From contig JAPONM010000027.1 in NCBI GenBank assembly GCA_026713925.1, positions 62,001-126,000 on the forward strand: 64,000 nucleotides of DNA, in the 5' to 3' direction. Every line of letters starts with the position of its first letter. Position 1 is the stretch's first letter. Both the position numbers and the translations under genes were made by a program. Below are positions 1 to 64,000 of the stretch, in pieces. A model generated the notes under the pieces. The model saw nothing but the letters and a program-made list of their open reading frames with translations. It was not told the DNA's origin and searched no databases. This stretch comes from Gammaproteobacteria bacterium (GTDB taxonomy: Bacteria > Pseudomonadota > Gammaproteobacteria > UBA4575).

Positions 1-164
1 TGTTTCGGAGGCAAGGCGAGCGTTGTCAGGTCAATCGTGTATTGTTCAAACGGGTGTTCGGATTCAGCGGAATAGCCGGTGAGATTCACGTTCAGGACTG
101 CATACATGTGGGCTAGCACAGCCAGGCTGAGCACGCTGAACCAGTGCTTGATCCCGATTTCCAT
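1..164 (-). CDS. TonB-like energy transducer, N-terminal part (runs off the window)
   Basis: Only the first ~54 codons are present. The reading frame begins at an ATG just downstream of the second ExbD gene and encodes a short basic start, one hydrophobic segment (roughly residues 9-25) and then a polar stretch beginning a periplasmic region, which is the layout of a TonB N-terminus. The call rests mainly on position: ExbB, ExbD and ExbD genes precede it in the same direction, 17 bases upstream. TonB proteins span the inner membrane and pass proton-motive energy to outer-membrane receptors. The C-terminal TonB domain lies outside the window, so a different single-span periplasmic protein cannot be excluded. 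Confidence 0.55.
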   Translation of the reverse strand, partial: MEIGIKHWFSVLSLAVLAHMYAVLNVNLTGYSAESEHPFEQYTIDLTTLALPPK

Positions 165-181
165 GTCCCGATGTGCGAAGG

Positions 182-580
182 CTATATTTTTAGGGTTAGC
201 AACTGGAAATTTTCGTAGCCGGCATTCTTGATTATTTCCATGATTTCAAAGACTTTCTGCATGTGAACCTTTTGGTCGGCCTTGATCTGGACCGATGCTT
301 CAGGGTTATTCGATATCGCTTGCTGAATCAGCTGCTGGAAACGCTGCATTGAAATGATCTTTCCATCATGGGCAAGCTCGCCTTCCTCGTCCAGCAGGAT
401 TTGCACGGGCTCATCAGTGAACTGCTTGTCGCTGATGGATTCCGGCGGGCGCACTTCCAGCAACTCAGGTTCCGTGAAAATTCCACCGAGGATCAGGAAG
501 ATGAGCAACAGAAAGATGACGTTGATCAGTGGCAAGACACTTTCAAAATCCTGGGACTTTTCCGATTCTGTAAGTGTCAT
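182..580 (-). CDS. exbD: ExbD/TolR-family protein, second copy, with Asn in place of the conserved TM Asp
   Basis: This is a 132-residue ExbD/TolR-type protein with one transmembrane helix near residues 15-36 and a periplasmic domain. It is the second of two ExbD genes; its ATG overlaps the stop of the first by four bases, indicating translational coupling. ExbD works with ExbB as a proton channel that energises TonB. In the canonical family the helix carries an Asp inside a PLIDVVF-type motif that is essential in E. coli. Here the motif reads PLINVIF, so the Asp position is Asn20, while the sister protein keeps Asp21. It may be a structural partner in a mixed ExbD dimer. The family assignment is firm; the functional meaning of Asn is inference. 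Confidence 0.85.
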   Translation of the reverse strand: MTLTESEKSQDFESVLPLINVIFLLLIFLILGGIFTEPELLEVRPPESISDKQFTDEPVQILLDEEGELAHDGKIISMQRFQQLIQQAISNNPEASVQIKADQKVHMQKVFEIMEIIKNAGYENFQLLTLKI

Positions 581-990
581 TGCAGGTCCCCGGCCAGGTC
601 ACGCAGGAATGAAATATTGTTAGGTGCCAGAGGCACGAGTTCATCCAGAACGAAAACCGTATCCTGCAAGGCTGTCCTGTCATCTGGCTGGATAAAAAAG
701 ATGTGTTTTTGATTTTCATCGAGCTTGTTGCGCGCAAGCCCGGCCAGCTGGGTGAAGTTGATTTCCTTCTCGTCAAATCTCAGCTCCCCGTTACCCGAAA
801 TTTGCACGATGGAACTCGTCTGTTCCGTATCCACTGCGTTTTCATCCTGGGCCACGCTGAGGCTGACGATGGAAAACTGGGCAAAGTCGGTCACCAGCAT
901 AAAAAATACCAGCAGGATGAACACCACATCGATCAGCGGTGTAAGGCTGATCAGGTTGCGTTTTTTTTGTGCTGCAGCGATTTGCATCAT
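577..990 (-). CDS. exbD: ExbD/TolR-family biopolymer transport protein, first copy
   Basis: A 137-residue ExbD/TolR protein with a short cytoplasmic N-terminus, one transmembrane helix (about residues 16-36) and a periplasmic domain. The helix carries the motif TPLIDVVF with the proton-relay Asp at residue 21, as in functional ExbD proteins. Its start overlaps the ExbB stop by one base (TGATG) and its end overlaps the second ExbD start, so the three genes look like one transcript. Together with ExbB it would form the proton-driven motor for a TonB protein and thus drive uptake through outer-membrane receptors such as the one encoded near 16.8-19.3 kb. Two adjacent Met codons open the frame; either could start. 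Confidence 0.9.
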   Translation of the reverse strand: MMQIAAAQKKRNLISLTPLIDVVFILLVFFMLVTDFAQFSIVSLSVAQDENAVDTEQTSSIVQISGNGELRFDEKEINFTQLAGLARNKLDENQKHIFFIQPDDRTALQDTVFVLDELVPLAPNNISFLRDLAGDLQ

Positions 991-1670
991 CAGGTGGCAG
1001 GGGCAGGGCTGCCGTCGGCGGTACTGGTTTTTTGCACCAGCTCATCGCCGGTAAATACCCGGGTCGCGGTATCTTCCATACGATGTCTGATCCGGTCGAT
1101 GACACGATCAAAATAGTTCACCATCAATACGGCAGGGATGGCTATGGACAGGCCCAGTGCAGTGGTCAGCAGGGCCTCCCAGATCCCCCCCGACAGGATG
1201 GAGGGGTCCACCTTGCTGCCGGCCAGTTCCAGTTCACGAAAGACCTTGATCATGCCAAGCACGGTTCCAAGCAATCCTAGCAAAGGGCTCAATACAGCGA
1301 TGACTTCCAGGATGCGCAGATAGCTTCTGAGTTTCTCAAGCTGTGCGCGGGCAACGCGCAGCGTTTCCTCGCGCGCATTTTCGACGGAAAATTCCAGCCT
1401 TGTCTGAAGCTGGGTAAAGGCAGTATGCAGGACTTTTGCAACGGGGTGGTTTCGGCTCTGAACCGAGTCTATGGCTTTTTCCCGTTCATTGCCGTGCCAC
1501 AGTTGTAAGGCAGTTTCCACGAACCTGGACGATCCCAGGCGAAGTGCCAGAAACTGCCAGATTTTCAGCAGGAATACCGCGGTCCCGATGACAGAAAATA
1601 TCAAAAGAACCAGAACGACCGGCCCACCCAGGTTTAATAACAACTCAAAGGAACTTTGCAGTGCATTCAT
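990..1670 (-). CDS. exbB: MotA/TolQ/ExbB proton channel family protein
   Basis: A 226-residue ExbB/TolQ-type inner-membrane protein. Three hydrophobic segments are visible, near residues 17-38, 121-143 and 164-187, with a long cytoplasmic loop between the first and second as in the family. The TM2 region has the small-residue pattern SPLLGLLGTVLGM, and TM3 begins with the family pattern GGIWEALLTTALGL. Proteins of this family assemble as pentamers around ExbD. It is the first gene of the exbB-exbD-exbD-tonB-like cluster. MotA/TolQ members also serve other systems, but two ExbD genes and a TonB-like gene point to TonB energisation rather than the Tol-Pal system. Confidence 0.9.
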   Translation of the reverse strand: MNALQSSFELLLNLGGPVVLVLLIFSVIGTAVFLLKIWQFLALRLGSSRFVETALQLWHGNEREKAIDSVQSRNHPVAKVLHTAFTQLQTRLEFSVENAREETLRVARAQLEKLRSYLRILEVIAVLSPLLGLLGTVLGMIKVFRELELAGSKVDPSILSGGIWEALLTTALGLSIAIPAVLMVNYFDRVIDRIRHRMEDTATRVFTGDELVQKTSTADGSPAPAT

Positions 1671-1880
1671 TTTAATGGCTTATCCTATTCTTGTGAAAGT
1701 TGACAGGCATTCCGGCTTTCTGCATGCATCGGGATCTTCGCACAGGCTGTAGCCCTGCAAGCGCGAACGTGTCTTCTTGTCATTTTAAGATGCAGCAAGG
1801 CGGTGATTGCATGTTTCACGGTGAAGTTTTGCGGCATTAAGTTTGCCATACCTTGTCCGTTATTTCATATATCGGACCGT

Positions 1881-4800
1881 TCAAAGGGCAGTAGCGTACT
1901 CATTCAGCCGGCACAGGGTGTTTGCCAGTTTCATCTGCTCGACCGTTTGGCACGAGATTTCGAGCAGCCTGGGATTTGCAACGACAACTGCAAGGCACTG
2001 GGCACGGGAGATTGCCACGTTCAGGCGGTTTTTGCTGTACAGGAACTCAACGTTTCGGGGCAGGTCTTCAGCGCTTGAAGTCACCATGGAAATGAACACG
2101 ATGGGAGCTTCCTGGCCCTGGAACTTGTCTACTGTCGCGACTCTTGCGTTGCCCGGCAGCAGGGAGCGCAGGTGATTCACCTGCACGTTATAGGGCGTGA
2201 TGACAAGTATGTCATCTTCGCTGATTGGCCGGGTGCAGCCGGTTTGGTCCCGCAAGGGCTGGCCCAGCAACTGCTGGCCCAGCAACTGCTGGTACCGGGT
2301 CTGGATGATCCGGCCCTCTTCAGCACTTTTCTGGGAACAGCCCTGATGCTCGGCGGCAATCATGACAATCCCTTCATTGGGCAAATCTGTGTCGCGCAGA
2401 TCCAGGCTTTGCCGAGCAGTGTTTTCATGAGGCATCAGATGTCCATCGTAGAATGCATCGGAAATGAAGCGGCAGATATTCGGGTTTAACCTGTATGTCC
2501 GGTCCAGGAATATGCCGCGCTCGGGCGCAATGGTGGAGTGCTCCCCTAAAAGGAATTCCAGTACTGAAAGACCGGCTTCACCCGGGTGTATGCCCTGAAT
2601 CGGTTGTCCCAGCTGCATTTGATCTCCAACCAGAACAATGTTTCTTGCCGATGTGGCCATCGCGACAACGTTGGCAGTTGAAACCTGCCCGGCTTCGTCA
2701 ATGAACAGATAATCGAGCAGTCCCTGCATATGCTGATGGGAAAACAGCCAGGCGGTACCTGCAAACAGGCTTGCACCAAGGTCGATGTTGTCTGTCCTGG
2801 TTTCGTTGAAAATGAACTGTCCATTGAAAAATGTATCATCATTACCGCGGGTTGCTTTCTTGACACCATGAAAATGCACGCCTTTTCCTGCAGCAATGTC
2901 CTCTACGTGCTTAAGTAGATGATGGATGGCCTTGTGGGAATTCGAGGTAATCCCGATTTTTTTGCCGTGCCGGATCAGTTCCACAATGATATGACCGCTG
3001 ATGTAGGTTTTGCCTGAGCCGGGTGGGCCCTGGATAAAAAGGTAGCTGTTGTCCAGACCTGCTACGGCCTGCAGCGCCGCGGCCTGTACATTCTGCGATG
3101 CAGCAACTGGTTCTCCGGGTGCCTTGCCACGGATGCGCGGCAGTTGGCGGTTCAACAGGTCGGCAGCTGCGTGGGCCTGGCCAGGATTACTGCTCACACG
3201 CTCGGCGTACCGGTACATGGCGGAACGAATGCCCTGGCTGTTGATCGGGCCGGGTGGACCTGCGGAAAAACGGGACGGCAATGGGTCCATGCTTGTGCTA
3301 CACCTGATTCGAGCAATGCAGCGTTTTTCATCCAGCTCGACAATCGTCCCCGCAGGTTTCATGCTGGCTGCGTTGACAACGGAGTTGCCGGCTCTCAGCT
3401 TGTATTCCTGGGGCGGGAATCTGAAGGTGTGGATGAAAGAGTATCCATCGACTTCCGGGTGTCCGATCCGCTGCAGGCCACCCAGGCACTCGGTGTCATC
3501 AACCAGTTCATCCTCGAACTTGTTTTGCCGCTCAAATCGGCTCCACCACTGGGGCTTGGCCTCGCGGCTGTGGAATTCCAGGAGATGGGACAGCCGCCTG
3601 AAAATGGCAGGTGATTCATTCTTTTGCCTGTCCAGGCGAGTGAGAAGCTCTTCGTGGCTGATTTCCCGGTCCTTGCGCTGCGCTTCGGTGGCCTGTGCAT
3701 GTTCAGGCAGTTCTCCGAACCAGGGTGTGTCATCGGGTTTAAGTGCCAGAAGCCAGTTGCGCAGCAGGCGGGTGGAGATGCAGTCGGTTTTATTGTACTC
3801 GGCAATTTCCTGTAACAACGCGTCCTCACCGGTTTCACGCCATTGGTTGTACACGATGACGCTGTCCGTTGCAGTGGCAACCGTATCGTTCCGCCCGTCC
3901 ATATAGAAGGCCTCAAGGTTCTTGATGGAATACCCTGGCTCGGATGTGCGGATACCTTCGCGTACGACCTGATACAGGTCGACAAATTTCTGTGCCCGGA
4001 GCAAATCGTCCAGTTGCTCCTCGCAGGTCGCATACCGTCCGCCCAGGCGTTTCAGGGCGGTCGTCTCGTAATGGCCGTAGTGGTAGATATGCGCGTTCGT
4101 ATATTTTTCAAGATGTTGTGAAAGGAAACCCATAAAATGCTTGAAAGCGGCTTTTTCCTCCTCATGGGTGTGTGCCCAGAACAGCTTGAAAGGCTCTTTG
4201 CTGTCCGGCTTGTAATGCACTCCGAACAGGTATTCAAGCCCGCCAGGGTGCAGGGGGTTACCCTCCATGTCGAAGAACAGGTCCCCTTCATCTGGTATCG
4301 GAATCCGCGCAAAGCCCCTGTCTGCAGGACATGGAACAATCTCGAAGGAGTCCTTGCCCGTGGCGGTCTTGTCTGCCTGGAGCGAGGCTTGCGAGCGAAG
4401 GCGCAGGAAGGCATCACGGTTCAGGTCAGGGACCTTCATGTCTGAGGGAGTGGTCGCCAGTTGTGCTGCGGTTTCAATACCGGCCTTGTGAAGTTTGTTG
4501 ATCTGGGAACGCCGTATGCCGGCAATCCGGCTCAGGTGGTCGTCTGTCTCCCAGCGAGAGGTGCAGTGGTCCTGCCACGGGCAGAAAGTGCAATGGGCAC
4601 AGGGCTCCGGGTAGGGATCTTGGGGCAGGTTCCGGACATAGGTTTCGAAACGCTGCCTGGCACGGGTGTAGTAGGCAAAGAAATCGGAAACCTTGAAGCT
4701 GTGCTTTTCGCCGGCCCCTGAAAACAGGTGCATGCTGGCCGGGTGCAAGCCCTGTATCCCTGCCAGCAGCTCGGAGTAGGTGCATAGCTGTATGATGTGC

Positions 4801-5234
4801 TTGGGTCTTGCCGACTGGGCCAGCTTGGTGTCCAGCACTTCGTAGCTATGATTGCCCAGTCCCGATGGCGTGTCACACTTGAGCAAAAAGTCCGCATGGC
4901 CGCGCCAGGGCTCCTGCAGGAAAGACGCCTGGTAGATGACTTCCGAACCGCTGTACATGGCCTCAACCGTTAATTCGACGCGTTCCTCCAGGCTTCTGTC
5001 TCCAGGAATTTCCCTGATGTTCATCCCTTTGGTTTTCAGATGCTGCAGATAAGCAGCTTCATGTTCCAGGCCTTTTTGCCTCAGCAGACGCTCGACAGGG
5101 CTCCCTTTTTTCCTGTCCAGCTTTTCCGTCAGGCTTTTGATGTCAAGCAGGCTGGCGTGGTGGCATTCCAGGAAGGTAACGAGGTCCGATGGTGAATAAC
5201 GGAATTGACCCGTACTGAGTTGTTGCATAACCAA
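1881..5234 (-). CDS. TM0106-type RecB-like nuclease fused to RNase H-like and UPF1/DNA2-like helicase domains
   Basis: A 1117-residue multidomain protein. The N-terminal ~230 residues look like the RecB-type nuclease of the TM0106 group, ending in a Cys cluster (CTFCPWQDHC) typical of the iron-sulfur clasp of such nucleases. A helix-hairpin-helix-like linker follows. Near residue 320 a motif FFDMEGNP begins an RNase H/DEDD-like exonuclease domain. The C-terminal third is a superfamily 1 helicase: Walker A GPPGSGKT near residue 742, Walker B FIDEAGQ near 845, and late motifs with DKFQGQE and SRAQ, most like UPF1/DNA2/AAA_11-AAA_12. The family is usually annotated only as putative nuclease/helicase and its substrate is unknown. 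It appears intact and transcribed alone. Confidence 0.88.
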   Translation of the reverse strand: MVMQQLSTGQFRYSPSDLVTFLECHHASLLDIKSLTEKLDRKKGSPVERLLRQKGLEHEAAYLQHLKTKGMNIREIPGDRSLEERVELTVEAMYSGSEVIYQASFLQEPWRGHADFLLKCDTPSGLGNHSYEVLDTKLAQSARPKHIIQLCTYSELLAGIQGLHPASMHLFSGAGEKHSFKVSDFFAYYTRARQRFETYVRNLPQDPYPEPCAHCTFCPWQDHCTSRWETDDHLSRIAGIRRSQINKLHKAGIETAAQLATTPSDMKVPDLNRDAFLRLRSQASLQADKTATGKDSFEIVPCPADRGFARIPIPDEGDLFFDMEGNPLHPGGLEYLFGVHYKPDSKEPFKLFWAHTHEEEKAAFKHFMGFLSQHLEKYTNAHIYHYGHYETTALKRLGGRYATCEEQLDDLLRAQKFVDLYQVVREGIRTSEPGYSIKNLEAFYMDGRNDTVATATDSVIVYNQWRETGEDALLQEIAEYNKTDCISTRLLRNWLLALKPDDTPWFGELPEHAQATEAQRKDREISHEELLTRLDRQKNESPAIFRRLSHLLEFHSREAKPQWWSRFERQNKFEDELVDDTECLGGLQRIGHPEVDGYSFIHTFRFPPQEYKLRAGNSVVNAASMKPAGTIVELDEKRCIARIRCSTSMDPLPSRFSAGPPGPINSQGIRSAMYRYAERVSSNPGQAHAAADLLNRQLPRIRGKAPGEPVAASQNVQAAALQAVAGLDNSYLFIQGPPGSGKTYISGHIIVELIRHGKKIGITSNSHKAIHHLLKHVEDIAAGKGVHFHGVKKATRGNDDTFFNGQFIFNETRTDNIDLGASLFAGTAWLFSHQHMQGLLDYLFIDEAGQVSTANVVAMATSARNIVLVGDQMQLGQPIQGIHPGEAGLSVLEFLLGEHSTIAPERGIFLDRTYRLNPNICRFISDAFYDGHLMPHENTARQSLDLRDTDLPNEGIVMIAAEHQGCSQKSAEEGRIIQTRYQQLLGQQLLGQPLRDQTGCTRPISEDDILVITPYNVQVNHLRSLLPGNARVATVDKFQGQEAPIVFISMVTSSAEDLPRNVEFLYSKNRLNVAISRAQCLAVVVANPRLLEISCQTVEQMKLANTLCRLNEYATAL

Positions 5235-5437
5235 AGCCTTGCTGCGGATTGACTGGGTCCCGGATATTCAAACGAGGTCGAAGGTGCAGTCAGTCTGTGC
5301 TTCGCCTGTAATGTTCGGGCTGGTAATACCAGACAGGCACTTGGGCCGACTGCCGGAGGCGGACTCATGTCAAATATCGCCAGAGGGCGGGGTGGAGTGT
5401 GCAGTGGTTTTGGCTATCCAGTCAAGAGTACCGGGGC

Positions 5438-5686
5438 CTACATGTTCGCGGCTTGTTGCATCGGGCAGCTATGGATTTCGGCATCCAGCTGCAGCGTGCA
5501 GGCATCTTCAGGACGGGGGGAATTCTTTATCGCAGAATCTATGATCGACTGTGCCTCCGACCGGCAGATTTCACAACTGGTTCCTACCCCGAGTGCCTCA
5601 CCCACTGCATCAAGGTCTCCGCAGCCTTGACAGACTGCCGCGACGATTTCTGCTTCCTTCACTGCATGGCATAAACAAACGTACAT
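5438..5686 (-). CDS. bfd: Bacterioferritin-associated ferredoxin
   Basis: An 82-residue Bfd-type [2Fe-2S] protein. Ligand cysteines follow the family pattern: C4-x-C6 near the start and C38-x-x-C41. Bfd binds bacterioferritin and reduces its ferric core so stored iron can be released. The start at MYVCLCHAV is chosen because it places the first cysteines as in known Bfd; an upstream Met would add a non-homologous tail. The C-terminal ~25 residues are longer than in E. coli Bfd and contain two more cysteines. It is divergent from bfr, with a Fur-box-like sequence between them, fitting iron-responsive control. Confidence 0.88.
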   Translation of the reverse strand: MYVCLCHAVKEAEIVAAVCQGCGDLDAVGEALGVGTSCEICRSEAQSIIDSAIKNSPRPEDACTLQLDAEIHSCPMQQAANM

Positions 5687-5733
5687 GGTGAGTAGATTAT
5701 AAACAAGAATGATACTTAGTTGCAACAACGAAC

Positions 5734-5752
5734 GATAATAATTCTTATTATT
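5734..5752. promoter_or_regulatory. Candidate Fur box between bfd and bfr
   Basis: The 19-bp sequence GATAATAATTCTTATTATT lies 48 bases upstream of the bfd start and 97 bases upstream of bfr. By eye it matches about 13 of 19 positions of the classical Fur consensus and has the expected dyad form. Bfd is commonly induced by iron limitation through Fur, so the position fits. No binding score could be computed. Confidence 0.55.
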
Positions 5753-5848
5753 TGTCCAGGCCCGATAGCCGATTCACCGTGACCGGCCAATCTGTACATT
5801 AAGCTGTGCTTGTTGCATACTGATATTCAGAGAATATTTGAGTATCAG

Positions 5849-6322
5849 ATGAAGCCAGAGAACGCAGAAATTGTTTCGTACCTGAACCGTGTGCTGAAAA
5901 ACGAGCTGACGGCGATCAACCAGTATTTCCTGCATGCAAAGGTGTTCAGGGACTGGGGGTTGCACCGCATCGCCGAGCATGAGCGCGCGGAATCCATTGA
6001 CGAGATGAAACACGCGGACCAGCTTATCGAGCGGATTCTGTTTCTTGAGGGGCTGCCCAACATGCAGGACATTGGAAAGCTTTATGTGGGCGAGAACCCG
6101 AAGGAAATCCTGGAATGTGACTTGAGGCTGGAAATGGAAGCGATTCCGGTGCTTCGCGAGTCGATCTCGTATTCGGAATCCATCAGCGACTTTGTCAGCC
6201 GCGAGCTTTTCGAAGAAATTCTTGAGTCTGAGGAAGGGCATGTGGACTGGCTGGAAACCCAGCTCGATCTCATCGGCAAGGTTGGAATCGAGAACTACCT
6301 CCAGGAACAAATGCACGAATAA
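5849..6322 (+). CDS. bfr: Bacterioferritin
   Basis: A 157-residue bacterioferritin, nearly collinear with E. coli Bfr. It stores iron as a ferric mineral inside a 24-subunit haem-containing shell. The sequence shows the ferroxidase-centre residues of the family (Glu19 in NELTAINQY, and SIDEMKHAD with Glu52 and His55, plus a later EEGH motif) and the haem-ligand Met (Met53). The start at MKPENAEIV gives the family length; an upstream in-frame ATG would add 13 unrelated residues. It is divergent from bfd. Confidence 0.95.
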
Positions 6323-6550
6323 GTGCCGGGTGCAAATCGAGAACATTCAGCTTGCATCGGGTTGTTGAGTCCTGGACATTTTCCAGTACCGGGTTCTCCA
6401 GGAAGCCGGGACATGTCAACAGCTTCATAACTTCGACTGTGCACGATTACAGGCACAGTATCCGTATCGCCCCCTGGTGGTGTTTCCTGTTTTACCCCAA
6501 GGGACTGGCTTGCCAGTGAAAGCGGGAGTGTCATTCCCCCCCGGGCAGCC

Positions 6551-9304
6551 ATGACGAAAAAAGAAAGCGCTGAGGAGACCGGGGTGGTTGAGCAGCAGAC
6601 TGCTTCCCGGTCGGATATCTTTGATGCCCTGAAACGCGGGGCCACCGTCGTTACCGGAAACAAGAGGCTGGCAACCGACGTGCGCGAGACATTCGAGTAC
6701 GCCATGGCTGCTGCAGGGCTTGAAGCCTGGCCAACCCCGCATGTGATTCCGTGGCCTGCCTGGCTGCAAAGCGTCTGGGAAGAGGTCATGGTTTCGGGAG
6801 TCCTGCCGGATTCCGGGGTCCTGCTCACCCCGCACCAGGAACAGCGCGTATGGGAAGACATCATCACTTACAGCATGTCACGGGAGCCATTGCAGCAGGT
6901 TTCCGGAACCGTGCGGCTGGTGCAGGAGGCATGGAGGCTGGTTCATTCATGGCAGTTGCCGCTGACAGGGGATGAATTCCTTTACAACCGTGACAGCACC
7001 GCATTTTCGGGATGGGCGGCAGCCTTTGAATCCCGGTGCCGGGATGAGGGCTGGATACCGGCCGATCACCTTGCTGACAGGATCAGGGACTGCGCGGAGG
7101 CCAGGGCACCGGCCGGGCCGGAAGAACTGGTGCTGATCGGTTTCGATATCCTGACTCCCCAGCAGCAGTCCCTGTTACAGGCAATGCTTGCATCGGGCTG
7201 CACGGTACGCTGGCTCAGGCCTGCGAACAGGGGAAGCCGCGCAGCACGGGTCGCCTGTGCCGATGTTCGCCACGAGGCAGCCAGCATGGCCCGATGGGTG
7301 CGTACGCGGCTCGAAGAGGATCCTGCGGTACGGATTGGCGTGGTGGTCCCGGAGTTCACTGCGAAACGGGACCTTGTCATCCATGCACTGGATGAGGTCC
7401 TGGTGCCCCAGGTGGTACGGCCAGGGTCTTATTCCACTGCCAGGCCCTACAATCTTTCACTTGGAATTCCATTGAGCAGATACCCTGCCATAAGCACGGC
7501 TTTGAGGCTGCTCGGTCTGCTGGAACCGGTGATTCCCCTGGAAGAGGCATGCAGGCTGCTGCGTTCACCGTTTATTGCCGGGTGGGAGCAGGAAGCGAGT
7601 GCCAGGGCGATGCTGGACGGCCGGTTGCGGGAAGCATGCGAGCCTGATGTGGAACTCAAGACATTGCGCTACCACGCATCGCAAACAGGAAAACCCCATG
7701 CATGTCCGGTGCTTGTGGAACGTCTCGATGTCTGGACCCGGGCTGCCTGGGATTGCCCGCGCACGGACCGCCCGGGGCAGTGGTCCAGACGGTTCACGGG
7801 ACTGCTGGATGCGATCGGGTGGCCGCAGGGACGTTCCCTGTCAAGCGAGGAGTACCAGAGCATCGAGGCATGGCGGGAACTCCTGAGTGCTTTTGCCGCA
7901 CTGGACCCGGTGACAGGCCCAATGAGCGCGGCGGCGGCACTCGCCTGCCTGAGGCGCATGTCCGGGGAACGGACCTTCCAGCCCCGGACCGGTATCGTGC
8001 CGGTGCAGGTGCTGGGTGTGGTCCAGTCCAGCTGGCTCCAGTTTGACTGCCTGTGGGTGATGGGCCTGCATGACGGCATCTGGCCTGCATCGCCCCGACC
8101 CAACCCGTTTGTCCCGCTGCCCCTGCAGCGAAAATCCGGGTTGCCGCACTCCAGTGAAGCCCTCGAACTGCAGGCGGCACAGGCAGTCACCGGCAGGATG
8201 CTGGCGGGTGCGCCCGAGGTGGTGGTGAGTCACCCGCAGCGAAACGCAGACGAGACACTGAGACCGAGTCCCCTGATTGCCCATCTTCCGGTTGCAGATC
8301 CAGAATTCCTGCAGCTGTGGCCGGCTCCGGCATGGAGGGATGCGGTGCACGCGAGCGCAAGGCTGACCGGGCTGGAAGAGGTGCCCGTGCCCCTTCAGGA
8401 TTGCGCGCGGGCGAGAGGTGGAAGCGCTGTTTTCAAGCTCCAGGCGGCATGCCCCTTTCGTGCCTTTGCGGAACTTCGCCTTGGCGCACGCGCATTGCGC
8501 CAGGCGGCTCTCGGGCTGAATGCCATGACACGCGGCTTGCTGGTGCACCGCATCCTTGAAAAGGTATGGGGCGAACTGGACTCCAGCGGGCAGCTCGCTG
8601 CCATGGATGCCGGGCGGCTCGGGGACCTGGTCCACAGGATGGTGGACGAGGCCATCACCGAGATTGCCAGGCGGCATCCCCGGAGCTTTCACGGGTCTTT
8701 CCGGGAAATCGAGTCTGAGCGGTTGTGTGGGCAGGTGCTCGAATGGCTGGAGCAGGAGAAGAAACGTGCGCCGTTTCGGGTCGTTGAGAGGGAAGGGGAG
8801 CACGAGGCGACCGTTGGAGGCATCCGGGTTCGGCTGAAGATTGACCGCATGGACGAGCTGGAGGACGGCCGCAGGGTCGTCATTGATTACAAGACCGGGG
8901 CGGTCAGCGCCAGCCAGTGGTTTGGCGAGAGGCCTGATGAGCCGCAACTGCCGCTCTACAGCATTGCGGTCGAAGGGGATCTTGCAGGTCTGCTGTTCGC
9001 CCAGGTGAAGGCAGGCACCATGGCATTCAGGGGGGTTGTTGAGGGCAAGGGGCTCATTGCCGGGGTGAAGTCCTGGGAACAGCTGGCCGGGACACGGGAT
9101 GCAGGCTCCTGGCAGGAGGTGCTGCAGAGGTGGCGCGCAACGATGGACCGGCTGGGCGAGGCCTACCATGCAGGGCATGCGCGGGTGGACCCGAAGCATC
9201 ATCCGGCCACGTGCACGCACTGTACGCTCGGGCCCCTGTGCCGCATTCATGAACTGAATTCACCCGGCAGCGAGGCCCATGGTCCGGAGGCTCCCCATGA
9301 ATAG
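6551..9304 (+). CDS. AddB-like PD-(D/E)XK nuclease family protein (probable DNA repair protein)
   Basis: A 917-residue protein of the AddB-like group often annotated probable DNA repair protein. A helicase-like N-terminal part is followed by a C-terminal RecB-type nuclease. The nuclease signature is VVIDYKTG with an upstream conserved His (LLVHRIL). Four cysteines placed as in AddB iron-sulfur clasps are visible: Cys634 in AACPFRAF and Cys888, Cys891 and Cys897 in CTHCTLGPLC. It overlaps the next gene, which encodes the AddA-like helicase-nuclease, so the two probably make one heterodimer that resects double-strand ends for recombination. No RecBCD genes are in the window. Start at the ATG after a purine-poor leader is tentative. 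Confidence 0.85.
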   Translation: MTKKESAEETGVVEQQTASRSDIFDALKRGATVVTGNKRLATDVRETFEYAMAAAGLEAWPTPHVIPWPAWLQSVWEEVMVSGVLPDSGVLLTPHQEQRVWEDIITYSMSREPLQQVSGTVRLVQEAWRLVHSWQLPLTGDEFLYNRDSTAFSGWAAAFESRCRDEGWIPADHLADRIRDCAEARAPAGPEELVLIGFDILTPQQQSLLQAMLASGCTVRWLRPANRGSRAARVACADVRHEAASMARWVRTRLEEDPAVRIGVVVPEFTAKRDLVIHALDEVLVPQVVRPGSYSTARPYNLSLGIPLSRYPAISTALRLLGLLEPVIPLEEACRLLRSPFIAGWEQEASARAMLDGRLREACEPDVELKTLRYHASQTGKPHACPVLVERLDVWTRAAWDCPRTDRPGQWSRRFTGLLDAIGWPQGRSLSSEEYQSIEAWRELLSAFAALDPVTGPMSAAAALACLRRMSGERTFQPRTGIVPVQVLGVVQSSWLQFDCLWVMGLHDGIWPASPRPNPFVPLPLQRKSGLPHSSEALELQAAQAVTGRMLAGAPEVVVSHPQRNADETLRPSPLIAHLPVADPEFLQLWPAPAWRDAVHASARLTGLEEVPVPLQDCARARGGSAVFKLQAACPFRAFAELRLGARALRQAALGLNAMTRGLLVHRILEKVWGELDSSGQLAAMDAGRLGDLVHRMVDEAITEIARRHPRSFHGSFREIESERLCGQVLEWLEQEKKRAPFRVVEREGEHEATVGGIRVRLKIDRMDELEDGRRVVIDYKTGAVSASQWFGERPDEPQLPLYSIAVEGDLAGLLFAQVKAGTMAFRGVVEGKGLIAGVKSWEQLAGTRDAGSWQEVLQRWRATMDRLGEAYHAGHARVDPKHHPATCTHCTLGPLCRIHELNSPGSEAHGPEAPHE

Positions 9305-12300
9305 GTGGCAGGGAATAAAGGACCGCAGGGCGCGCCTTCGCGCACTCGACCCGTCCGCATCGTTCATTGTGCAGGCGCCTGCCGGCTCGGGGAAAACCGA
9401 GTTGCTGATGCAGCGCTTTCTCATGCTTCTCGCACGCGTTGAGGCCCCGGAGGAGATCATCGCGATTACCTTCACCCGCAAGGCTGCCGGTGAAATGCGC
9501 CAGCGGATCATACAGGCCCTGGAGTCCGCCAGACGCCGGGCAGATCCCGAGAAAGAGCATGAGCGGCGCACCCGGGAACTCGCTGGCAAGGCCCTGGACC
9601 GGGATGCGGAGAAAGGCTGGCAGCTGCTGGACAATCCTGCGCGCCTGCGTATCCAGACGATTGATTCCCTCTGCATGGCGCTGGCACGCCAGATGCCCGT
9701 GCTTTCCGGGTTTGGATCGGTGCCTGCGATCACCGAAAATGCGCAGTCCCTGTATCGTGAGGCAGCAAGAAACACTGTCCTGGAGCTGGAATCGGGGGGC
9801 AGCTGGTCAGATGCTGTCATGCATCTGGTGCGATGCCTGGACAACCGGCTGGACAGGCTGGAGGAACTGATTGCGACCATGCTTGGGCACCGGGACCAGT
9901 GGCTGCGCCATATTGCCAGTCCGGATGAACCCAGGCTGGAACGGGGGAAGCTCGAGGCGGCGATCGCCCGGGTGGTCACCGGTGCCTTGCGTGGACTGAA
10001 CAAGCGGTTCCCCCGCAGCCAGGTCCCGGAACTGGTCAGCGTGGCCCGCTTTGCCGCCGGGCACCTGCCGCATGAAAGCGGCTCTTCCATTGCCCGCTGC
10101 CTTGATCTTGCCGGGTTGCCCGGTTCGGGGCTGAAGCATCGCGGACAGTGGGAAGGGATTGCCGAGCTGCTGCTGACGCGGGGTGGCGCCTGGCGCGCAC
10201 GGGTCACCCGGGACCAGGGCTTTCCTCCCCAGGGCGATGCCGCAAGCCAGGGCGAGAAGGAACGGTTTCGCGAAATGAAGCAGCGCATGGAGGCGCTGCT
10301 GCAGTCGCTGGAAAGCGAGGATACATTCCGCCAGCAACTGGCCCTGTTGTCGCAATTGCCACCCTGCACCTATGCCGATGAGGACTGGGCAACTTTGCAG
10401 GCATTGGTGCAGCTGTTGCGCATCGCATCGGCGCACCTGGAGCTGGTGTTCACCGAGCGGGGACAGATCGACTTCACTGCGCTCGCACAGGCTGCCATCA
10501 TGGCTTTGGGCGGGACCGATGCGCCGACGGACCTCGCACTGGCTCTGGACTACCGCATACAGCACCTGCTGGTGGACGAATTCCAGGACACATCGTTCAG
10601 CCACTACCGTTTGCTCGGACACCTGACGACCGGCTGGCAGCGCGGGGACGGGCGCACCCTGTTCGTCGTCGGTGACCCCATGCAATCCATCTACCGTTTC
10701 CGCGAAGCGGAAGTGGGACTGTTTTTTGTCGCCAGGGACAGGGGGATTGGACCGGTGCCGCTTGAATTCCTGAACCTTGGCGTCAATTTCCGGTCACAGC
10801 AGGGAATCGTTGACTGGATCAATGAGCATTTCGAGAAGGTGCTGCCGGAGCATGACAGTTTCAATGAAGGTGCCGTGTCTTTTTCGAACTCGGTATCCTT
10901 TCACCCGAAACTGGAGGCACAGGCCGTGACCGTCTGCCCGTCGTATGAGTGGGATGACACTTCGGAGGCGCGCAAGGTGGTGTCGATCGTGGAACAGGCC
11001 AGGGCAGAGTCTCCGCACGGCACGATTGCAATTCTTGTACGGGCCCGTACCCACCTGGGGGAAATCACGCAGCAGTTGCGCAAGGCAGGGCACCGGTTTC
11101 AGGCTGTGGAGATCGACAGGCTGACCAATCGCCCGGTTATCCAGGACCTGCTGGCATTGACCCGGGCACTGAGCCATCTGCACGACCGGATTGCCTGGCT
11201 TGCGGTGCTTCGTGCCCCGTATTGCGGGCTGACACTTGCCGACCTGCATGCCCTGGCGGGAGATCGCCCGGACAGGACGGTGATTGATCTGCTCCACGAT
11301 GAGCAGCTTGTCGTACAACTGAGCCGAGACGGCCAGAGCCGCATTGCCCGGGTATTGCCGGTGCTGGATACGGCATTGCAGGAGCAGGCCCGCTGCTCCG
11401 TCAGGAATACGGTGGAGGGAACATGGACCGCCCTTGGCGGCCCGGCCTGCCTGCCTGACCGGTCAGGGCTTGAGAACGCGGAGGTTTTTTTCCGGCTGCT
11501 CGAGGAAATCGGCGGGGAACGGGAGGTGCCGGATACTGCTGAGTTCTGTGAGCAAGTTGAACGACTGTTTGCCCTGCCAGATGCGCAAGCAGACGGTACG
11601 CTACAGCTGATGACGATCCACAAGGCGAAAGGGCTGGAATTCGACACCGTGATCCTGCCTGGACTGGGGCGCATACCGAAGCACGATGAAGAGAAACTGC
11701 TGCACTGGCTGGAATATGGCCGGGAATCAGGGGGCAGCGAGCTTCTCCTTGCTCCGATCAGCCCGTACGGCCAGGAAAAAGGCCAGCTCGCCTCCTATCT
11801 GAAACGCCTGGACGGTATCAAGGGAAATTTTGAAGACGGACGGCTGCTTTATGTCGCGGCTACCCGGGCCAGGCGCCGCCTGTACCTTCTGGGACATGCC
11901 AGGCTCCAGGAGCAAGGCGGTATGCAACCAGCCCCCAGGCCGCTGAAAAACTCCCTGCTGGCATGCCTGTGGCCAGCAGTGGAAGACAGCTTTCAGTCAA
12001 GTCTTGCAGGACAGCACGATTCTGAAGCGCGAATGCCGGAGATGGCAGTCCAGCCGGAAATCCGGACTGTTGCGCGAACCCGGCTGGCCCTGGACTGGGC
12101 ATTGCCGCCCCCTGTGCAGCCGGTTCTGGCGGCAGGTCCAGCTGCAGGATCATCCGATGATGAACGAAAGGCGATCAAGTTTGACTGGGCAGGCGAGACC
12201 GCGATGCATATTGGTACGGTTGTCCATCGCCTGTTTCAGCATATTGGTTCAAGGGGCATTGAACAGGTCCGCCCGGGCGAACTGCATCGCCTTGAGCAGG

Positions 12301-12743
12301 CTGGCTACAGGATGCTGAAGCGTCTGGCCGTGCAGAAGGACCAGCTTGGTGGTGCATTTGAAGTGGTGTGCTCAGCCCTGAGGGCAGTGTTGGACGATGA
12401 TCGAGGGCGATGGATCTTGAGTGGTACGCACCGCAAGGCAGGCACCGAGCTTGCGTTGAGTTGTGCGGAAGACGGCAAGATCGAACATATTATTATTGAC
12501 CGCACTTTTGTGGACCAGCAGGGGGTACGCTGGATCATCGATTACAAGGCAAGCTCACATGGAGGCAAGATTGACGAGTTCCTGGACCAGGAGCAGAAGC
12601 GCTACAGGGAGCAACTGGAACGTTACGCACGTGTCATGAGGAAAATGGAAGGAAACCCGATCAGGCTGGGCCTTTACTTTCCGCTTTTGAATGGATGGCG
12701 GGAGTGGGAATTTTCTGCAGGGTCAGCCGGTCATTCTGAATAG
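9297..12743 (+). CDS. AddA-like UvrD-family helicase with C-terminal nuclease domain
   Basis: A superfamily 1A helicase of about 1148 residues. Motifs in order: Walker A QAPAGSGKT (Lys33), ITFTRKAAGEM, Walker B LVDEFQDTS, VVGDPMQSIYRFR, TIHKAKGLEFDTVI and YVAATRARRRLY. The C-terminal ~200 residues carry a RecB-type nuclease with IDR followed by WIIDYKASS. This is the architecture of AddA, the partner of AddB. The ATG at 9297 lies inside the end of the upstream AddB-like gene (eight-base overlap); an alternative start lies 18 bases upstream. Coupled translation suggests equimolar production of the two subunits. High GC like its neighbour. Confidence 0.9.
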   Translation: MNRWQGIKDRRARLRALDPSASFIVQAPAGSGKTELLMQRFLMLLARVEAPEEIIAITFTRKAAGEMRQRIIQALESARRRADPEKEHERRTRELAGKALDRDAEKGWQLLDNPARLRIQTIDSLCMALARQMPVLSGFGSVPAITENAQSLYREAARNTVLELESGGSWSDAVMHLVRCLDNRLDRLEELIATMLGHRDQWLRHIASPDEPRLERGKLEAAIARVVTGALRGLNKRFPRSQVPELVSVARFAAGHLPHESGSSIARCLDLAGLPGSGLKHRGQWEGIAELLLTRGGAWRARVTRDQGFPPQGDAASQGEKERFREMKQRMEALLQSLESEDTFRQQLALLSQLPPCTYADEDWATLQALVQLLRIASAHLELVFTERGQIDFTALAQAAIMALGGTDAPTDLALALDYRIQHLLVDEFQDTSFSHYRLLGHLTTGWQRGDGRTLFVVGDPMQSIYRFREAEVGLFFVARDRGIGPVPLEFLNLGVNFRSQQGIVDWINEHFEKVLPEHDSFNEGAVSFSNSVSFHPKLEAQAVTVCPSYEWDDTSEARKVVSIVEQARAESPHGTIAILVRARTHLGEITQQLRKAGHRFQAVEIDRLTNRPVIQDLLALTRALSHLHDRIAWLAVLRAPYCGLTLADLHALAGDRPDRTVIDLLHDEQLVVQLSRDGQSRIARVLPVLDTALQEQARCSVRNTVEGTWTALGGPACLPDRSGLENAEVFFRLLEEIGGEREVPDTAEFCEQVERLFALPDAQADGTLQLMTIHKAKGLEFDTVILPGLGRIPKHDEEKLLHWLEYGRESGGSELLLAPISPYGQEKGQLASYLKRLDGIKGNFEDGRLLYVAATRARRRLYLLGHARLQEQGGMQPAPRPLKNSLLACLWPAVEDSFQSSLAGQHDSEARMPEMAVQPEIRTVARTRLALDWALPPPVQPVLAAGPAAGSSDDERKAIKFDWAGETAMHIGTVVHRLFQHIGSRGIEQVRPGELHRLEQAGYRMLKRLAVQKDQLGGAFEVVCSALRAVLDDDRGRWILSGTHRKAGTELALSCAEDGKIEHIIIDRTFVDQQGVRWIIDYKASSHGGKIDEFLDQEQKRYREQLERYARVMRKMEGNPIRLGLYFPLLNGWREWEFSAGSAGHSE

Positions 12744-13204
12744 ATGGAAGCGAGGGGCAAGCGATCCCCGGTATCTGTAAATTTGGGCACACCGGATCAG
12801 AAGTCTGTTTGGAAGTCAATGATATAAGTGTTTATATTCAATATATTACTGACTATATTTAATTTTATATATCAGTATATAATGAAGAATTATCCTGCCA
12901 GGATGAGTCGCCTCGTATTCTGGACAGGTTTGACTCGGAAACGGGGAATACAGTATTGCTGCCCCGATAGTATTCCAGGCCATTGGCCTGGGCATGAACC
13001 CCCCGAAAGCGAAGCATGATGCCGGCACATTTTCCGTGAACGCCGTGGCTGTGCAATAATCATTAGCCGGTGTGATGCTACGTGCCGTGTAGCTTGCCGT
13101 ATGACATGAACCGCAATTTGACAGTCGCATGCAAATCCAGTCCAACTGCTGCTTTCCTGCACAAATGTGCAGAAATACCGTCCCTTGTGTGCCAGCCACC
13201 TCCA
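12744..13204. other. Intergenic region with AT-rich promoter-like core
   Basis: This 461-bp gap separates the AddA-like gene from the phosphoribosyltransferase gene. Around 12830-12885 it becomes extremely AT-rich, with overlapping TATA-like and dyad-like tracts. A 45-codon frame begins at the ATG at 12882 and a longer variant at 12828, but neither resembles a protein I recognise. I see no RNA gene. The AT-rich core could be a promoter or a binding site for a nucleoid protein. Confidence 0.4.
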
Positions 13205-13924
13205 ATGAAGCCACCTAGCGACCCTGTTAATCTTGATGCTTGGCGAAACCCCGTAGGGGTAACGGTTCCCGATGACGAACTGGATTTCCTGCTGGTACCG
13301 GACCGGGTTGAGGCAGCAGTATGCCTCGAGCTTGCCCGGCAGGTACATGGGTACCAGTGCAGAATGCAAGGGAAACAGGGTGAAATCAATTCGGCGCTCA
13401 TGGTTGCCATGGGCGGGCTGCTGCCCGGGATATTGCTTTACGACTACTTGGTCGGAGGGCGCCACGAGCGCACTTCGAAAATTCGGTTCGGTACTGTCAG
13501 GGTAGCAAATTACACAGGACCTGGTGAGCGCCATGGTCAGCCCCAGGTGCTGGATGAGGTTTCCATGCCGGTCCAGGGTCAGACTGTACTGATCATCGAT
13601 GACCTGGGAGACAGTGGCGATACCCTGCGGTTTCTTTCAGAGCATGTCCTGGACAAGGGAGCCGAAAAAACCCTGATTCTCACGCTGTACATGAAACCGG
13701 ATGCCATGCAGGCCTGGGCGGTGGATTTCTTCTTCGGGGAGATCTCACAGAATACCTGGATCATTACTCCCAGGGAACGGGTCGAGACCCTGATGAAACG
13801 TGTACCGGTATGGAAGCAGCGGGGTGCGAGCGAGCAGGAGTGCCGGCGCAGGCTGTGCGACCTGATCGGGTACAGCGCCCAGGAAGTTGACTACTACCTC
13901 CCGATTGCCTATGCAAAAGGCTGA
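13205..13924 (+). CDS. Phosphoribosyltransferase-domain protein
   Basis: About 239 residues with a type I phosphoribosyltransferase core. The PRPP-binding loop is visible as VLIIDDLGDSGDTL, matching the two-acidic, Gly-x-Thr consensus. The hydrophobic hood region (AVDFFFGE) resembles xanthine/hypoxanthine-type enzymes, but I cannot name the base used. An N-terminal extension of ~100 residues precedes the core and a C-terminal ~50 residues follow. The start at MKPPSDPV is chosen because upstream residues look non-coding; no clear Shine-Dalgarno is present, and starts at 13082 or 13106 are possible. It appears monocistronic. Confidence 0.7.
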   Translation: MKPPSDPVNLDAWRNPVGVTVPDDELDFLLVPDRVEAAVCLELARQVHGYQCRMQGKQGEINSALMVAMGGLLPGILLYDYLVGGRHERTSKIRFGTVRVANYTGPGERHGQPQVLDEVSMPVQGQTVLIIDDLGDSGDTLRFLSEHVLDKGAEKTLILTLYMKPDAMQAWAVDFFFGEISQNTWIITPRERVETLMKRVPVWKQRGASEQECRRRLCDLIGYSAQEVDYYLPIAYAKG

Positions 13925-14170
13925 TTCAAGATTTCTGCTCCAGGACTGGCCGGGACGCGGTGCATGGCAGACTCCATGGCACCTGATCCCTGGACCGGGC
14001 AGGCAAGACCTTGTATTTTGTCAAGAACCTGCTTTAACCCATTATTTAATAAAATGATAAACTGGTGAATCGTAAACGTGGCTGTTGATCCAGGTGTTGT
14101 GTCTGCACAGGGTATAGGTGCAGTACACAGTGTCACACCCACCCCGTCTTTGCTGGAGGTAACCTGAAAA

Positions 14171-15028
14171 ATGGAGGCGCTCAATCTCTTCGACCACCCG
14201 TTACGTGGCACCCCTTTCGGTTTGGCCCTGGACCTGTGCGTACTGCTCGCAGCTGCTGCATGGCTGCTTTCAGTCATTACTCGTGAATATTCCTGGGTAG
14301 ACCGGATTTGGCCGATTTGCCCGGCGGTGTACTGTATCCTGGTTGCAGGTGCAAGCGATTTTGATTCAGGGCGGATCAATCTCATGACGGCACTTGTCTT
14401 CCTTTGGGGGGCGCGATTGACATTCAACTATGCCCGCAAGGGCGGGTTCAGTAAGGGCGGCGAGGATTACCGCTGGGTTGTCATTCGTGAGCGAGCCGGG
14501 CCGGTCGGGTTTCAGGTGCTGAACATCGCTTTTATCGCGCCGGGGCAAATGCTGCTGGTCTGGCTGTTCACCTCGCCAATTCACCAGGCCTGGCTGTGGA
14601 GCGCCACGCCGCTGAACTGGCTTGATGCAATTGCGGCTGCCGTGTTCCTGGTGCTGTTTATCGTCGAGGCCATCGCCGACGAACAGATGTGGAGGTTTCA
14701 GCAGGACAAGAAACGGCGTATTGCTGCAGGAGAAGATGCAGTCCAGCCATTCATCACAACCGGCCTTTTCAGCTATTGCCGGCACCCCAATTACTTTTGT
14801 GAAATCGCCATGTGGTGGGTTATTTACCTGTTTGCTGTCACGGCTTCCGGCATGTGGCTGCACTGGACGGGTCTTGGATGTATCTTGCTAACACTGTTGT
14901 TCATCATGTCAGTACGGCTCACTGAGTCCATTTCGGTATCAAAGTACCCCGGATACCGCGAGTATCAGGACTCTACACCTGCACTGATTCCAGTGCCGAA
15001 AATCGGCCGCACAAAGTTGTTGAGTTAA
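14171..15028 (+). CDS. DUF1295 / steroid 5-alpha-reductase-like membrane protein
   Basis: A 285-residue polytopic membrane protein of the DUF1295 family, related to steroid reductases and isoprenylcysteine methyltransferases. At least six hydrophobic segments are visible. The family signature near the C-terminus is SYCRHPNYFCEIAMWW followed by a KYPGYREYQ motif. The GGAGGT at 14154 sits a suitable distance before the ATG. Members probably use a nucleotide cofactor to modify a lipid, but the substrate is not known. Its end overlaps the end of the convergent HigA fragment by four bases. Confidence 0.85.
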   Translation: MEALNLFDHPLRGTPFGLALDLCVLLAAAAWLLSVITREYSWVDRIWPICPAVYCILVAGASDFDSGRINLMTALVFLWGARLTFNYARKGGFSKGGEDYRWVVIRERAGPVGFQVLNIAFIAPGQMLLVWLFTSPIHQAWLWSATPLNWLDAIAAAVFLVLFIVEAIADEQMWRFQQDKKRRIAAGEDAVQPFITTGLFSYCRHPNYFCEIAMWWVIYLFAVTASGMWLHWTGLGCILLTLLFIMSVRLTESISVSKYPGYREYQDSTPALIPVPKIGRTKLLS

Positions 15029-15204
15029 GCCTTGGGGTCTGTCAAGTCCAGCGGATAGAGTTTGGTTTCATAGGCCTCGACAAGTGTAACCAGCACATCC
15101 AGTCTTTCCCCGTCCGGCGAATCAGGAGCAGCCGTCATCAGCCTTTTAATCTCTTCAAGTGCCGTGTGGTAATCGGTGTCTGTTTCAACAGACCTGATGT
15201 CCAT
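15025..15204 (-). pseudogene. HigA-type antitoxin, truncated before the DNA-binding domain
   Basis: A 59-residue protein closely resembling the N-terminal part of HigA-family antitoxins: MDIR start, an acidic linker, the conserved GERLDVLVTLVEAYE helix, and an abrupt end after LDLTDPKA. Full HigA continues with a Cro/C1-type helix-turn-helix of ~60 residues, which is missing. A strong AAAGGAGG precedes the ATG, so it may still be translated. No HigB toxin gene is adjacent. It is best read as a remnant of a toxin-antitoxin locus, or as a stand-alone toxin-binding stub. Confidence 0.7.
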
Positions 15205-15251
15205 GGTTTTTGCCTCCTTTATCAAATAGGTTAAGCATCAATTTTGCCGGA

Positions 15252-15545
15252 CTAATCGTGAGTGCCACTCTGGAATTCGAGCAGTTTTTCCCATAGTTCC
15301 TGCGCATCGCAGATGACCTTTGGGGTCGCATACAAGTTCGGGTGTATTTGTTCTGGCAAATAGCCCGTGGGTTTGAATGTTTGCTTTCCTACAACCCAAG
15401 AGGCTTCCTGTCGCCTATCTCCGAGATAGTCTCCCACTGACTTCGGGTCTATACCTAGCAGATCTGCAACTGCACTGTACGTGCAGCGGACTTCTTCATC
15501 GTTAAGAAATTCAAGAACTTCTCTTATGATCTTTTTTCTGTCCAT
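15252..15545 (-). CDS. Small HTH-like protein of unknown function
   Basis: A 97-residue protein I cannot assign to a named family. Its central part (CTYSAVADLLGIDPKSVGDYLGDRR, residues ~21-45) has the feel of a winged-helix segment, resembling the DNA-binding wing of alkyltransferase-like proteins, followed by ASWVV and a Pro-Gly-Tyr segment. It starts just upstream of a cluster of TTGGTA-type repeats and is divergent from the coiled-coil gene, so it might bind those repeats. The fold comparison is by eye only. Confidence 0.55.
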   Translation of the reverse strand: MDRKKIIREVLEFLNDEEVRCTYSAVADLLGIDPKSVGDYLGDRRQEASWVVGKQTFKPTGYLPEQIHPNLYATPKVICDAQELWEKLLEFQSGTHD

Positions 15546-15573
15546 CTCTTTCTAAATTGCCAGTACTGATATT

Positions 15574-15662
15574 CCAAATTGGTATTTAGCTGCTGGTACT
15601 GCCTGCCAGTTTCTACTAAGTTGGTAGAATAATACCAATTCAATGAATAATTGGCATTTAGC
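15574..15662. repeat. Clustered TTGGTA direct and inverted repeats (operator-like)
   Basis: Within 90 bp there is a perfect inverted repeat TTGGTA-N6-TACCAA (15621-15638), a small palindrome CCAAATTGG (15574-15582), and a near-identical 14-base direct pair AATTGGTATTTAGC (15577-15590) and AATTGGCATTTAGC (15649-15662). The cluster lies in the divergent gap between the HTH-like gene and the coiled-coil gene, which suggests a multi-site operator controlling both. Confidence 0.55.
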
Positions 15663-15723
15663 AAAATTGTGAAAAACTCAGTGACGCCGCCAGGCATGCC
15701 AGCATTTATAAACAGTTTAGCTG

Positions 15724-16413
15724 ATGAAAATCCTAGACGACTTGCTGGTCTACCGAAAAGCTGATCATGCAAAGAACACTTCTTTTATAAATGGTCGCGG
15801 GTCGATGACAAGTTATAGCCCTGAAGGTCTTGCCTGTTTATGGGAATCCGGCGCACGCGAATGTGAAGCCCAGGCCTGCAAGCTTGAAGCGACTGTCCGG
15901 AAATGGAAAACCAGGGACAACACCCGTGCTGTGACAATGGTTGCCCATGAATGGCAAACTGTGGCTGAAGACCTTGAAGGCTGTGCCCGCTCCATTGAAA
16001 AACATTATCTCAGTGACTTGCTGGCCGAAGTCCAAAGCAGGAGAGGCGAGACTTTTGAATGGTTAAATAAGGCTCATGACAATGAAACTGCGGTCCGTTC
16101 CCGAGAAGCTTGCGAAGCGGCTACACGCAAGATAGAGGCAAAAGCACAAAAATGGAAGGGCAAGGTCGATGATTTAAGAGCCAGTGCCCAGTTATGGAAA
16201 GACAAGGCAAGTGCCCTGCTGGGTGATCCTAAAGCCCAAGCCAGGCTCCATGAAGCTGAAGCACGTGAATGGGAGGAGAAGGCCTCGGAGCTGAAGGCCG
16301 GTGCACAAAAGCTGAGGGCGACTGTGGATAAATGGGCAGAGAAAGCACAGGAACTGGAAGACCAGTCTCGTGAAGCTGCAGCCAAAGCCGGTGATCTTCG
16401 TAACAGCAATTGA
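15724..16413 (+). CDS. Charged coiled-coil / hendecad-repeat protein of unknown function
   Basis: Up to 229 residues, rich in Ala, Glu, Lys and Trp, with no recognised domain. From residue ~45 it is almost entirely predicted helix with recurring units such as AREWEEKASELKAGAQKL, TVDKWAEKAQELEDQ and ASAQLWKDKASALL, giving an 11-residue-like periodicity seen in some LEA-like and amphipathic helical proteins. There is no signal peptide. The start is uncertain: 15724 and 15805 (MTSYSPEG) are both possible and neither has a strong Shine-Dalgarno. It is divergent from the HTH-like gene across the TTGGTA repeats. Confidence 0.6.
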   Translation: MKILDDLLVYRKADHAKNTSFINGRGSMTSYSPEGLACLWESGARECEAQACKLEATVRKWKTRDNTRAVTMVAHEWQTVAEDLEGCARSIEKHYLSDLLAEVQSRRGETFEWLNKAHDNETAVRSREACEAATRKIEAKAQKWKGKVDDLRASAQLWKDKASALLGDPKAQARLHEAEAREWEEKASELKAGAQKLRATVDKWAEKAQELEDQSREAAAKAGDLRNSN

Positions 16414-16792
16414 TTTCATTCGACACTGATAGATGCAAGGGCAGGTGCAATTAACTCATTCCTCTGTTCCAGCTAACTTGACCTGCTGAACTGGAAAGTG
16501 ATAGATCCATGCAGCTTATTTTTACAAGTCGTTTGTGGGGTCAAGCCGTGGATCATCTGATACTCCTGGACGAACAGGGTGCCAGGTATACTAAAATTTG
16601 ATGGCAGGCAAATTATGTTGATTCTGGTGCAACGTATACATGGGGGCATCGGTCGGCTTGAAGTCATTTCCACGCTTTGTGTTAACACAGCTAGTTGGCA
16701 CAATCGAAACAATTAGGTTAAAATTCACATCGGCTTAGGTGTCTTTAACAGCCCCTTCCCATCAATCGTCTAAACATAAAGGACAGGGTGTC
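16414..16792 (+). promoter_or_regulatory. Leader of the TonB-dependent receptor with a sigma-70-like promoter
   Basis: This 379-bp gap holds no gene I can support. A promoter candidate lies at 16695-16724: TTGGCA, 18-base spacer, TAAAAT. A GTGTTAACAC palindrome sits just upstream (16679-16688) and could be an operator. No Fur-box-like sequence is obvious, so iron control of the receptor is not supported by sequence. Confidence 0.45.
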
Positions 16793-19264
16793 ATGCGTAT
16801 TGGATTCTCCGTTTACTGCACCGTCTTGGCAGGCATTCTTGCCACAACGTTTTTCGTTCCCAGTGCATCCGCTCAGGAGGATGGCGCAGTACTGCTTGAA
16901 GAAATCGTCGTTATCGGATCCCGGAGTCAGCAGCCGCGCTCCGTAGCGGATTCTCCCGTTCCGGTAGATGTTATCTCCGGTGAGGAGTTCAGGAGGCTCG
17001 GCAACACTGCGGATGCAACCGATAATCTGCTGAAAACGGTTCCGTCGTTTAACGCGACTACCGCAACCGGCGATTCGGACAGCTTTTCCAGGCCGGTGTC
17101 GTTACGCGGCATGGCGCAAGACCAAATTTTGTTGCTTGTCAACGGGAAACGCAGGCACCGTTCCTCTGTCATCGCGGAATTCGCTCCAGCTGCGGGAGCG
17201 GGGGCCCAGGGACCGAACATCGGGATGATTCCGCCCATTGCTGCCGAGAGCATCGAGGTTCTTCGCGACGGTGCCGCGGCACAATATGGGGCTGACGCCA
17301 TCGCGGGGGTCATCAACTTCCGGCTGAAAGATGCTTCCGAAGGTGGAGAGGTCCGGTTCCAGTATGGGCAATTCTACGAAGGTGAAAACAGCGCCAGACT
17401 GGAAAGCAACGTGGGTATTTCGCTGGGCCCCAATGGTTTTGCCAATCTCAGCATTGATTACGCGGACAACGATGGCCTGTCTCGTGGATTCCAGCGTCCA
17501 GATGCGCAGGAGTTGATTGACCAGGGGGTGATAGGCGTGGGAGCGGATTCTCCCTTTGGCGATGGTTATGCACAGAGTTGGGGTCGTCCGGAAACCAGGA
17601 ACCTGTTGCTGTTCATTAACAGCGGTTACGAGCTATCGGAGGATAGCGAAGCGTACTTGTTCGGTAACTATGCGGACACGTCGGGACGGTTTCGCTTCTT
17701 TTACCGCCCTCCCGACCATCGCACACGCACTCTCTGGCTGGCGGAGCGGGGTTACACGGGATCCGTACTGGAAACCGGGTATACGCCCTACCTGGACGGT
17801 GAACAGACGGACTACAGCCTGGTGGGAGGAATACGCGGCTACCTTCCCGGCGATTATTCATACGATGTAAGCGCTGCAATCGGTTTCAATGAACTGGACC
17901 ATTATCTGCATAACGCGGTGAGTTACGCGATTGACCCGGAGCCGAACAACATCGGGAAACGATCATTCTATATCGGCGCGTACGAGCAGGAGGAACTCAA
18001 TCTCAACGCGGATTTCACGAAACAGCTGACCGACTGGCTACACCTCGCTTTTGGCGCGGAATGGCGGGAAGAGACCTGGCGGCAGCGCCAGGGCGAACCC
18101 GATTCGTATCAAGGCGAGTATGAAGGAGGATTTGGTACTTCTCCGGCGGGGATGCAAGGATTCCGGCCGGAAGACTCGGGCAGCTGGTCAAGGGACAACA
18201 CCTCGCTGTACACGGAGTTGGAGCAGGACGCCGGCGACCGGCTGTTACTGCAGTACGCGCTTCGGTACGAGGACTATTCGGATTTTGGTAACGTCCTGGT
18301 CGGAAAGGTCGCTGCCCGTTTCGATGTTACGGATACGGTGTTGTTTCGTGGATCCTTGTCCACCGGCTTCCATGCTCCGACACCCGGCCAGTCGCACTTC
18401 CAGAGAGAGACGACCACGTTTGACTGTCCAGAGGCTGGCGGTGTATTCATAGGGGACTGCATTCTCGGGACCGTCCAGCCGGGCAGTGAAGCGGCGATAG
18501 CGCTGGGCGGCGGTCCTCTCGAGGAGGAAGAATCGATAAATTTCACGGTAGGAGCGAGTGTAGATTTGGGCATGTTCGGTAACGTGACGATCGACCTCTA
18601 CCGCATTGAAGTGGACGACCGGATTTACAAGGTCACGCCACCGGCCGGAGTTTACACCGATGCTGACGGAAACGTGACCCAGAATATCGCCGCTGCTACA
18701 AGCTACTCGGCTGCGTCGTTTTTCACGAACGTTCTGGACGTGCGCTCGTCTGGACTTGACTTGGTCCTGACGAAAGACATTCATTGGAATGACAGCGTAC
18801 AGTCGAATGTAACGTTCGCCTATAATTACAATGACTTCAGCGTTGAAGGACAGGATGAGATCAACGGCCAGAAGCTTGTCAGTGACAACCAGGTAGCTAG
18901 AATTGAACGCAGCTATCCGCGGCATCGATTTGTGGCCGGCATCGACACGGCGTATAGGAATTGGGATTTTCTGGTCAGAGCCAACTACTTCGGAAAACAT
19001 TACGATGTGGACAGGGGGGATATCACGCAAGGGACGTCATCCCCGATTGACCCGGTCGTATTCTTCGATGTCGAGCTTGGTTATCAAGTCAGCGAATCTA
19101 TGAAGTTCGTGGCTGGCGGTTCGAACATCTTCGACGAGTATGTTGATCGGGTCGATCCTGACCGGTACGCGAATAGATACGCCAACGGATTACAGTATCC
19201 GCGCCGGGCGGCACCGAATTATGAGGGTGGTTCCTGGTATCTTCGGACGCAGTACACGTTTTAG
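16793..19264 (+). CDS. TonB-dependent outer-membrane receptor
   Basis: An ~823-residue TonB-dependent receptor. A Sec signal peptide is visible (MRIGFS start, hydrophobic core, cleavage after SASA). A TonB-box-like segment EEIVVIGSR follows, then the plug domain (about residues 45-165) with the family motif VEVLRDGAAAQYGADAIAGVINF, and a beta-barrel ending in aromatic YTF. The start at 16793 is preferred over the upstream in-frame GTG because it gives a clean signal peptide and follows AAAGGACAGGG. The substrate cannot be told from sequence; the NTATDATDNLLKT-type plug is common in receptors for siderophores or carbohydrates. TonB/ExbBD encoded at the window start could energise it. Confidence 0.92.
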   Translation: MRIGFSVYCTVLAGILATTFFVPSASAQEDGAVLLEEIVVIGSRSQQPRSVADSPVPVDVISGEEFRRLGNTADATDNLLKTVPSFNATTATGDSDSFSRPVSLRGMAQDQILLLVNGKRRHRSSVIAEFAPAAGAGAQGPNIGMIPPIAAESIEVLRDGAAAQYGADAIAGVINFRLKDASEGGEVRFQYGQFYEGENSARLESNVGISLGPNGFANLSIDYADNDGLSRGFQRPDAQELIDQGVIGVGADSPFGDGYAQSWGRPETRNLLLFINSGYELSEDSEAYLFGNYADTSGRFRFFYRPPDHRTRTLWLAERGYTGSVLETGYTPYLDGEQTDYSLVGGIRGYLPGDYSYDVSAAIGFNELDHYLHNAVSYAIDPEPNNIGKRSFYIGAYEQEELNLNADFTKQLTDWLHLAFGAEWREETWRQRQGEPDSYQGEYEGGFGTSPAGMQGFRPEDSGSWSRDNTSLYTELEQDAGDRLLLQYALRYEDYSDFGNVLVGKVAARFDVTDTVLFRGSLSTGFHAPTPGQSHFQRETTTFDCPEAGGVFIGDCILGTVQPGSEAAIALGGGPLEEEESINFTVGASVDLGMFGNVTIDLYRIEVDDRIYKVTPPAGVYTDADGNVTQNIAAATSYSAASFFTNVLDVRSSGLDLVLTKDIHWNDSVQSNVTFAYNYNDFSVEGQDEINGQKLVSDNQVARIERSYPRHRFVAGIDTAYRNWDFLVRANYFGKHYDVDRGDITQGTSSPIDPVVFFDVELGYQVSESMKFVAGGSNIFDEYVDRVDPDRYANRYANGLQYPRRAAPNYEGGSWYLRTQYTF

Positions 19265-19299
19265 ATCAGTCTCCAAACACCGGTTTCCGCGGGGTGTCG

Positions 19300-19506
19300 C
19301 CTCTTCGCCGCTGGCGGCGCCAGCTTCCACGATCGCTGGCGTCCGCCGCCCCGAGCGAAGAACGCCGCGGTATGCACCTGGCATCGGGCGGCCAGACGGA
19401 CACGCCGTACCGCGCCATGGTGCAGCCAGCAACTGATGTCGATGTCGAAGACCCGGCGCAGTCGCTGCGCCCAATTGATCAGCATGCGGATGGGAACCCC
19501 GGTCAT
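19300..19506 (-). pseudogene. Remnant of an IS91-family transposase C-terminus
   Basis: On the minus strand a short open segment begins LINWAQRLRRVFDIDI and continues with a Cys, His-His-Gly and GAVRRV. This resembles the C-terminal zinc-ribbon approach of IS91-type transposases (WAQRLxRVFxIDIxxCxxCGGxVR), but with Cys positions decayed and the following part unrelated. No complete transposase or inverted repeats are present. The stretch between the receptor gene and the next gene (19265-19562) therefore looks like a transposon scar. Assignment is by eye. Confidence 0.45.
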
Positions 19507-19562
19507 GCTCCGACCGCAGATTAGGAAATGCGTTGTCGTTTGCCCTACAATGAATTGCCTGT

Positions 19563-20000
19563 ATGAAAAATATAAAGAACATTTTCCGCACCCTCGAAAA
19601 AAAAATGGAACAGTCGCGTTGGTTTGAAAATGACTGGGAGATCTATAACACGGGTAGTTACCTGCAACTCTATAAGGCCAACTGGCACAATGAGAATCAG
19701 TCCGGTGTACATTTTGAGACGTATATTGAAGCTGCCCAGATTAAGCAAAAGGCGTTCCCAGTCAGCATGCATGCCGAAGCAGATTGCCCATCGCAGTCAT
19801 GCTTTATCCAGAAATTCCTGGAATTAGAGGGAGATCGCATTCAGCGTTGGAAGGGATATAAGACAGTCGGTGAGGGGTATAGTGTTTGTCAGCGGAAACT
19901 TCCGCTCAATTTCAAGAATCTAGAAGAACGGCTTCTTGGAGAGTTCAACCGGCTTCGGCAGCTTGAAGCCGGAATTGATCAGATATTGCGTACACTTTGA
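19563..20000 (+). CDS. Hypothetical protein, 145 residues
   Basis: A soluble-looking 145-residue protein with no signal peptide or membrane segment and no family I recognise. It begins with a short basic helix, has a Trp-rich region (WFENDWEIY, YKANWHNE), then an HFETYIE motif, three cysteines in the middle (ADCPSQSCF, VCQRK) and a C-terminal amphipathic helix (EERLLGEFNRLRQLEAGIDQIL). It sits between the IS91-like remnant and ssrA, which hints at an accessory origin. Codon use is plausible for a real gene and the frame is uninterrupted. Confidence 0.5.
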   Translation: MKNIKNIFRTLEKKMEQSRWFENDWEIYNTGSYLQLYKANWHNENQSGVHFETYIEAAQIKQKAFPVSMHAEADCPSQSCFIQKFLELEGDRIQRWKGYKTVGEGYSVCQRKLPLNFKNLEERLLGEFNRLRQLEAGIDQILRTL

Positions 20001-20172
20001 GGCGCTTAGGTAGCCGACTTCCATGCCATCGGACGCGGGTGGAGAATCCTAATGCGAGTTACTCAAAGATATCCCTGCTTTCACCAACGCTGCGTTACAG
20101 GAAATATACTGCACAGAAAATGCTGTGCATTAGGGTTTATTGGAAGCTATCGGATGTTAACGGAAGTCTCAG

Positions 20173-20528
20173 TGGTGGAGGCGGCGGGAATCGAACCCGC
20201 GTCCGCAAATTCTACGCCGTTGGTACTACATGCTTAGTATCGCCTTTGTTTTAACATTCACTGCCCGGCGAACGGGGAGAGCAAACGCGATCCTGAAAAA
20301 GTTTGATGGATCCGCTTCAGGCAGGCTTCACCACGAGCTTGCTAAGGTTACACCCGGGTCCTGTCCCGCAAGCTGAACAGGTCGGATGGCATTAGTCTGT
20401 GGTTTAGGCAGCTAGTGCGTAGTTGTCATCGTTTGCAACTATAGGTTTGCAGCGTATTTTACGAGGCCAGCTACATCCTCGACATGCACCTCGGGTTTCG
20501 TAATCCACGTCGAAACCAGGTCGCCCCC
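20173..20528 (-). ncRNA. ssrA: Transfer-messenger RNA (tmRNA)
   Basis: The minus strand carries a full one-piece tmRNA of about 356 nt. The 5' end GGGGGCG pairs with the 3' CGCCTCC before ACCA, and the 3' part has the tRNA-like T arm GGTTCGATTCC. The internal reading frame at 20404-20436 encodes the proteolysis tag ANDDNYALAA followed by TAA, a tag typical of Gammaproteobacteria. tmRNA with SmpB rescues stalled ribosomes. A TATACT hexamer at 20544-20549 on the minus strand is a plausible -10 element. Confidence 0.95.
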
Positions 20529-20543
20529 AGAGAGACATGTAAA

Positions 20544-20549
20544 AGTATA
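20544..20549 (-). promoter_or_regulatory. Putative -10 element of ssrA
   Basis: TATACT on the minus strand lies 15 bases upstream of the mature tmRNA 5' end, with a weak GTGCCA -35-like hexamer 18 bases further up. The distance fits a precursor trimmed by RNase P. Confidence 0.4.
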
Positions 20550-20676
20550 TACTGAATCTATCCTGTTTGGCACGCATCTACAGATATTTTCAGCTTGACT
20601 AAATTGCGTGATAGGGTTCCCGGTTTTCGTTATGATTCACGCATTCATCTATCCTGGGAAAGGACATTTCGGTTAA

Positions 20677-23600
20677 ATGCTGATTTTTGAAGGCGGCAGT
20701 GCATTATCCGATTTCAGGGCTCGAAGTCTCAGCCACCAGCTGAAATGCATTTTTTCCGGGATTGAAGGCTTTACTGCCCGGTTCTATCACTTCATTGACA
20801 CGGCAGGCACGCTCAGTCCGGCCGAAAACGACCGTCTCAATGCATTGCTCTCCTATGCGCCTGCACCCCGTGAGGCAGGCAATGACTATCAGGTTCTTGT
20901 CATCCCGCGTCCCGGGACCATCTCGCCCTGGTCATCCAAGGCCACGGACATTGCCTGTAACTGTGCTCTCGACAAGGTCAGGCGCATTGAGCGGGGGACC
21001 CTGTTCCAGTTTGCCCTGATCAAGGAACTCGATAGCCAGGAGCAAAACCGCATTGCGCAGCATTTACATGACCGTATGACGGAGTCCGTTGTATTTTCCG
21101 TACAGGAGGCTGCATCGCTATTTGCGCAAGAGTCCGCAAGGGGCCTTGTGCGGCTGGATTTCAAGAGGAATCCTAAAGCCGTGCTGCAGCAGGCCGACCG
21201 GGAAATGGGTCTGGCGCTTGCAGACGATGAAATCGATTACCTGGTCGAACATTACCGGGAGTTGGGGAGGGTCCCGACGGATGTCGAGCTGATGATGTTT
21301 GCCCAGGCCAACTCGGAACACTGCCGGCACAAGATCTTCAATGCCTCCTGGACTGTCGATAACGAGCCGCAACAACACAGCCTGTTCGGGATGATTCGTG
21401 AGACGTCCAGGCATGCGTCGCAAAACCTGCTTTCCGCCTACCGTGACAATGCGGCAGTCATCCGGGGGCATCGTGCCACCCGGTTTCTGTCCAACCCTGA
21501 AACAAACCGGTATGAGCAGGTCGCCGAAGATGTGCACCTTCTGATGAAGGTGGAGACACACAATCATCCGACTGCCATTTCACCGTTCCCGGGTGCGGCA
21601 ACGGGTTCGGGAGGTGAAATCAGGGATGAGGGTGCGGTAGGCTGTGGAGGGCGCCCCAAGGCAGGATTATGCGGCTTTTCCGTATCGAACCTCAGGCTGC
21701 CCGAAAGGCCGCAGCCCTGGGAACATGAGTACGGCAAGCCGGACTGGATGGCCACCCCGCTGGAGATCATGATCGAGGGGCCGGTCGGTGCGGCTTCTTT
21801 CAACAATGAATTCGGGCGCCCCAATATTCTCGGGTACTTTCGCACCCTGGAGATCGATGTATCGCCTGCCCGGGACCATCCGGATGTGTGGGGGTACCAC
21901 AAGCCGATCATGCTTGCGGGTGGGCTGGGTAATGTACGTGCCATGCATGTCAAGAAAAAGAAGTTTGCGCAAGGCACGCCAATCGTGGTGCTCGGTGGTC
22001 CGGCCATGCTGATAGGCCTGGGAGGCGGTGCGGCTTCTTCAATGTCAAGCGGCAAAAGTACGCAGGCGCTGGATTTTGCCTCCGTACAACGTGGCAATGC
22101 CGAGATGCAGCGGCGCTGCCAGGAAGTCATTGAACGCTGTACAGCCCATGGAGCAGGCAATCCGATCCTGTCTGTCCATGACGTGGGAGCAGGGGGGCTG
22201 TCCAATGCGATTCCCGAGTTGCTGGATGGTGCGGGACAGGGGGGAGAATTTGAATTGCGTGACATTCCGAACGATGAACCGGGGATGTCACCCAAGGAGA
22301 TCTGGTGCAACGAAGCCCAGGAGCGCTATGTACTGGCTGTCGAGCGGGACAAGCTCGAACATTTCATCGAAATCTGTACACGTGAGCGCTGTCCGTACGC
22401 CGTGGCAGGCTTCAGTACAGCGAGACGTCAACTCATTGTGAAAGACCGTCTCCTGGATGATGTGCCCATCGATCTTCCGATGAGCATGCTGTTCGGTAAA
22501 ACCCCCGGGATGCATCGTGAGGCGGAGGCGGCCAGGCCCCGAAAGCCACAGCCGCCGGTGCATGACCCTGCAGTGGATGAGGCCGTGCGGAGAATCCTGC
22601 AATGCCCTGCAGTGGCTGCCAAGAACTTCCTGATTACCATAGGGGACCGTACGGTCACCGGGATGGTGGCCCGGGATCCGTTCGTCGGGCCCTGGCAGGT
22701 TGCTGTATCGGATGTAGCCGTGACCTGCAGTGACTTCCAGGGGTATGCGGGAGAGGCCATGGCGGTCGGTGAACGCCCGCCCGTTGCCTTGCTTTGTGCC
22801 CCTGCATCCGGGCGGCTGGCCGTGGGAGAAGCCATCACCAATATTCTGGCTGCAGACGTAAGGCAGCTTGCAGACATCAGCCTGTCCGCCAACTGGATGG
22901 CGGCTGCCGGCCATCCAGGTGCCGATGCTGAGCTGTATGCAACGGTCGAGGCCGTGGCCAGGGAACTTTGCCCTGCGCTGGGGATTGCCATTCCCGTGGG
23001 CAAGGACTCGCTGTCGATGAAAAGCATGTGGACGGACGGTTCGGGTGAGAAGTCCGTAACCGCCCCGTTGTCCCTGATCATTTCTGCATTCGCGCCGGTG
23101 ACGGATGTGCGCCGGACCCTGACCCCGGTACTCAATACAGGGACGGAAGATACCCTGCTGCTCCTGGTGGACCTTGGCAAATCCCAGAATCGTCTCGGTG
23201 GGTCCGCCTTTTGCCAGGTATTCTCCCGGGTCGGCACCGTGCCTGCCGACCTGGACGATGCCGCAGACCTGGTGAACCTGTTTCATGCGGTGACTGCACT
23301 GAAACGGCTGGAACTTGTGCAGGCGTATCATGACCGTTCGGACGGGGGCCTGTTTTGCACGCTGTGCGAGATGAGCTTCGCCAGCCACGTGGGCCTGGAT
23401 ATTCACCTGGACACCCTCGGGCCTGACCCGGTGGCAAGCCTGTTCTCGGAGGAGCTTGGAGCCGTCATCCAGGTTGCCAGGCGTGACAGTGACAGGGTTC
23501 TTTCCGTACTGGCGCAACATCACCTGGCAGACTGCACGCACGTGGTTGCCAAGCCGAATTCGTCCGGCAAGATAGTGGTTTCTCATGGGGGGCAGGTTCT

Positions 23601-24567
23601 CTATCAGGCCGGGCGCAGCGCATTGCAGGGGCTGTGGATGCAGACCAGCCATGCGATCCAGGCATTGCGGGATAACCCCGAGTGTGCGCAGCAGGAACTG
23701 GACTCGATTCTTGACCCTGAGAACCCGGGGCTGTCTGTACGGTTGACCTTCGATCAGCAGGACGCGGAGAATCCGCCGTCCATCCATGCCGGCACGCGCC
23801 CGAACGTGGCCATCCTGCGTGAACAGGGTGTCAATGGCCACATGGAGATGGCGGCAGCGTTTGAGCGTGCAGGATTCAGTTGCGTGGACGTGCACATGAG
23901 CGACCTGGATTCGGGCAGGCAGGGGCTGGACGGGTTCCAGGGCCTCGTGGCCTGCGGCGGATTCTCATATGGCGATGTGCTGGGTGCCGGGGGCGGCTGG
24001 GCCAAGTCAATCCTGTTCAATACCCGGCTCAGGGATATGCTGACAGCATTTTTTGAACGTGAGGACGTGTTTGCCCTGGGCGTGTGCAACGGCTGCCAGA
24101 TGTTCGCACAGCTGAGCGAGCTGATCCCGGGAACGCAAAACTGGCCACGGTTTGCCCACAATACCTCGGGCCAGTTTGAAGCACGGCAAGTGATGGTGGA
24201 GGTGATGCCGTCACCCTCGATATTTTTCCAGGGCATGCAGGGGTCCTGTTTGCCCATTGTTGTCGCGCATGGGGAAGGCAAGGCCAGTTTTCGTACCGGC
24301 GCACTGGATGCACTTCTGGAACACCGGATGGTATCCATGAAATACATTGACAATAATCTGCAAGCCACTGATATGTATCCTTATAACCCTAACGGTTCTC
24401 CCCATGGAGCCACGGCCTTTTGCAGCCAGGATGGCCGGGTTACAATCATGATGCCCCATCCGGAAAGGCTGTTCCGTACGGTTCAGTATTCCTGGCATCC
24501 CGAAGGGTGGCCCGAAGACGGCCCCTGGATGCAAATGTTCAGGAATGCGCGAGCAGCCCTGGAGTAG
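20677..24567 (+). CDS. purL: Phosphoribosylformylglycinamidine synthase
   Basis: A 1296-residue large-type PurL, the length of the E. coli enzyme. It converts FGAR, glutamine and ATP to FGAM in purine synthesis. The N-terminal PurS-like domain is followed by the linker, two AIR-synthase-like halves (motifs MKVETHNHPTAISPFPGAATG and GGAASSMSSG) and a C-terminal class I glutaminase with the nucleophile in LGVCNGCQMF and the HPER triad segment near the end. All hallmark motifs are present and the frame is intact. AAAGGA precedes the ATG by about 11 bases. It is divergent from ssrA. Confidence 0.98.
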   Translation: MLIFEGGSALSDFRARSLSHQLKCIFSGIEGFTARFYHFIDTAGTLSPAENDRLNALLSYAPAPREAGNDYQVLVIPRPGTISPWSSKATDIACNCALDKVRRIERGTLFQFALIKELDSQEQNRIAQHLHDRMTESVVFSVQEAASLFAQESARGLVRLDFKRNPKAVLQQADREMGLALADDEIDYLVEHYRELGRVPTDVELMMFAQANSEHCRHKIFNASWTVDNEPQQHSLFGMIRETSRHASQNLLSAYRDNAAVIRGHRATRFLSNPETNRYEQVAEDVHLLMKVETHNHPTAISPFPGAATGSGGEIRDEGAVGCGGRPKAGLCGFSVSNLRLPERPQPWEHEYGKPDWMATPLEIMIEGPVGAASFNNEFGRPNILGYFRTLEIDVSPARDHPDVWGYHKPIMLAGGLGNVRAMHVKKKKFAQGTPIVVLGGPAMLIGLGGGAASSMSSGKSTQALDFASVQRGNAEMQRRCQEVIERCTAHGAGNPILSVHDVGAGGLSNAIPELLDGAGQGGEFELRDIPNDEPGMSPKEIWCNEAQERYVLAVERDKLEHFIEICTRERCPYAVAGFSTARRQLIVKDRLLDDVPIDLPMSMLFGKTPGMHREAEAARPRKPQPPVHDPAVDEAVRRILQCPAVAAKNFLITIGDRTVTGMVARDPFVGPWQVAVSDVAVTCSDFQGYAGEAMAVGERPPVALLCAPASGRLAVGEAITNILAADVRQLADISLSANWMAAAGHPGADAELYATVEAVARELCPALGIAIPVGKDSLSMKSMWTDGSGEKSVTAPLSLIISAFAPVTDVRRTLTPVLNTGTEDTLLLLVDLGKSQNRLGGSAFCQVFSRVGTVPADLDDAADLVNLFHAVTALKRLELVQAYHDRSDGGLFCTLCEMSFASHVGLDIHLDTLGPDPVASLFSEELGAVIQVARRDSDRVLSVLAQHHLADCTHVVAKPNSSGKIVVSHGGQVLYQAGRSALQGLWMQTSHAIQALRDNPECAQQELDSILDPENPGLSVRLTFDQQDAENPPSIHAGTRPNVAILREQGVNGHMEMAAAFERAGFSCVDVHMSDLDSGRQGLDGFQGLVACGGFSYGDVLGAGGGWAKSILFNTRLRDMLTAFFEREDVFALGVCNGCQMFAQLSELIPGTQNWPRFAHNTSGQFEARQVMVEVMPSPSIFFQGMQGSCLPIVVAHGEGKASFRTGALDALLEHRMVSMKYIDNNLQATDMYPYNPNGSPHGATAFCSQDGRVTIMMPHPERLFRTVQYSWHPEGWPEDGPWMQMFRNARAALE

Positions 24568-24610
24568 CCTGCATGAGGTGGCTTGGGGCAGTACGATAAC
24601 CTGTTGAACT

Positions 24611-25555
24611 ATGGCTAAAACCTGTGTCTTTCTTGGCGAGGAGCTGGCGAAATACGGATTCCCGGATGGTCATCCGTTCAGCTCGGACCGGCATGCAGCG
24701 TACCAGGATGCACTGCAATCCTCAGGCCTGCTGGACCGGTGCTGTGTCCGCAACCCGCACCCGGCAACGGTCGAGGAGCTCGAGCGATTCCATAGCCAGG
24801 CATACATCGCCAGGGTCCGGAGTCATTCCGAGTCAGGCCGCGGTTACCTGGATGCGGGCGATACCCCGGCATTTCCGGGTGTGTACGAAGCGGCTGCGAC
24901 CGTCGCAGGTACGACCCTTGCGGCGGTAGAGGCTGTCATGGAAGGGGAGTGCAGGCATGCGTTCAATCCGATTGGCGGATTGCATCATGCTCGACGGGAT
25001 GCGGCCAGTGGCTTTTGCGTGTTTAACGATATCGGCATTGCCATCGAACACTTGGTTTCCGTCCACGGGTTGAACCAGATCCTGTATGTCGATATTGACG
25101 CCCACCATGGGGACGGGGTGTATTACTCGTTTGAAGGCGATGAGCGGGTGGTTTTTCTGGACTTTCACCAGCACAGCAGAACCCTCTATCCCGGTACCGG
25201 CAAGGCGTTCGAGACGGGCACCGGGCCTGCACAAGGCACGAAACTGAACGTGGAAATGCTACCGGGCAGCAGCGATGAGGCATTCCTCGCCCAATGGGAG
25301 CAGGCTCGGGGTTTTATTGACCGGTTTGCCCCGGAGTTCGTCTTGCTGCAATGCGGGGTGGACAGCATGAGCGGGGACCCGATCACGGATCTTCACTACA
25401 GCCACAAGGTACACGAATTCGTGACGAATCAGTTGATACGCCATGCCGAATTGCATTGTCAAGGCAGGCTGGTTGCCATGGGAGGCGGGGGCTACAGCCT
25501 GGAAAATATCTCGAAAGGCTGGTCATCCGTGACCGCATCCATGGTGAACGCCTGA
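24611..25555 (+). CDS. Histone-deacetylase-family zinc amidohydrolase
   Basis: A 314-residue member of the arginase/deacetylase fold, bacterial histone-deacetylase-like class. The active-site His pair is in GGLHHARRD, the GFCVFNDIGIA strand and the zinc ligands in YVDIDAHHGDGV are present, and the late GGGGYS glycine-rich loop with the catalytic Tyr is conserved. Bacterial relatives act on acetylpolyamines, acetoin-related or other acetylated small molecules; the substrate here is not evident. It follows purL by 43 bases in the same direction and may share its transcript. Confidence 0.92.
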   Translation: MAKTCVFLGEELAKYGFPDGHPFSSDRHAAYQDALQSSGLLDRCCVRNPHPATVEELERFHSQAYIARVRSHSESGRGYLDAGDTPAFPGVYEAAATVAGTTLAAVEAVMEGECRHAFNPIGGLHHARRDAASGFCVFNDIGIAIEHLVSVHGLNQILYVDIDAHHGDGVYYSFEGDERVVFLDFHQHSRTLYPGTGKAFETGTGPAQGTKLNVEMLPGSSDEAFLAQWEQARGFIDRFAPEFVLLQCGVDSMSGDPITDLHYSHKVHEFVTNQLIRHAELHCQGRLVAMGGGGYSLENISKGWSSVTASMVNA

Positions 25556-25597
25556 CCAGGGTACCCATATCTTGCGGTTCTGGCCCATTATTTGGGC

Positions 25598-25603
25598 TAT
25601 AAT
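25598..25603 (+). promoter_or_regulatory. Putative -10 element upstream of glyA
   Basis: A perfect TATAAT lies 50 bases before the glyA start. A short GCCCA-TTATT-TGGGC hairpin overlaps the region just upstream. The -35 element is unclear (TTGCGG with an over-long 20-base spacer). Confidence 0.45.
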
Positions 25604-25652
25604 CCTGTAGTTACACCGCATTAAAAGAAATATCCGAGCAGGAGAAAGAGTA

Positions 25653-26933
25653 ATGTTCACAGCAGACATGACCGTTGCAAGTTTTGACAGGGAACTCAAG
25701 GAAGCGATCCAGTCAGAGATTCGCCGACAGGAAGAACATGTGGAGCTGATTGCTTCAGAAAACTACGCCAGCCCACGCGTCATGGAGGCACAGGGCAGTG
25801 TGCTCACCAATAAATATGCAGAAGGGTATCCTGCCAAGCGCTATTACGGGGGCTGTGAATACGTCGACATTGCCGAGCAGCTTGCGATCGACCGGGTCAA
25901 GCAGCTGTTCAGTGCGGATTATGCCAACGTGCAGCCTCATTCAGGCTCCCAGGCCAATGCCGCAGTATACCTTGCACTGCTTGCCCCGCACGACACCATC
26001 ATGGGCCTGGCTCTGCCCCATGGCGGGCACCTGACACATGGCTGCCCGGTCAACTTTTCCGGAAAGGTCTTCAATGCGGTTCAATACGGCCTCAACCCGG
26101 ACACGGGTGAAGTGGATTATGACCAGGTAGAGCAGCTGGCCAAAGAACATAAGCCGAAAATGATCATTGCCGGGTTTTCCGCATATTCCAGGGTCTGGGA
26201 CTGGCAGCGTTTCCGCGACATATGTGATGAAGTGGGAGCCTATTTGGTCGTGGACATGGCCCATGTTGCAGGACTGATCGCAACCGGCCTGTATCCTAAT
26301 CCTGTGCCTGTAGCAGATGTTGTCACGTCGACGACCCACAAGACCCTGCGCGGACCGCGTGGCGGGATCATCCTGGCGCGTGAAAACGAGGAGATTACAA
26401 AAAAACTGAATTCCATGGTTTTCCCGGGCACACAGGGCGGGCCGCTGATGCACGTGATTGCCGCCAAGGCCGTGGCATTCCTGGAAGCCCTGCAGCCGGA
26501 ATTCAAGACATACCAGCAGCAGGTGTTGAACAATGCAAGGGTCATGGCAAAACAGTTCATGGAGCGCGGGTACAAGATTGTCTCAGGGGGCACGGATGAT
26601 CACTTGTTTCTGGTTGACCTGATTGACAAGGGAATTACCGGTAAAGCGGCTGATGCCGCATTGGGGAAAGCCAATATTACGGTCAACAAGAATACCGTGC
26701 CGAATGACCCGCAATCCCCGTTTGTGACCAGCGGACTGAGAATTGGCAGTCCGGCTGCTACCACCCGCGGGTTCAAGGAGCCGGAGTGCCAGGAACTTGT
26801 CAACTGGATGTGTGACATCCTGGATGATCTGGACAATGCACAGACTGTGGAGCGGGTGAAGCATCAGGTGCTGGATTTGTGCAAGCGTTTTCCGGTCTAC
26901 CAGGCCAGTGCGGAGCAGCAGGCCGTGGCCTAG
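25653..26933 (+). CDS. glyA: Serine hydroxymethyltransferase
   Basis: A 426-residue GlyA that interconverts serine and glycine with tetrahydrofolate as one-carbon carrier. The PLP lysine lies in [13 protein letters not shown], and the N-terminal LIASENYAS and YGGCEYVD motifs are canonical. The start is supported by AGGAGAAAGAGTA directly upstream. It opens a run of same-strand genes (nrdR, rib, nusB) in an order common in Proteobacteria. The folate one-carbon link may matter for the sarcosine oxidase encoded near 54-59 kb, which yields methylene-tetrahydrofolate and glycine. Confidence 0.98.
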
Positions 26934-26966
26934 CTGTCAGCCGCCCGAACATCCCCTGGCCGCAAG

Positions 26967-27473
26967 ATGCACTGCCCCTTTTGCCGTTTCGAAGATACGA
27001 AAGTCATTGACTCGAGGCTGGCCAGGGAAGGGGACCAGGTTCGGCGCAGGAGGGAGTGCCTGCAGTGCAAGGAACGCTTTACCACCTATGAAGCTGCGGA
27101 ACGCAGTCTCCCCAGGATCGTCAAACGCGATGGAAGACGTGAGCCCTTTGATGAGGAGAAGCTTCGCAAGGGACTTATATTAGCCTGCGAGAAAAGGCCT
27201 GTCGCGACCGAGACACTGGATTCGGTCATCAGCAGGATAACCCGTAAAGCTCTGGCACTGGGCAAACGCGAGGTGAATGCCGGCAGTATCGGCGACTGGG
27301 CCATGCAGGAACTGCGCTCGATCGATCAGGTTGCCTATGTCCGCTTTGCTTCCGTGTACCGGAGTTTTGAAGATGTTCGTGCCTTCAAGGACCTGATCGA
27401 GCGTGTAGAACAGGACCTGGCGCCGGAAATGCGCAAGGGCCAGCTGCCGCTGATGATTGGAGAGCCTGACTGA
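26967..27473 (+). CDS. nrdR: Transcriptional repressor NrdR
   Basis: A 168-residue NrdR. The N-terminal zinc ribbon has CPFC (residues 3-6) and CLQC, followed by the ATP-cone domain beginning PRIVKRDGRREPFDEEKL. NrdR senses ATP/dATP and represses ribonucleotide reductase genes by binding NrdR boxes. Length is slightly above the usual ~150. It lies 33 bases after glyA, as in many gammaproteobacteria, and directly ahead of ribD. Confidence 0.97.
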   Translation: MHCPFCRFEDTKVIDSRLAREGDQVRRRRECLQCKERFTTYEAAERSLPRIVKRDGRREPFDEEKLRKGLILACEKRPVATETLDSVISRITRKALALGKREVNAGSIGDWAMQELRSIDQVAYVRFASVYRSFEDVRAFKDLIERVEQDLAPEMRKGQLPLMIGEPD

Positions 27474-27505
27474 AGGCATGCATTGACTGTCGGCTGCAAA
27501 ACACC

Positions 27506-28627
27506 ATGCCATCCGAATTGAATGACCATGCCTGTATGGCACAGGCAATTCGCCTTGCGAAAAAGGGTCTCTACACTGCCCGCGTGAATCCGCGCGTGGG
27601 GTGTGTCGTCATGAAGGAAGGCCGTATGGTCGGGCAGGGATATCATGCCTTAGCAGGGCAGCCCCATGCAGAAATTAATGCTCTGAGAAATGCGTCTGAA
27701 AGCGTTGAAAACAGTACAGTTTATGTGACGCTTGAGCCTTGTGCGCACCAGGGGAAAACGCCTCCTTGCGTGGAATCCCTGGTTTCAGCACGGGTCAGGC
27801 GTGTAGTAGCGGCCATCCTGGACCCCAACCCGCTAGTCAATGGCAAGGGACTGGCCTATCTCAACCACAATGGCGTGGAGACACACTGCAATGTCCTGGA
27901 ACAAGATGCGCTTGAAATCAACAAGGGCTTTATACTGAGAATGCGCACCGGCAGGCCGTATGTGACGGTAAAGTCTGCTGTCAGCCTGGACGGTAAAACG
28001 GCTCTTGCCAACGGCAGGAGTAAATGGATTACCGGTCAGTCTGCCCGCCTGGATGTGCAGAAACTGCGTGCAAGAAGTTGTGCAATCTTGTCCGGCATTG
28101 GCACGGTTCTGGCCGATGACCCTCTGCTCACTGTCCGTCTTCCTGCAGAACACCTGGGACTGGATGAGGCGCCAGAGCAGCCGCTGCGTGTGATTCTGGA
28201 TACGGACCTCAGTATTCCCGAGTCTGCCAGGGTACTGCAAGCTCCCGGAAAAGCTGTTGTGTATACAGGATCGAAGGATATTCAAAAAATTGACAGGTTG
28301 CGAAGTAAACATATAGATGTCGTTATCCAGGGATCGGGCTCACTTGAGCTCGCTGAGGTGTTGCATGACCTGGGACAGCGCGGGATCAATGAGGTGCTCG
28401 TGGAGGCCGGTGCTACAGTCGTCGGCAGTTTGCTGGACCACGGTCTGGTTGATGAGATGGTGATTTACCTGGCTCCACATCTTATTGGAGATACGGGCCG
28501 GGCCCTTGCAAGACTGCCTCTGATTACCGATATGCAGAACAGGCTGGCAATGCAAATTGATGATATTTCAGTTATCGGACAGGACATACGGCTTAAGGCC
28601 AGACCCGCCAGGACTGCTGAGGAATAG
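27506..28627 (+). CDS. ribD: Bifunctional riboflavin deaminase/reductase
   Basis: A 373-residue RibD carrying out the second and third steps of riboflavin synthesis. The N-terminal deaminase has the zinc motif HAEINAL and PCAHQGKTPPC; the C-terminal reductase domain begins near residue 150 (RPYVTVKSAVSLDGKTA) and includes the later VEAGATVVGSLL segment. It precedes ribE and ribH. No ribBA lies in the cluster, so GTP cyclohydrolase II and DHBP synthase must be encoded elsewhere. No FMN riboswitch is apparent upstream. Confidence 0.97.
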   Translation: MPSELNDHACMAQAIRLAKKGLYTARVNPRVGCVVMKEGRMVGQGYHALAGQPHAEINALRNASESVENSTVYVTLEPCAHQGKTPPCVESLVSARVRRVVAAILDPNPLVNGKGLAYLNHNGVETHCNVLEQDALEINKGFILRMRTGRPYVTVKSAVSLDGKTALANGRSKWITGQSARLDVQKLRARSCAILSGIGTVLADDPLLTVRLPAEHLGLDEAPEQPLRVILDTDLSIPESARVLQAPGKAVVYTGSKDIQKIDRLRSKHIDVVIQGSGSLELAEVLHDLGQRGINEVLVEAGATVVGSLLDHGLVDEMVIYLAPHLIGDTGRALARLPLITDMQNRLAMQIDDISVIGQDIRLKARPARTAEE

Positions 28628-28724
28628 GATTTCTGAATACACCCAATAACTTCAGTATAAGCTAACATTCATTTTGCAATGGCCTTGCCTGTAACCTCGT
28701 ATACTATGACGTTGGAAGATTGAT

Positions 28725-29321
28725 ATGTTTACCGGAATAATAGAGGAGGTGGGCAGAGCCCATAAGCTGAAAGAGGAAGAGGATGTCCATCGCTACCGGA
28801 TTGACTCGACTGTCTTGTTTACCAATGAAATTAAAATAGGTGACAGCATTTCGATAAACGGGGTCTGTCTGACTGCATATGGCATACAGGATGCATCGTT
28901 TCAAGTGGACGTATCTGAAGAGACCCGCCGCTGTACTACATTCAGCGGCACATCCCGGCATGACCGGGTGAATCTGGAGCGCGCGGTCACTCCATCCACC
29001 CGTCTGGGAGGACATTTTGTCAGCGGTCACATAGACGGGATGGGTGCACTTGAGTCGCGTGAGGATAGTGAAAACGAATCGGTTATGTGGATATCAGTGC
29101 CTCCAGGCCTGTCACGATACATTGCACCCAAAGGGTCTGTATGTGTTGATGGAGTAAGCCTGACTGTCAACCAGGTCAAGGCAGACCGGTACTGTGTGAC
29201 GGTCATTCCACATACACTGGATCATACCACCCTGGGGCAGATTCAGCCTGGAGACAAAGTAAATCTGGAAGTGGACTTGGTCGCCCGCTATCTGGAGCGG
29301 TTACTGCAGTGCAAGGAGTAA
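28725..29321 (+). CDS. ribE: Riboflavin synthase alpha subunit
   Basis: A 198-residue riboflavin synthase that dismutates two lumazines to riboflavin. It has the expected two similar lumazine-binding halves, the first starting MFTGIIEEVG and the second HIDGMGALESRE, with ISVPPGLSRYIAPKGSV and a C-terminal trimerisation helix. It is separated from ribD by 97 bases and its stop TAA overlaps the ribH ATG. Confidence 0.97.
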   Translation: MFTGIIEEVGRAHKLKEEEDVHRYRIDSTVLFTNEIKIGDSISINGVCLTAYGIQDASFQVDVSEETRRCTTFSGTSRHDRVNLERAVTPSTRLGGHFVSGHIDGMGALESREDSENESVMWISVPPGLSRYIAPKGSVCVDGVSLTVNQVKADRYCVTVIPHTLDHTTLGQIQPGDKVNLEVDLVARYLERLLQCKE

Positions 29322-29803
29322 TGATGCGGGAAAGCTACACCAAAGGGACCAATTATTCGGGACGGGGTACGCGCATAGGTATTGTGTCTGCGCGTTTCAA
29401 TGGCAGGATTGTTGAGGCTATGCGGGCATCCGCGCAAACGACACTGCTTGGGCACGATGTAGCCGAGGCTGATGTCATCTGCAGACACGTTCCGGGCGCC
29501 TTTGAACTTCCCCTTGCATGCAAGGCCATGGCTGTGACAGGTGATTTTGACGGCCTGATTGCACTGGGCTGCGTAATTCGCGGAGATACACCGCATTTTG
29601 AGTACGTATGTCAGGGGTGTACCACGGGGATACAGGAAGTCAGCTTGCAGTCCGGCATTCCCATTGCTTTTGGACTGCTGACAACTGACACGCTGAATCA
29701 GGCTTTACAGCGCAGTACAGGAGACAATAACAAAGGTCATGATGCAGCCCTGTGTGTGCTGGAGATGATCAATGTGCTGCGGACAATCCGGACAGGAGAA
29801 TGA
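29321..29803 (+). CDS. ribH: 6,7-dimethyl-8-ribityllumazine synthase
   Basis: About 160 residues. Lumazine synthase joins the pyrimidine and butanone-phosphate precursors to make the substrate of RibE. Typical motifs are seen: GIVSARFNGRIVEAM, HVPGAFELPLACK, GCVIRGDTPHFEYV and the late DTLNQALQR. Two adjacent ATG codons (29321 and 29324) follow an AAGGAG; the second has better spacing. The gene overlaps the ribE stop at one end and the nusB start at the other, so translation is coupled. Confidence 0.96.
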   Translation: MMRESYTKGTNYSGRGTRIGIVSARFNGRIVEAMRASAQTTLLGHDVAEADVICRHVPGAFELPLACKAMAVTGDFDGLIALGCVIRGDTPHFEYVCQGCTTGIQEVSLQSGIPIAFGLLTTDTLNQALQRSTGDNNKGHDAALCVLEMINVLRTIRTGE

Positions 29804-30219
29804 GCAAGGCACTGCAGCATAAACGCCACTGGTCGAGGCGGTTTGCTTTGCAGTCCCTGTATCAGTGGCAGTTGGCAGGACACGGCGTGGACGAGCTCAT
29901 GGCACAATTTGCCATGGATGAGAACTGGCATAAAGTGGACAAGGAATATTTCGATGAATTGTTACGGGAGTCCATCGGTAACGCTGAAACGCTGACAGGC
30001 ATTTTTGCATCGTGTGTCAACGGATCCATTGAACGTATTGACCCGGTTGAGAAGGCTATCCTGTTGTACGCCACATACGAGATACTCAATAAGTCCGATG
30101 TGCCTCGTGACGTGGTAATTTCTGAAGCAGTCATCTTGTGCAAGAAATTTGGTTCAGCAGGCGGGTACAAGCTTGTAAACGGCATACTGGACAAGGTTGC
30201 AAAGGATGCAAAGGGCTGA
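29800..30219 (+). CDS. nusB: Transcription antitermination factor NusB
   Basis: A 139-residue NusB, an all-helical RNA-binding protein that with NusE assembles on boxA to support rRNA transcription. Conserved segments include RRFALQSLYQWQ near the start and VISEAVILCKKFGSAGGYKLVNGILDK at the end. The ATG overlaps the ribH stop (ATGA) and follows CAGGAG, so the start is firm. The position after ribH is widely conserved. Confidence 0.96.
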   Translation: MSKALQHKRHWSRRFALQSLYQWQLAGHGVDELMAQFAMDENWHKVDKEYFDELLRESIGNAETLTGIFASCVNGSIERIDPVEKAILLYATYEILNKSDVPRDVVISEAVILCKKFGSAGGYKLVNGILDKVAKDAKG

Positions 30220-30255
30220 ACCAACTTTCTAAAACTGTACTCATCCAGAGATATT

Positions 30256-31221
30256 TTGTCAGAACAAGCAATTATCGCCCGTTATTTCTCAAGGCATTCA
30301 GCAGGTGGCAGTGTCGAGGTGGGCATCGGCGACGATGGTGCAGTGGTCAGGCCTCCTGAAAATTCCAGGCTTGTTATCACATCCGATACCCTGAATGAAG
30401 GGATCCATTTTGAATCCGGCTGCCTGCCGGAGCATTTGGGCCACAAAGCGCTGGCAGTAAGCTTGAGTGATCTTGCTGCAATGGGTGCAGCACCACTGTG
30501 GGCGACACTGAACCTGTCCCTGCTGGAGACTGAGCACGATTGGCTTGAAGGGTTTTCCCGGGGACTGTTTGCGCTTGCAGATCGGTATGGAGTAAGGATT
30601 GTCGGGGGAGATTTGGCCCGAGGCCCCCTGTCCATATCAGTGCAGGCTATTGGATATCTGGAGTCGGGTAGCATGCTGACACGCTCGAACGCCATGCCAG
30701 GTGATCTGATCTGCGTTTCAGGAACAATTGGAGATGCGGCATTGGGGTTGAGACTGCGCAGCTGCGCTCAAGGGCATGACATATCTGGGGCTGATCAAGA
30801 GTATTTTGCCTTGCGCCTGGACCGGCCTGAACCAAGGGTAGACATAGGTTTGGGTATTCGGGTTTGCGCAAGTGCAGCCATTGATGTTTCTGATGGTCTA
30901 TTGCGTGATGTACAGCAGGTAGCGTCTATGAGCAAAGTGGGCGCATGCATCAATATAGAGCAGATTCCGCTTTCTGAAGCCATGCAAAAACAGTTGAAAA
31001 CAGATAAAGACTGGAATGTAGTGCTTTCTGGTGGAGAAGACTATGAACTCGTTTTTACAGTACATCCTGAACATCGAGCCACAATTCATGAGATAAGTGA
31101 AAAAACTGGTTGTCCAATTTCTCTTATCGGGCAAATCACCCGGGGCAGCGGTATAGAGTTGCTGAGGGCAGGTCGCGGGTTCCCAATGCCTGGCCAGTTG
31201 GGTTTCGATCATTTTGTATGA
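30256..31221 (+). CDS. thiL: Thiamine-monophosphate kinase
   Basis: A 321-residue ThiL that phosphorylates thiamine phosphate to the active diphosphate. The AIRS-like fold shows GIGDDGAVV, the substrate loop DTLNEGIHF, AVSLSDLAAMGAAP and VVGGDLARG. The most plausible start is a TTG (Leu codon read as Met) at 30256, since no ATG or GTG lies at a suitable place; this gives the family N-terminus SEQAIIARYF. The gene follows nusB as in many Proteobacteria. Confidence 0.95.
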   Translation: MSEQAIIARYFSRHSAGGSVEVGIGDDGAVVRPPENSRLVITSDTLNEGIHFESGCLPEHLGHKALAVSLSDLAAMGAAPLWATLNLSLLETEHDWLEGFSRGLFALADRYGVRIVGGDLARGPLSISVQAIGYLESGSMLTRSNAMPGDLICVSGTIGDAALGLRLRSCAQGHDISGADQEYFALRLDRPEPRVDIGLGIRVCASAAIDVSDGLLRDVQQVASMSKVGACINIEQIPLSEAMQKQLKTDKDWNVVLSGGEDYELVFTVHPEHRATIHEISEKTGCPISLIGQITRGSGIELLRAGRGFPMPGQLGFDHFV

Positions 31222-31230
31222 TGAGTGACA

Positions 31231-31713
31231 ATGCCGAAGGACATAAAAAACATTGTATTGGGCAGCCCCGTACACATTTTCTCTTTTGGATTCGGAGCCG
31301 GCCTGTCACCTATAGCCCCAGGGACAGTCGGAACCTTGTTTGCGATTCCGGTTTACCTGGTATTGGCCTCATTCAATACAGTGATTTATGTTTCCTGTCT
31401 TGTGGTCCTGTTTGTTGCCGGCTGCCTGGCCTGCAAACAGACTGCCGATGCATTGGGGGTACATGATCATCCGGGGATTGTCATTGACGAGATTGCCGGG
31501 TATTTGACAGCCATGCTGTTTGTACCCAATGCATGGTACTGGGTGCTGGCAGGATTTTTACTGTTCCGTACCTTTGATATCTGGAAACCGTGGCCTGTTT
31601 CGCTGGCAGATCGTCACGTTACAGGAGGCCTGGGGATAATGCTGGATGATCTGCTGGCAGCCCTCTACAGCTTGCTATGCTTGCATTTCCTGGTCTGGAT
31701 AATGCCAGGCTAA
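31231..31713 (+). CDS. pgpA: Phosphatidylglycerophosphatase A
   Basis: About 160 residues, a membrane-bound PgpA that removes the phosphate from phosphatidylglycerophosphate. Motifs include GFGAGLSPIAPGTVGTL near the start, the acidic VIDEIAGY and RTFDIWKPWPV. Several hydrophobic segments are visible. It begins a few bases after the thiL stop; an in-frame GTG at 31225 is an alternative start. The thiL-pgpA pair is a standard arrangement. Confidence 0.94.
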   Translation: MPKDIKNIVLGSPVHIFSFGFGAGLSPIAPGTVGTLFAIPVYLVLASFNTVIYVSCLVVLFVAGCLACKQTADALGVHDHPGIVIDEIAGYLTAMLFVPNAWYWVLAGFLLFRTFDIWKPWPVSLADRHVTGGLGIMLDDLLAALYSLLCLHFLVWIMPG

Positions 31714-31799
31714 GCCACTGCTCATACTCTTTACGAATCTCATATCCATGTACAATAAACAGGCCGCTGCCTTGTAGTTCACCCGGAATTTACTGTCAC

Positions 31800-33206
31800 A
31801 TGATCATACGTACCCGCTTTGCTCCGAGTCCGACCGGCCATTTGCATTTAGGGGGTGTGAGGACGGCACTGTTTAACTGGCTCTATGCCAAGCACCATCA
31901 GGGTGAGTATCTGTTGCGGATAGAGGATACCGACCGAAAGCGCTCCTCAGGCGAGTATACCGAAGACATCCTTTCCAGCTTGGCCTGGCTGGGTGTGGAG
32001 TCTGACCTCGAACCCGTGTTTCAGTCTTCACGTATGAAACGCTACGATGAAGTTATCCAGCAGTTGCTCGATGAGAAACTTGCCTATTACTGCTACTGTT
32101 CCAAGGAACGCTTGGATGAACTGCGCCGTGAGCAAATTAGAAACAAGCAAAAGCCACGCTACGATGGCTTTTGCAAATCCCGTGCAGGGAATATCCCTGC
32201 AGGTTCAAGGCCCGTCGTGCGCTTTATGAATCCAGCTGAAGGAAGCGTGCGAATTGAGGACCAGGTGCATGGCACGATAGAGGTGCAAAACAGCGAACTT
32301 GATGACCTGGTGTTAGCTCGTTCGGATGGTTCGCCTACCTACCATTTATCTGTAGTGGTGGATGACATGGATTTTGCAATTACGCATGTGATTCGAGGAG
32401 ACGATCACCTGAGTAATACTCCCCGGCAGGTTAATATTCTCAAGGCTCTTGACAAACCTGTGCCTACATATGCACATATTCCTCTTATACACGGGAAGGA
32501 CGGCAAGCGATTATCTAAAAGACACGGTGCTATGGCGATCCAGCAATATCGGAGGGGCGGTTTCCTGGCCCAGGCATTGGTGAACTATCTTGTCAGGCTG
32601 GGGTGGTCTCATGGAAACCAGGAAATATTTTCAAGCGAGGAAATGATCAAGTATTTTGGCTTGTCCACAATCCAGTCTTCACCTGCAATATTTGACATGG
32701 AAAAGCTCCTTTGGGTGAACCACCAGTATATGAAGAGCGCTTCTGGAGAGGAAATGCAGGATGAACTGGAAAAGTATTTCTGTTCCAAAGGAGTACGTGT
32801 TGATGACAAGCCTGGTTTGCCAGCATTGTTTGATGTACAGAAAGAACGCACTAAGACGTTACTTGAGATGTATGATGCAAGCCTTTATTTCTATAAGGAT
32901 ATCGGTAGCTACGATATACAGGCAGCGGAAAAATATTTTACAGATGATGGTGTCAGGATCCTGCAGGTCCTGAAAAGCAGGTTAAGCTTGGTTGATGTCT
33001 GGACTGCAGAAAAAATCAAGGCTGCAATCAAATCGGCTGGTAAGGACCTGGAATTAAAATTGGGCCAAATTGCCCCGCCCCTTAGACTGGCTGTCACTGG
33101 ACAGTCGATGTCACCGTCTATCGATATTACGCTGGAACTGCTTGGAGCGGACAAGACCTTGCATCGAATTAACCAGGCAATTGAGCACATAGGGGTCACG
33201 AAATAG
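31800..33206 (+). CDS. gltX: Glutamyl-tRNA synthetase
   Basis: A 468-residue class I synthetase that charges tRNA-Glu. The HIGH signature is in PSPTGHLHLGG and the KMSKS equivalent is KRLSKRHG. The ATG at 31800 starts directly at the catalytic domain (MIIRTRFAPSPTG), so the longer upstream frame is not used. The C-terminal anticodon-binding domain is complete. A tRNA-Ala gene follows 20 bases downstream. Confidence 0.97.
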   Translation: MIIRTRFAPSPTGHLHLGGVRTALFNWLYAKHHQGEYLLRIEDTDRKRSSGEYTEDILSSLAWLGVESDLEPVFQSSRMKRYDEVIQQLLDEKLAYYCYCSKERLDELRREQIRNKQKPRYDGFCKSRAGNIPAGSRPVVRFMNPAEGSVRIEDQVHGTIEVQNSELDDLVLARSDGSPTYHLSVVVDDMDFAITHVIRGDDHLSNTPRQVNILKALDKPVPTYAHIPLIHGKDGKRLSKRHGAMAIQQYRRGGFLAQALVNYLVRLGWSHGNQEIFSSEEMIKYFGLSTIQSSPAIFDMEKLLWVNHQYMKSASGEEMQDELEKYFCSKGVRVDDKPGLPALFDVQKERTKTLLEMYDASLYFYKDIGSYDIQAAEKYFTDDGVRILQVLKSRLSLVDVWTAEKIKAAIKSAGKDLELKLGQIAPPLRLAVTGQSMSPSIDITLELLGADKTLHRINQAIEHIGVTK

Positions 33207-33226
33207 ATTAAGATTCTGATAAGAGT

Positions 33227-33302
<76 letters not shown>

Positions 33303-33308
33303 ATACTA

Positions 33309-33541
33309 AATCGTGCATACACGATATCGTTCGTGTAGTGCCCTACAACTTGATTCCGATTGGCTCGCATAATTTCCCATTCCAAGCCCTTAAGCTTGTA
33401 TATTTCTGTGTAAAATTCATTAGGGAATCGCTTGGCCCAGCGCGCTTCTAACGGGCGCAAATACTTGTCCAGGGCTTCGTTTAGCCCACCTCTTGACCTT
33501 TCTTTCTGATAGCCAGTAACGTCATCTATCAGTGCTTTGTC
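33309..33541 (-). pseudogene. Fragment of a P63C-domain protein (phage/integrative-element gene)
   Basis: The minus strand encodes ~77 residues closely matching the P63C domain found in phage and island proteins: ALIDDVTGYQKERSR, LDKYLRPLEARWAKRFP, NEFYTEIYKLKGLEW and VVGHYTNDIVYARF. In intact proteins this segment continues to a C-terminal LAPGVLxEL part and is preceded by a long N-terminal region; both are absent. It ends directly at the tRNA-Ala 3' end on one side and at a repeat junction (33540) on the other, so it is a gene fragment left by insertion or deletion. Confidence 0.75.
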
Positions 33542-33588
33542 AGGCCCCCTGGGTATGGACCAGGTTATGAGGGAGAGTTGAAGCGATT
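33540..33588 (+). repeat. Diverged direct repeat, copy 1
   Basis: A 49-bp segment identical at 39 of 49 positions, without gaps, to 34944-34992. Read in one frame it encodes SGPLGMDQVMRES then a stop, matching SSPLGMHQVLREIRSD in the second copy. Similarity resumes at CTGACTCAT (33629 and 35019). The left edge coincides with the end of the P63C fragment. Confidence 0.7.
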
Positions 33589-33829
33589 GGTACTTCCTCA
33601 AAAACTGGTCCGGACTTTATGCGAAATTCTGACTCATATTAGGCTGTTCCTTCGCCTCGTTCTGGTGCGCGCTAGTGAAACCTATCAGTATCTTATACCT
33701 AGGTTGACTATTGAATCATTCGTGACTATACATCTCCCACTATTAGTCAATCTTGACCGCCGAATTAGAATTCGGCGTGGTACTGGATAGAGACCCCAAG
33801 CAAACTCGAAAATTAATAGGAGCAAGATC
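33589..33829. other. Intergenic scar with a 20-bp palindrome
   Basis: No gene is seen between repeat copy 1 and the membrane-protein gene. The region holds a perfect near-continuous palindrome CGCCGAATT-AG-AATTCGGCG at 33758-33777, whose two-base centre favours a protein-binding site or cruciform over an RNA terminator. It lies 53 bases before the next ATG, as an operator would. Confidence 0.5.
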
Positions 33830-34273
33830 ATGCAGTTAGAATTTTCACCAAAGAACTACAGATGGAAAGTTACCAGCCAGGTAGTACTGATCACGATAGC
33901 TTTGCTAGTAATCTGGACACTTACCCATTTTTTCGGGGGTGGGATGATTGACAACGGGGAAGATGTTTTCACCCATAAGCTAGACATGCTGATCTTTACC
34001 CTATCGGGAATTTTTTCTGTGTTGCTCGCAATATGGGTGATCACCCTGCCGCTGGTTCGTAGATTTTTGCACCTGGATATTTTGATCACATTGGAAAACA
34101 AATGGCGCAAGTCCACTAAATGGCAACTGCAAGATAATGAGCCTGGAGCCGTGAATCCATACCAACTCACTGCGGAAGATATCGGGATTGGCAAAGCAGC
34201 CGCGATCAGCTCCGGCCTGAAAGTGGCCGGAACACTAATTGCCATAGCTGAGGTCGCAACACCACTGGGATAA
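33830..34273 (+). CDS. Small membrane protein, first gene of a two-gene cassette
   Basis: A 147-residue protein with no family I recognise. Two strong transmembrane segments lie at about residues 16-37 and 52-80, followed by a basic stretch (RRFLHLD, ENKWRKSTKW) and a C-terminal moderately hydrophobic tail rich in Ala and Gly. TAGGAG precedes the ATG. It ends two bases before the transglycosylase gene, so the two are co-transcribed. A small membrane protein beside a peptidoglycan lyase resembles a phage holin-endolysin or conjugation module, but homology is not demonstrated. Confidence 0.6.
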   Translation: MQLEFSPKNYRWKVTSQVVLITIALLVIWTLTHFFGGGMIDNGEDVFTHKLDMLIFTLSGIFSVLLAIWVITLPLVRRFLHLDILITLENKWRKSTKWQLQDNEPGAVNPYQLTAEDIGIGKAAAISSGLKVAGTLIAIAEVATPLG

Positions 34274-34275
34274 GT

Positions 34276-34923
34276 GTGGATCACAAAAAAATATTTTGGA
34301 CAGGCCTGACTGCCTGGGCCTGTGCAATAGTTGCGGTGTCTATCTTGGCAAGCACCCTTTATTTCAACAGTGCCTACGCATCACCCTGCCCGATCGAATG
34401 GGACTCTACCTTCCAGTCTGCAACTTCCATTTTCATGCCACAGAAACTGAAATCCGAGTGGAAGCTGGTCAAATCTTCTGCTCTGACAGAATCTGGATGT
34501 AAAGCCGATGTCTGCAGCAATGCACATGCCTGCGGGGTCCTGCAGATACTTCAAGGCACCTGGAACGACCTGCGGCTGAAGGAGAAGCGGGTAATAATCC
34601 ATCACCTACCACCTGAGATTACAGACAAGGCAACCAAGGGATCCATATTCGATGCGAAGCTCAATATTTTCTACGGTACGAAATATCTAGGCTGGCTGGC
34701 CAGTCAGTGGCTTGGCAGAGATCGCTCCCCTGTCGAAGTATTCAAGCTGGCAGCGGCAGCATACAATGCAGGCATCGGGAATATTCTGAAAGCACAGGCC
34801 GCATGTGGAGGTGCGAGACTGTGGGAAGACATCAAACCATGCCTGCACAAGATCACTGGTCACAGGGCAAAGGAGACGATTGATTATATTGACAAAATAT
34901 TCCAGTGGAGAGAGAAGCTGTAA
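34276..34923 (+). CDS. Exported lytic transglycosylase (SLT domain)
   Basis: A 215-residue protein with an N-terminal hydrophobic segment (residues ~12-30, cleavage likely after AYA) and an SLT/goose-lysozyme-like domain. The catalytic Glu is Glu72 in ALTESGCKADVC, followed by GVLQILQGTWND and the late family motif AAAYNAGIGNI. It would cleave glycan strands of peptidoglycan in the periplasm. The start is GTG at 34276. Several cysteines (75, 80, 86) around the active site may form disulfides. It sits between two copies of a diverged repeat and next to mobile-element debris, so it is probably imported DNA: a phage lysis or VirB1-like transfer function are both possible. Confidence 0.8.
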   Translation: MDHKKIFWTGLTAWACAIVAVSILASTLYFNSAYASPCPIEWDSTFQSATSIFMPQKLKSEWKLVKSSALTESGCKADVCSNAHACGVLQILQGTWNDLRLKEKRVIIHHLPPEITDKATKGSIFDAKLNIFYGTKYLGWLASQWLGRDRSPVEVFKLAAAAYNAGIGNILKAQAACGGARLWEDIKPCLHKITGHRAKETIDYIDKIFQWREKL

Positions 34924-35081
34924 TGCCCTGTTTATTCGGTGTGTCAAGCCCTCTGGGTATGCACCAGGTACTGAGAGAGATCCGGAGCGATTCCAACCCG
35001 GGCTTCCGTTTCCATATCCTGACTCATCCCAAGGTTCTGAATTTTTTTGCTGGTCTGCAGAAACTCTCTGAAGCTGCATGA
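34923..35081 (+). CDS. Small ORF (52 residues) overlapping repeat copy 2
   Basis: The ATG overlaps the stop of the transglycosylase gene (TAATG). The product of 52 residues (MPCLFGVSSPLGMHQ start, then VLREIRSDSNPGFRFHILTHP) contains the open version of the peptide that is broken by a stop in repeat copy 1. I do not recognise a family. It may be a genuine small gene or the remaining N-terminal piece of a larger one. Confidence 0.4.
   Translation: MPCLFGVSSPLGMHQVLREIRSDSNPGFRFHILTHPKVLNFFAGLQKLSEAA
34944..34992 (+). repeat. Diverged direct repeat, copy 2
   Basis: Second copy of the 49-bp segment at 33540-33588 (39 of 49 identical, same strand). The two copies bracket the membrane protein/transglycosylase cassette. 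Here the reading frame through the repeat is intact. Confidence 0.7.
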
Positions 35082-35469
35082 GCAAAACGATTCACGATTG
35101 GCAGGTTTAACTTGCAGTAAAATTTTTCAGATTAATTTTTTGAAAAAATATACTCCAGCTTCACCACTGCGCAGATCGGGGGTGAGGTTGATCCATGGTG
35201 GGGTAGGGGTCTCCCGCATTCAAACATTAGGTGTACGATCAAATTCCCCTACAGTTCAAACTGCACTCAGTAGTAAGTGTCGTATAACTGACGTTATCAG
35301 ACACTTGAACTGAAGTAGTCTGCTTAACGGTAAACTGCTACTTCTAAAATTTCTGATTGTAGAATACCGGACACTACCGAGTACCTCTGTTTCCTGTCCT
35401 ACCCTCCTAAACTTGGTCCAGTTTTAGGTGTAAAACTCTCATAAGGGGTTTAGATCAAAGGGGATCAAC
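35082..35469. other. Non-coding stretch in the tRNA-Ala to tRNA-Glu interval
   Basis: No gene, RNA or clear element could be supported here. The DNA is a patchwork of AT-rich and mixed sequence. Just before the IS3-like remnant, 35405-35450 could include a decayed IS end, but no matching inverted repeat was found by eye. Confidence 0.4.
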
Positions 35470-35625
35470 CTGCACAAGTGATTCAGTGAGTCGGAGATCA
35501 TCAATTCACTGCGCGCGATCGAAGTCAAGATTAGCGTAGGCATGGGTCTGCCGCAGTCTTGGGGTCGGCGACAAGAGTTATTACCGCTGGTGCAAGCTGT
35601 ACGGTAGCAAGGTGCATTACGGGCA
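35470..35625 (+). pseudogene. Decayed IS3-family orfA (transposase HTH subunit)
   Basis: The plus strand encodes an IS3-type OrfA N-terminus in two frames. The first frame reads FSESEIINSLRAIEVKISVG after an in-frame TGA at 35479; the second, shifted by one base at about 35557, reads LGVGDKSYYRWCKLYG, matching the LGVxxxxYYRWRxxYG hallmark of IS3 OrfA. A premature stop plus a frameshift and the absence of orfB mark it as dead. Confidence 0.72.
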
Positions 35626-35798
35626 TGCAGGGTTTAGGGTAACTGCTGTATACCTTCATTACTGAACGGAATTTGGGAGACTTTTCGGTATTATGTGTAG
35701 GCTATGACTTTGCCATAGCACTTGACGCAAAAGCCCGGTTAGCGTAATTTCGCCGCTTTTGATGCAGGGATTGCCTTTCAAGGCAGAATTCTTAAATC

Positions 35799-35874
35799 GT
35801 CCCCATCGTCTAGAGGCCTAGGACATCGCCCTTTCACGGCGGCAACGGGGGTTCGAATCCCCCTGGGGACGCCA
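35799..35874 (+). tRNA. tRNA-Glu (anticodon TTC)
   Basis: A 76-nt cloverleaf with acceptor GTCCCCA/TGGGGAC, anticodon stem CGCC/GGCG enclosing CTTTCAC region with anticodon TTC, T arm GGGGGTTCGAATCCCCC, and encoded CCA. It closes the mobile-DNA interval that starts at tRNA-Ala. The gltX gene for its synthetase lies 2.6 kb upstream. Confidence 0.97.
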
Positions 35875-36122
35875 TTGCTTGTTTTTGGCACTTTGCTTTT
35901 GGTCAATGTCCAGAAGATCATCAGATAATTTTGCTGAGCAAGATTTAATTCGTTCGGTAATTCAATCAAGTATCAGGAATACGGCTGGTTAAACAGCACA
36001 ATACAGTATATTTGGGTTTCTTATGCTATTTTCCAAGGCTCAGTTCTGTATAAAGGTTGGAAACTGACCTATACTATTTACTGGTCGGTGGGAAAGATTT
36101 GCAAGTGTCACCGGAGGTTGAA

Positions 36123-36749
36123 ATGCAGCAGAAAAGTACATCCAAACCTAAATCCCAGGCTGCCGAACAGTTCGACCAGGAAACGTTGAACCGCTGGTTT
36201 GATGAAAGACTGGAGCAAAAGCTTCGTGAGCGCGAAGAGGCCAAGACCCCGCAATTGTCACTGATTGCCACCAAGGGTACTTTGGATATGGCATATCCGC
36301 CATTTATTCTTGCATCGACTGCAGCTGCACTGGGCTGGGATGTTTCCTGCTTTTTTACTTTTTACGGGTTAAATCTGTTAAAAAAAGAGCTCAACCTTGC
36401 AGTGTCTCCGTTGGGAAATCCAGCAATGCCAATGAAAATGCCGGTTGGCCCTGATTGGTTCAAAAATGTGGAATGGAATATTCCGAATGCTCTGAGCAGC
36501 AACATCCCTGGCTTTGAAAGGTTTGCTACTTCGATGATGAAACGGACTATTGAGGAAAAAGGGGTCGCGAGTATTCAGGAACTGCGCACCTTGTCTATTG
36601 AGGCAGAGGTGAAGATGATTGGCTGCGAAATGACAGCTGATTTGTTTGGCTATGAGAAAAGCGAATTCATAGATGAGATGTCAGACTGGGTTGGTGCGGC
36701 TTCATTCCTGTCCGCTGCACAGGATTCCAACATCTGCTTGTTTATTTGA
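36123..36749 (+). CDS. DsrE2-type sulfur carrier (DsrE/DsrF/DrsH-like family)
   Basis: A 208-residue DsrE2-family protein. It starts at an ATG five bases after GGAGG; a longer upstream frame is disfavoured. A charged N-terminal coiled stretch (residues ~15-40) precedes the conserved core SLIATKGTLDMAYPPFILAS, FFTFYGLNLLKK and EVKMIGCEMTADLFG, whose Cys is the likely persulfide carrier, and then FIDEMSDWVGAASFL. In sulfur oxidisers DsrE2 works with rhodanese and TusA to move sulfane sulfur in the cytoplasm; some are membrane-attached, and here residues around 60-75 are hydrophobic. It opens the sulfur-oxidation island. Confidence 0.85.
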   Translation: MQQKSTSKPKSQAAEQFDQETLNRWFDERLEQKLREREEAKTPQLSLIATKGTLDMAYPPFILASTAAALGWDVSCFFTFYGLNLLKKELNLAVSPLGNPAMPMKMPVGPDWFKNVEWNIPNALSSNIPGFERFATSMMKRTIEEKGVASIQELRTLSIEAEVKMIGCEMTADLFGYEKSEFIDEMSDWVGAASFLSAAQDSNICLFI

Positions 36750-36839
36750 AGCACTATTTCCTTTGGGACGGCCTTAGCTGCTGGTTTGTATTGGTATCAG
36801 ATATTATTTTTATATGTTATCTACAAAGTGGAGAATAAC

Positions 36840-37358
36840 ATGATGAAGCGAACATACCTTTTTGCATGGCTGGTTTTGGTCAGTATACCTCTGGCTTTGA
36901 TGCATGAAGTTTCAACTGCAGCCGAGGATCCGGAAGTTACACGCACACGCCAGCATGTTGAAATGCTTGACGTCCTCTACAAAACAGCCATTGTCCTGAT
37001 CACAGACAAGTATGTGACTGACCCTTCGATATTTTCAGGAGCAAGTGCGGCAAAAGCAATATTCGACACTATGAATGAGCATGGCTATCACGAAGTGCGC
37101 CTGGTTGGGCTAACAGATACCCTGATAAGTCCGGGTCTTAATAAACCAAAGGATGCTTTTGAAGAACAGGCCAAGCAGAAGCTGCTCAGTGGTGAGTCCA
37201 CTCATGAGGAAGTAGTTACTCTTGAAGGCAAACGCTATCTGCGAAAGGCAACAGCCGTGCCTGTTGTTATGGAAAGGTGTGTCATGTGCCATGCCAATTT
37301 CAAGGGAAACGAAGGAGCCATTGGAACACTCGTGTATACCGTACCGCTTATAGAGTAG
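36840..37358 (+). CDS. Tll0287-like (DUF3365) periplasmic monohaem protein
   Basis: A 172-residue exported protein. A Sec signal peptide (MMKRTYLFAWLVLV start, cleavage near STAA) is followed by a DUF3365/Tll0287-like domain that ends in one haem-binding CVMCH motif (context VVMERCVMCHANFKG). Such proteins are haem-bearing PAS-like sensors or electron carriers. The ATG at 36840 follows GTGGAG. It is co-directional with the DsrE2-like gene and converges on the FccB gene at a strong terminator. A redox role in sulfur oxidation is inferred from position. Confidence 0.8.
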   Translation: MMKRTYLFAWLVLVSIPLALMHEVSTAAEDPEVTRTRQHVEMLDVLYKTAIVLITDKYVTDPSIFSGASAAKAIFDTMNEHGYHEVRLVGLTDTLISPGLNKPKDAFEEQAKQKLLSGESTHEEVVTLEGKRYLRKATAVPVVMERCVMCHANFKGNEGAIGTLVYTVPLIE

Positions 37359-37390
37359 GGCACCTTTTGGTACTAGCAGAATACTGTGAT

Positions 37391-37425
37391 AAATAAAAAA
37401 GGGGGCCATGCCCCCTTTTTTATTT
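37391..37425. terminator. Bidirectional rho-independent terminator
   Basis: A perfect 15-bp inverted repeat (AAATAAAAAAGGGGG and CCCCCTTTTTTATTT) with loop CCATG separates the convergent Tll0287-like and fccB genes. A-rich and T-rich flanks make it work in both directions. Confidence 0.9.
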
Positions 37426-37442
37426 GATTGGAGGCGCTGGAG

Positions 37443-38726
37443 TTAACTAAACATTTCCGCAGTCATGTTGTTGAACCAGCTGTAGGCATACTGCACTTCA
37501 CGTCTAAGAGCTTCAGGCGTTGCATCGGAAGGAGTAAGGCCTCCACTGATTTTATCAATTTTCGAGCGGTCATCTGCAAGCTTGTATACGGCTACTACTG
37601 AAATTCCATAATCTGGCGCAATGATACTGTAGCAGGCATTTGCGTAGGAATTGAGGCCCGGCTCCTTGTCCTGCAGCTGATTGACTATGGCCATTGCACA
37701 TACTTTTGCCTCCGTACCTGCTGCAAACCCTGATTTCGGCATGCCGGTTATTATCCCAGCATCACCAATAACATGAATATCCTTGTGTTTCTTCGATTCA
37801 AACGTACCCAAGTCTACAGGACACCAGCCAGATTCATCCGTCAAATCCGCATCCTGAGCAATCTGTGCCGCTTTCTGGGGCGGAATTATGTTGGCAACGG
37901 CAACCTTGTACTCATCAAAGTCAGTATTTACCTTCATCGCACTGGGATCAACCGAGGTCACACCACCGCCTGTATCAGCACCCGCAACCCACTCGATCAT
38001 ATCGCCGTAAACATTCTTGTAGCCCTGCATGAACAAGCCTTGCTTAGAGAACTTGTCCTTGGCATCAAGAATCAATATTTTGGATTTTGGCTTGTGATGT
38101 TTAAAGTAGTGTGCAATCTGTGCTGCACGCTCATAGGGTCCGGGAGGGCAGCGAAATGGATTTCCGGGAGGTGCCAGTAACACGACGCCGCCATCATCCA
38201 TTGATTCCAGCTGCTTTCTCAAAAGGGCTGTTTGCGGGCCAGCAATCCACGCGTGCGGCATGACCTCAGCGGCTGCTTCATCATACCCTTCAATTGCTTC
38301 CCACTTGAGGGCGATGCCAGGTGACATGACCAGCCGGTCATATTCAAGAGTAGCGCCTCCTGCTGTAGTGACCTTGTGGGCAACAGGGTCAATCGCGACA
38401 GCTTTATCCTGTACGACCTTGATCCCATGATCAGCAAATTTGTCGTAACCAAACTTGATCGTCGAAATATCTCGGTCACCACCAATAACTTCATTACTCA
38501 TAAAGCAGGTGTGATGGTGAGGTTTGGCTTCAATAACAGTGACATCGATGGATGAGTCACCCTTGGCAATATACTTGGCAGCAATCGTACCACCTACACC
38601 GCCACCAATTACAACGACTTTCTTTTTTGCAGACATGGCAATATGTGGAAAGCCAAACCCTGCAGTGCTCAGCGCTAATGTGCTGCCTGAGGCCTTAAGA
38701 AATTTCCTTCTGGTAAATCTTGACAT
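37443..38726 (-). CDS. fccB: Flavocytochrome c sulfide dehydrogenase, flavoprotein subunit
   Basis: A 427-residue FccB. It oxidises sulfide to sulfur in the periplasm and passes electrons to FccA. A Tat signal (TRRKFLKAS) starts it. The FAD fold begins at [12 protein letters not shown]. Cysteines match the known enzyme: Cys74 in [15 protein letters not shown] (FAD attachment), and Cys193 (NPFRCPPGP) with Cys365 ([13 protein letters not shown]) as the redox disulfide. AGGAGG precedes the ATG. It follows fccA by 31 bases; the NapC-like gene upstream may be in the same transcript. Confidence 0.96.
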
Positions 38727-38757
38727 TTTTTATCCTCCTGCAATCCAGAGCAACGCG

Positions 38758-39423
38758 TTATTCCTGATTCGCATAAAACTGAATGAGTTCAGCAACCGAA
38801 TTCTCACCATGCATTTCGTGCACTTCTTTCATTTGCTTTTTCATCTTTTTAGGCATGGCCCGGTCACCACTGAAAAAATCAGCCATCGTATATTCAAGGT
38901 AGGGAATCCATTGTCCAGCTAGCACGCCAGCGTCATCTTCAGCTGAACGGCCTCCGTCTTCATGACATTTTTCACAGTGATTTTCATGAATAGATGCACC
39001 GGCCTGGGCCTGTTCTACATTGACATCCTGTTTTTGGGCTTTAAATGGCAATGCCGCAAAGTACTTGGCAATGGCCTTGATTTCTGCCTCTGTATAGCCT
39101 TTGGCAATTCGGTCCATGACGGTGGAGGTTCTTGCAAAGTACTCCACATCCTCAAGGTCCGGATCCGCCTCTATTACAGCATCGACCTTATCTTCATCAT
39201 TGTCATATTTGTATGCCAGCATGGCACCTATCAAGTAAATTTCTGACATGCCTGAAATTGTAGGGGTTGCAGGCCCATCACTAATACCACTGGGCCCATG
39301 GCAGCCAAGGCATGTGTCGGAAAGCATAGATGGGCTTGCCATTTCTGATGCCAAGGAAATATTAAATGACAGCAAGCCAAATACACTTAGCAAAAGTGTC
39401 TGGCGGGCAATTGTATACAACAT
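38758..39423 (-). CDS. fccA: Flavocytochrome c sulfide dehydrogenase, dihaem cytochrome subunit
   Basis: A 221-residue dihaem c-type cytochrome with a Sec signal peptide (cleavage near SLAS) and two haem sites, CLGCH (38-42) and CEKCH (150-154), each in a class I cytochrome c domain, as in FccA. The later PYLEYTMADFFSGDRAMPKKM supplies a Met ligand region. The start at 39423 follows CAGGAGG; an upstream Met is not used. It accepts electrons from FccB and would donate to a periplasmic carrier or to the NapC-like protein next door. Confidence 0.94.
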   Translation of the reverse strand: MLYTIARQTLLLSVFGLLSFNISLASEMASPSMLSDTCLGCHGPSGISDGPATPTISGMSEIYLIGAMLAYKYDNDEDKVDAVIEADPDLEDVEYFARTSTVMDRIAKGYTEAEIKAIAKYFAALPFKAQKQDVNVEQAQAGASIHENHCEKCHEDGGRSAEDDAGVLAGQWIPYLEYTMADFFSGDRAMPKKMKKQMKEVHEMHGENSVAELIQFYANQE

Positions 39424-39554
39424 TCTTATCCTCCTGTCCCGGATATGCATGGCTTGTATTGTTGTGTAAAAGGCACAGAACCTTGGGTGCAGTCACATAT
39501 AGTATCCAATTCGTCCGAATACTAACATAATTGATTGCTGGCTTTTAGATCTTC

Positions 39555-40091
39555 CTATTCCTGGTTCAGGGCAACTTTCTTTGCAGGTTTTTTAGGTAAC
39601 GTGTGCGCTACACCCTTGTGGCAGTCAATGCAGGTTTTTCCACGCACCTCGGCATTTTTGTGCTTTTTTCGTGCTGAACGATCCTGTTCTTTCAAGTCCA
39701 TGGCTGCAATGGTATGGCAGGACTTGCACTCACGTGAGTCTGTTGCCTTCATTCGCGCCCATACTGCATTTGCCATCTGCCATCGATGCTGCTCGAATTT
39801 CTCCTCGCTGTCGATTGTGCCAAGAATCTCATGCCATACGTCCTTGGCTGCGCGCAACTTGGCATACAGCTTGGGCCCAAGTGTGTGTGGAACATGGCAA
39901 TCCGAACATTCCGTACGCACGCCAGACACATTGGAGTAATGCATGCTCTCCATCCACTCTTCCTGGACCCATTGCATGGAATGGCACGAAGTGCAGAATG
40001 TTGTACTGTTGGTCGCTTCCAGCGTGACAGAAGACAGGGCTGTAACAATTGCACCAACAATGAGCAAGACAATGGCAAGGACAATTTTCAA
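39555..40091 (-). CDS. NapC/NirT-type membrane-anchored tetrahaem cytochrome c
   Basis: A 178-residue protein with one N-terminal transmembrane helix (residues ~4-22) and four haem motifs: CTSCH, CSDCH, CKSCH and CIDCH. Spacing and the ATNSTTFCTSCHSM opening are those of the NapC/NirT family, which links the quinone pool to periplasmic enzymes. It is upstream of fccA on the same strand, 131 bases away, suggesting an electron route between FccAB and quinone. Direction of electron flow cannot be read from sequence. Confidence 0.9.
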   Translation of the reverse strand: MKIVLAIVLLIVGAIVTALSSVTLEATNSTTFCTSCHSMQWVQEEWMESMHYSNVSGVRTECSDCHVPHTLGPKLYAKLRAAKDVWHEILGTIDSEEKFEQHRWQMANAVWARMKATDSRECKSCHTIAAMDLKEQDRSARKKHKNAEVRGKTCIDCHKGVAHTLPKKPAKKVALNQE

Positions 40092-40203
40092 ACGTTACCT
40101 CCCTGATAGACTAATTCCAAAATGAGCTAATGACAGAGCAAGCACTAAGGAAGTATACTCGCGCACTATATCAAAATTTTGGTGTTACAGGGACTTAATA
40201 CTC

Positions 40204-41352
40204 ATGAAGCATGCTGAAGTTATTCAGGTACTTGCAGTCTTATTAATCAGCTATTTTTTCTGTTTTGCTGCGTTAGCCAGCACAGAACAATCAAGCCAAA
40301 TTGATACAGCAGATTCTGTGAAGGCTGAGGTATCGGCAACGGAAGATAAGATTCCTGTTGACGAGCCCAGTTCAACATCGCAGGCAGACCCAGTTGATGC
40401 CGTAATCCAGAACACTCCGGACCCTGAATCTGCTAATAGCAGCGATGACAAGGAGCTAGTTTTAAAGCAGCCATCCTCTTCACCGCTTCAAGACCAGCCA
40501 GCTGCGGCATCTGGCTCATATATGAACTTCTTTAACCCCATGTCCATGTTAAATCCTGCGTTTTACATGAGCATGATGTATCCGATGATGGGGATGATGG
40601 GTTCTATGATGAATCCTATGGGGATGATGGGATCAATGTTCAACTATCCGGTGGATGTAATGACGCACCCGTGGGCCATGGACATGATGATGCGTTCAAT
40701 GGACCCCCATCTTATTTTCGGGATGTTCGGTCAGGCCAGCCAGGCCTATAAGGAGGGCAAGGTTCCAGACCGTCTTCCGGTTGTAACAATCCCTGGTTTT
40801 CCAACCCAAAACTATCAGAACTGGCCTAAAAATAAAGTGTCACCTGGGGTATCCCGTGAGGCCAAAAAAAATGCATTTCAAACTGCAATGGCAGTGAGCC
40901 CGCTTTCTATGCGTGACATGATCAGCATCATGACAGACAAAATTCCTGTTGATGAAGATGTTTCTTGGGACGATGCCGTTGAAGCGATGAAGCTTCGTGC
41001 CAATGAAGTTAATTTCAAGTTTGTAGGTTCAAGTCCACTGTGGAAGGAAATTGAAGCGGTTACCGGTCAGCCTTCGGCAAGGGTTGAAATGTTTCGTTTC
41101 TGTGATGCAGCGGTTGCACGCCAGATTTTAGACGAAGTTCCTGAGTTTATTATATTCCTGCCATGTCAGATTTCATTGATTGAGGATGGAGATGGCAAGC
41201 TCTGGGTGATGACAATGGACTGGAGTGTCGAATGGATGGATTTTGCCCAAAATCCTAATTCGCACCTGAGTAAAGACTTGCGCGAAGGTGCACTCAAAAT
41301 ACGTGAATCTATTTCCTACATCATGGAAGGTGCTGCAACCGGCGAATTTTAA
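40204..41352 (+). CDS. Exported Met-rich repeat protein with C-terminal DUF302 domain
   Basis: A 382-residue protein. It has a signal-like N-terminus (hydrophobic residues 8-25), then an acidic, Ser/Asp/Pro-rich linker to about residue 100, then a block of roughly 60 residues dominated by Met, Gly, Asn and Pro (MSMLNPAFYMSMMYPMMGMM and MMNPMGMMGSMF). After another linker it ends in a DUF302 domain (about residues 245-350: VSWDDAVEAMKLRANE, VEMFRFCDAAVAR, FLPCQISLIEDGDG). DUF302 proteins occur near sulfur-oxidation genes but lack a proven role. The Met-rich block is shared with the next gene and echoes the protein at 45475-46068. Confidence 0.75.
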   Translation: MKHAEVIQVLAVLLISYFFCFAALASTEQSSQIDTADSVKAEVSATEDKIPVDEPSSTSQADPVDAVIQNTPDPESANSSDDKELVLKQPSSSPLQDQPAAASGSYMNFFNPMSMLNPAFYMSMMYPMMGMMGSMMNPMGMMGSMFNYPVDVMTHPWAMDMMMRSMDPHLIFGMFGQASQAYKEGKVPDRLPVVTIPGFPTQNYQNWPKNKVSPGVSREAKKNAFQTAMAVSPLSMRDMISIMTDKIPVDEDVSWDDAVEAMKLRANEVNFKFVGSSPLWKEIEAVTGQPSARVEMFRFCDAAVARQILDEVPEFIIFLPCQISLIEDGDGKLWVMTMDWSVEWMDFAQNPNSHLSKDLREGALKIRESISYIMEGAATGEF

Positions 41353-41390
41353 ACAACCTTTATAAATTTTAACTAGCCAGAAGGTAAATT

Positions 41391-42137
41391 ATGTCATTCA
41401 AAAACGAGATCATTCAAAAGGCAATGATTGCCATTTTTCTTTTTACTGCATGCGTCGTCAGCATCCAGGCTGAGGAGGCTCAGCAGACTCAAGCTGCACC
41501 ACCAGCTACGACTAACGCGTTGCAAAAATCAATGGATCCCAATGTCTGGATGCAAATGATGACATTGATGATGGACCCACAAAATTCGTCATCTATGGCA
41601 AGTTGTGCGCTTTGTCATGAAGCTCAAGATGTGGCCAGATACCAATCAACCTACGGGCCTATGATGGATGCAATGTGGCAGCCGTATAAGGCAATGATGA
41701 ACCCACATATGATGAGTACCATGATGAATCCTAATACTTATATGAATCCCATGGGTTCCATGATGAACCCTGCCATGTATATGAACATGATGGGACCGAT
41801 GATGGGGATGATGGGACCGATGATGGGTTCCATGATGAATCCTATGGGAATGATGAACCCTATGGGTTCCATGATGAACCCTGCCATGTACATGAACATG
41901 ATGTATCCGATGATGGGGATGATGGGACCGATGATGGGTTCCATGATGAATCCTATGGGAATGATGAACCCTATGGGTTCCATGATGAATCCTATGGGGA
42001 TGATGAATCCGATGCATGGGTATAATTCGCCTGGTGGGCAGGCAATGGATCCGCAACAACAAAAGCAATGGTTTGATCAGTGGGGAGATATGATGAAGAA
42101 TTTTCTACCCAACTCTGGTTCACAGCCTGATCAGTAA
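41391..42137 (+). CDS. Exported Met/Asn/Pro-rich repeat protein with one CxxCH
   Basis: A 248-residue protein with a signal peptide (cleavage near IQAEE). Residues ~47-65 contain MDPNVWMQMMTLMMDPQ, followed by a single haem-like motif CALCHEAQDVARYQ. From about residue 100 to 225 the sequence is built of MMNPMG, MMGPMMG and MNPAMYMNMM units; roughly 40 percent Met by eye. A 37-residue unit is exactly duplicated at DNA level. The C-terminus (QQQKQWFDQWGDMMKNFLPN) is amphipathic. It lies 38 bases after the DUF302 gene and shares its Met-rich block. Function unknown: metal (Cu/Ag) binding, haem-linked electron relay, or a sulfur-globule coat are conceivable. Confidence 0.75.
   Translation: MSFKNEIIQKAMIAIFLFTACVVSIQAEEAQQTQAAPPATTNALQKSMDPNVWMQMMTLMMDPQNSSSMASCALCHEAQDVARYQSTYGPMMDAMWQPYKAMMNPHMMSTMMNPNTYMNPMGSMMNPAMYMNMMGPMMGMMGPMMGSMMNPMGMMNPMGSMMNPAMYMNMMYPMMGMMGPMMGSMMNPMGMMNPMGSMMNPMGMMNPMHGYNSPGGQAMDPQQQKQWFDQWGDMMKNFLPNSGSQPDQ
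41766..41987 (+). repeat. 111-bp tandem duplication in the Met-rich gene
   Basis: Two head-to-tail copies (41766-41876 and 41877-41987) encode the same 37-residue block, starting NPAMYMNMM and ending NPMGSMM. They differ at only a few bases, for example GGACC versus TATCC after the first MNMM, indicating recent duplication or homogenisation. Smaller MMNPMG and MMGPMMG units repeat inside each copy. Confidence 0.9.
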
Positions 42138-42154
42138 AACCTGGAGGTTACTTG

Positions 42155-42190
42155 GCCTGTCTTGTGGCAAGCTTGTTGCCCCAGACAGGC
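42155..42190 (+). terminator. Extended hairpin after the Met-rich gene
   Basis: Outer stem GCCTGTCT/AGACAGGC and inner stem GGCAA/TTGCC around GCTTG form one long hairpin 18 bases after the stop. No T tract follows, so it may act as an mRNA 3' stabiliser rather than a classical terminator. Confidence 0.55.
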
Positions 42191-42598
42191 TTGGGTGTCG
42201 CATCGTCAGTGTAAGTGCTGGTGACAAGATTCTGAGACCCGCAAACTTGTAAGCATATCTAGAATATTTTGGTAAGTGTTTAATTCTGCTTTATTGTTGT
42301 TTGGGTAGCTTGCTGGCCCTTGCCCAGCAAGTACCTGTCTTTGAATAATGGTTTATACTTTTTCAGAGTTGAAGATGATTTCGTTGCATGGGGCACAGGG
42401 CAGTAGTACAGCCTGCATTCTATGGCCACGTGGGTCCAGTTATGCATAAAGAGAACTATCTCAAAATCTTATGACCCTTAGTGTTTCGTTAAGAAAACAT
42501 TTGAGTATAATTCCAAATGATACTGGCTCATGATTTAGTGAATTTACACAATGGACATTGTATAATTTACTGCTTTGATCGATCCGAGACTGGGCGCC
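42191..42598. other. Intergenic region with a second hairpin, ahead of the YeeE/YedE gene
   Basis: No gene is supported in these 408 bases. A hairpin CTTGCTGG/CCAGCAAG lies at 42309-42331, inside the longer echo GGTAGCTTGCTGG...CCAGCAAGTACC. The final ~100 bases are AT-rich and should contain the promoter of the transporter gene, although no clear -35/-10 pair stands out. Confidence 0.45.
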
Positions 42599-43744
42599 AT
42601 GGAAGAATTATCTAACCTTCATCTAGTAGCATTGCTGGGCTTCGTTATTGCTGTAATATTCGGATTTATTGGTAACAAAACCCATTTTTGCTCAATGGGC
42701 GCAATCAGTGACGTTATCAATATGGGCTCGAAAGGGCGCATGGGTGCTTGGTTTCTAGCTATTGGCGTTGCAATCCTTGGTGCACAGTTTTTATTTCTCC
42801 AAGGACTGGTAGATTTGAATGCATCGGTTTACCTTTCACCAAATTTATACATACTCAGTTACATCCTTGGCGGACTTTTATTCGGTATTGGCATGACACT
42901 GGCCGCTGGCTGCGGGCAGAGAAACCTGATCAGATTGGGCGGTGGGAACCTGAAAGCTCTGGTTGTCATCTTGGTTTTGGGGATTACTGCCTACATGACC
43001 ATGCGCGGGCTTCTTGCGTTAATACGTCTGAACTGGGTCTATTCAGTTAATGCGGACCTGACGAACCAAGGTATCAATGACCAAAGTCTGGTCAGTTACA
43101 TAGGAGCTCTATTGAATTTGGAAAATACGGTTTGGCTGAGGAGAATAGGGGGGTTTGCAATCGCCGCAGGCTTTATTGCCTATGCCTTTAAACACAAGGA
43201 ATTCAGAAGAAGTTTCGATAACATTCTCGCAGGAATTGTGATCGGTGCATGCGTGATTGCTGCCTGGTATGTGACCGGCTATCTTGGCCAAGACGATTTC
43301 GATCCAGTTACGCCACAAGGCATGGCTTTTATCGGTCCTACTGGTAATGCTATCAGCTATTTAATGACTTTTACGGGTGCTCAAATTAACTTTGGAATTG
43401 CTGTTGCCTTGGGCATGATTGTAGGTTCCTTCCTCTATGCCGTAGCTTCTAACTCGTTCAGAATTGAAACATTCAGCAACAGGTCCGAAATGATCAGCCA
43501 TTTAATCGGAGCTGTACTAATGGGCTTTGGAGGTGTTCTCTCCTTCGGGTGTACAATAGGGCAGGGAGTTACAGGTATGTCGACTTTGGCTATGGGATCG
43601 ATTCTAGCCCTAAGTTCAATTATTTTTGGAAGCGCGCTGACAATGAAAGTCCAGTACCATATCCTGGATGAAAAGGGATTTTTCGATGCTTTGAGTATGT
43701 CATTGCTGGAATTGGTGCAACCCTGGAAGAAGCAAACCACATAG
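42599..43744 (+). CDS. YeeE/YedE-family (TsuA-like) sulfur transport protein
   Basis: A 381-residue polytopic membrane protein of the YeeE/YedE family, which includes the thiosulfate importer TsuA. The three conserved cysteines that line the TsuA path are present: Cys31 in KTHFCSMGAISDV, Cys105 in AAGCGQRNLIRLGGG and Cys318 in LSFGCTIGQGVTG. About nine hydrophobic segments are visible. A TTG at 42575 would add eight residues; the ATG at 42599 is preferred. It converges with soxZ. It may import thiosulfate or a related sulfur compound into the cytoplasm, or export one. Confidence 0.88.
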   Translation: MEELSNLHLVALLGFVIAVIFGFIGNKTHFCSMGAISDVINMGSKGRMGAWFLAIGVAILGAQFLFLQGLVDLNASVYLSPNLYILSYILGGLLFGIGMTLAAGCGQRNLIRLGGGNLKALVVILVLGITAYMTMRGLLALIRLNWVYSVNADLTNQGINDQSLVSYIGALLNLENTVWLRRIGGFAIAAGFIAYAFKHKEFRRSFDNILAGIVIGACVIAAWYVTGYLGQDDFDPVTPQGMAFIGPTGNAISYLMTFTGAQINFGIAVALGMIVGSFLYAVASNSFRIETFSNRSEMISHLIGAVLMGFGGVLSFGCTIGQGVTGMSTLAMGSILALSSIIFGSALTMKVQYHILDEKGFFDALSMSLLELVQPWKKQTT

Positions 43745-43770
43745 ATTTTGCGCCAAGAGAGCGAGCGATC

Positions 43771-44091
43771 TTACTTGACAACTGCTTTGCCTGTTCCTGA
43801 CTTACCCAGGTTATCGGTCCAGCTGATTTCTATTGTATCTCCAGGCTTGCCACCTTCAAACTCAAACGACCAATAAGGGTTCTTCGATATCCCAGTGCCC
43901 CATTCGGCTGAAATAATGACTTCGCCATTCAGTTCAGCCTGAACGTTCTTGATAAAGTGTGCCGGAACCAATTCCCCGGTATCTGCATCTTTTCGGCTGC
44001 CTGACTCCATGGGGTGGTACATAATGGTTTTTACTACTGTAATCCCATCTTTTACCTTCGCTTTAATTTTCATTTCTTTGGGCATTGCCAT
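43771..44091 (-). CDS. soxZ: Sulfur-oxidation carrier subunit SoxZ
   Basis: A 106-residue SoxZ. With SoxY it forms the carrier that holds sulfur intermediates during thiosulfate oxidation. Conserved elements include VKTIMYHPMESGSRKD, VPAHFIKNVQAELNG and the C-terminal SWTDNLGKSGTGKAVVK. There is no signal peptide, as expected, because SoxZ is exported with SoxY by the Tat route. It lies 19 bases downstream of soxY. No soxAX, soxB or soxCD gene is in the window. Confidence 0.95.
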   Translation of the reverse strand: MAMPKEMKIKAKVKDGITVVKTIMYHPMESGSRKDADTGELVPAHFIKNVQAELNGEVIISAEWGTGISKNPYWSFEFEGGKPGDTIEISWTDNLGKSGTGKAVVK

Positions 44092-44110
44092 GATCCTTTA
44101 CTTTAGATTT

Positions 44111-44563
44111 TTAGACGCAACCGCCTGCAGTTACCTTCACGGCACTTTTTGTGCTGTATAACTTGCCATCGGCCTTAACAATTGCCACGACATGTGAACT
44201 TTCACGCAGTTTAATGCGTGTCGAGACAAAAGGTTTTGACTTGCCGTGAAAATAAAATCTTGAAATCCAAGGTCTGGGGTTCTTATCCCCTAAAATGCTG
44301 ATCCATTCTACATTTTCCAAGTCTGTTGATACTTTGACTGGAACAGTGGCCCCATTTTCTGCGATCTCAGGTGCTTGAAGCGAAACATGCCCATCAAGCA
44401 ATTCCTGGTCACCTATCAGACCTTTCAGGGCCGGCAGGTATTCAGTTTCATCAAATGCTGCCGACGGCCATGCTGCCCATGTTTGAGAAAACAGTCCAGC
44501 ACCCAAGAAAAAGGTACCTGAGTAAAGACTACGCTGGATAAAGATTCTTCTTGAAATAGCCAT
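44111..44563 (-). CDS. soxY: Sulfur-oxidation carrier subunit SoxY
   Basis: A 150-residue SoxY with a Tat-type leader (SRRIFIQRSLYSG) and the substrate-carrying cysteine on a C-terminal swinging arm. The arm ends TAGGCV followed by the stop, whereas most SoxY end GGCGG; the cysteine is kept but the final residues differ. The start at 44563 places the twin arginine at residues 5-6; the longer frame upstream is unlikely. Upstream palindromes at 44647-44691 may be operators shared with the divergent SirB-like gene. Confidence 0.93.
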   Translation of the reverse strand: MAISRRIFIQRSLYSGTFFLGAGLFSQTWAAWPSAAFDETEYLPALKGLIGDQELLDGHVSLQAPEIAENGATVPVKVSTDLENVEWISILGDKNPRPWISRFYFHGKSKPFVSTRIKLRESSHVVAIVKADGKLYSTKSAVKVTAGGCV

Positions 44564-44646
44564 TGATTCACCTTCAGTTAAGTTTAGTCTCATACATCAG
44601 CCAGGTAGCATGCTGATGTAACAATCTGTTTGATTAATTAGACAGT

Positions 44647-44691
44647 ATTTTACTATGTAAAATTCCAAATATGCTAATGTACGGCGTACAT
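44647..44691. promoter_or_regulatory. Pair of palindromes between soxY and the SirB-like gene
   Basis: Two perfect dyads with three-base centres: ATTTTAC-TAT-GTAAAAT (44647-44663) and ATGTAC-GGC-GTACAT (44677-44691). They lie 84-128 bases upstream of soxY within a 333-bp divergent gap that otherwise holds nothing I can identify. The shape fits dimeric repressor or activator sites, for example an ArsR-type sulfur sensor, but no regulator gene is adjacent. Confidence 0.5.
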
Positions 44692-44896
44692 CTGTATTTT
44701 GCTGTATTTTTCCACGCCCAGCCTGTCAGCAGTATCGAATGCATAAAATGTGCTGCATGCAAGGGTTTCAGATAAGGTGCACCAGTCCGGCATGGAGAAA
44801 AGTCCGAGTAAGAACAGCAACTTACTTCAATCCAGTATGTATTCTTGAGCGAGTCGTTTATACAATTTACTGCCAACATGCAGGAGTCATGATGAT

Positions 44897-45277
44897 ATGA
44901 CAAGCTATTTTGTTCTGTTGCTCATTCATGTCAGCACAGTCTTTATTTCGATTGTCGGATTCTTTATCCGAGGAGTCTGGATGATACAAACATCCCCTCG
45001 GCTGCAACAGCGCTGGGTCAAGATAGCGCCTCATATAAATGATACTGTCCTGCTTCTTTCGGGAATTGTGCTTGTGATTTTCACATCCCAATATCCAGGT
45101 CCTACTGCTTGGTTGAATGCAAAAATTATTGCCTTGATAGCCTATATTGTGCTGGGGACGATCGCGATTAACCGTGGAAAAACTCAGGGAGTGAAAATCA
45201 CTGCATGGGTTCTGGCTTTAGCAACCTATGCCTATATCTTAATGGTTGCATACAGTAAGTCGGCGCTTCCCATTTAG
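44897..45277 (+). CDS. SirB2-family membrane protein
   Basis: A 126-residue integral membrane protein with four hydrophobic helices (about residues 5-27, 47-66, 75-93 and 99-118). The pattern LLIHVSTVFISIVGFFIRGVWM, then a basic loop and WVKIAPHINDTVLLLSGIVL, with YAYILMVAYSK at the end, matches the SirB family. Conserved His and Arg residues in the first two helices are consistent with haem or copper association, but the function of SirB is not established. It starts directly at the ATG after AGTCATGAT and is divergent from soxYZ. Confidence 0.8.
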   Translation: MTSYFVLLLIHVSTVFISIVGFFIRGVWMIQTSPRLQQRWVKIAPHINDTVLLLSGIVLVIFTSQYPGPTAWLNAKIIALIAYIVLGTIAINRGKTQGVKITAWVLALATYAYILMVAYSKSALPI

Positions 45278-45369
45278 CGAAGCTATTGAAGGGGACTATT
45301 ATTGTGAAGAAGTAGTGCCTTGCCAGTATGTGCTGCTAAAAAGCGATAACTTTCATAGCCTGTAATAAA

Positions 45370-45397
45370 TAAGCCCCGATCACAGGATCAGGGCTTA
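45370..45397 (-). terminator. Hairpin terminator downstream of the MNP-repeat gene
   Basis: Twelve-base arms TAAGCCCCGATC and GATCAGGGCTTA (one C-A mismatch) with loop ACAG. On the minus strand the hairpin is followed by TTTATTA, so it probably ends transcription from the MNP-repeat gene; it may also serve the convergent SirB-like gene. Confidence 0.6.
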
Positions 45398-45401
45398 AGG
45401 T

Positions 45402-45445
45402 AAGGTATAGCTTCTACTCCAGTTCCTTGGAGTCAACTATACCTT
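45402..45445. other. Nested stem-loop in the 3' region of the MNP-repeat gene
   Basis: An outer 9-bp stem AAGGTATAG/CTATACCTT encloses a second 6-bp stem ACTCCA/TGGAGT with loop GTTCCT. It lies between the stop of the MNP-repeat gene (45475) and the terminator hairpin, so the minus-strand mRNA would carry two consecutive structures. The role is unknown; mRNA stabilisation is possible. Confidence 0.5.
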
Positions 45446-45474
45446 GGGGCCTCCTGCAATTGTATCCTTACAAT

Positions 45475-46068
45475 TTACTCCTTGATTTCGGATGCATCTG
45501 CTACAGCTGGCGCATAGAAAGACTTGAACATGTTTGTATACGAATTTGGATTGAACATCCATGCCGTGCTTTCCTGCTGCCACTTAGGATCCATAGCCGA
45601 GTAAACAGGCTGGTAAAACTGCGGATTCATCGCTGCAGTCATCCACTGTGTATAAAATGCAGGGTTCATGTACGAATACATGAACTGGTAAGTTTGCGGG
45701 TTCATAGAAGCTGTCATCCAGTTCATATATACCTGCGGGTTCATGAACTGTGCCATGGCGTTCATCAATTTGGCAGGATTACTGAAATTTGCGGTCCAGA
45801 TACTCCACTGCTTAGGGTCCATAGAGCAGTTCATCATCGCCTGAGTAGTAGCGGGGTTGTTGACTGCTATCATGAATTCGTTGAATTTAACCGGATCAGC
45901 CATGGTTGCTGCCATTATCTCTGGGTCCGTGAATGCCGGATGAACTGTGCAGGACGAGACTTGGCCTTGTGAAGAACTGTCGGTTTTGGATAAATCACCA
46001 AAAACTGGTGTAATACTAAGTGCCAATAAGCTAGCTATGGCTGCGTAGGTGAGCTTGGATAGTTTCAT
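45475..46068 (-). CDS. Exported Met/Asn/Pro/Tyr repeat protein
   Basis: A 197-residue protein with a Sec signal peptide (MKLSKLTYAAIASLLALS start, cleavage near VFG). After a Cys-containing N-terminal part (SSCTVHPAF, MMNCSMDP) it consists of tandem units of 12-13 residues: MNPQVYMNWMTAS, MNPQTYQFMYSY, MNPAFYTQWMTAA, MNPQFYQPVYSA, MDPKWQQESTAW and FNPNSYTNMF, alternating to give a ~25-residue superrepeat. The same module opens the protein at 41391 (MDPNVWMQMM). No family is recognised. Tyr/Asn/Pro/Met composition recalls structural coat proteins. It is flanked by soxYZ/SirB-like genes and by structured RNA. Confidence 0.75.
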   Translation of the reverse strand: MKLSKLTYAAIASLLALSITPVFGDLSKTDSSSQGQVSSCTVHPAFTDPEIMAATMADPVKFNEFMIAVNNPATTQAMMNCSMDPKQWSIWTANFSNPAKLMNAMAQFMNPQVYMNWMTASMNPQTYQFMYSYMNPAFYTQWMTAAMNPQFYQPVYSAMDPKWQQESTAWMFNPNSYTNMFKSFYAPAVADASEIKE

Positions 46069-46175
46069 AAGAGGATCCCCAATAACTTAATTTAACAATA
46101 TAAGAATATACTAATATATTTTTACAGGAAGTGCATTAGAATATACTTATATGGTTATAAGTAATGATAAATCAA

Positions 46176-46352
46176 TTAGTCTGACTTGATTGTTGATTCC
46201 GGCCCAGGCAAAACTGCCGAGAACGGTTCCATCATGACAAAATCCTGGACTGAAGATGGTATTTGCTGAAAGCTAACGAGCAGGTTAATTAAAGCTGCTA
46301 CAAGCCACGTCGAGGCTACGAGCCCGATCATACGAGTATCTACTAGCTTCAT
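46176..46352 (-). CDS. Small single-span membrane protein (58 residues)
   Basis: An ATG preceded by GGAGAATAGCC encodes 58 residues with one hydrophobic helix (MIGLVASTWLVAALINLLVSF, about residues 8-28 split by polar ends) and a Met/Pro-rich tail (VMMEPFSAVLPGPEST). It lies upstream of the MNP-repeat gene on the same strand, separated by an AT-rich stretch of ~107 bases. No family is recognised. The Shine-Dalgarno and clean membrane helix support a real gene. Confidence 0.5.
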   Translation of the reverse strand: MKLVDTRMIGLVASTWLVAALINLLVSFQQIPSSVQDFVMMEPFSAVLPGPESTIKSD

Positions 46353-46775
46353 GGCTATTCTCCGGTTACGTCAAATACTAGTGGGTGGGCAAAATTCATA
46401 CCAGTCGTAACCTGTTGATTTCATATCCAGACAGGGGACTCGCTGCCATATTCTGATGCACTATGCACCGCTGTATGCCTTGGATCGTCAAAATTCTTGC
46501 TGAGGGCGCATTGGTAGTCCAAGCCTTAGCCCGTGTAATAGAGCATGATTCTTAATTTTCGCAAGCTTCGTTATTGGCTCAACTGGAACTGCTGGCTTTC
46601 TCATTAAATTATAGGTTCGCATAATGTATATTATGTTAAATTATAATATTTAATATAATCTTCGCACATAGACAGTGCTTAGTTCCCTACATTGAACCTG
46701 GGTTTGCCTATAAGTGGGGCATCATGCCCTGCTGGGTGTACAAGCTGTAGATTGGGATGTAGAAGGAGTAAATGG
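46353..46775. other. AT-rich intergenic region with palindromes
   Basis: No gene is supported. The section 46615-46665 is almost wholly A and T and holds CATAAT-GTAT-ATTATG (46620-46635) next to TTAAAT-TATAAT-ATTTAA (46636-46653). This may be a promoter/operator for the small membrane protein and MNP-repeat genes or simply a low-complexity spacer. Confidence 0.4.
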
Positions 46776-47561
46776 CTAGAGCGAGCTATATGCAGTAACC
46801 ATATCGATCCAACGATTATAAAGTATTTCAGTCAGTTGTTGCATGATGCTTATACGCTGCTCATGATCCCGACTAATTTCTTCAGCACTTTGCACGCTAG
46901 CTGACAGTGGTGCTAAGTCATCACTATAAATTTCCAACCATTTTCTAAGCATGACCGCAGTAACTTCTACGTGCGGTATTGTCGCGATCATATTGTCAAT
47001 AGTGAAAGCTTGATCTGGATAATGAGTCGATGAGTAGAGAGGAATACCTCCGGAGGGAATTGTCATTGCATCTTCATGCCAAAACATCACATCGATTGTC
47101 TCAGGCAAATGATGAAACCATTGCCTGCAAGTGTCATTATCAAAAAACTTGACAGCATGCCAGCCTATTTCTTTACTGGACATTGCAGAGATTTTCCCTC
47201 CTAGGGCCTTGCTTATCAACTGTGCGCCGAAGCAATGCCCGAATACCGGCAGCTTTCTTTGTGATGCGCTGCGTATAAGGTTTAACTCATCCCTGATCCA
47301 TGTGAATGAATCATTTACGCTCATTGTGCCGCCTAAGAAAGCGAGGCCACCTATATTTGCAACGTCATCCGGGACAGAATCTCCTTGATCGATCGCAACA
47401 AGTTCATAATTGAGCCCCTTCTCTTTCAAGGTTTCTGCAAAGTGGCCTGTTCCGACCCAGCTATCGTGTCTGAAAATTCGTATAGGCTTCAAAACATTAA
47501 TCCTATGAGAAGATGAAAGTACAGTATCTATGCCCTGCCCTCTCTGGTGTGCGCAACACAA
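46776..47561 (-). CDS. Class I glutamine amidotransferase-like protein
   Basis: Up to 261 residues with the GuaA-type glutaminase fold. The nucleophile elbow is FGHCFGAQL (Cys110) with HVE (His197, Glu199) completing a Cys-His-Glu triad, and the oxyanion segment GLAFLGGTMSVND is present. Such stand-alone domains either hydrolyse gamma-glutamyl compounds or serve a separate synthase. The frame opens at a TTG with no good Shine-Dalgarno; a TTG after AGGA about 24 codons further in would also give a complete domain. It follows the GcvT-like gene on the same strand by 37 bases, suggesting a shared role, possibly in methylated-amine metabolism. Confidence 0.8.
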   Translation of the reverse strand: MCCAHQRGQGIDTVLSSSHRINVLKPIRIFRHDSWVGTGHFAETLKEKGLNYELVAIDQGDSVPDDVANIGGLAFLGGTMSVNDSFTWIRDELNLIRSASQRKLPVFGHCFGAQLISKALGGKISAMSSKEIGWHAVKFFDNDTCRQWFHHLPETIDVMFWHEDAMTIPSGGIPLYSSTHYPDQAFTIDNMIATIPHVEVTAVMLRKWLEIYSDDLAPLSASVQSAEEISRDHEQRISIMQQLTEILYNRWIDMVTAYSSL

Positions 47562-47598
47562 TCGAATGGAATTTAAAGGTCAAAGTCATGGAAATTGC

Positions 47599-48708
47599 TT
47601 AAATGAGCGTAGTCCTCTTTTTTTTGCTTGGGTCAAGAAAAGGAATTTCTGATGTTGTTGCTTTGCATAAGACTGTTTTTCCTTTTATTTCAACCCTGAT
47701 GCCAGGCTTGGCAAGGTCTGGGATGAGCTGTGCCATTGCAATCGACTTTTTTATAACTGGCGAAAATACTGGAGCAGTGATCACACCAACCTTCTTCCCA
47801 TCTTGCAAGACATCAGCTCCCACATCCACTGCTGTATTGCATTCTGCAATTATCCCAAATGTTTTAATTTTTTCCTTGCCTTCAGCTTGCAATACAGCCT
47901 CTTTCCCACGGTAGCTAGCTGCTTTAGTCTTGCTGACGGCAAAACCTAAGCCGACTTCCCAAGGAGTATTTTCTTCTGTCATGTCATATGGATAAAACAG
48001 TAGAGCAGCCTCAACACGAATGGCATCAATACAGTTAAATGAACAGGGCAAAATCCCTACCGTTTTGCCATTATCAAGGATTGCATCCCAGATAGGGACA
48101 ATATCGTCAGCCTTGGCAAAGATTTCGTACCCACGCTCACCTGAATAGCCTGTCCGTGATATCAGGCACTGATGACCAAATAATAGAGCAGGCACGTGAT
48201 GAAAATATCTCAGATTCTGTATATCAGAAGTCGTGTGTTGGTGAAGAAAGCCTGCCGATTTTGGTCCTTGCAGCGAAATGTCATGTAGATCATCATCAAA
48301 ATTAACTGTGACCTTTTTGTCATGCGCTGACTTTTGTAATTGCTCCATGCCTGTACCGCCTCCATGCACCATGACCACATGATTTGGCGATATATGAAAC
48401 ATGATGCAGTCATCAGTAATACAGCCTTCCTCATTCAAGATAAGAGCGTATGTTGACCTGCCAGGGTATACAACTGACATATCACGCGTGCACACATGAT
48501 TAATTACCGCTAGTGCATCTTGTCCTACAACATGGACTTTCTTTAGGCCAGATACATCGAAAAGGCCTGCGGCATTGCGTACAGCAAGATGTTCATCATT
48601 AATATCCTGATTGTATTCCCATGGCACATCCATTCCATTCCACTCACCGAGTGGTGAGCCCAGTGCCCGGTGACGGGATTCCAAGACTGAATGTCGCGTG
48701 ACTGCCAT
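47599..48708 (-). CDS. GcvT-family folate-dependent aminomethyltransferase-like protein
   Basis: A 369-residue protein of the glycine-cleavage T / aminomethyltransferase family. Typical segments are present: HLAVRNAAGLFDVSGLKKVHVVG, a strand with DDCIMF, SLQGPKSAGFL, SRTGYSGERGYEIF and the C-terminal barrel. No gcvH or gcvP gene is nearby, and a separate T-like domain is in the sarcosine oxidase alpha subunit, so it may demethylate another compound using tetrahydrofolate. GGAGAAACTT precedes the ATG. Its size equals that of the DMSP demethylase DmdA, but the sequence looks closer to the general GcvT group. Confidence 0.85.
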   Translation of the reverse strand: MAVTRHSVLESRHRALGSPLGEWNGMDVPWEYNQDINDEHLAVRNAAGLFDVSGLKKVHVVGQDALAVINHVCTRDMSVVYPGRSTYALILNEEGCITDDCIMFHISPNHVVMVHGGGTGMEQLQKSAHDKKVTVNFDDDLHDISLQGPKSAGFLHQHTTSDIQNLRYFHHVPALLFGHQCLISRTGYSGERGYEIFAKADDIVPIWDAILDNGKTVGILPCSFNCIDAIRVEAALLFYPYDMTEENTPWEVGLGFAVSKTKAASYRGKEAVLQAEGKEKIKTFGIIAECNTAVDVGADVLQDGKKVGVITAPVFSPVIKKSIAMAQLIPDLAKPGIRVEIKGKTVLCKATTSEIPFLDPSKKKRTTLI

Positions 48709-48976
48709 AAGTTTCTCCTTAAAAGTTCAACTACTGTAAAGTGTAAAGGGTACTTGTTTTACTTGTAGAGACAAATTTGTTTGATACAAATTATCAAGAC
48801 ATGCTTGACATCATAAAAATGAAAGTCATCTCGGCCTCGAACTGATGGCCACAAGTTATATGGATTTGGTAACAAATATGTTTAGTCATGTACTGACAAC
48901 CGATACAGTTAATACGATGGTCCTGCTACAATTCTTATTGTACTAAGCAAGCAATCAGGAGTGTTCAGACTACACA

Positions 48977-50215
48977 GTGTCAAACTGTATGTTCTCTGTA
49001 CTCTTTCATTTAATATATATATCGAACTTGTTCCAAGCCAAGCACAATAAAGAGCAGCAAGACACCGGTCAGGATGTTTCCTGCCCAGCATTTTCAGATT
49101 ACCCTGCTGAGCACAAACACCTTCATTTTCTTAATACTGTGCTACGTGATGTAGTTGAAAACCCAGGCTCTGAATCTCCATTTCTAGTACTGCTGAAAGA
49201 AATTGAATCCTTGACTTTGGCAGTTACAAGTGCCCTTTTTATCACTAAAGAATCTGGTGAAAATGAGCTTGTCGCTATTACGGATGAAATGGATCTAGAT
49301 ATGCTAAGTGATTACTTAAGTCGTACCACTATCAACTCAAACCACAGTGTATTACATACTCACAGCCAAACATCTGAAAGCAAATACAATGTAAAGGTAA
49401 TTCAGTTGGGCGATAACAGTCAGAATCTTTATGGAACGCTTATACTCAAGATTCCAAAATCAGTTTCTGACAAGTTGTCTTCATCTGAAATGAAGTCAAT
49501 AAAGCATGCATTGAGTGGGATTTTGTCAAGTTCACAGTACCTGGATGTGAGCAAGCGGCTCGCCCTGCATGAAGAGAGAGCATTAATTGCAAGAGAGCTG
49601 CACGATTCCCTTGCACAATCTCTCTCATACTTAAAAATTCAAGTGAGCCGTCTTCAGGCACTACTGAAAATTAGCCCTCTAACAAGTGAAGGAAACGTCA
49701 ATGCAATAAATGGTATTGTTGAAGAATTGCGAACAAATCTTAATGTCTCTTATAAACAGTTAAGGGAACTGATCACTACATTCAGATTAGCACTGAAAAG
49801 CCGTGATCTAGCACATGCACTGGAAGACTCTGTAGAGGAATTTGAAAATCGCAGTAGTGTAGCAGTCAGTTTAGATAATCGACTATCACGTATGGACCTT
49901 GCGGTTGATGAGGAAATACATGTGCTGCAGATAATTCGTGAGGCAATCTCAAATGTCGTAAGGCATTCACAAGCTAGTCGAGCTGAAGTGTCCCTGAACA
50001 TTTTAAGTCGTGGATTAATATGTATTAGCATTGATGATGATGGTATAGGCACGAAAAACATGCAGGTTAGGACACATCGTCATGGGTTGATTATCATGCA
50101 GCAGCGGGCACACGAACTAGGAGGAAAATTCCGCGTGGAAACCAGTCAGCTTGGAGGAACATGTATAACTGTGACTTTTCATACAAAAAACAAAAAGAAT
50201 ATCCGTCGGACTTAG
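48977..50215 (+). CDS. NarX-type sensor histidine kinase, apparently cytoplasmic
   Basis: A protein of up to 412 residues. Residues ~50-185 look like a GAF-type sensory domain; a HisKA_3 dimerisation domain follows with the phospho-acceptor His209 in ARELHDSLAQSLSYLKIQ, then a HATPase domain with SNVVRHSQAS (N box) and DDDGIG (G1 box). This is the NarX/DesK subfamily. No convincing transmembrane pair is seen, so it probably senses a cytoplasmic signal. GTG at 48977 or ATG at 48989 may start it. It lies 12 bases before the response regulator gene and is divergent from the GcvT-like gene. Confidence 0.88.
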   Translation: MSNCMFSVLFHLIYISNLFQAKHNKEQQDTGQDVSCPAFSDYPAEHKHLHFLNTVLRDVVENPGSESPFLVLLKEIESLTLAVTSALFITKESGENELVAITDEMDLDMLSDYLSRTTINSNHSVLHTHSQTSESKYNVKVIQLGDNSQNLYGTLILKIPKSVSDKLSSSEMKSIKHALSGILSSSQYLDVSKRLALHEERALIARELHDSLAQSLSYLKIQVSRLQALLKISPLTSEGNVNAINGIVEELRTNLNVSYKQLRELITTFRLALKSRDLAHALEDSVEEFENRSSVAVSLDNRLSRMDLAVDEEIHVLQIIREAISNVVRHSQASRAEVSLNILSRGLICISIDDDGIGTKNMQVRTHRHGLIIMQQRAHELGGKFRVETSQLGGTCITVTFHTKNKKNIRRT

Positions 50216-50227
50216 GTCAAGACTCTA

Positions 50228-50884
50228 ATGCAACCAGAATATTCTGTTCTGATCATTGATGATCATCCACTATTCCGCAAAGGTGTTGCGCAGCTCATTG
50301 ATGGTATGGGTAATGAGTTCAAGTTAGTTGGTGAAGCGCAATCCGGGCAGGAAGGTATTGAACTCGCATTGAAACACAAACCAAATCTGATCCTGCTAGA
50401 CCTGAATATGAATGGAATTGACGGTATTGAAACGCTGATCCAGTTAAAGAAGCATGGCGTGGAATCACGTGTGGTTGTATTGACTGTTTCCAATGCAGAA
50501 GAGGATCTAGTAGCCGCCCTGCGTAATGGTGCAGATGGATATCTGCTCAAGGACTTGGAACCGGAAGTATTGCAGTCAAAATTGCAAAGCGTCATGAGCG
50601 GTCGAATTGTACTTGATCAGAATTTATCCGAAAAACTTGCAAGCTCTGTCCGTAACGAACGAAATACCATCCCTGAAACGGAGAAAAGCGCATCGCTTAC
50701 ACACAGAGAAAAGGAAATTCTAGAATTAATTGCCAATGGTTGTAGCAATAAACTGATAGCACGCAAACTGGATATAAGTGATGGTACAGTAAAGGCTCAT
50801 GTAAAAAATCTGTTGCGAAAACTCAACGTCCATTCAAGGCTGGAAGCAGCTGTATGGGCCTTGAATCATGGATTTGGCAAGTAG
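50228..50884 (+). CDS. NarL/FixJ-family response regulator
   Basis: A 218-residue regulator. The receiver domain has the acidic pair IIDDHP, the phosphorylation site Asp58 in LLDLNM, and the conserved Thr and Lys (VVLTVS, YLLKD). A LuxR-type HTH follows (THREKEILELIANGCSNKLIARKLDISDGTVKAHVKNLLRKL). It pairs with the adjacent NarX-type kinase. Targets may include the genes on either side (GcvT-like, sarcosine oxidase), but no operator is evident. Confidence 0.93.
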   Translation: MQPEYSVLIIDDHPLFRKGVAQLIDGMGNEFKLVGEAQSGQEGIELALKHKPNLILLDLNMNGIDGIETLIQLKKHGVESRVVVLTVSNAEEDLVAALRNGADGYLLKDLEPEVLQSKLQSVMSGRIVLDQNLSEKLASSVRNERNTIPETEKSASLTHREKEILELIANGCSNKLIARKLDISDGTVKAHVKNLLRKLNVHSRLEAAVWALNHGFGK

Positions 50885-50950
50885 ACGAAAGCCTGTTCAA
50901 AGGCGTGGGCATGTTAAATAATATTTCCACGCATCAAGACAAATGTTTGG

Positions 50951-53068
50951 TTGGCTTGTGGGCTACACCTTGGCATTACATCTGTGCATGATCAAACCGG
51001 GATATTAAACAATCTAAAGCAGATTGTTTTTGAAATTGATTATTCAGGAAAATGGCTTTACATCAGCCTGTCATGGACAAGCCTGACAGGTTATTCAGTC
51101 GCTGAAACACTAGGGACTCATATTCTTGATTGCGTACACCCTTCTGATAGGTCTAGTGTTGAAGAGTATTTGCACAGTCTATATTTACATGGGGAAAGGG
51201 AAATAGAGCCAGTCGCAGCACGTTTTCTTTGCAAGAATGGCAGGCCAGCGTTTATGGTTCTGAGGGGCAACACTGCTTTCGTAGTTGATAAAAACAACGA
51301 TTCAAAAGGTGTTGTTGGTACACTTACCAACGTTACAGAAAGAATTCGCCAACATGAAGTACTGGAGGCAAAGTACCGGAGTTTATGTAATTTTGTCGAC
51401 AGGTTTTCCGGCATGTTATACAGATGCCGTAATGACCAGGAATTAACGATTGAATATGCGAGCACTGGATGCTTGGAGTTGACTGGTTACAGTCGCGAGC
51501 AATTAGTGGAAAAAAATGAGATCTCGTATGCAAGTATCATACACCCTGATGACCGCCAAAGAATTTTTGAAACCATTCAATATAAATTACATTCAGGAAA
51601 ACAGTACGAACTCACACACCGAATCATCACTGCAGCGGGTACAGAGCGGTGGGTTTTCAACAGCGGCAAGGGGAATTTCTCATCTAGTGGTGAATTACTA
51701 TCATTCCAAGGGTTGCTGTTTGACTTTGATCGACAGAAAAAATTTCAGGAACGCAGTCTGCAACAGTCGCTTTACGACCCGGATACGAGGCTTCTGAATC
51801 GAATTTTATTCATCGATCGTCTGGAACATTCAATTGAAAAAATTAAGTGTCGAAATGGTTATGCATTCACAGTACTACTACTGAGTATTGATCAATATTC
51901 CCAGTTGTTTAATAGCCTAGGTGTTCAGAGTATTGAGCTAGTGATCACAGAAATAGGTCAACGTATTATTGAAACACTGAATTACCCTGTTTCCCTATGC
52001 AGGTTGCAGGAGGACCGATTTGGGATTCTTCTGGATTCATCCCAGTACAGTATCAAAAATATTAATACAATCATGAACCAGATTCAGGAACAGGTTCAGA
52101 CTCCCTTAACTATAGAAGAAAATGAAGTATACGTTACTGCAAGCATCGGTGTAGTTGTTGGTAATCCAGACTATGATGACAAAGATAAAGTACTTGCAGA
52201 AGCCCAGAATGCATTAAGCCGGGCTATCAGCCTAGGTGGTGCGCGTTATGAAATGTCTGATTTGATTTCTCATGGCAAGGCTGCTTTACAGGCGCATATT
52301 GAAAAAGAACTCGAACAAGCACTAGAGCAAAATCAATTTCTTGTGCACTGGCAACCAATTGTCACTCTCAAAGACGGATTGCTGTCAGGACTCGAAGCTA
52401 GACTGGTTTGGCCGCATCCCATAAAGGGCCTGCTATATGCTGAACAGTTTGTACCTAATGCAGAAGAAACCCAACTGATTGCTCCCCTGTGGGAGTGGAT
52501 GATAAATGATGTATGCAGACAAATTGAGAAATGGAATACCCTGGTATCTAAAATTCAGGGTATATCATTAAATATACAGGTTACTGGAGCAACCTTGCTT
52601 GATGCCGATTTAATTTTCAGGCTGTGTGAAAAGCTCTTGCTGGTTAAACCTGGTTTATGCAACCTAGTGGTAGGTGTTTCTGAAAATGTATTAAGTCATG
52701 TCCCACGAACCACAAACAGTCTACTGAAACCTGCGCAAAAAAAAGATATCAAGCTACTATTAGATGGCTATGGGTACACTAAGACATCCCTGCCCCTTCT
52801 ACAGGATATGCCTATTGAATACGTCCGTTTAAGCCACTCAATTATAGATGATTGTGTGACAGATAATGGGAAATTTGTCCGTGCCATTGCTTCTCTCACT
52901 CATAATCTGGGTATAGAAATCGTGGCAAATGCAGTGCAGTCACAACAGCAACTGGAAATATTAAAAACTGCAAATATAGATTCAGCACAGGGAAATCATA
53001 TTTCGAAGCCCGTTTCTGAAGACGACGTTATCCAAATGCTTTCTCAGGTCGTTGCCTCAAAGAATTGA
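50951..53068 (+). CDS. PAS-PAS-GGDEF-EAL protein with both catalytic motifs degraded
   Basis: A protein of about 705 residues: two PAS domains (about residues 15-140 and 143-270), then GGDEF and EAL domains. The cyclase signature is QEDRF (353-357) in place of GGDEF, and the phosphodiesterase signature is E482-A483-R484 (GLEARLVW) in place of EAL; the DDFG segment is LDGYG. Both enzymatic activities are likely lost, leaving possible ligand-binding or protein-interaction roles. It follows the two-component pair in the same direction. The start is a weak TTG; a GTG at 50984 is also possible. Confidence 0.85.
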   Translation: MACGLHLGITSVHDQTGILNNLKQIVFEIDYSGKWLYISLSWTSLTGYSVAETLGTHILDCVHPSDRSSVEEYLHSLYLHGEREIEPVAARFLCKNGRPAFMVLRGNTAFVVDKNNDSKGVVGTLTNVTERIRQHEVLEAKYRSLCNFVDRFSGMLYRCRNDQELTIEYASTGCLELTGYSREQLVEKNEISYASIIHPDDRQRIFETIQYKLHSGKQYELTHRIITAAGTERWVFNSGKGNFSSSGELLSFQGLLFDFDRQKKFQERSLQQSLYDPDTRLLNRILFIDRLEHSIEKIKCRNGYAFTVLLLSIDQYSQLFNSLGVQSIELVITEIGQRIIETLNYPVSLCRLQEDRFGILLDSSQYSIKNINTIMNQIQEQVQTPLTIEENEVYVTASIGVVVGNPDYDDKDKVLAEAQNALSRAISLGGARYEMSDLISHGKAALQAHIEKELEQALEQNQFLVHWQPIVTLKDGLLSGLEARLVWPHPIKGLLYAEQFVPNAEETQLIAPLWEWMINDVCRQIEKWNTLVSKIQGISLNIQVTGATLLDADLIFRLCEKLLLVKPGLCNLVVGVSENVLSHVPRTTNSLLKPAQKKDIKLLLDGYGYTKTSLPLLQDMPIEYVRLSHSIIDDCVTDNGKFVRAIASLTHNLGIEIVANAVQSQQQLEILKTANIDSAQGNHISKPVSEDDVIQMLSQVVASKN

Positions 53069-53214
53069 AGTAGCTTGCAATTACCCTGCTGCGCAATCCA
53101 ATTCAGGGAGTCCGCGCAGGGATATTTCAATCATCCCTTGCTATAGGAAAACCAGAAAAAGCTTGGCTAAACAGTTAAAATCATACCTGTATCGGTAATT
53201 TGCTGGTATACATT

Positions 53215-53967
53215 ATGATCAAAGGTGTGCTTTTGGATTTAAGTGGGGTTCTGTATGTAGGAAGCCAACCTCTTCCAGGCGCCTTGGATGCTGTACAGCA
53301 TCTAGTCAAGAGCGGTTTGCAGGTCCGTTATATTACAAACACTACACGCAGTCCGCGTAGTGCGATTTTGAAAAAACTAGCTGCGATGGATTTAGCAGTC
53401 GCCCGAGACGAAGTGTTTACTGCTGCTATAGCCTCACGTAATTACATTAAGAGAAAAAACCTCTCTCCATACTTGCTGGTACATACCAATCTTCTTCCGG
53501 AGTTTTCAGAATTTGACCAGAAACACTTTGATTCAGTCTTGCTAGGAGATGCCGGCACAGGCTTCACCTACGAAAAACTGAACATGGCATTTCGCCTATT
53601 GCTTGATGGGGCGCCTTTGTTCGCCATGGGAAACAACCGCTATTTTAAAGAAGAAGATGGTTTCAGTCTTGATGCGGGACCCTTTGTTCATGCACTCGAA
53701 AGCGCAAGTGGAGTCAGGGCAACCGTACTCGGGAAGCCTGCAAAAGAGTTCTTTCTGGAGGCCATACAGGAATTTTGTTGCTCACCTGGTGAGGTTGTAA
53801 TGGTCGGTGATGATGTTGAAGCTGACATAAATGGTGCTAGTACAGCAGGCCTTCAGGCCATACTTGTAAAAACAGGTAAGTACCGAAGCAGCGACGACCA
53901 ATGCATTTTTGATCCAAGTGTGCGTATCGCGGATGATATTTCACAGGCTGTAGGGTGGATTGCCTAA
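53215..53967 (+). CDS. HAD-IIA family hydrolase (LHPP/NagD-like)
   Basis: A 250-residue HAD phosphatase of the IIA type. Motif I is KGVLLDLSGVLYVG, motif II appears in YITNTTRSP, and motif III/IV in GKPAKEFF and MVGDDVEADINGA. Sequence pattern is closest to the LHPP/PPase-like group that acts on phosphohistidine, phospholysine or small phosphates. Substrate unknown. A weak Shine-Dalgarno precedes the ATG. It sits between the PAS-GGDEF-EAL gene and the sarcosine oxidase genes, on the same strand. Confidence 0.88.
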   Translation: MIKGVLLDLSGVLYVGSQPLPGALDAVQHLVKSGLQVRYITNTTRSPRSAILKKLAAMDLAVARDEVFTAAIASRNYIKRKNLSPYLLVHTNLLPEFSEFDQKHFDSVLLGDAGTGFTYEKLNMAFRLLLDGAPLFAMGNNRYFKEEDGFSLDAGPFVHALESASGVRATVLGKPAKEFFLEAIQEFCCSPGEVVMVGDDVEADINGASTAGLQAILVKTGKYRSSDDQCIFDPSVRIADDISQAVGWIA

Positions 53968-54129
53968 CGAGGTCTAAACTCAGTATCGTTACTCAATAGG
54001 TAGTAAGCCTTTCGAGCAATTGACCAGCATCGAATCAAAACCAATTATCTCATAGCTTCTCCAACTTCAGGCTTGGACCCACAGCTATGCAGTACTATCT
54101 AAAGTAGCAAATTAATATAGGAATCCTTC

Positions 54130-55371
54130 ATGCCATGGAATCTATTAAAATATGGTCTTGCTCCCAAATATCCGGCTCGCCGAGATATTCCTGCCCCACG
54201 TGATTTAAAAAAATCATACGATGTAATTATTATAGGAGCTGGAGGACACGGTTTATCCACTGCATACCATCTTGCCCGTTACCACGCTATTAACAACGTC
54301 GCCGTTCTGGACAAAGGATATGTAGGTGGCGGCAATACTGCACGCAATACTGCAGTGATACGCTCAAACTATATCTCACCCGAAGCTGTAGCATTTTACA
54401 AGGCATCTGTAGAGATGTTTAAAAACCTGTCCAACGAGCTGGGGTATAACCAGATGTATTCACAGCGTGGTCAGTTAACCCTTGCTCATTCTGATGCAAG
54501 TGTGCGCACATTTGCATTGCGCGCAGAAGTCAACAAGCATTTGGGGGTTCGATCTGAAATAGTGGATCGACAGCAAATCCGTGAAATCGTGCCTTGCCTG
54601 AATATGGACGAAAACATGCGTTTTCCGATCCAGGCTGGTCTGTGGCACCGTGATGGTAGTACAGCACGGCATGACGCTGTAGCTTGGGGATATGCAATGC
54701 GGGCAGCGCAAATGGGTGTTGAAATACATCAGCACACTGAAGTCACTGGCATCCAGGTTAATGCAGGTCGGGTCGTAGCAGTACAGACAGACAGAGGGAC
54801 GGTCAAGTGCAACCATGCGGTCCAAGCTGTTGCAGGTATGAGTTCAGTAGTAGCGAAAATGGCTGGTATTCGGTTGCCTGTGCGAAGCTTTCCCTTGCAG
54901 GCCATGGTCACACACCCAGTCAAGCCTTTTCTAGACCCGCTGGTAAGTTCATCAGATTTACATGCCTATATTTCTCAGACTGCACGAGGTGAAATTGTCA
55001 TAGGAGGCGGTTCAGATCCGTATGAGCTGTATTCGACACGTTCAACCCTAGATCTTAAGGAATCCCTTGTAGCTAACACACTTGAGCTGTTCCCTTGTAT
55101 CGCCGAGCTGAAGCTGCTTCGTCAGTGGGCGGGCATCACAGACATGACGCCAGACTACAGCCCAGTCATGGGCACCAGCCCAGTAAAAAATTACTGGCTA
55201 GATGCAGGCTGGGGCACTTGGGGATTCAAGGCAACACCGATTTCAGGAAAGTGTATGGCAGAAACACTTGCTAACGAAAAAGCAGTGGAGCTTATACAGC
55301 CATTCAGACTTGAACGTTTCAAGACCTTCACGCTGTCCAATGAAGCAGGGGCCACAGCTGCAAGCCATTAG
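54130..55371 (+). CDS. soxB: Sarcosine oxidase beta subunit
   Basis: A 413-residue flavoprotein subunit of heterotetrameric sarcosine oxidase. The dinucleotide-binding fold starts at DVIIIGAGGHGLSTAYHL. The covalent FMN attachment His of the family is His181 in TARHDAVAWGY. The enzyme oxidises sarcosine to glycine and transfers the methyl group to tetrahydrofolate. This gene starts the order beta-delta-alpha-gamma, which is standard. The symbol soxB here means sarcosine oxidase, not the sulfur-oxidation SoxB. It is followed by soxD after ten bases. Confidence 0.93.
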   Translation: MPWNLLKYGLAPKYPARRDIPAPRDLKKSYDVIIIGAGGHGLSTAYHLARYHAINNVAVLDKGYVGGGNTARNTAVIRSNYISPEAVAFYKASVEMFKNLSNELGYNQMYSQRGQLTLAHSDASVRTFALRAEVNKHLGVRSEIVDRQQIREIVPCLNMDENMRFPIQAGLWHRDGSTARHDAVAWGYAMRAAQMGVEIHQHTEVTGIQVNAGRVVAVQTDRGTVKCNHAVQAVAGMSSVVAKMAGIRLPVRSFPLQAMVTHPVKPFLDPLVSSSDLHAYISQTARGEIVIGGGSDPYELYSTRSTLDLKESLVANTLELFPCIAELKLLRQWAGITDMTPDYSPVMGTSPVKNYWLDAGWGTWGFKATPISGKCMAETLANEKAVELIQPFRLERFKTFTLSNEAGATAASH

Positions 55372-55381
55372 GAAATCATAC

Positions 55382-55657
55382 ATGAAAATTATGAAATGTC
55401 CTTTGAACGGACCACGAAATATATCCGAATTTATCTGTTTTGGTGAGGTTTCTAAAATGCCATGCCCAAAAAAGGTCAGTGATGATGAATGGGCAGATTT
55501 CATCTGGATGTCGAACAATTCAGCAGGTGTCGTTCAAGAATGGTGGTGCCATAGTGCAACAGCATACTGGTTCATTGCGGAACGCAATACAGTAACGGAT
55601 GAAATCTTGAAAACCTATCCAGCCAGTGATGTCTTTACCGAGCGAATTGATTTCTGA
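55382..55657 (+). CDS. soxD: Sarcosine oxidase delta subunit, zinc ligands altered
   Basis: A 91-residue delta subunit placed between beta and alpha genes. It has the family pattern KCP-x-x-GPRNISEF, SDDEWADFIWM and the C-terminal WFIAERNTVTDEIL. Typical delta subunits bind zinc through CPxC and a later H-x3-C. Here the first motif reads CPLN and the later one HSATA, so two of the four expected ligands (the second and fourth Cys) are absent. The protein may fold without zinc. The ATG at 55382 is chosen as it starts two residues before the CP motif region. Confidence 0.85.
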   Translation: MKIMKCPLNGPRNISEFICFGEVSKMPCPKKVSDDEWADFIWMSNNSAGVVQEWWCHSATAYWFIAERNTVTDEILKTYPASDVFTERIDF

Positions 55658-55691
55658 ATTCTAGGATTGTGAAAAATATTATATTTTAATA

Positions 55692-58616
55692 ATGGAAACT
55701 TCACCCAATAGATTGCCACCTCCTCTCGGAATGTTGGTCAATCACGATAAGCCAGTAAGCTTCAGATTTGAAAGCAGCCAGTATACAGGCCTGGCTGGCG
55801 ATACCATTGCGAGTGCTCTTGCTGCAAATGATACCTGGCTATTATCGCGTTCGTTCAAGTATCACCGCCCACGAGGTGTATTTTCAATGGCAGGGCTTGA
55901 GGCCAATACTTTGGTGCAGGTCGGATATGAGCCAAATGTAGCTGCTGACAAGCGTAAAATTACTTCAGGGCTCGAGGTAACTGGCCAAAATTATTCTGGC
56001 AGCCTTGCCAACGACCGGGCTGCAAAAATAGGCCTGGCAAGTAGATTTTTTCCTGTTGGGTTCTATTACAAAACATTTTTCCAGCCTAGCGGAGCATGGC
56101 AAAATTTCTGGGAGCCCATCATCCGAAAATATGCTGGACTCGGGCAAGTACATCTTGACACCCCGCGCAAGTATTATGATAAGAAATATCTGTTCTGTGA
56201 CATTGCCGTAATCGGCGGCGGCCCGGCTGGTATGAGCGCCGCTTTGTCTGCAGCAAACTCTGGTGCAGAAGTACTTCTAGTTGAACAGGAAGCTGTACTT
56301 GGTGGCTCACTTAACTATGGCCGATTTGATACTGACGGCAAGCTGGCACCTGATCTTCGTGATGAATTTGTTGCCACAATCAACAATCATTCCAATATCG
56401 GGATCATGACCGACGCTGCCTGCAATGGGTGGTTTGCCGACAACTGGTTACCTATTATTCGTGGTCACCGCATGTATAAGTTACGCACTAAAGAATTGAT
56501 CCTCGCTACAGGAAAAATGGAGCAGCCTGCAATTTTCCATAATAACGATCTTCCAGGTATTTTGCTGGGCACTGCTGCTCAACGACTGATCCGCTTATAT
56601 GGTGTTCGTCCCGGCAGGCGCGCAGTAATCCTTACTGCCGGTGACGACGGCTATGCAATGGCACTTGATTTGCTGGAAAATGGTGTAAATGTCGTAGCCG
56701 TTGCTGATCTTCGTGAGTCGTTTGATGCAACACCAATGTATGAAAAAGTACGGTCATGCAATATACCTGTCCATATGGCGTGTACAGTTTTCGAAGCGCT
56801 TTCAGACAAGCATACGTGTCATTTACGAGCAGTAGAGCTCCGAAAGGTAGCTAGCAGGGGTCGTTGTGGAAACAAGGTGCAGTGTTATGACTGCGACCTG
56901 CTTTGCATATCAACAGGGTTTATGCCTGCCTATCAACTTGCATTGCAAGCTGGTGGCAGGCTTGTGCATGATGAAAGGTCTTCCATGTTTTCGATCACAG
57001 GGCTACCAGCTAGCATCCATTTAGCAGGTGCAGCCAATGGAGAAAATGAACTTGGAGCAGAAATTGAATCTGGTAGGCGTGCAGGGCGAGCCGCATCCAA
57101 AAAACTGGGGCTTACTGTATCGGGTCATGCGCTTCCTAAACAGGTATACCCTGCTTCCTACATCAGTACTAACCACCCTTGGCCCATTTTTCCGCATCCC
57201 CGTGGCAAGGAATTTTTGGACTTGGATGAGGATTTGCAGTATTTGGATATCGTGCACGCATGTCAGGATGGTTATACAGAACTCGAACTTGTCAAACGCT
57301 ATTCGACGATCGGTATGGGACCTTCTCAAGGTCGGCACTCAGCGCTAGCAACTGCGCGTGTGGTTGCTAGTGCAACCCAACGTACTGTGTCAGAAGTTGG
57401 TGTCACGACTGCACGCCCCCCGCTTCATGCAGAAAAACTTGCAGTGATTGCGGGGCGCAGCTTCAAGCCGAAACGGCTTACTGCCATGCATAATCGTCAT
57501 TTGGAATCAGGCGCACAGATGATAATAGCCGGTATGTGGTGGCGACCAGCCTATTACGGCAAGTCCCAGCATCGAAATCGGTGTATCTGTGAAGAAAACC
57601 TTGCTGTCCGTGACAACGTTGGTTTGATAGATGTTTCCACGCTAGGAGGGCTGGAAGTTCGAGGCCCAGATGCTGCGGAATTCCTTAACCGCATGTATAC
57701 CTTTGCTTACTCTGGGCAAAAAACGGGTACATTACGATATCTACTGATGGCAAATACTGCGGGAACAATTATTGATGATGGAGTTGCTTGCAGGCTAGAT
57801 AACGAGCATTTTTACATAACCGCAACAACTGGAGGTGTCGATAATGTCTTTAGAACGATGTTGTGGTGGAATGCGCAGTGGCGTCTTGATGTTGATGTCA
57901 CAAATGTTACGGCAGCCTATGCAGGCGTGAATCTGGTTGGACCTAGGTCCCGAACAGTCTTGCAACAAGTATGCAGAGACATTGACCTCACCTCTAAAAG
58001 TTTTCCTTATTTAGCCGTTCGCTCAGCCACTGTAGCAGGTATTCCTGCACGCTTGCTTCGTGTAGGGTTTGTAGGTGAACTGGGCTATGAGATACATGTG
58101 CCATCTTTGCAAGGTGAGGCGCTTTGGGATGCCTTGCTGGATGCAGGACATTGTTATGGAATTAAGCCGGTAGGAATTGAAGCCCAACGTCTGCTGCGAC
58201 TTGAGAAAGGTCACCTTATAGTCGGGCAAGACACTGATGCCACGACGACTCCCCAAGAGGTCTCCATGGCATGGGCAATTTCTAAACGAAAACCATTTTT
58301 TGTAGGTGGGCGATCTTTGCAGATTATTGAACGCCATCAGTCAAGCCGAAAGCTGGTAGGTTTTACCATTAAGGCTGAACAGGGTGATACGCCAGAAGAA
58401 TCAAACTTGATTCTCGATGGCAATGCCATAGTCGGACATATTACTTCGGTAGGGTATTCCCCTACCCTAGACAGAATTGTCGGAATGGGGTATGCCAAGG
58501 CTGACACTGAACCAGGCACGTCGATTCACATCAAACTGAAGAGCGGAAAGCTGCAATTTGCGCAGGTCGTAGATATGCCATTTTATGATCCAGAAAACAA
58601 ACGCCAGAATATGTAA
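55692..58616 (+). CDS. soxA: Sarcosine oxidase alpha subunit
   Basis: A 974-residue alpha subunit. N-terminal residues ~20-95 form the ferredoxin-fold-like domain; a Rossmann domain with IAVIGGGPAGMSAALSAANSG (about 171-191) binds NAD; the C-terminal ~380 residues form a GcvT-like tetrahydrofolate-binding domain with IDVSTLGGLEVRGPDAAEF and VGFVGELGYEIHV. The two halves are joined as in known heterotetrameric enzymes. It would channel the methyl group to folate as 5,10-methylene-THF. It overlaps the gamma-gene leader and shares the transcript. Confidence 0.94.
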   Translation: METSPNRLPPPLGMLVNHDKPVSFRFESSQYTGLAGDTIASALAANDTWLLSRSFKYHRPRGVFSMAGLEANTLVQVGYEPNVAADKRKITSGLEVTGQNYSGSLANDRAAKIGLASRFFPVGFYYKTFFQPSGAWQNFWEPIIRKYAGLGQVHLDTPRKYYDKKYLFCDIAVIGGGPAGMSAALSAANSGAEVLLVEQEAVLGGSLNYGRFDTDGKLAPDLRDEFVATINNHSNIGIMTDAACNGWFADNWLPIIRGHRMYKLRTKELILATGKMEQPAIFHNNDLPGILLGTAAQRLIRLYGVRPGRRAVILTAGDDGYAMALDLLENGVNVVAVADLRESFDATPMYEKVRSCNIPVHMACTVFEALSDKHTCHLRAVELRKVASRGRCGNKVQCYDCDLLCISTGFMPAYQLALQAGGRLVHDERSSMFSITGLPASIHLAGAANGENELGAEIESGRRAGRAASKKLGLTVSGHALPKQVYPASYISTNHPWPIFPHPRGKEFLDLDEDLQYLDIVHACQDGYTELELVKRYSTIGMGPSQGRHSALATARVVASATQRTVSEVGVTTARPPLHAEKLAVIAGRSFKPKRLTAMHNRHLESGAQMIIAGMWWRPAYYGKSQHRNRCICEENLAVRDNVGLIDVSTLGGLEVRGPDAAEFLNRMYTFAYSGQKTGTLRYLLMANTAGTIIDDGVACRLDNEHFYITATTGGVDNVFRTMLWWNAQWRLDVDVTNVTAAYAGVNLVGPRSRTVLQQVCRDIDLTSKSFPYLAVRSATVAGIPARLLRVGFVGELGYEIHVPSLQGEALWDALLDAGHCYGIKPVGIEAQRLLRLEKGHLIVGQDTDATTTPQEVSMAWAISKRKPFFVGGRSLQIIERHQSSRKLVGFTIKAEQGDTPEESNLILDGNAIVGHITSVGYSPTLDRIVGMGYAKADTEPGTSIHIKLKSGKLQFAQVVDMPFYDPENKRQNM

Positions 58617-58629
58617 TCGGTTACGAATC

Positions 58630-59340
58630 ATGACACAACAGGCAGACCCTACGAGCTTTAACATACGAAGCCCGCACTACAGAACCCTACTATCAGCTGG
58701 TGCACGATTTGGAAGCTATATGAATACCTCTTGTGTAATGGACTATGGGAGAAGCAGAAATTGGGAAGTCTCCCAGGCTAAGCAGCTAGGTTTGGTTGAT
58801 TTAACTCCAATTCCAAGAACAGGTTTCAAAGGACAGGGAGTGATCCAGTGGATAAGTTCACAAGGTATGGAAATTGGTCAGCATAGTAACAAGGCCTACC
58901 CGCAACAAAATGGCATGCTGGTTGGGCGACTTGCTGATATTGAAGTAATTATATTAAATGGCTTGCAAAGCCGAACCAATCAATGTGAAAGTCTGGATGA
59001 GAAGCATGCGTGTGACCAGCCTGTAAGGTGTTACCTCGTACCCCGCTTCAATACATTGGCCTGGTTCATGGTTACCGGAGAAACTTCAGCTGAGGTATTT
59101 GCAAAAATTTGCGGTGTGGATTTGCGATTGAAAAATTTTTCTCGGGGAGCAATTGCTCAAACTTCTGTCGCGCGCATAAACAGTATTATCATTCGCCATG
59201 ATTTGAAAGAAATACCTGCTTTCCATCTGCTGTTTGACAGCGCGTCAACTGAGTATATGTGGGCCTGCCTGATGGATGCTTATATGGAGTTCAAGGGCTC
59301 ACCTGTTGGATATTCTGCTATTCGAGCTCTAGTGATGTAA
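58630..59340 (+). CDS. soxG: Sarcosine oxidase gamma subunit
   Basis: A 236-residue gamma subunit. The family is poorly conserved, but the order after alpha, the size and patterns such as DLTPIPRTGFKG and the late GYSAIRAL support it. It begins 13 bases after the alpha stop. Gamma stabilises the complex at the alpha-beta interface. Sequence divergence from well-known gamma subunits appears large; the assignment depends largely on context. Confidence 0.78.
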   Translation: MTQQADPTSFNIRSPHYRTLLSAGARFGSYMNTSCVMDYGRSRNWEVSQAKQLGLVDLTPIPRTGFKGQGVIQWISSQGMEIGQHSNKAYPQQNGMLVGRLADIEVIILNGLQSRTNQCESLDEKHACDQPVRCYLVPRFNTLAWFMVTGETSAEVFAKICGVDLRLKNFSRGAIAQTSVARINSIIIRHDLKEIPAFHLLFDSASTEYMWACLMDAYMEFKGSPVGYSAIRALVM

Positions 59341-59636
59341 TGCCGTGACTGAATTCTGCATCCAGTGTGACCTACCGCGACTGCATAGCTAGTACAACTC
59401 CAATATCCATGATATATACCTCTTAAGGGGTACTTCGTATTAGCCATTGACGGCAACCAGCAGACAAGTAATCATTGCTATTAGGAGCAGTATATTACCT
59501 GTATCCTTGGCTGGTAACTAATAGACTGGTTCACTGGTTTAATGCATCAGCAGATGTTCTCAACGCATTCAGTGCGAAATGTTTGCAGTTGAAAACCTTG
59601 GAAGCTCGCATAACGCCTTATATTCAGGAGAACAGC
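59341..59636. other. Intergenic gap after sarcosine oxidase genes
   Basis: No gene is supported here. An open frame in phase with the cupin gene extends upstream to 59475, but its translation lacks export or domain features and the Shine-Dalgarno at 59626 marks the later ATG as the start. No terminator hairpin is apparent after soxG. Confidence 0.4.
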
Positions 59637-60071
59637 ATGTATTTGCGAAACACAATTGCCTTTATCATTCTCAGTTTAACCGTACTCGTCTATTCAATGA
59701 CGGTTATTGCCAGTGATGAAGCTAAAATGAAAACGTTTAAGGGTGCTACTAGTATGGAACTTGCCTCTATGAATATCGAGGGCGTTAATGCATTTTTAGC
59801 TGATGTGGTTTCATCAAATGATTCTGATGCGCCAATTACGTGCGGTTTATTCAGAATGGAAAAAGGGAATTCGCTCCAGTACACGTATACCTATGATGAA
59901 GCAAAAATTATTGTTGAAGGTGAAATGACGATCGCTGAAGAAGGTGGAGAAACATTTCATGCTGTCGCCGGTGATGTAGTTTATTTTGACGAGGGTGCAA
60001 CTATCACATTTTCATCAGATTCATCAGGGGTTGGATTTTATTGTGGTCAAAGAGCCCAAGATGAAGTTTAA
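59637..60071 (+). CDS. Exported EutQ-like cupin-domain protein
   Basis: A 144-residue protein with a signal peptide (MYLRNTIAFIILSLTVLVY start, cleavage near VIAS) and a single cupin barrel: FRMEKGNSLQYTYTYDEAKIIVEGEMTIAEEGG, then HAVAGDVVYFDEGATITF and the end VGFYCGQRA. The pattern resembles EutQ-type cupins, which are normally cytoplasmic; the signal peptide makes this one periplasmic. AGGAGAACAGC precedes the ATG at 59637. Metal ligands are not obvious: one His lies in the second half. It lies 34 bases before the 485-residue exported protein gene, likely in one operon. Confidence 0.75.
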   Translation: MYLRNTIAFIILSLTVLVYSMTVIASDEAKMKTFKGATSMELASMNIEGVNAFLADVVSSNDSDAPITCGLFRMEKGNSLQYTYTYDEAKIIVEGEMTIAEEGGETFHAVAGDVVYFDEGATITFSSDSSGVGFYCGQRAQDEV

Positions 60072-60105
60072 ACTATCATAATCGAGTAACGTCAAGCGAG
60101 AGGAC

Positions 60106-61563
60106 ATGAACATGAACTATAGAAGTAAGGCATTGCTAAGCTCTGCTTGCGCACTAGTACTGTTAGCCACACATTTAAATGCAGGAGATGAGGCTGACTA
60201 TATAAAGGATTTAACACAAGGTGATCCGTATTACTACACAAGTGATCAGGCGATTGCTGAAGACGATGGGCAGTCTCTTTTAGTAGGAAAAGGTCGCCCG
60301 GAAACTACGCATTCGAGGATTCCTCACCTGCCAATCTACTCAGGATATATGAGTACGAACTATACCTATCGTTTTGTGAATGTCGTTGAGCAAACCATGA
60401 CAATGATTGGAGAAGGAAAACACGGATTGTGGCGGGTACAAGACAATGGGATGGTACGAGAATATAGGAAGAAAGATGCACAGGGTCTAAAAGATGGAGC
60501 AGATTTGTTTGACGAAGGCAATATGGCCATCGTGGAGAGTGACTACGCGAGTTATATACCGGAAGAAAGCTGGGGTGGGTATAAGCATCCCCACCAAAGA
60601 GTCTCAGAAGAAGGTTATTTGAACTTTATCGATGTTCCTCTGCACCACCCTAAGTATAAAGGCAAATATACTGACCATGTAGCCATCGACTTACCACATT
60701 TCTATTGCACTATGTCTGCAAACCAGTATCCCTATGCGAGAAAGGCAATAGATTATGCATTTAATCAACCTGGTGCAAACCAGGTAGGCCCACTCGGAAA
60801 GAGAGCAGGCTTGGATGTCGATGAACTTTACACCAAAGTCTTACGTGTCAACTTGTTCCCTGATGCAAGGGCTTGGGTCAACGTTGGCGGTGAGGAAGAA
60901 AGCTCAGTTGACTGGCAAGCAGTTGACGTTAGCAAAACAAATGCAGAATTCTACTTGATTGAGCGCCCATTCTTTAACGAACCTTACTTGTTTATCACTG
61001 CAGTCTTTGACAACCCTGATAATCAGGACTTTCAGTATGTGCGTCCATCTGGTGATTATTTCCAGCATGTCAAGGAATTAGGTCAGGATGTCAAAACCGA
61101 AGTAACCTATGAGCCTCGATTCCATTTGGAGAATGGAACTATGGCTGCAGCAAAAGGTTTACCTTTATATGGTGTCCACCACCCTGATCGCGCAGCATTC
61201 GGCGGAGGTGGCGCATGCCCACTGAAGGGTGGAGATTGGAGTAACTATCCAAAAACTACAGGTGCAGCAGGCTGGCCTACCAATTATGAAGAGATTACAC
61301 CGTTGTGTGATGGCGTATTGGTCGATATCAAATTTTTTGCGAACCTTGATGGACAGGAATGGACTGACCCGAGCAAATACTTAGCAAATGCCGGGCATGG
61401 TATGCAGGAAATGACGTATAAAATTCAGCCAGGGGAGTATGGTGTATACACCGATCCCTATAACATAGAAAAAGGTGAAAAGAACCCACATGCAAAAGAT
61501 CTGAAGGGCGAAATAACCCTGAAATATCCTGCAGTGGAACAGCCGGTTACCCCAGCTCAATAG
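60106..61563 (+). CDS. Exported 485-residue protein of unknown family, partner of a dihaem peroxidase-like gene
   Basis: A secreted protein with a signal peptide (cleavage near LNAG). No family is recognised. It is rich in Tyr, Trp and His: HPHQRV, HHPKYKGKYTDH, DLPHFYCTMSANQYPYARKA and YGVHHPDRAAFGGGGACPLKGGDW. Three cysteines occur late in the chain or singly. In Methylomicrobium and Methylococcus, secreted copper-binding CorA/MopE proteins sit beside MauG-like peroxidases that oxidise a Trp in them; the arrangement here is similar, although no homology is claimed. It is followed by a strong terminator and then the MauG-like gene. Confidence 0.7.
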   Translation: MNMNYRSKALLSSACALVLLATHLNAGDEADYIKDLTQGDPYYYTSDQAIAEDDGQSLLVGKGRPETTHSRIPHLPIYSGYMSTNYTYRFVNVVEQTMTMIGEGKHGLWRVQDNGMVREYRKKDAQGLKDGADLFDEGNMAIVESDYASYIPEESWGGYKHPHQRVSEEGYLNFIDVPLHHPKYKGKYTDHVAIDLPHFYCTMSANQYPYARKAIDYAFNQPGANQVGPLGKRAGLDVDELYTKVLRVNLFPDARAWVNVGGEEESSVDWQAVDVSKTNAEFYLIERPFFNEPYLFITAVFDNPDNQDFQYVRPSGDYFQHVKELGQDVKTEVTYEPRFHLENGTMAAAKGLPLYGVHHPDRAAFGGGGACPLKGGDWSNYPKTTGAAGWPTNYEEITPLCDGVLVDIKFFANLDGQEWTDPSKYLANAGHGMQEMTYKIQPGEYGVYTDPYNIEKGEKNPHAKDLKGEITLKYPAVEQPVTPAQ

Positions 61564-61581
61564 AAATCTATCAACATTCAG

Positions 61582-61615
61582 AAAGCCTCGGTTGAAATAA
61601 ACCGGGGCTTTTTTG
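61582..61615 (+). terminator. Rho-independent terminator
   Basis: Stem AAAGCCTCGGTT/AACCGGGGCTTT (one T-G wobble) with loop GAAATA and a run of Ts immediately after. It ends the cupin and 485-residue protein transcript. Confidence 0.88.
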
Positions 61616-61667
61616 TGGATCAAGTCAGCTTACGATCTTTGGGGCACGGGTATTATTATATTGTTAC

Positions 61668-63347
61668 ATGTTCAGACAATTACTTCTTGCTACAGTCACA
61701 GCGTTATCCACATTTTACCTACTCGAGGCCAGTGCAAATCAGCAATCTTTGACCCCTGATGTTCTCCACGGAGAACGATTATTTCAGGAAACTCGATTTG
61801 CTCAGTACTTTTATGATTTTGTTACACGCGGTGGTGATATTAACGAGCCACTGGATCGAGGTGATCCCAAGCTAGAAAAGACATTTAGATTTTTCGGGCT
61901 ACCACCCTATCAGATACCATTTACTACAAGCCCATTCAGAGGAAAATCTTACAGTTGCCGCACATGCCACATGGTGGATGAGCATAGCGACCAAAATGAA
62001 CTTGGTATGCGTGCCTTAGCAGATTTTGCATCCAGAAGCCCCCTATCAAGCCGCAAAGATAGCCAGTTGGTTACTGTCCGAAACTCACCAGTTCTGGTAG
62101 GTTCACTTTCACACAGGGATAATTTTGTCCTTCACTATGACGGTGAATTTTCATCTGTACATGATTTGGTTGTTTCTACATTAACAGGGCGTAACTTGGG
62201 ATGGCTACCTTCTGAACATGAGGTTGCTACTATGCATATCTGTAATGTTATACGGGATGACGATGGAACAGGTGAACTGGCAGAAAAATTTGGCGGTTTG
62301 TCATATGCAGAAGTTTTTTCAGGCCTATCAGACGCTAAACAATTACTTCCTGAAAAGTACTTGATCACTGCAAGCAAGCGTATCAAGGTATCGGAAAGCA
62401 CCTGTTCTGAAATTGTGACTGGCGTTACCTATTTACTCGAGCGTTATTTGGGTAGCTTAAAGTTTTCTAGAAATTCATCCAATTACTCACCATATGATCG
62501 ATTTTTAGCAATAAACGGGCTACCCGGTTACCCAAGCAGAGGTGAATCAGACGAAGCCTATAGCGGCAGATTGGTGTCACTGATCGAATCTTTCGGTAAA
62601 AATGGAAACTTGAAATTTGTAAAGTATAACCCCAACACAGATGACGGTAAGTTTAGGTACCATGACCAGCCATACCAGTTTACCGAACTGGAACTTCTCG
62701 GACTAAAAATATTCTTTAGCCAAAAGCCAACTCCCGAGCAAGGGGCTGGTAATTGCGGCTCTTGCCACCCTGCTCCGCATTTTACTGATTTCAGTCTACA
62801 CAATATCGGAGTAACCCAAGTTGAGTATGAAGCAATTCACGGACAAGGCTCTTTCCAGAAACTGTACATTCCTACCCGAAAGATTCGTGACAAGGAAGCA
62901 AACGTCTATTTGCCAGCAACATCGGCGCATCCAGACAGAGTAGGAATTTTCCGAAAAGCTGCATCACAATCAAATGCAGTAGCAGCAGATTTGGGTGCTT
63001 GGAATATTTTCCTAAACGATGATTACCCAAGTCCACAAGAACAAATATACAACCAGCTTTGTAACGGTATACCTGCATGTGAAACGGCAGAACAGGCCTT
63101 GCAAAAAGCAATTGCAACGTTTAAAACCCCAACATTGAGGAACTTGGGTCACTCAGCGCCATATATGCATAATGGTCAAATAAGTGATCTGCATGCAACT
63201 GTCGGGTTTTATATTGCTTCTTCCAGGAGTGCCAAGTATGGCTTAATAAGGAATGCTGATAGTGAGTTAAGAAACATTCAGATTACATCTAAGGACATAC
63301 AGCCACTTGTCAGCTTCATGATTTCACTGTATGAGGATTATTATTGA
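61668..63347 (+). CDS. MauG/cytochrome c peroxidase-like dihaem protein
   Basis: A 559-residue exported protein of the dihaem peroxidase/MauG superfamily. A signal peptide (cleavage near ASAN) is followed by two haem sites, CRTCH at 97-101 and CGSCH at 363-367. The C-terminal half has AIATFKTPTLRNLGHSAPYMHNGQ, typical of this superfamily near the distal haem. It is longer than ordinary cytochrome c peroxidases (~330 residues). Some family members reduce peroxide; others oxidise residues of a partner protein. It lies 104 bases after the exported 485-residue protein, across a terminator. Confidence 0.88.
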   Translation: MFRQLLLATVTALSTFYLLEASANQQSLTPDVLHGERLFQETRFAQYFYDFVTRGGDINEPLDRGDPKLEKTFRFFGLPPYQIPFTTSPFRGKSYSCRTCHMVDEHSDQNELGMRALADFASRSPLSSRKDSQLVTVRNSPVLVGSLSHRDNFVLHYDGEFSSVHDLVVSTLTGRNLGWLPSEHEVATMHICNVIRDDDGTGELAEKFGGLSYAEVFSGLSDAKQLLPEKYLITASKRIKVSESTCSEIVTGVTYLLERYLGSLKFSRNSSNYSPYDRFLAINGLPGYPSRGESDEAYSGRLVSLIESFGKNGNLKFVKYNPNTDDGKFRYHDQPYQFTELELLGLKIFFSQKPTPEQGAGNCGSCHPAPHFTDFSLHNIGVTQVEYEAIHGQGSFQKLYIPTRKIRDKEANVYLPATSAHPDRVGIFRKAASQSNAVAADLGAWNIFLNDDYPSPQEQIYNQLCNGIPACETAEQALQKAIATFKTPTLRNLGHSAPYMHNGQISDLHATVGFYIASSRSAKYGLIRNADSELRNIQITSKDIQPLVSFMISLYEDYY

Positions 63348-63550
63348 TAGTCTCTTGATGTGTAATACTGGATTCTGCTGAAGTAACAGATCATATTGTA
63401 AGCCAGTCTTATTGCCACCCTTCCAGGCATTTAATCCTATAAACCGTTTCAGCTGAGTAAAACAAAATTTTATACAACAGCTGCAATTTGCCCATCAGTA
63501 ATAGGCAAGAGATGGTTAATTTCTCCGTGACTGTGAAGCTGAAATTTGGT

Positions 63551-63769
63551 TTAGTCTTGCTTTTGAGCGCTTTTCGTCCGCACTGTATACCACGTTCTGG
63601 CATTCTCAATGTCTTTCTGATGCTCATTATTTTCGATACAGGTTTGCCAGATATGCCATATGATCCAAATCGCAACACCAATCAGAACTAGTACCCCTTC
63701 AGTGCCTACCATCGGATAAATAGCGCCTGCTTGGTCTAAATTTGCAAAACTTTCTACACCTGTTGACAT
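63551..63769 (-). CDS. Small single-span membrane protein next to amt
   Basis: A 72-residue protein with one hydrophobic helix (VGTEGVLVLIGVAIWIIWHIW, about residues 21-41) and a charged C-terminal tail. I do not recognise the family. The ATG is 48 bases after the amt stop on the same strand, suggesting co-transcription with the ammonium transporter gene. Confidence 0.55.
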   Translation of the reverse strand: MSTGVESFANLDQAGAIYPMVGTEGVLVLIGVAIWIIWHIWQTCIENNEHQKDIENARTWYTVRTKSAQKQD

Positions 63770-63817
63770 GTGCTTGTTCCCATAGTTAGTTCAATTATTA
63801 ATATTCGTTAGAAAATT

Positions 63818-64000
63818 CTAAATTTTTGTATCCTGCGCATTCTCTAGGTCTACCGCAGCCTGTTCGCTTTCTACAGTTGAACTGATATCGAGCCCTGCCA
63901 ATTCGACTTTCTTAGGAATACGTAATAATCCAAATGTATCAAGAATTTTTGCAGCGATTAGACCTGGGAAAAATCCTAGGACAAAGAACATAATAATAGC
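63818..64000 (-). CDS. amt: Ammonium transporter, C-terminal end (runs off the window)
   Basis: The last 60 codons of a membrane transporter gene. A terminal hydrophobic helix (MFFVLGFFPGLIAAKILDTFG) is followed by RIPKKVELAGLDISS, which matches the conserved VxxxEExxGLDxSEH-type cytoplasmic tail of Amt/AmtB proteins, and a short acidic end. The rest of the gene is outside the window, so the assignment rests on this tail motif. Confidence 0.65.
   Translation of the reverse strand, partial: AIIMFFVLGFFPGLIAAKILDTFGLLRIPKKVELAGLDISSTVESEQAAVDLENAQDTKI

Follow-up and report, generated by a model that had tools for sequence, protein, structure and literature searches.

Three conserved, exported-looking repeat proteins of a gammaproteobacterial sulfur-oxidation island as a candidate periplasmic cassette for zero-valent sulfur

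Within the 64,000-nucleotide stretch of a gammaproteobacterial contig analysed here (the window), three open reading frames designated P1 (40204..41352, + strand, 382 aa), P2 (41391..42137, +, 248 aa) and P3 (45475..46068, -, 197 aa) were found exactly where the original prediction had placed them. Pfam and NCBIfam profiles also upheld the names given earlier to their neighbors: fccB (37443-38726, -) and fccA (38758-39450, -), encoding flavocytochrome c sulfide dehydrogenase (FCSD), a NapC/NirT-type multihaem cytochrome divergent from P1 (39555..40091, -; PF03264, E 5e-65), a YeeE/YedE-type sulfur transporter (42575..43744, +; Sulf_transp, PF04143, E 1e-64), soxZ (43771-44091, -; TIGR04490) and soxY (44111-44593, -; TIGR04488), the last two above cut-off. 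A DsrE2-like protein is encoded at 36057..36749 (+; PF13686, E 3e-46), and dsrA is present in the source genome. The gene order fcc-NapC-P1-P2-YeeE-soxZY-SirB2-P3 is conserved in relatives, with P1 within ~4 kb of the FCSD genes in 6 of 8 genomes. Identity to orthologues is 54-70% for P1 and 47-68% for P2, and for P3 it reaches 68-74% inside the genus and ~50% family-wide. The N-termini of all three proteins and their orthologues read as Sec-signal-like (e.g. ...SIQA-EE, ...AALA-ST, ...PVFG-D). Judged from these sequences, P1, P2 and P3 are genuine, conserved and exported-looking proteins that would be delivered to the periplasm.

P3 comprises a signal-like N-terminus followed almost throughout by a tandem 13-residue N/D-P helix repeat (45520..45927, -; aa 48-183). 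Its eleven [N/D]P steps, at residues 48, 58, 71, 84, 97, 110, 123, 135, 148, 160 and 173, are spaced by 10-13 and mostly 12-13 residues and span the whole mature protein; 12-13 residues is also the commonest spacing family-wide. Proline pairs at a lag of 13 number 8, vs. a mean of 1.1 in shuffled sequences, a value matched by none of 5000 shuffles. An AlphaFold2 (AF2) model (mean pLDDT 77.7) shows one short helix per step, with the helices of the mature part breaking at N/D-P. Clear amphipathicity is not claimed for P3, since the hydrophobic moments of most of these helices lacked significance. An intrinsic-type, terminator-like hairpin with a T-rich tail (45370..45397, -) follows the P3 stop codon at a distance of 78 bp; P3 looks like a separate transcription unit.

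P2 carries, in order, a signal-like N-terminus, two 13-residue DP steps, a CxxCH motif, a Met/Asn/Pro/Gly-rich tail and a conserved MDPxQ...W C-terminus. Met accounts for 28% of the mature part, with many MxxM/MM clusters. The CxxCH motif is a c-type haem attachment motif, CALCH (41604..41618, +; aa 72-76). All full-length orthologues found retain it as CAxCH, and in the 7 that were aligned CxxCH is invariant. No Pfam family matched P2, and the NCBIfam SoxX and SorU profiles gave E-values of only 0.02-0.04, far under cut-off. We regard P2 as a putative small haem protein of the c type whose tail is rich in Met. The original prediction had mentioned neither this motif nor the 13-residue period of P3, and had assigned to all three proteins a module M-[N/D]-P-x-x-[Y/W]-M-x-[M/W]-M. 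This module occurs exactly in P2 (three times) and P3 (once), but P1 has only a degenerate form (LNPAFYMSMM); a looser M[ND]P step is found 14 times in P2, 6 in P3 and 2 in P1 (shuffle means 0.9, 0.2 and 0.3, respectively).

P1 is built of a signal-like N-terminus, an Asp/Glu/Ser-rich linker, a Met-rich N-P segment (40519..40713, +; about aa 106-170) and a C-terminal half containing a DUF302 domain (41059..41220, +; aa 286-339; PF03625, E 2e-10, 40.8 bits vs. a gathering score of 23) with conserved Cys300 (FCD) and Cys321 (PC). The Met-rich segment differs in length among orthologues and is missing in a relative from another class. For P1, AF2 gave only a low-quality model (mean pLDDT 40.0), which was left out of the analysis. 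Organisms lacking SoxCD are those that tend to accumulate S0. In sox clusters without SoxCD, DUF302 is reported to sit between soxA and soxB (PMC5037610). By description, P1 resembles the 191-aa DUF302 proteins of Acidithiobacillia sox clusters (PMC5037610) in its domain and sulfur-oxidation context but differs in its additional linker and Met-rich segment. Apart from DUF302 the earlier claim that the proteins belong to no recognized family held: no Pfam, NCBIfam or PDB profile covers the repeat of P3, nor did any strong match to an unrelated family emerge.

The abundance of Met invites two explanations other than sulfur handling. Met motifs of known periplasmic proteins bind Cu(I), and the Met clusters of P2 in particular, in a mature part so rich in this residue, may hold soft metals, i.e. 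a Cu(I)/Ag(I) buffer that would keep copper, or its sulfide, away from the haem and the Fcc enzymes. In the P3 family, however, Pro, Trp and Tyr are invariant in the repeat columns while Met gives way to Leu, Ala, Ile, Phe or Thr, a pattern that speaks against Met as an essential metal ligand; P3 also has just 1 His and 2 Cys, no copper gene is found among the annotated genes of the island, and the family tracks dsrA and sox. We consider this buffer improbable. Of the two mechanisms originally proposed, a sulfur globule protein fits better and Cu/Ag buffering by P3 appears disfavored, a verdict that applies to P3 and does not extend to those parts of P1 and P2 that are dense in Met. Alternatively, the three proteins may serve as a sacrificial pool of Met that absorbs periplasmic oxidants and is recycled by MsrPQ, a known scheme in which MsrP repairs Met-dense exported proteins such as MrpX of perchlorate reducers. 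Like MrpX, P1-P3 are Met-rich and exported-looking, and MsrP and MsrQ are encoded in the host genome; unlike MrpX, they are unlinked to msrPQ, which sits on a different contig, and they stand in a sulfur-oxidation context with haem-motif and DUF302 partners. MsrPQ is common, and with P3 keeping Pro and Trp better than Met and the association being with sulfur oxidation, we deem such a pool quite unlikely.

A counterpart of the three genes exists in a genome from another class of Pseudomonadota (G507), where a CTACH protein, a 13-mer repeat protein and a DUF302 protein (39.5% identical to P1, E 5e-52; PF03625 score 32.1) are encoded in one row. This trio lies ~5 kb downstream of genes for YeeE and DsrE2 homologues (47% and 48% identical to the YeeE/YedE transporter and DsrE2-like protein of the island, respectively), with two FadL-like genes between. 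The recurrence of the same trio in one row near YeeE/DsrE2 links P1, P2 and P3 as a cassette. The invariance of CxxCH among P2 orthologues and its occurrence in the G507 counterpart, together with the adjoining genes for FccA and the NapC-type cytochrome, are also compatible with an electron-transfer module. In this reading P2 would be a working monohaem cytochrome whose electron partner is FccAB or the NapC-type protein, and P1 and P3 would be its scaffolds. P2, however, has no credible match to a known cytochrome family and a P2-like neighbor is absent beside most P3 relatives; this arrangement seems to us very unlikely.

In search of relatives of the P3 fold, Foldseek and VIA-align yielded nothing usable with the P3 model, and the sole PDB profile match was 2llw, the STI1 DP2 domain (E 0.098). 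The STI1/DP domain (PF17830) of ubiquilin, HOP and Sgt2 similarly consists of short, Met-rich helices broken by N/D-P, and STI1 grooves are Met-rich (PMC8010706, PMC13083928); in contrast, the P3 family is bacterial and exported-looking, with 7-17 N/D-P steps per array. P3 may be an STI1/ubiquilin-like periplasmic chaperone whose helices form a hydrophobic groove for peptides rather than sulfur. Consistent with this, STI1-HOP_DP was matched by 5 of 35 P3-family members (best E 2.2e-4), and the G507 repeat protein matched UBQLN1 (0.0015), STI1 (0.0025) and GerD (1.4e-7). On the other hand, P3 itself did not match PF17830, and the STI1 scores inspected individually, at 17.4-18.1 bits, lay under the gathering score of 29.1. 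Against solved STI1 structures the P3 model gave no Foldseek match under E 1 and no VIA match with Z of at least 2, searches in which small flexible domains are easily missed. Moreover, a general chaperone leaves the restriction to sulfur oxidizers unexplained, and we judge a peptide chaperone unlikely. In a control with shuffled sequences, none of three shuffles matched STI1 and 2 of 7 real family members did, both under cut-off, so that STI1 is retained as an analogy only. The helical DP repeats of the GerD central core (PF17898) are matched above the gathering score by the G507 repeat protein alone (31.9 vs. 29.5 bits), with no match in P3; GerD itself serves in the germination of Bacillota spores.

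The association of P3 with sulfur oxidation is strong. Its relatives are found in Gammaproteobacteria (Thiobacillus, Hydrogenophilales and Gallionellaceae among them) and, as judged by dsrA, are nearly confined to predicted oxidizers of stored sulfur: dsrA is present in 32 of 35 P3-family genomes vs. 119 of 369 genomes sampled evenly across the class (Fisher p about 2e-12, with genomes counted as independent and kinship ignored), and SoxZ in 2 of the other 3. The sulfur-oxidation link proposed earlier is thereby supported for P3, homologues not being concentrated in organisms lacking this metabolism. Within the class sample itself, all 8 P3-family positives have SoxZ (background 194/369) and 7 have dsrA; conversely, the family occurs in only 7 of 119 dsrA genomes, so that storing sulfur does not in general require it. 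Outside the host's family and G507, a search around non-syntenic P3 relatives found no sulfur genes, the neighbors being housekeeping genes; sgp genes likewise lie as scattered single genes. Thiobacillus-type bacteria are not classic formers of periplasmic globules. A plasmid search with P3 gave no matches.

To our knowledge, the envelope proteins of sulfur globules have been well studied in Allochromatium only. These Sgp are hydrophobic, exported proteins with repetitive sequences in which Pro recurs at regular intervals; sgpD forms its own transcription unit (PMC10386293). Compared by description with SgpA-D of Allochromatium vinosum, P3, which looks exported, is likewise hydrophobic and repetitive with regularly spaced Pro, a seemingly separate transcription unit with a (predicted) terminator, and from a host with rDsr-type sulfur oxidation; it differs in its repeat unit, a 13-residue N/D-P helix step with abundant Met, Tyr and Trp. 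Identity of P3 with SgpD itself was considered and dropped, as SgpD is described as almost confined to Chromatiaceae (PMC10386293) and no record named as Chromatiaceae came up in the P3 scan. A literature search for Met-rich globule proteins found none.

Taken together, we tentatively favor a reading of P1, P2 and P3 as a periplasmic cassette that handles zero-valent sulfur, P3 being its coat or binder. FccAB and SoxYZ would make zero-valent sulfur, upon which the cassette would act in the periplasm. P3, an array of ~11 short helices that each begin with Asn/Asp-Pro and contain much Met, Tyr and Trp, would most likely lie on or wrap hydrophobic elemental sulfur, either as a globule envelope or as a soluble S0 binder. 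The Met/Asn/Pro-rich parts of P1 and P2 might hold these proteins at the same sulfur surface, where P2 with its putative haem and P1 with its DUF302 domain would carry a redox or sulfur-transfer function. We infer export, the binding of sulfur and this division of labor. In a further scheme, which we find rather unlikely, P3 would be a sulfur chaperone whose fold, akin to the STI1/ubiquilin groove, grips S0 and passes it from FccAB/SoxYZ to the haem and DUF302 proteins and on to DsrE2/rDsr, in a cassette that crosses classes of Pseudomonadota.

How solid or polymeric sulfur is held in the periplasm and fed to the oxidation enzymes is a long-open question. The context of P1 gives DUF302, known from sox clusters, a candidate role, and a hitherto undescribed family of exported-looking repeat proteins that follows rDsr-type oxidizers, with a haem protein and a DUF302 protein as its partners, may provide concrete genes with which to approach this question in other sulfur oxidizers.

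The three open reading frames of the original prediction were all found in place, each with a Sec-signal-like N-terminus as judged by eye: P1, the DUF302 protein (40204-41352, + strand), P2, the CxxCH protein (41391-42137, + strand) and P3, the repeat protein (45475-46068, - strand). They belong to an island comprising FccB, FccA, a NapC/NirT cytochrome, P1, P2, a YeeE-type transporter, SoxZ, SoxY, a SirB2-like protein and P3, with DsrE2-like and Tll0287-like proteins immediately upstream. The Tll0287-like protein (PF11845; 36786-37358), adjoining the DsrE2-like gene, also harbors a CxxCH motif (CVMCH). The module M-[N/D]-P-x-x-[Y/W]-M-x-[M/W]-M, proposed as common to all three, occurs in its exact form three times in P2 and once in P3, and is degenerate in P1. 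A hairpin resembling a terminator, followed by a T-rich tail, lies 78 bp past the P3 stop, so P3 looks like a separate unit. Beside the island (48977-53068) lie possible regulators of it: a HisKA_3 kinase paired with a LuxR-type response regulator, and then a PAS-GGDEF-EAL protein.

A pattern scan for P3 relatives over 84,980 species genomes yielded 39 loci, all from Gammaproteobacteria, Betaproteobacteria or unplaced Pseudomonadota records, with hosts including MAGs, the Olavius algarvensis Gamma 3 symbiont, Thiobacillus, Hydrogenophilales and Gallionellaceae. Among the 35 underlying genomes, 32 carry dsrA, as detected with a model (TIGR02064) that alone cannot separate oxidative from reductive DsrA; SoxZ is present in two of the other three, and the sole genome with neither (G417, host of L060) is a 2.0 Mb MAG, perhaps incomplete. 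An evenly drawn class sample harbors dsrA in 119 and SoxZ in 194 of 369 genomes, the dsrA enrichment in P3-family genomes over this sample having a Fisher p of about 2e-12, a value that ignores kinship among genomes. The entire block is syntenic within the genus (L024, L026), and in 6 of 8 genomes of the family no more than about 4 kb separates P1 from the FCSD gene. Since FCSD is found in 19 of 19 family genomes and P3 in only part of them, P3 is dispensable for flavocytochrome c function as such.

Several P3 loci have peculiarities of their own. In genomes of Thiobacillus/Hydrogenophilales/Gallionellaceae type (L048, L051, L052, L057 and L060), the first P3 relative is followed in direct tandem, about 130-190 bp on, by another, divergent P3-like gene whose product ends in YRY. 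One relative (G012:C1:1094131-1094610; L014, L020, L044) is broken across two frames, by frameshift or decay, and another (G017; L022) contains two in-frame TAA codons. In some family members, additional exported-looking Met/Asn/Pro-rich paralogues occur in runs next to P1 and P2 (L068:1495-3400 and L074), and one P3 relative has a FadL/TodX-like protein (L032:4009-5346) about 2.6 kb away.

What most strongly supports a joint function of P1, P2 and P3 is that an equivalent trio recurs in another class, near counterparts of the window's YeeE and DsrE2 genes. In a phylum-wide sample, G507 was the single additional genome outside the class with a P3 relative. Its cassette (L099:196-9250) comprises YeeE and DsrE2 homologues (47% and 48% identical to their window counterparts) and two FadL/OMPP1-like outer-membrane proteins, upstream of an exported-looking 131-aa CTACH protein with a Met-rich stretch, a protein built from DP steps of 12-13 residues, and a DUF302 protein that shares 39.5% identity with P1 across 210 residues, all in a single row. 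The FadL pair may relate to outer-membrane passage of hydrophobic sulfur. G507 has a second P3 relative at a separate site (contig C4); the G507 repeat protein (L095:937-1908) scores above the Pfam cut-off for the GerD central core, with weak matches to UBQLN1 and STI1 as well.

P3 itself contains eleven [N/D]P steps (residues 48-173), spaced 10, 13, 13, 13, 13, 13, 12, 13, 12 and 13 residues apart. Across 35 family members, with 7 to 17 steps each, spacings of 13 (200 cases) and 12 (72 cases) dominate by far, and M-[N/D]-P-x-x-Y-x-x-[M/W]-M-x-A-x is the most frequent form of the step. An AlphaFold2 model built on a 35-row alignment (mean pLDDT 77.7; block means 84-94 across residues 41-160) forms one short helix for each step. 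In this alignment Pro59, Pro72, Asn110, Pro111, Tyr114, Trp117, Pro124, Pro136, Trp142 and Pro149 are invariant. The original prediction had offered a methionine-based Cu/Ag buffer as one option. Because Trp (0.84) and Pro (0.82) are better conserved than Met (0.68), which relatives replace with Leu, Ala, Ile, Phe or Thr, conservation is more in keeping with a structural role of hydrophobic kind than with fixed metal ligands, and we give a periplasmic metal buffer lower weight. A lower weight is also given to a Met-based oxidant sink served by MsrPQ, a periplasmic methionine sulfoxide reductase that the window's genome does encode (contig C22; L093:1195-2808).

The other option, a sulfur-globule envelope, recalls the Sgp proteins of Allochromatium, which are exported, hydrophobic, repetitive and Pro-spaced, with SgpD located on sulfur globules in vivo (PMC10386293); P3 resembles them in its general traits. 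Its design is also similar to STI1/ubiquilin domains, whose short, Met-rich helices, interrupted at Pro, make up a hydrophobic groove (PMC8010706, PMC13083928); a reading as a peptide chaperone too carries lower weight, the Pfam STI1 scores being sub-threshold. Foldseek and VIA searches with the P3 model gave no fold match, and we assign P3 to neither group.

As for its partners, residues 72-76 of P2 read CALCH, and all full-length orthologues found carry CALCH, CAACH or CAKCH. P2 is thus probably a c-type haem protein of small size whose tail is rich in Met; Pfam/NCBIfam searches gave no credible match to a cytochrome family, and an electron module is likewise weighted lower. Profile comparison aligned P3 residues 58-83 with P2 residues 49-74 (26 columns, probability 96.5%), placing two repeat steps in P2 immediately before the haem motif. 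P1 matches DUF302 (E 2e-10); its Met-rich segment is variable, and its C-terminal half, which contains two invariant Cys, is strongly conserved. The AlphaFold2 model of P1 was of poor quality. In sox clusters that lack SoxCD, DUF302 genes also lie between soxA and soxB (PMC5037610).

The best supported picture is that P3 would cover or hold hydrophobic sulfur, to which P2 and P1 would be recruited via their own Met/Asn/Pro-rich parts. FccAB and SoxYZ produce such zero-valent sulfur in the periplasm. We regard the P3 family and the three-gene cassette as real, sulfur-linked and apparently without earlier description, the sulfur connection being strong and the mechanism surmised with moderate confidence. 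DP-type helix repeats may be commoner among bacteria than annotation shows.
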